Translations under genes and position numbers: made by a program
The notes under the pieces: generated by a model
Told to the model about the DNA's origin: nothing
Seen by the model: only the letters and a program-made list of their open reading frames with translations
Database searches by the model: none
Origin: Chryseobacterium sp.
Lineage (GTDB): Bacteria; Bacteroidota; Bacteroidia; Flavobacteriales; Weeksellaceae
Length of the DNA stretch: 10,739 nucleotides
Direction: 5' to 3'
Assembly (NCBI GenBank): GCA_003852805.1
Contig: RDDY01000229.1
Coordinates: forward strand, 1 to 10,739
In this document: positions 1 through 10,739 of the stretch, piece after piece
How the letters are laid out: every line of letters begins with the position of its first letter
How positions within the stretch are numbered: the stretch's first letter is position 1

Positions 1-39
1 CTTTTGATTTTGCAGAAGCGTTGGCATTTTGTCTTTCAT
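1..39 (-). CDS. possible 5' end of a divergent gene, cut by the window edge
   Basis: An ATG at 39-37 on the minus strand opens a frame that stays open to the window edge (13 codons, reading MKDKMPTLLQNQK). A minus-strand TAAATTTG box (76-69), a perfect TAnnTTTG match, lies about 30 nt upstream of this ATG, as expected for a Bacteroidota promoter driving a divergent gene. Thirteen codons are too few to recognise any family, so the product is unknown. It may equally be chance. Confidence 0.3.
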   Translation of the reverse strand, partial: MKDKMPTLLQNQK

Positions 40-68
40 TTTTCTGTTCGTTTACTTTCCATAATGGG

Positions 69-85
69 CAAATTTACTATTTTTG
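69..85. promoter_or_regulatory. back-to-back divergent -7 boxes upstream of mce
   Basis: TATTTTTG at 78-85 on the plus strand fits the Bacteroidota -7 consensus TAnnTTTG and would start transcription about 20 nt before the mce ATG. TAAATTTG at 76-69 on the minus strand is a second perfect match facing the other way. No clean -33 TTTG is present at the ideal distance for either box; TTTC at 56-59 is the nearest candidate for mce. Confidence 0.45.
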
Positions 86-110
86 AGCGTAACAGAAATC
101 CATTCGGTTC

Positions 111-518
111 ATGATAAAAATAGAGCATCTGGGCATTGCGGTAAAAAGTCTGAATGATGCAGATCCACTGTTTGCGCGGCTTTTGGGCAAGGACAACTAT
201 AAAACGGAAGAGGTGGAACGCGAGGGCGTGAAGACCTCTTTTTACCATATAGGCGAGAGCAAAATCGAATTGTTGGAAGCGACCCGTGAAGACAGCCCGA
301 TTGCCAAATTTATCGACAAACGCGGTGAGGGCATTCATCACATTGCACTGGCGGTGGACGATATGGAAGCGGAGATACAACGTCTGAAAACCGAAGGCTT
401 CGAGTTTATTTCCGAAACCCCGAAGGACGGGGCCGACAATAAACGCGTGGTTTTTCTGCATCCGAAATCCACCAACGGCGTATTGGTAGAGCTTTGCCAA
501 GAAAAAGTCAACAATTAG
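111..518 (+). CDS. mce: methylmalonyl-CoA epimerase
   Basis: This 135-residue protein interconverts (2R)- and (2S)-methylmalonyl-CoA, linking propionyl-CoA or odd-chain carbon to succinyl-CoA through methylmalonyl-CoA mutase in the cytoplasm. The length is typical of the family, which belongs to the VOC (glyoxalase-type) fold with two paired beta-alpha-beta-beta-beta units. The N-terminal IEHLGIAV stretch, the central GEGIHHIAL stretch and the C-terminal GVLVELCQ stretch are family signatures. Likely metal ligands are His6, His76 or His77, and Glu127, with Glu53 as a possible further one. The ATG at 111 puts the first strand at the usual place, and a TAnnTTTG box lies just upstream. It seems monocistronic and is followed by a tRNA gene. 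Family assignment is firm; the ligand list is by analogy. Confidence 0.93.
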   Translation: MIKIEHLGIAVKSLNDADPLFARLLGKDNYKTEEVEREGVKTSFYHIGESKIELLEATREDSPIAKFIDKRGEGIHHIALAVDDMEAEIQRLKTEGFEFISETPKDGADNKRVVFLHPKSTNGVLVELCQEKVNN

Positions 519-523
519 TTTTT

Positions 524-550
524 TATTTTTGAAAATAAATTTTAAATTTG
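524..550 (+). promoter_or_regulatory. tRNA promoter, two candidate -7 boxes
   Basis: TAAATTTG at 543-550 matches the Bacteroidota TAnnTTTG -7 element and sits about 18 nt before the tRNA 5' end, leaving a short 5' leader for RNase P. A second match, TATTTTTG at 524-531, lies upstream. The T-rich stretch at 519-524 is the only -33-like sequence for the proximal box. Confidence 0.5.
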
Positions 551-568
551 CACACCTCCAACGGAGCC

Positions 569-642
569 GGTCCTATAACTCAGTTGGTTAGAGTAGCTGA
601 CTCATAATCAGCAAGTCCTTGGTTCGAGCCCAAGTGGGACCA
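569..642 (+). tRNA. tRNA-Met (anticodon CAT)
   Basis: A full cloverleaf of 74 nt can be drawn. The acceptor stem GGTCCTA pairs with TGGGACC. The D stem is ACTC/GAGT, the anticodon stem GCTGA/TCAGC with loop CTCATAA, and the T stem CTTGG/CCAAG with loop TTCGAGC. The discriminator is A642. The anticodon CAT is at 603-605. The 3' CCA is not encoded. The 7-bp perfect acceptor stem argues against the initiator, so elongator Met is the best call. The lysidine-modified Ile2 tRNA also has a CAT gene anticodon and cannot be excluded by eye. Confidence 0.93.
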
Positions 643-644
643 CA

Positions 645-679
645 AAAGCACTTACAGCAATGTAGGTGCTTTTTATTTT
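645..679 (+). terminator. intrinsic terminator after the tRNA
   Basis: AAAGCACTTACA (645-656) and TGTAGGTGCTTT (661-672) form a 12-bp stem with one G-T wobble around a GCAA tetraloop, followed by a T-rich tail. It begins three bases after the tRNA discriminator and clearly ends that transcript. Confidence 0.9.
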
Positions 680-774
680 CGTCCGGAGCATCGGAAAATG
701 ACTTTCGTCATCCGCAATACCATCGTGCGGATTCCTGCGTTATCATTCCGTCGGCATATGCTGCACAAAATGGC

Positions 775-782
775 TAACTTTG
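775..782 (+). promoter_or_regulatory. -7 box of the lipoprotein gene
   Basis: TAACTTTG is a perfect TAnnTTTG match. It overlaps the upstream in-frame ATG at 780, so transcription would start near 788. This rules out 780 as the translation start and supports the ATG at 816. The -33 region (TCGG near 751-754, 20 bp upstream) is weak. Confidence 0.55.
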
Positions 783-815
783 GATACAACTTTAATTTCT
801 AACCTTTCGATTCCT

Positions 816-1238
816 ATGAAAAAAATTGTAGTAGGCGCTTTGGCGGCCCTGTCACTGACGCTTACGGCTTGCAATCAGAACGCTGCAAAAAACGATGAGC
901 ACGCAATGCATGCGAGTGCCGAAACACAAGCCGGCTTTGCAGATTATAAAATAGGCGACATTGTGCCGAACGACAAAGTCTGCATGGTGAACAACGAATA
1001 CATGGGCAGAGACCAGCTGGAAGTGCAAGTAGACGGCAAGACCTATTACGGCTGCTGCGAGATGTGCCAAGAGCGCTTGCCGAACGACCCGACGGCTAGA
1101 GAAGCCATAGATCCGGTTTCCAACAAACCTGTCGACAAAGCTACGGCGGTCATTGCCCTGACGGACGCAAACGGTGCCGTGGCCTATTTTGAAAACAACG
1201 ATACCTACAACGAATACCTGAAATCAGCAGCTAAATAA
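816..1238 (+). CDS. small cysteine-rich lipoprotein, probably metal-binding
   Basis: This is a 140-residue predicted lipoprotein. The N-terminus has a KK pair, a hydrophobic core and a lipobox LTAC, so Cys19 would be lipidated and the protein anchored in the outer membrane or periplasm. A short His/Glu-rich stretch follows the anchor. The mature domain has Cys56 and a GCCEMC cluster (Cys80, Cys81, Cys84), which resembles the metal-binding TRASH/YHS-like arrangement of small Bacteroidota lipoproteins; a copper or heavy-metal role is inference only. The ATG at 816 is preferred over the in-frame ATG at 780 because it places the signal peptide at the N-terminus and because a -7 promoter box overlaps 780. 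The gene is monocistronic, with its own promoter and terminator. No precise function is recognised. Confidence 0.8.
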   Translation: MKKIVVGALAALSLTLTACNQNAAKNDEHAMHASAETQAGFADYKIGDIVPNDKVCMVNNEYMGRDQLEVQVDGKTYYGCCEMCQERLPNDPTAREAIDPVSNKPVDKATAVIALTDANGAVAYFENNDTYNEYLKSAAK

Positions 1239-1249
1239 ATTTTAAATAA

Positions 1250-1313
1250 GAACCGCTCTACCTTAGATTAAGCGGTTCGCATCTATACAGCCGGAGGATT
1301 CTCCGGCTTTTTT
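1250..1313 (+). terminator. hairpin plus intrinsic terminator of the lipoprotein gene
   Basis: GAACCGCT (1250-1257) pairs with AGCGGTTC (1271-1278). Downstream, AGCCGGAG (1289-1296) pairs with CTCCGGCT (1301-1308) around a GATT loop, followed directly by a T-run. The second hairpin is a textbook intrinsic terminator; the first may stabilise the mRNA 3' end. Confidence 0.88.
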
Positions 1314-1623
1314 CGTTTTTGTGTTGTGAACGAGGTGGCGTAAGAAATTTACAGGATTTTTAAACGTCCAATTCACAGTATGCAATAATTAAGAAGCAAT
1401 TTATTTGGGTGTTAGATTGTGAAGCTGTTTAAAGTTTAAGGTTAACATCGTTTATATTGTAAATAATTGTTACATTAGCAACAAAACACAAATGATGATA
1501 AGTATTTGCAAAACGACTATTTGTTCAGACGTCTATTGTTTGTTCTCGAGTTAACATAATGACGCGCCCTGTTTGGGAATTCACCGTTTAACCGATCATG
1601 TACTCAGCAATACAACAGCATCA
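1314..1623. other. AT-rich intergenic region before cas6
   Basis: No gene is supported here. The stretch is AT-rich and marks the junction between housekeeping genes and the CRISPR-Cas locus. It must hold the cas6 promoter, but no clean TAnnTTTG box with a -33 partner was found; TATTGTTTG (1534-1542) is close but one base too long. A gapped match to the CRISPR repeat on the minus strand at 1365-1395 is described among the findings. Confidence 0.6.
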
Positions 1624-2406
1624 ATGACTTTGAAAATTACCCTTTCCAGTAATTCATCATCCCGTCTAATTCCGATAAATTATGCGTATCCGCTGAGCGC
1701 AGCGGTATACAAAATATTGCAGAAAGGCGACGTGGAATATGCGGAATTCCTGCACGAGAAAGGCTACGGAAAAGGCTTCAAGTTTTTCACCTTCTCGCAG
1801 TTGAATGTGCCGTTTAAAATTGTGGACGATCGGCTGAAATTGTTGACTGATGAAGTCGATTTTTCAATCAGCTTTCATTTGCCACAAGCAGCCGAAAGTT
1901 TTGTAAAAGGGTTATTTCAAAGTGAACGCATAGAGATCGCCGATAAAAAATCAAAGGTAAGTTTTACGGTAAAGTCGGTGGAGAGTTTGGGGAATCCGTT
2001 GATGCCCCAGTCTGAAAATGAAATTGTAAACTTAGAGCTAAAGCCGATGTCGCCGGTGGTTGCGGGAATTCAAAACGAGCGCGGACACTACGACTTTTTG
2101 GCTCCCGATGACCCGAGATTTGCTTCGGCACTAATCTACAACTGGCGCAGCAAAATTGCCGCTTGCTACGATGACCGGATTGCAGACAGTGCATTGTTAA
2201 TGTTAGAAATTATACCAAAAAAGTATGCATTTAAATCGCGGTTGATGACCATAAAAGCGGACACGCCACAAGAAACCAAAATCCGCGGCTGGATGAACTT
2301 CGGACTAGAAGTAACGGCTGAGAGAAGGTTTGTGGAATTGCTGATGAATGCGGGGGTTGGGGTGTACAACTCGATGGGGTGTGGGATGGTGCTCAGTGCG
2401 ATATAA
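1624..2406 (+). CDS. cas6: CRISPR-associated endoribonuclease Cas6 (type I-B)
   Basis: Cas6 cleaves the pre-crRNA inside each repeat, leaving the 8-nt 5' handle (here ATTGAAAT) on mature crRNAs. The 260-residue length is typical. The C-terminal glycine-rich loop (AGVGVYNSMGCGMV, residues 243-256) is the family hallmark that contacts the repeat RNA. The N-terminal half has the usual FLHEKGYGKGFKFFTFSQL-like segment; His44 there is the likely catalytic residue. The ATG at 1624 gives the standard start (MTLKITL); an in-frame TTG at 1573 would add 17 unconserved residues. It is separated from cas8 by 180 nt and is probably transcribed on its own. This matters because its product would also be needed to process the minus-strand pseudo-crRNA encoded just downstream, whose transcript runs antisense into the cas6 3' end. 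Confidence 0.93.
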   Translation: MTLKITLSSNSSSRLIPINYAYPLSAAVYKILQKGDVEYAEFLHEKGYGKGFKFFTFSQLNVPFKIVDDRLKLLTDEVDFSISFHLPQAAESFVKGLFQSERIEIADKKSKVSFTVKSVESLGNPLMPQSENEIVNLELKPMSPVVAGIQNERGHYDFLAPDDPRFASALIYNWRSKIAACYDDRIADSALLMLEIIPKKYAFKSRLMTIKADTPQETKIRGWMNFGLEVTAERRFVELLMNAGVGVYNSMGCGMVLSAI

Positions 2407-2477
2407 TAAATTGTCCCTCAACCTTTTGTAATTATTTTCAATTCAAAATTTGTACGATTCGCAGGAAAAGGGACAGT
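2400..2477 (-). ncRNA. candidate regulatory pseudo-crRNA (CreR/CreA-like), single degenerate repeat plus spacer
   Basis: On the minus strand a degenerate CRISPR repeat (2464-2435) matches the array repeat at 21/30 positions without gaps. Repeat positions 6-13 (AATCGTAC) and 21-29 (GAATTGAAA) are fully conserved, so the crRNA 5' handle would be ATTGAAAA instead of ATTGAAAT. The Cas6 hairpin is kept (see the repeat entry). A pseudo-spacer starts at 2434 and reads TAATTACAAAAGGTTGA. Its first 17 nt match the cas8 promoter at 16 positions. A promoter facing this way lies at 2513-2482, giving a start near 2477. The 3' end is unknown; no convincing second repeat was found. Known parallels are the CreA and CreR RNAs of type I systems, which guide Cascade to a promoter by partial complementarity. 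Function here is inferred. Confidence 0.75.
2435..2464 (-). repeat. degenerate CRISPR repeat in reverse orientation
   Basis: Reading the minus strand, positions 1-30 are CTGCG, AATCGTAC, AAATTTT and GAATTGAAAA in sequence. Against the array repeat the differences are confined to positions 3-5, 14, 16-18, 20 and 30. In the array repeat C13, C14, A15 pair with T19, G20, G21 around a 3-nt loop. In the degenerate copy C13, A14, A15 pair with T19, T20, G21, so the only altered stem pair (C14-G20 to A14-T20) still pairs. Loop bases 16-18 have all changed. This pattern suggests selection for Cas6 recognition rather than simple decay. Confidence 0.85.
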
Positions 2478-2481
2478 ATTG

Positions 2482-2513
2482 CAAAAATAGCAATTAGCGG
2501 CTAAAAATACAGA
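2482..2513 (-). promoter_or_regulatory. promoter of the pseudo-crRNA
   Basis: TATTTTTG on the minus strand (2489-2482) is a perfect TAnnTTTG -7 box. TCTG (2513-2510), one base off the -33 TTTG, lies exactly 20 bp upstream. Transcription would begin about 12 nt before the degenerate repeat. It faces away from the cas8 promoter. Confidence 0.6.
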
Positions 2514-2532
2514 TCATATATAATAAGCAGCT

Positions 2533-2552
2533 TCAACATTTTGTAATTACGG
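2533..2552 (-). promoter_or_regulatory. predicted pseudo-crRNA target (protospacer and PAM) on the cas8 promoter
   Basis: The minus strand from 2549 reads TAATTACAAAATGTTGA, matching the first 17 nt of the pseudo-spacer except at position 12. The 11 PAM-proximal nt match without a gap. The three bases 5' of it are CCG (2552-2550), a plausible type I PAM that differs from the AAA flanking the pseudo-spacer itself. The match contains the complement of the TTTTG -33 box, so bound Cascade would occlude the cas8 promoter. Confidence 0.7.
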
Positions 2553-2569
2553 AATAATATTTATATTTG
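2539..2569 (+). promoter_or_regulatory. promoter of the cas8-cas2 operon
   Basis: TTTTG (2539-2543), then 18 bp, then TATATTTG (2562-2569) is a near-consensus Bacteroidota promoter. The start of transcription would fall near 2575, about 12 nt before the cas8 ATG, so there is essentially no untranslated leader and no room for a separate small toxin RNA. Confidence 0.75.
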
Positions 2570-2586
2570 CTTTTCAACTTTAAGAC

Positions 2587-3996
2587 ATGGACAAAGAATT
2601 GTTAACAGCTACTACAGGCGACCCTTTTGCCGACACAGGCGGTCTCGTGATAAAACATCTGTGGTCGTTACCACATTTAAGGGATAAGGGTATATTGGAG
2701 TTGATAGAATATGCAGCAAAAATCTATGTGAATAACTGGAACGGGAAACTTCATGCATTTTTTCTTAACTCTACCATTACGCAGCCTGCATTTAAAGGCC
2801 AAAAGAAGATTGATGAGACTTTAAAGTTTTATCGAAGCCTTCTGGATGAGTCGAGGGATTCCCAAATAGGATATTGTAGAATCAGCGGCAGAGAAACGAA
2901 GCTATTTGCGGCGGGGCGCGATAACCATATCCTTTCAGGTTCGGGAACCTTTGTCAACTTTCACCATAGTTTTGAGTCCGGTCTGTTTTTATCGAAAGAG
3001 ATTCTCATCAGGATGTTTTTCGTTCCACTTGGCTTGGTGCAGTTGAGTGATAAGGTTGCGATGCTTACGAGCAACGATCAACAGGTTACAGAATCCTTTG
3101 TTAAGAGGAACTGCGCTCAAAATTTACAGGCGCTCAGTAGCGGAATTGCTGAAGGGGTCCTTAAAAGCGAATTTAACAACCCTGCAAATGCTTTATTCAA
3201 TTTTGCGGATGATCTTAATACGCGCCTTCAGCGTTTGATTGATGGGGATGAGGATGAACTGTGGAAAGCGGCGAACATTACCTTGAATCTCTATCATTTT
3301 ACCAACTTTGGTGCAAGTCCTGAAGTTAACTTATATGTTTTAGAATCTACAGTATTTAAGTTTTACGTTTTTTGTAACAGCATAAAGGTTAAAAAAGATT
3401 GGAATAGATTTCTGCGGAGCCATTACAGGAATTCTAAGGTCAAGGGTATAGAATACATTGAGTTGACAGAAGAATGGAGAGGCAAGGATCAAAATTTCGA
3501 CTTTTCTGCTTACAAGACTTGGCGCAATAGTGTGCTGGATAACCTTTTAAATGGCAAATCCATTCTCGGGGCTATTTTAAAATGGAATGTAGACCATTCT
3601 TTCCCTTTTATTATTGTCGAAGTATATCAAACAATCGTTAGAAATATGGAAAAAAGAACAATTGAAAAAATAAAACAGATTGCGGATTACATCGTCGTAA
3701 ACCGTGACACTGATTTTATCACCAAGAGTATCAAGCGCCTTAATGGTGAAAAATCTGCCCATGGTATGCGGCAATTTATTATTAAGCTAAATGGTGAAAA
3801 TTATCAAAACGGCGGAGCAGATCCTCTCATTACTGTGCAGGACTACGCCGATTATCTCTTCCCTGACGGAGCAAACTGGAAGGAAGTGCGCGATGTGTTA
3901 TTGATTGCCATCTACGAGAAACTCCATGAAGAGAACAAATTTGTAGATGCACCAATTTTGGAAGATGAAGAATCGGAAATATCCAATCTAAACTAA
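2587..3996 (+). CDS. cas8b: Cascade large subunit Cas8b1 (Cst1 family)
   Basis: Cas8 is the large subunit of the type I-B Cascade; it recognises the PAM and helps open the target duplex. The 469-residue protein starts with the Cst1-type segment GDPFADTGGLVIK (residues 11-23). The identification rests on this segment, on length and on its position before cas7(cst2), cas5 and cas3. Cst1 proteins are commonly described as CXXC-CXXC proteins; here only CRIS (Cys97 to Ser100, in YCRISGRE) remains at the expected first knuckle and no CXXC is present anywhere, so the zinc site seems lost. Residues 300-460 are charged and helical in appearance, fitting the C-terminal helical bundle. The gene is first in the operon behind a strong promoter; cas7 follows after 5 nt. 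It is AT-rich (19 of 60 G+C at 3301-3360). Confidence 0.87.
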   Translation: MDKELLTATTGDPFADTGGLVIKHLWSLPHLRDKGILELIEYAAKIYVNNWNGKLHAFFLNSTITQPAFKGQKKIDETLKFYRSLLDESRDSQIGYCRISGRETKLFAAGRDNHILSGSGTFVNFHHSFESGLFLSKEILIRMFFVPLGLVQLSDKVAMLTSNDQQVTESFVKRNCAQNLQALSSGIAEGVLKSEFNNPANALFNFADDLNTRLQRLIDGDEDELWKAANITLNLYHFTNFGASPEVNLYVLESTVFKFYVFCNSIKVKKDWNRFLRSHYRNSKVKGIEYIELTEEWRGKDQNFDFSAYKTWRNSVLDNLLNGKSILGAILKWNVDHSFPFIIVEVYQTIVRNMEKRTIEKIKQIADYIVVNRDTDFITKSIKRLNGEKSAHGMRQFIIKLNGENYQNGGADPLITVQDYADYLFPDGANWKEVRDVLLIAIYEKLHEENKFVDAPILEDEESEISNLN

Positions 3997-4001
3997 TAGT
4001 T

Positions 4002-5096
4002 ATGAATTTGAAAACTCAAGGCTTTATCCTTTTGGATGTAGATGTTGTTGCCTTAAACAACGCAGGAAAAAACAATAAAAGTAATTTTGACAATGCCGTC
4101 GCGACGAAAAAAGTGTATAAAAACGGCAGAGCTTATACCTATGTTTCAGGGCAAGCATGGAGATACTGGTGGCGCGAAGCATTACAAAAAAATCACGGAT
4201 GGGAGCTGTCTCCCGTCACGCGGGAAAGCAAAATTGCATTCACGGCGGCAAACCCTGTAAAATATGCTGACGATGACATCTTCGGCTATATGAAAGCTGC
4301 CAAAGATGTTATTGTTGATGAAAATGGAAATCCTGTTTTAAAAAATGGCCGGGAACAAACTGAGAATGTTACTGTGACACGCGTCTCGCCCTTGAAAAAT
4401 TCGGTAATAGTCTCGGTAGGATCTACCCAACCTGTTGAAAACTGGTCAAGCATGGCTCGGCAAGAAGGAGATTCGGTTCCTTATGTGAAAGAGGAATATA
4501 GTGCAATAATGAAAGGAATGTTTTCACTCGACTTGGAACAGGCGGGAACATTTTCGAATTATAACAAAACAGGTTTCAAAAACCTGACCGAGAAGCTGAA
4601 AGAAGAAGCCTTAAAAAATGGCGCTTCTGAAATCGAAGACTCCTATGTTAAAGACAGTAAAGGAAATAGACAAAAGTTGGTGCGGCTACAGCCTGAAATA
4701 AGAGTAAAGCGGATCGAGGATACCATTAAAGCATTAAAGTCAATATCTGGCGGCGCAATGCAAACGAACAATATGGGTGATGTCACCCCCAAATTTATCG
4801 TTTTAGCCACTACAAATACAGGCAATCATCCGTTTTCGCACATTGCTTCAAGTGAAGGAATGAACAGTGAGAAAGTATACCTGAATGTCAACGGAATTAA
4901 GGAGGTGCTAAGAGATTATAACGATCAGTTTGTCGGTATAGTATTTATCGGACGAAGAAGTGGTTTCTTGGACGAGTACAGTGACGAGCTGAGAGCGCTG
5001 GAGTCATTGGGTGATGGCTACCCGGCTGTCAAAATCGGCTCCGTAAACGAAACCATTGACAATTATTGTGAACAGTTAAAAAGTCAGCTTAAATAA
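4002..5096 (+). CDS. cas7: Cascade backbone subunit Cas7 (Cst2/DevR family)
   Basis: Cas7 polymerises along the crRNA spacer and forms the Cascade backbone. At 364 residues it is within the size range of the DevR/Cst2 group. Typical features are an N-terminal RRM-like strand (GFILLDVDVVALN, residues 7-19), the AYTYVSGQAWRYWWREAL segment (residues 44-61), and the acidic DDDIFGYM motif (residues 90-97). The segment around residues 108-125 (VDENGNPVLKNGREQTEN) looks like a loop insertion. It starts 5 nt after cas8 and its TAA overlaps the cas5 ATG by one base (TAATG), implying translational coupling. Confidence 0.94.
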   Translation: MNLKTQGFILLDVDVVALNNAGKNNKSNFDNAVATKKVYKNGRAYTYVSGQAWRYWWREALQKNHGWELSPVTRESKIAFTAANPVKYADDDIFGYMKAAKDVIVDENGNPVLKNGREQTENVTVTRVSPLKNSVIVSVGSTQPVENWSSMARQEGDSVPYVKEEYSAIMKGMFSLDLEQAGTFSNYNKTGFKNLTEKLKEEALKNGASEIEDSYVKDSKGNRQKLVRLQPEIRVKRIEDTIKALKSISGGAMQTNNMGDVTPKFIVLATTNTGNHPFSHIASSEGMNSEKVYLNVNGIKEVLRDYNDQFVGIVFIGRRSGFLDEYSDELRALESLGDGYPAVKIGSVNETIDNYCEQLKSQLK

Positions 5097-5770
5097 TGGA
5101 GCTATATTCAATAGATATCAGAAGCTGGACTGCCAGCTTCCGATATCCGAATATTATCAGCGGGATACAGCCAACGCTGGAGGTTCCCCCGATCAGCACT
5201 GTTTTGGGTTTGATCAATGCTGCTGCGGGTTTTTATATCGAGCATGAGGCGCTTTCTCTCGGATATTATTTTGAATTCCAAGGCAAAGAAATGGATTTGG
5301 AAACGATATACATGATGGACACTGCCAAAGGAAAGCCCAATAATGCTGCCAAGTCCAATGTTATCAAAAGAGAATTTTTATTTGATAACCTTTTAAGAGT
5401 CTACACCGATGATAAAAAGGTTGCCGATTACTTTAAATCGCCTGCTTATCCTTTGGTCTTAGGCCGAATGAATGATTTGGCCTCTGTAGATCGGACGAAG
5501 ATTGTGAGCAGGAAGTTGGAAAAAGTGGAAAACGCCGGCAATATCAGAGGTCAGATTATTCCTTTCAGCAATAACTATTTGCCGGGTGTAATCCAAGCTT
5601 TGCCGAAATATTTTACCGATGAAATTCCGCGGAGGAATATCGGTACGGAATCATATTCAGTAGTGAACCATCGCGCAAAGACTATGAATAGTAAACTAAG
5701 CGCGTTTCGCGATGAAATTGGAGGCAAGACGGTTGACATCTTTATGCATGAACTGGATTTCAGAAAATAA
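5096..5770 (+). CDS. cas5: Cascade subunit Cas5 (type I-B)
   Basis: Cas5 caps the crRNA 5' handle and contacts Cas8 and the first Cas7. The 224-residue protein has the family N-terminus: a beta strand followed by SWTASFRYPNIISGIQPTLE (residues 10-29), then VPPISTVLGLINAAAG (residues 30-45), the conserved proline-rich turn and glycine of the RAMP fold. The C-terminal part is shorter and less conserved, as usual. The start codon overlaps the cas7 stop by one base; cas3 begins 11 nt after the stop. Confidence 0.92.
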   Translation: MELYSIDIRSWTASFRYPNIISGIQPTLEVPPISTVLGLINAAAGFYIEHEALSLGYYFEFQGKEMDLETIYMMDTAKGKPNNAAKSNVIKREFLFDNLLRVYTDDKKVADYFKSPAYPLVLGRMNDLASVDRTKIVSRKLEKVENAGNIRGQIIPFSNNYLPGVIQALPKYFTDEIPRRNIGTESYSVVNHRAKTMNSKLSAFRDEIGGKTVDIFMHELDFRK

Positions 5771-5781
5771 AAATTTTAAGT

Positions 5782-8097
5782 ATGGAAATTTTGGCAAAAT
5801 CTGATCCACAGATAACATTGAAACAACATATTGACGATTGTCTTCTGATATTGGTTCATCTGCGAAATTCGTTTCCGAAAATTCCGACAATTGTTGATGA
5901 GAATGATTTCTGGGACATTGTAAGGCTGGCGATCATTACACATGATTTAGGAAAGGCACACCGCGAGTTTAATAAGCTTTTACGTGCTTTGCCTAATGAG
6001 TGGTATGGACAAAGACATGAATTATTCTCGGTGCCGTTTGTGGACGGCTTGACTGTTGACAATGAAACCAAGAGGTTGTTGAAGCTGGCAGTGGCAGGCC
6101 ACCATAAAGATTTTGACAAACTACAGAAAGAATACATAAATAAAGCGTACGCTTCAGGTTATAACGATGAATTTGGTACCGAAGGCCTATTTGATTTTGA
6201 AGATGAATTTGCGAAAATAGATAAAGAAAGTGTTGTTGTATTGTTGCAGACCTATTTTGCGACAACGGTAGATTCGTTCACGGTTCACTCGCCGAGGAAG
6301 TTGATATCGTCGTATCTGGTAAAAGCTGACAACGGTGAATTTAATCTTTACAGTCAGAACTATTTAAAAACGCTTTTATTGCTGGGCGCGTTAAAACACT
6401 GTGACCATTTAGGATCTGCGCAAGTCCGAGCGATTGAGAATCTTGACGGCACTTCGTTTGAGTTTTTAGGGAAAAAGAGAAAACAACTGCTTTCAGAAAA
6501 CAAAGATTTGTATCGGCACCAGTTAACCAGCTCCAAAACCTTAGGCAATGTTATTCTCACAGCGCCGACAGGTTCGGGAAAAACTGAGAGTGCTATGCTT
6601 TGGCTGCAAAAACAAATTTCAGAATCTGGCCAAGGCCGCGCATTTTATATTCTGCCTTTTACCGCTTCTATCAATGCGATGTATGAACGCCTGTCTTCTG
6701 ATCAGAATGACCTCGGTGCTTCGAAGGTGGGTATGATACACGGTAAACTGCAGGATTATCTGTATGATTACTTCGATGATCTTCAATACGCAGACGCTAA
6801 AAAAGAGGCCATCAAGGAGATTCATGACAAATTCAGGATTCTCGCCATGCCTTTGAAAGTCATCACTCCTTTTCAGCTGATTAAACATCTTTTCGGTTTA
6901 AAAGGATTTGAACAAGGAATTCTCGAATGGTCGGGCGGTTATTTTATTTTCGACGAGATCCATGCCTATAGCCCTGACGTCTTTGCTCAGATAAAGGTAT
7001 TTTTAGAATATGTCACTCATCATTTTCATGGAAAGGTGTTTATCATGACGGCCACCATGCCGACTTTCCTAAGAAAGGAATTAGAAGAATCTGTCGGTGG
7101 CTTTACAGCAATTTCTGCGGATCAAGGTTTATATAATGCATTTAATCGCCACCGTGTCTTACTGAAAGATAGATTATTGTCGGATAATCTTGGCATTATT
7201 AAAGATGACCTTAACGCGGGCAAGAAAGTGCTGGTAGTATGTAATACGGTACGACAGTCACAAATGGTTTACGACCAATTAAAACAAAATGCTTCCCGCT
7301 CTGTTTTGCTTCACGGAGCATTCACAGGAGAAGATAGAACACGCCACGAAAGAATATTGAAAGAGGGCGAAAAAGATTCTGAAAACCCTATTCAACTCTT
7401 AGTAGGCACACAAGCTATTGAAGTTAGCTTGGATATTGATTACGACATCATCTATACCGAACCCGCACCAATTGATGCTCTCATACAACGGTTCGGAAGG
7501 GTTAATCGCAAAAGGGAAAAAGGAATTTGCACGGCTGTGGTTTTCAGATCAGCCAACGCCAGCGATAAATATATCTATAATCCTGAATTAGTTTCAAGAA
7601 CTATTGAGTTATTTGAGTCACTAAACAATAATGGTGGGCTTGTAGAAGAGTTGAAAATACAAGATTATATAGATTTCGTTTACCCGTGGTGGTCTGAGAA
7701 AGACAAGCAGGCTTTCGACCAAATTTACCATTTGCTTAAGTATTCAGTTGAGCATGAATTAGCACCATTTTTACATTCAAAAAACAGAGAAGAAGAATAT
7801 TATAAACAGTTTGATGGGATTAAAGTATTGCCTGTAAAACTAAAAGATCGCTTCGAAAAGTATTTATCAGGCTTTGATTTTATAGGAGCAGAGCGTCTGA
7901 AAGTGCAAATCAGAAAAAATAAATTTGCACAACTTATCGCGGAGAGCGATCAAAACTTATATAAAACAACGTATCATTTCGATTCGGTAAACGGCAAACT
8001 CATATCTGTGCCGTATTGGGTTTTGACAAAGAAATACAGTGAAGAGTTGGGTTTGCTTTATGACGAGCAAGAAGAATGGAACGCTGAATTGCTGTAA
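5782..8097 (+). CDS. cas3: CRISPR-associated helicase-nuclease Cas3 (HD plus DEAD/DEAH helicase)
   Basis: Cas3 is recruited by target-bound Cascade, nicks the displaced strand with its HD domain and degrades DNA by 3'-5' translocation. The 771 residues hold an N-terminal HD nuclease domain: His16, His54-Asp55 in THDLGKAH, His79, and His107-His108 in GHHKDF. A superfamily 2 helicase core follows: Walker A APTGSGKT (Lys267), DEIH (391-394), TATMP (423-427) and QRFGRVNR (569-576). All catalytic motifs are intact, so interference should work. The C-terminal accessory region is present to residue 771. It is the fourth gene of the operon, 11 nt after cas5 and 4 nt before the cas4 ATG. Confidence 0.96.
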   Translation: MEILAKSDPQITLKQHIDDCLLILVHLRNSFPKIPTIVDENDFWDIVRLAIITHDLGKAHREFNKLLRALPNEWYGQRHELFSVPFVDGLTVDNETKRLLKLAVAGHHKDFDKLQKEYINKAYASGYNDEFGTEGLFDFEDEFAKIDKESVVVLLQTYFATTVDSFTVHSPRKLISSYLVKADNGEFNLYSQNYLKTLLLLGALKHCDHLGSAQVRAIENLDGTSFEFLGKKRKQLLSENKDLYRHQLTSSKTLGNVILTAPTGSGKTESAMLWLQKQISESGQGRAFYILPFTASINAMYERLSSDQNDLGASKVGMIHGKLQDYLYDYFDDLQYADAKKEAIKEIHDKFRILAMPLKVITPFQLIKHLFGLKGFEQGILEWSGGYFIFDEIHAYSPDVFAQIKVFLEYVTHHFHGKVFIMTATMPTFLRKELEESVGGFTAISADQGLYNAFNRHRVLLKDRLLSDNLGIIKDDLNAGKKVLVVCNTVRQSQMVYDQLKQNASRSVLLHGAFTGEDRTRHERILKEGEKDSENPIQLLVGTQAIEVSLDIDYDIIYTEPAPIDALIQRFGRVNRKREKGICTAVVFRSANASDKYIYNPELVSRTIELFESLNNNGGLVEELKIQDYIDFVYPWWSEKDKQAFDQIYHLLKYSVEHELAPFLHSKNREEEYYKQFDGIKVLPVKLKDRFEKYLSGFDFIGAERLKVQIRKNKFAQLIAESDQNLYKTTYHFDSVNGKLISVPYWVLTKKYSEELGLLYDEQEEWNAELL

Positions 8098-8101
8098 TAC
8101 C

Positions 8102-8629
8102 ATGCCTCTCCTCGCCACACATATCAATTACTTTTTTGTTTGTAAGCGTAAGCTTTGGCTGTTCTCCAACGGCATCAATATGGAGCACACCTCCGACACG
8201 GTGTACGACGGGAAAATGCTGCATGAGAACAGCTATCCGCAGCGTGCGCAGAAGCATAATGAAATGGAATTGTCGGCACAGTATGGCGACATTGAACTAA
8301 CAGGCAAAATCGATTTCTACGACGCCGCCACCAAAACCATCCACGAAACCAAACGCAGCGACAAGGTGGAAACCGCACACGAGTGGCAGGCTAAATTTTA
8401 CATTTGGCTGCTGGAACTGAACGGCATCTCCGACGCTACCGCAACGCTGGAATACCCGAAACTTCGGCAAACCAACCAAGTGCAATTTACAGAAACCGAT
8501 CGACAACGGCTGCAAGCACTCGTCCACGAAATCCGCGAAATGATTGCATCCGAAAACTGTCCGCCAAGAATCAACAGTAAAATTTGCAAGAGTTGCAGCT
8601 ACTTTGAGTTGTGCTATGTGGGTGAGTAG
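8102..8629 (+). CDS. cas4: CRISPR adaptation exonuclease Cas4
   Basis: Cas4 trims and orients prespacers by their PAM together with Cas1-Cas2. The 175-residue protein has the four iron-sulfur cysteines: Cys14 (FVCKRKLWLF) and the C-terminal trio Cys162, Cys165, Cys171 (CKSCSYFELC). RecB-type nuclease motifs are visible: GKIDFYD with the metal-binding Asp, HETKRSD with the catalytic Lys, and QAKFYIWLL. The ATG at 8102, 4 nt past the cas3 stop, is preferred; an earlier in-frame ATG at 8039 would overlap cas3 by 59 nt and add unconserved residues. The final codons GGT GAG TAG belong to the first unit of an octamer repeat array, so the natural C-terminus may have been altered by an insertion. GC content is clearly higher than in cas8-cas3. 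Confidence 0.94.
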   Translation: MPLLATHINYFFVCKRKLWLFSNGINMEHTSDTVYDGKMLHENSYPQRAQKHNEMELSAQYGDIELTGKIDFYDAATKTIHETKRSDKVETAHEWQAKFYIWLLELNGISDATATLEYPKLRQTNQVQFTETDRQRLQALVHEIREMIASENCPPRINSKICKSCSYFELCYVGE

Positions 8630-8664
8630 AGGTGAGAGGGTGAGAAGGTGAGAGGGTGAGAGGG
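8621..8664 (+). repeat. tandem octamer array GGTGAGAG, left flank of the four-helix-bundle gene
   Basis: Units GGTGAGTA (8621), GGTGAGAG (8631), GGTGAGAA (8639), GGTGAGAG (8647) and GGTGAGAG (8655) follow each other with a 2-nt offset after the first. The cas4 stop codon lies inside the first unit. The complementary array is at the other end of the next gene. Confidence 0.88.
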
Positions 8665-8688
8665 CAGAAAAAGATAAAAAATACAGAG

Positions 8689-9048
8689 ATGACAAATGCC
8701 GAGTTTAATGACTCTTTTCGTTTAAGGACGCGGAATTTTGCAGTGGGCGTTCTCACTTTTCTTGGTACATTGCCAACGAACACGGCGACACGGGTTATTG
8801 CATACCAACTCGCAAAATCGGCCTCGTCGGTCGGTGCCAATTTTCGCGCATTCTGTAGAGGGAGATCGAAAGCGGAAAAATTCTCCAAAATATGCATTGT
8901 TGTGGAAGAAGCTGACGAATGCGAGTACTGGCTGGAAATCATACGCGAAATGGATTACGGTGTCAAAACTGAGGTGAACCATTTTCTGACTGAAGCTTTA
9001 GAAATATTAAAAATTTGCCAAAAAATAAAAACCGCATTCTCACCATAA
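8689..9048 (+). CDS. four-helix-bundle protein (23S rRNA intervening-sequence protein family)
   Basis: The 119-residue protein is all-helical in appearance and carries the family features: FRLRTRNFAVGVLTFLGTLP at the N-terminus, ATRVIAYQLAKSASSVGANFRAF in the middle and EEADECEYWLEIIREM towards the C-terminus. This family is found within 23S rRNA intervening sequences and as scattered copies in Bacteroidota chromosomes; relatives include the accessory protein of diversity-generating retroelements. The molecular function is unknown. The ATG at 8689 is preferred over an in-frame start at 8656, which lies inside the octamer repeats. The gene interrupts the usual cas4-cas1-cas2 order and is bounded by inverted octamer arrays, so it looks like an inserted cassette rather than a cas gene. 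Its last codons (TTC TCA CCA TAA) overlap the right array. Confidence 0.82.
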   Translation: MTNAEFNDSFRLRTRNFAVGVLTFLGTLPTNTATRVIAYQLAKSASSVGANFRAFCRGRSKAEKFSKICIVVEEADECEYWLEIIREMDYGVKTEVNHFLTEALEILKICQKIKTAFSP

Positions 9049-9092
9049 CTCACTTTCTCACTCTCTCACTCCTCTCACCCTCTCACTTTCCT
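9036..9092 (+). repeat. tandem array of TCAC-containing octamers, right flank of the four-helix-bundle gene
   Basis: TCAC recurs at 9050, 9058, 9066, 9075 and 9083, a period of 8 with one step of 9, in a C/T-only context. An extra TTCTCACC overlaps the preceding stop codon. CTCTCACC is the reverse complement of the left-array unit GGTGAGAG, so the two arrays form an imperfect inverted repeat around the gene. It ends 5 nt before the cas1 ATG. Confidence 0.85.
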
Positions 9093-9097
9093 CTGTC

Positions 9098-10102
9098 ATG
9101 AAAAAATCCTACTACCTCTTCAACGCCGGGCGCATGAGCCGTAAAGACAATACGCTGAAATTTGTGCCGATGGACAGCGACGGCCGTGAACTGACGCCCA
9201 AGTACATCCCCGTGGAAGCGGTGAGCAACCTGTACTGTTTTGGCGCCCTGGATGCCAACAGTGCGCTCTACAATTTCCTCGGCAAACAGCAGGTCAGCAT
9301 TCATTTCTTCGACTATTACGAGCATTACACGGGCAGTTTTCTCCCGAAAGAATATCTGCTCAGCGGCCGGGTGTTAATTCACCAGACTGAGCATTTTCTC
9401 AATCCGCTGCGCCGCGTGGCCTTGGCGCGCAAATTTGTGGAAGGTGCTGCCTTTAACATGCTGAAAAACCTGCGCTACTACGCTAACAGAGGAAAGGATG
9501 CCTCGGTGCAGATAGAGCGCATCGAATCCCTAACTGCGCAATTGCCGTTGCACACCGGCATCGATGCCATTATGGGCATAGAAGGCAATATCAGGATGTC
9601 GTACTACGAGGCGTTCGACCTCATCATCAATGACTTCAGCATGGGCAACCGTACCAAGCAGCCGCCGTCCAACGAGGTAAATGCGCTGATCTCGTTTATG
9701 AATATGATGTGCTATACGCTGTGTCTGGACATGATTTACCACACGCAGCTGAACCCCACCATCAGCTATCTGCACACGCCCGGCGAACGCCGTTTCTCAC
9801 TGGCTTTGGATTTAGCCGAGATTTTCAAGCCGATTTTGGTGGACAGAACCTTATTTTCGCTGTTGAACAAAAAGGTTATTCAGCCTAATGATTTCGACCG
9901 TCAGGTCAACTGTTGTTTATTAAAAGAATCAGGCAGGAAAAAAGTCGTCAAGGCTTGGGACGAGAAGCTCGGCGAAACCCTCAAGCATCGCAGTTTGGGC
10001 CGCAGTGTGAGCTATAAACATTTGGTGAAACTGGAATGCTATAAACTGGTGAAGCATCTGATGCAGATGGAAGAATACAAACCTTTTAAAGCCTGGTGGT
10101 AG
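9098..10102 (+). CDS. cas1: CRISPR integrase Cas1 (type I-B)
   Basis: Cas1, as a dimer pair bridged by Cas2, integrates new spacers at the leader end of the array. The 334-residue protein has an N-terminal beta domain (about 1-90) and a helical catalytic domain. Metal-binding residues are Glu162 in MGIEGNIR, His226 in SYLHTPGERR and Glu241 in DLAEIFKP, all intact. The ATG at 9098 follows the octamer repeat array after 5 nt, so its native upstream sequence has probably been replaced by the array. The region is GC-rich (35 of 60 at 9181-9240), unlike the interference genes. cas2 follows with a 1-nt gap. Confidence 0.96.
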   Translation: MKKSYYLFNAGRMSRKDNTLKFVPMDSDGRELTPKYIPVEAVSNLYCFGALDANSALYNFLGKQQVSIHFFDYYEHYTGSFLPKEYLLSGRVLIHQTEHFLNPLRRVALARKFVEGAAFNMLKNLRYYANRGKDASVQIERIESLTAQLPLHTGIDAIMGIEGNIRMSYYEAFDLIINDFSMGNRTKQPPSNEVNALISFMNMMCYTLCLDMIYHTQLNPTISYLHTPGERRFSLALDLAEIFKPILVDRTLFSLLNKKVIQPNDFDRQVNCCLLKESGRKKVVKAWDEKLGETLKHRSLGRSVSYKHLVKLECYKLVKHLMQMEEYKPFKAWW

Positions 10103-10103
10103 T

Positions 10104-10367
10104 ATGTATGTGATTTTGGTTTATGACATCGAACAGCGGCGCACGGCCAAAATGCTGAAACTGTGCCGCAAATACCTGAACTGGATTCAGAACAGCGTTT
10201 TTGAGGGCGAACTGACCGAGGTAAAGCTGAAAGAACTGGTGACCGCCGCGAAGCGCATTATGGATGAGGAGAGGGACAGCCTGATTATCTTCAGCAGCCG
10301 CCAGGAGAAATGGCTGGACAAACAGGTGATCGGCTGCGAGAAGAACGAGTTGACGAATCTGTTGTAA
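10104..10367 (+). CDS. cas2: CRISPR adaptation protein Cas2
   Basis: Cas2 dimerises to bridge two Cas1 dimers in the integration complex. The 87-residue protein starts with the family strand MYVILVYDIEQ, with Asp8 at the conserved position, followed by the ferredoxin-like fold elements (KMLKLCRKYLNWIQNSVFEGEL). The length is typical. It starts one base after the cas1 stop and is the last gene before the leader. Confidence 0.95.
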   Translation: MYVILVYDIEQRRTAKMLKLCRKYLNWIQNSVFEGELTEVKLKELVTAAKRIMDEERDSLIIFSSRQEKWLDKQVIGCEKNELTNLL

Positions 10368-10578
10368 GTCGTCGATGAGGTCCACAGACCGGCAAAGGTG
10401 TTCTTTGACATCTTCGGAATAAACACAAAAAGCACCGCCGGCCGCCGCGCAGCCGTCGGTCGTCGAACTCGGGGTAAAATCGTAGTATTGACGATCGACG
10501 ACACAGCGGCGGTCAAGAACAATTTTTTATCTTTGCCAAGGCCGATCAACAGGCGGCAACACTGCCCTGAAATAACGG
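10368..10578 (+). promoter_or_regulatory. CRISPR leader
   Basis: This 211-nt stretch lies between cas2 and the first repeat. It carries GTTCTTTGAC (10400-10409), similar to a TTCTTTGACAT element I recall from Bacteroidota CRISPR leaders. It also holds a nested set of inverted repeats (10400-10520) followed by a run of six T, and a TATCTTTG -7 box at 10528-10535 that could start array transcription about 40 nt before repeat 1. No -33 TTTG is visible at the right distance. A reading frame crosses the leader and the first repeat but has no support as a gene. Confidence 0.75.
10400..10528 (+). terminator. nested inverted repeats with T-run, possible end of the cas operon
   Basis: Three co-nested pairs share one centre: GTTCTTTGAC (10400-10409) with GTCAAGAAC (10512-10520, one base shorter), CCGCCGC (10442-10448) with GCGGCGG (10506-10512), and GTCGTCGA (10459-10466) with TCGACGAC (10495-10502). 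TTTTTT follows at 10523-10528. It may separate cas operon transcription from array transcription, or be a leader structure for integration. Confidence 0.45.
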
Positions 10579-10739
10579 CTTTTAATCGTACCACACTGGA
10601 ATTGAAATGTTTATAGGCGCTCGCGATGATTTCATGTACTAAACTTTTAATCGTACCACACTGGAATTGAAATAACCGTACTGCTGTTCCAGCACAAACT
10701 CGAAGCGCTCTTTTAATCGTACCACACTGGAATTGAAAT
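10579..10739 (+). CRISPR. type I-B CRISPR array, leader-proximal end, cut by the window edge
   Basis: Three identical 30-nt repeats lie at 10579-10608, 10644-10673 and 10710-10739. The repeat begins CTTTTAATCGTACC and ends GGAATTGAAAT, a typical I-B form with a weak CCA-CAC-TGG hairpin and an expected 8-nt handle ATTGAAAT. Spacers are 10609-10643 (35 nt) and 10674-10709 (36 nt). Neither spacer matches anything noticed in this window. The orientation agrees with the cas genes and leader. The array continues beyond the window. Confidence 0.97.

Follow-up and report, generated by a model that had tools for sequence, protein, structure and literature searches.

A degenerate one-repeat mini-CRISPR upstream of cas8b1 as a probable CreR-type regulator of a type I-B system in Chryseobacterium

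The type I-B locus and its degenerate repeat

The whole stretch of DNA analysed (10,739 nt), hereafter the window, is one entire contig of a Chryseobacterium sp. assembly that consists of 388 contigs and 2.16 Mb (2,157,639 bases). The type I-B locus on it runs from cas6 through cas8b1, cas7, cas5, cas3, cas4, a four-helix-bundle gene, cas1, and cas2 to a CRISPR array, all on the plus strand. The cas6 gene (1573..2406; TIGR01877) is given as the longest open reading frame, its true start may be downstream, and it lies upstream of the promoter that is considered below as the target, while cas8b1 (Cst1; 2587..3996; TIGR01908) is the first gene behind this promoter. It is followed by the type I-B effector and nuclease genes cas7, cas5, and cas3 (4002..8097; TIGR02585, TIGR01895, and TIGR01587), then by cas4, the four-helix-bundle gene, cas1, and cas2 (8039..10367; TIGR00372, TIGR02436, TIGR03641, and TIGR01573), and finally by the array (10579..10739), which the contig end cuts off after three repeat copies. 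A tRNA gene at 569-642, upstream of the cas locus, is the sole Rfam match in the window at gathering scores. The TIGR02436 gene (8630-9086) sits between cas4 and cas1 with inverted GTGAGAGG-type repeats on both sides, which gives it the look of an inserted cassette.

The cas8 of this locus was not detected in the five other genomes of a genus sample of six or in the 295 further genomes of a family sample of 296 (both at E ≤ 0.001), nor in the 394 further genomes of a class sample of 395 (E ≤ 1e-60), the own genome being included in each sample; in the phylum sample (395 genomes, own included; E ≤ 1e-30) three more genomes showed a cas8 match. Because the match is absent from the sampled genus, family, and class genomes, the cas locus may have been horizontally acquired, although these are genome samples only, another collection gave 77 loci, and absence from the samples is thus weak evidence. 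Almost all cas8 relatives that carry a name are from Bacteroidota.

According to the original prediction, a sequence on the minus strand between cas6 and cas8 resembles the array repeat without gaps, and this position is supported by the gene calls by TIGR families. The degenerate CRISPR repeat (psiR) CTGCGAATCGTACAAATTTTGAATTGAAAA (2435..2464, minus strand) agrees with the array repeat CTTTTAATCGTACCACACTGGAATTGAAAT at 21/30 ungapped positions, where the runner-up non-array site in the window scores 18/30. Both blocks described as conserved, AATCGTAC and GAATTGAAA, are intact at the array spacing and all nine mismatches fall outside them; the reported orientation opposite to the array, at a distance of about 8.1 kb, was also confirmed. 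Taken alone and window-wide, the repeat match is only moderately unlikely by chance, at least 21/30 being reached in 12/500 Markov sequences of 10,570 bases; for Markov sequences of 180 nt with intergenic composition the corresponding figure was 6/20,000. The two-block motif with up to two mismatches was found genome-wide (2,157,639 bases) only in psiR and in the three array repeats, and the reversed control pattern gave no match.

The last 8 nt of psiR (2442-2435, minus strand), ATTGAAAA, are intact and represent a putative 5' handle generated by Cas6. An ectopic degenerate repeat with an intact handle beside the cas operon is what is expected of a CreR element (see below), and this is what the gap contains. 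An ordinary CRISPR array with two or more near-identical repeats and spacers of 35-36 nt was ruled out, as there is one degenerate repeat only. The search for a second repeat in the window gave a best candidate of 7/10, which overlaps the cas6 end and is not convincing on a scale where loci with a clear second repeat score 10/10 and other loci 5-7.

The guide, its target, and the putative promoters

The spacer-like sequence that was predicted directly after psiR is indeed present there, and its match to the cas8 promoter, which had been missed, makes it more informative than predicted. This guide, TAATTACAAAAGGTTGAGG (2416..2434, minus strand), agrees at 17/19 positions with a target (protospacer) at 2531..2549 of the same strand (minus 2549-2531), 115 bp apart, which overlaps the cas8 promoter. 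Pairing begins with the base that directly follows the handle, and the only mismatches are at guide positions 12 and 18. In type I guides every sixth base is left unpaired, as known from Cascade structures, and the mismatches of the window guide are those of such Cascade-style pairing. The pairing of CreA at 1-5 and 7-11 (PMC8501985) agrees with this rule. The runner-up site for the guide 19-mer in the window reaches 14/19, and 17/19 was reached in 0/50,000 Markov controls of 121 nt. When a 17-nt guide pattern with N at 6 and 12 was searched in the genome, the exact matches were the guide and the target only; with two mismatches four further sites appeared versus 11 for the reversed control pattern. 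The target is flanked by the PAM 5'-CCG-3' (2550..2552, minus strand; TCCG at -4 to -1), the only CCG among the 28 pairs tallied below, where relatives mostly have CCA.

The target's near edge precedes the cas8 ATG (2587) by 38 nt. Inside the target lies TTTG (2540..2543, plus strand), a -33 motif of this promoter type and here the putative -33 element for cas8. At a spacing of 12 nt from the target it is accompanied by a putative -7 element, TATATTTGC (2562..2570, plus strand; consensus TANNTTTGY), which, taken as 2562-2569, is followed after 17 nt by the cas8 ATG. The arrangement of TTTG and TATATTTGC fits the -33/-7 promoter type of Bacteroides, whose -7 consensus TANNTTTGY is described as relatively conserved in Bacteroidota (PMC12632263). 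Another putative -7 element, TATTTTTGC (2481..2489, minus strand), was recognized by its motif on the guide side at a distance of 24 nt from psiR (box start to 5' end of the 31-nt stretch taken for the scan); it is plausible as the guide RNA's own promoter, and no clear -33 element was seen on this side. No terminator was found in the cas6-cas8 gap, and scanning it for sigma-70 promoters was of no help because Bacteroidota promoters are of another type.

The primary transcript may also be folded. A leader arm UGUCCCUU (2468..2475, minus strand) and a tail arm GAGGGACA (2412..2419, minus strand), the latter overlapping guide positions 16-19 and followed by an A/T-rich run, are predicted to form a stem of 8 bp, which would enclose psiR and the guide. 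The fold of this stem has a z-score of -2.65, with 1/200 shuffles as good, and the window leader-tail pairing beats all 54 cross-locus pairings.

Guide-target pairs in related loci

The comparison with relatives proposed in the original prediction was carried out on cas8-upstream regions. The cas8 alignment for the scan was built from the window protein and 69 of the 120 homologues listed out of 906 and gave 77 loci, of which L051 and L075 (cas8 start missing) and L007 (array inside the region) were dropped before counting, so that 74 loci and the window made 75 regions. The detection rule demanded the handle T[TC]GAAA together with pyrimidines at PAM positions -3 and -2; it was fixed after an initial inspection of these loci, and the controls were run under the identical rule. 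A guide with a matching upstream target was found in 29/75 regions, window included, in comparison with 0-1/75 in each of ten shuffles and 0/75 in each of three cross-locus rotations; the hits are partly non-independent, with similar guides in L009, L012, L015, and L017. When the PAM rule was not applied, in an earlier scan, a similar locus set was obtained together with some pattern-unlike hits, and 9/380 shuffled regions gave any hit. With plain scoring the own target reached at least 12 for 23/129 guides versus 6/774 cross-locus trials. These data can be considered strong comparative support for the guide-target arrangement.

Under the same rule no element was detected in 46/75 regions, among them those of L004, whose cas8 is the nearest in the set (71% identity), and L006 (68%); it is present in L005 (68%) and L079 (64%), and the region of L007 (65%) contains array-repeat matches only. 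The 28 relatives with a pair span several Bacteroidota groups and also include the Chlorobiota-labelled L014, the SAR324-labelled L068, and the Helicobacter cetorum-labelled L047, which is a metagenome bin and perhaps mislabelled. If the bin of L068 is right, its pair is perhaps outside Bacteroidota; this locus has CTA as the PAM and leader-tail pairing stronger than in any other. In L004 a plus-strand repeat-like sequence lies about 350 nt before cas8, with a DUF433 gene after it, and the search gave no guide-target pair there.

The pairing pattern was examined by scoring without positional favour in 24 pairs from 23 loci (including a second L073 pair, probably due to chance): mismatches occurred at 25/57 of the 6n positions and at 7/359 elsewhere (Fisher 2e-18). 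Over 28 pairs, where L025 with its plus-strand guide was excluded and L018 is represented by the weaker, minus-strand target of its two, matches numbered 28 at each of positions 1-5 (position 1 being demanded by the detection rule), 14 at position 6, 12 at position 12, 20 at position 17, and 9 at position 18. Identity is thus high from the first base after the handle and drops after about base 17. In front of the target the handle agrees at bases -5 to -2 in 0-2/28 pairs and at base -1 in 5/28, and the near absence of a match at -5 to -2 is as self/non-self discrimination needs. Bases -9 to -6 agree in 12-16/28 pairs, which perhaps reflects A/T-richness.

The PAM over the 28 pairs was CCA in 21, TCA in three, CCT in two, CCG in one (the window), and CTA in one, which makes CCA the likely PAM of this Cas8b1/Cst1 group. 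To read the PAM from spacer targets, array spacers of the relatives L069, L056, and L073 were compared with 50,697 phage records and gave no match. A Bacteroidota genus to be compared here is Petrimonas. In a published table the I-B PAMs include CCA, CCN, CCT, and TCA, and the I-B entry for Petrimonas is TTTA (PMC8482600).

The -7 boxes recur as well (27 loci; L025 and L048 excluded). The motif TANNTTTG was found within 40 nt beyond the target in 21/27 loci, where shuffles gave a mean of 1.5 and a maximum of 6 and random segments of the same regions a mean of 2.3 and a maximum of 9; on the guide strand, the 60 nt upstream of psiR contained it in 17/27 (shuffles: mean 2.2, maximum 7). In two loci, L018 (-80/-70 from cas8) and L067 (-607/-612), one guide has two overlapping targets, one on either strand and both with a TCC PAM, and such a guide could place two Cascades on one promoter.

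The anatomy of the element varies among the 29 loci. The start of a second repeat is perfect (10/10) in ten of them, at 16-29 nt into the guide, scores 8-9/10 in four, and 5-7 in 15, including the window with 7/10. Leader-tail pairing, counted without L025, exceeded about 94% of cross-locus pairings in 8/15 loci without a second repeat versus 1/13 with it (Fisher p 0.016, the cut-off picked after the data were seen), and the stem is not evident in the other 7/15. Pairing above 98% of cross-locus pairings was obtained in 6/28 loci versus 0.56 expected, and own and cross-locus energies had means of -9.1 and -6.2 kcal/mol (p 0.002), a modest shift. These figures hint at a stem that takes the place of the second repeat.

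In L005, L012, L015, L017, L032, and L035, whose targets are 240-300 nt upstream of cas8, the interval holds a small open reading frame (51-69 aa as cut). The six align, with 22-49% identity to that of L015, and have ten homologues in a large protein set (E ≤ 0.001), some of which are apparently these same proteins; Pfam (E ≤ 0.01) gave no match for the five of the six that were scanned (not that of L032). Since the frame continues into cas8 in L015 and L032, the product may be an N-terminal Cas8 domain, or an accessory protein, rather than a guarded toxin. Other, unrelated-looking frames (48-137 aa) lie between target and cas8 in L009, L014, L079, and L048. Over ten small frames Pfam (E ≤ 0.01) found no match in 8/10, only a sub-threshold DUF6816 for that of L014, and DUF433 for that of L004.

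Probable autorepression and its alternatives

CreR, a cas-regulating RNA, was reportedly introduced by Liu et al. in 2023 (Cell Host Microbe, doi 10.1016/j.chom.2023.08.005). According to later papers, CreR is a crRNA-like RNA from a mini-CRISPR, partly complementary to a cas promoter (PMC12737573, PMC13131331, and PMC12948488), and effector-dependent CreR autorepression is reported in types I-B, I-E, and V-A (PMC13131331). The window element is likewise a mini-CRISPR whose guide is partly complementary to its own cognate cas promoter beside a PAM (17/19, CCG, and the putative TTTG/TATATTTGC), and it differs from these systems in its Cas8b1/Cst1 of the Bacteroidota kind and in the single psiR, which has no clear second repeat and whose transcript would be closed by the predicted leader-tail stem. 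Judging from sequence, it is very probably a CreR-type one-repeat mini-CRISPR, whose RNA would direct the system's own I-B Cascade to the promoter of cas8 and keep the cas8-7-5-3-4-1-2 genes down. Points that count against this reading are the CCG of the window, the TTTA listed for Petrimonas, the 46/75 regions in which no element was detected, L004 among them, and the lack of a clear -33 box on the guide side and of a terminator in the gap.

The proposed cycle would begin with a short RNA driven by the promoter with the putative -7 box at 2489-2481 (minus strand), as its motif suggests. Cas6 would cut psiR 8 nt before the guide and leave the handle ATTGAAAA, and Cascade would take up the guide RNA in competition with array crRNAs, by analogy with known CreR. 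The guide can then pair over about 17-19 nt, as read from the sequence, beside CCG at 2549-2531 and across the putative -33 element, where the bound Cascade would presumably block RNA polymerase. The chromosome would not be cut because the pairing is probably too short for Cas3 attack. In one I-B system crRNAs of up to 26 nt repress and longer ones cleave (PMC10551041); the about 17-19 nt of pairing lie below this value, which is defined by crRNA length. Being upstream of the targeted promoter, cas6 would stay outside the feedback loop. Free Cascade would thus reduce the making of new Cascade, and the repression would be lifted by anti-CRISPRs or by plentiful crRNAs; array crRNAs are known to relieve CreR repression by competing for Cascade (PMC12737573).

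The original prediction combined CreR with CreA of the CreTA module. The former half is supported by the degenerate mini-CRISPR, the Cascade-guide-like sequence, and its cas8-promoter target; the toxin-antitoxin analogy is not supported for this window. It would make the guide an antitoxin RNA that silences a toxin gene (creT or creP) and renders the cas locus addictive. The build of psiR followed by guide, with one repeat and in the cas6-cas8 gap, is shared with H. hispanica creA of type I-B, and partial pairing at 1-5 and 7-11 beside a PAM is described for the CreA of the H. hubeiense relative (PMC8501985 and PMC9458426); small frames between target and cas8 in some relatives could also be counted in favour, except that the frame of L015 and L032 runs on into cas8. 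However, CreA silences toxin RNA, whereas the cas8 promoter is the only exact genomic target of the window guide, and because only 17 nt separate the putative -7 box from the cas8 ATG no toxin gene fits, which renders the antitoxin reading highly improbable. That the sequence is a decaying relic, namely, an old repeat-spacer unit or failed insertion that is functionless now, could be argued from the degenerate repeat (21/30), the unusual CCG, and the 46/75 regions without a detected element, but the repeat mismatches avoid AATCGTAC and GAATTGAAA, those of the guide are confined to 12 and 18, and guides vary by locus yet keep the match to their own target (rotations 0/75); decay is accordingly very improbable.

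A plain duplication of the promoter, that is, a direct repeat beside which the repeat-like sequence is coincidental, would explain guide and target on one strand at 115 bp, and agreement at -9 to -6 in 12-16/28 pairs is above that of the target-adjacent bases, although it may reflect A/T-richness. Such a duplication would yield neither mismatches at every sixth base nor identity that runs from base 1 to about 17 when -5 to -2 match in 0-2/28 pairs, and it is to be regarded as extremely improbable. The probability is close to nil for a Racr-like or self-inhibiting decoy, in which the RNA titrates Cas6 or Cascade and promoter pairing is secondary: phages are known to have solitary repeat RNAs with an inhibitory effect on CRISPR-Cas (PMC10651486), but a decoy needs no target, and target, PAM, and promoter position recur (29/75 regions).

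Within the CreR-type reading a more specific variant for Cas8b1 systems can be put forward only tentatively and is rather unlikely as a whole. The leader-tail stem would replace the second repeat, end transcription, and fix the guide at about 16-19 nt, Cas6 cutting would open the stem, and the guide length would enforce "repress, do not cut"; in a subset of loci the guide would also control the small protein or domain at the cas8 front.

A further parallel is tracr-L, the long-form tracrRNA of type II-A (PMC11417352). The likeness to the window is a natural guide whose short pairing brings an effector to its own cas promoter, which is thereby repressed in the case of tracr-L; tracr-L works with Cas9 and a tracrRNA isoform, the window with Cascade and a mini-CRISPR. 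The literature search returned no paper on CreR in Bacteroidota among the matches listed, nor the original CreR paper, and therefore a first report is not claimed. Self-regulating guides are a known kind, and it is well supported that the window represents a new case with parallels in related loci.

The element offers a feedback loop of a type I-B system that is concrete enough to be tested, together with up to 29 natural guide-target pairs, in which positions 1-5, 7-11, and 13-17 are paired, positions 6, 12, and 18 are variable, and the match ends at about 17 nt. Such pairs may be of use for repression tools in Bacteroidota and for the study of the evolution of CRISPR dose and anti-CRISPR sensing.
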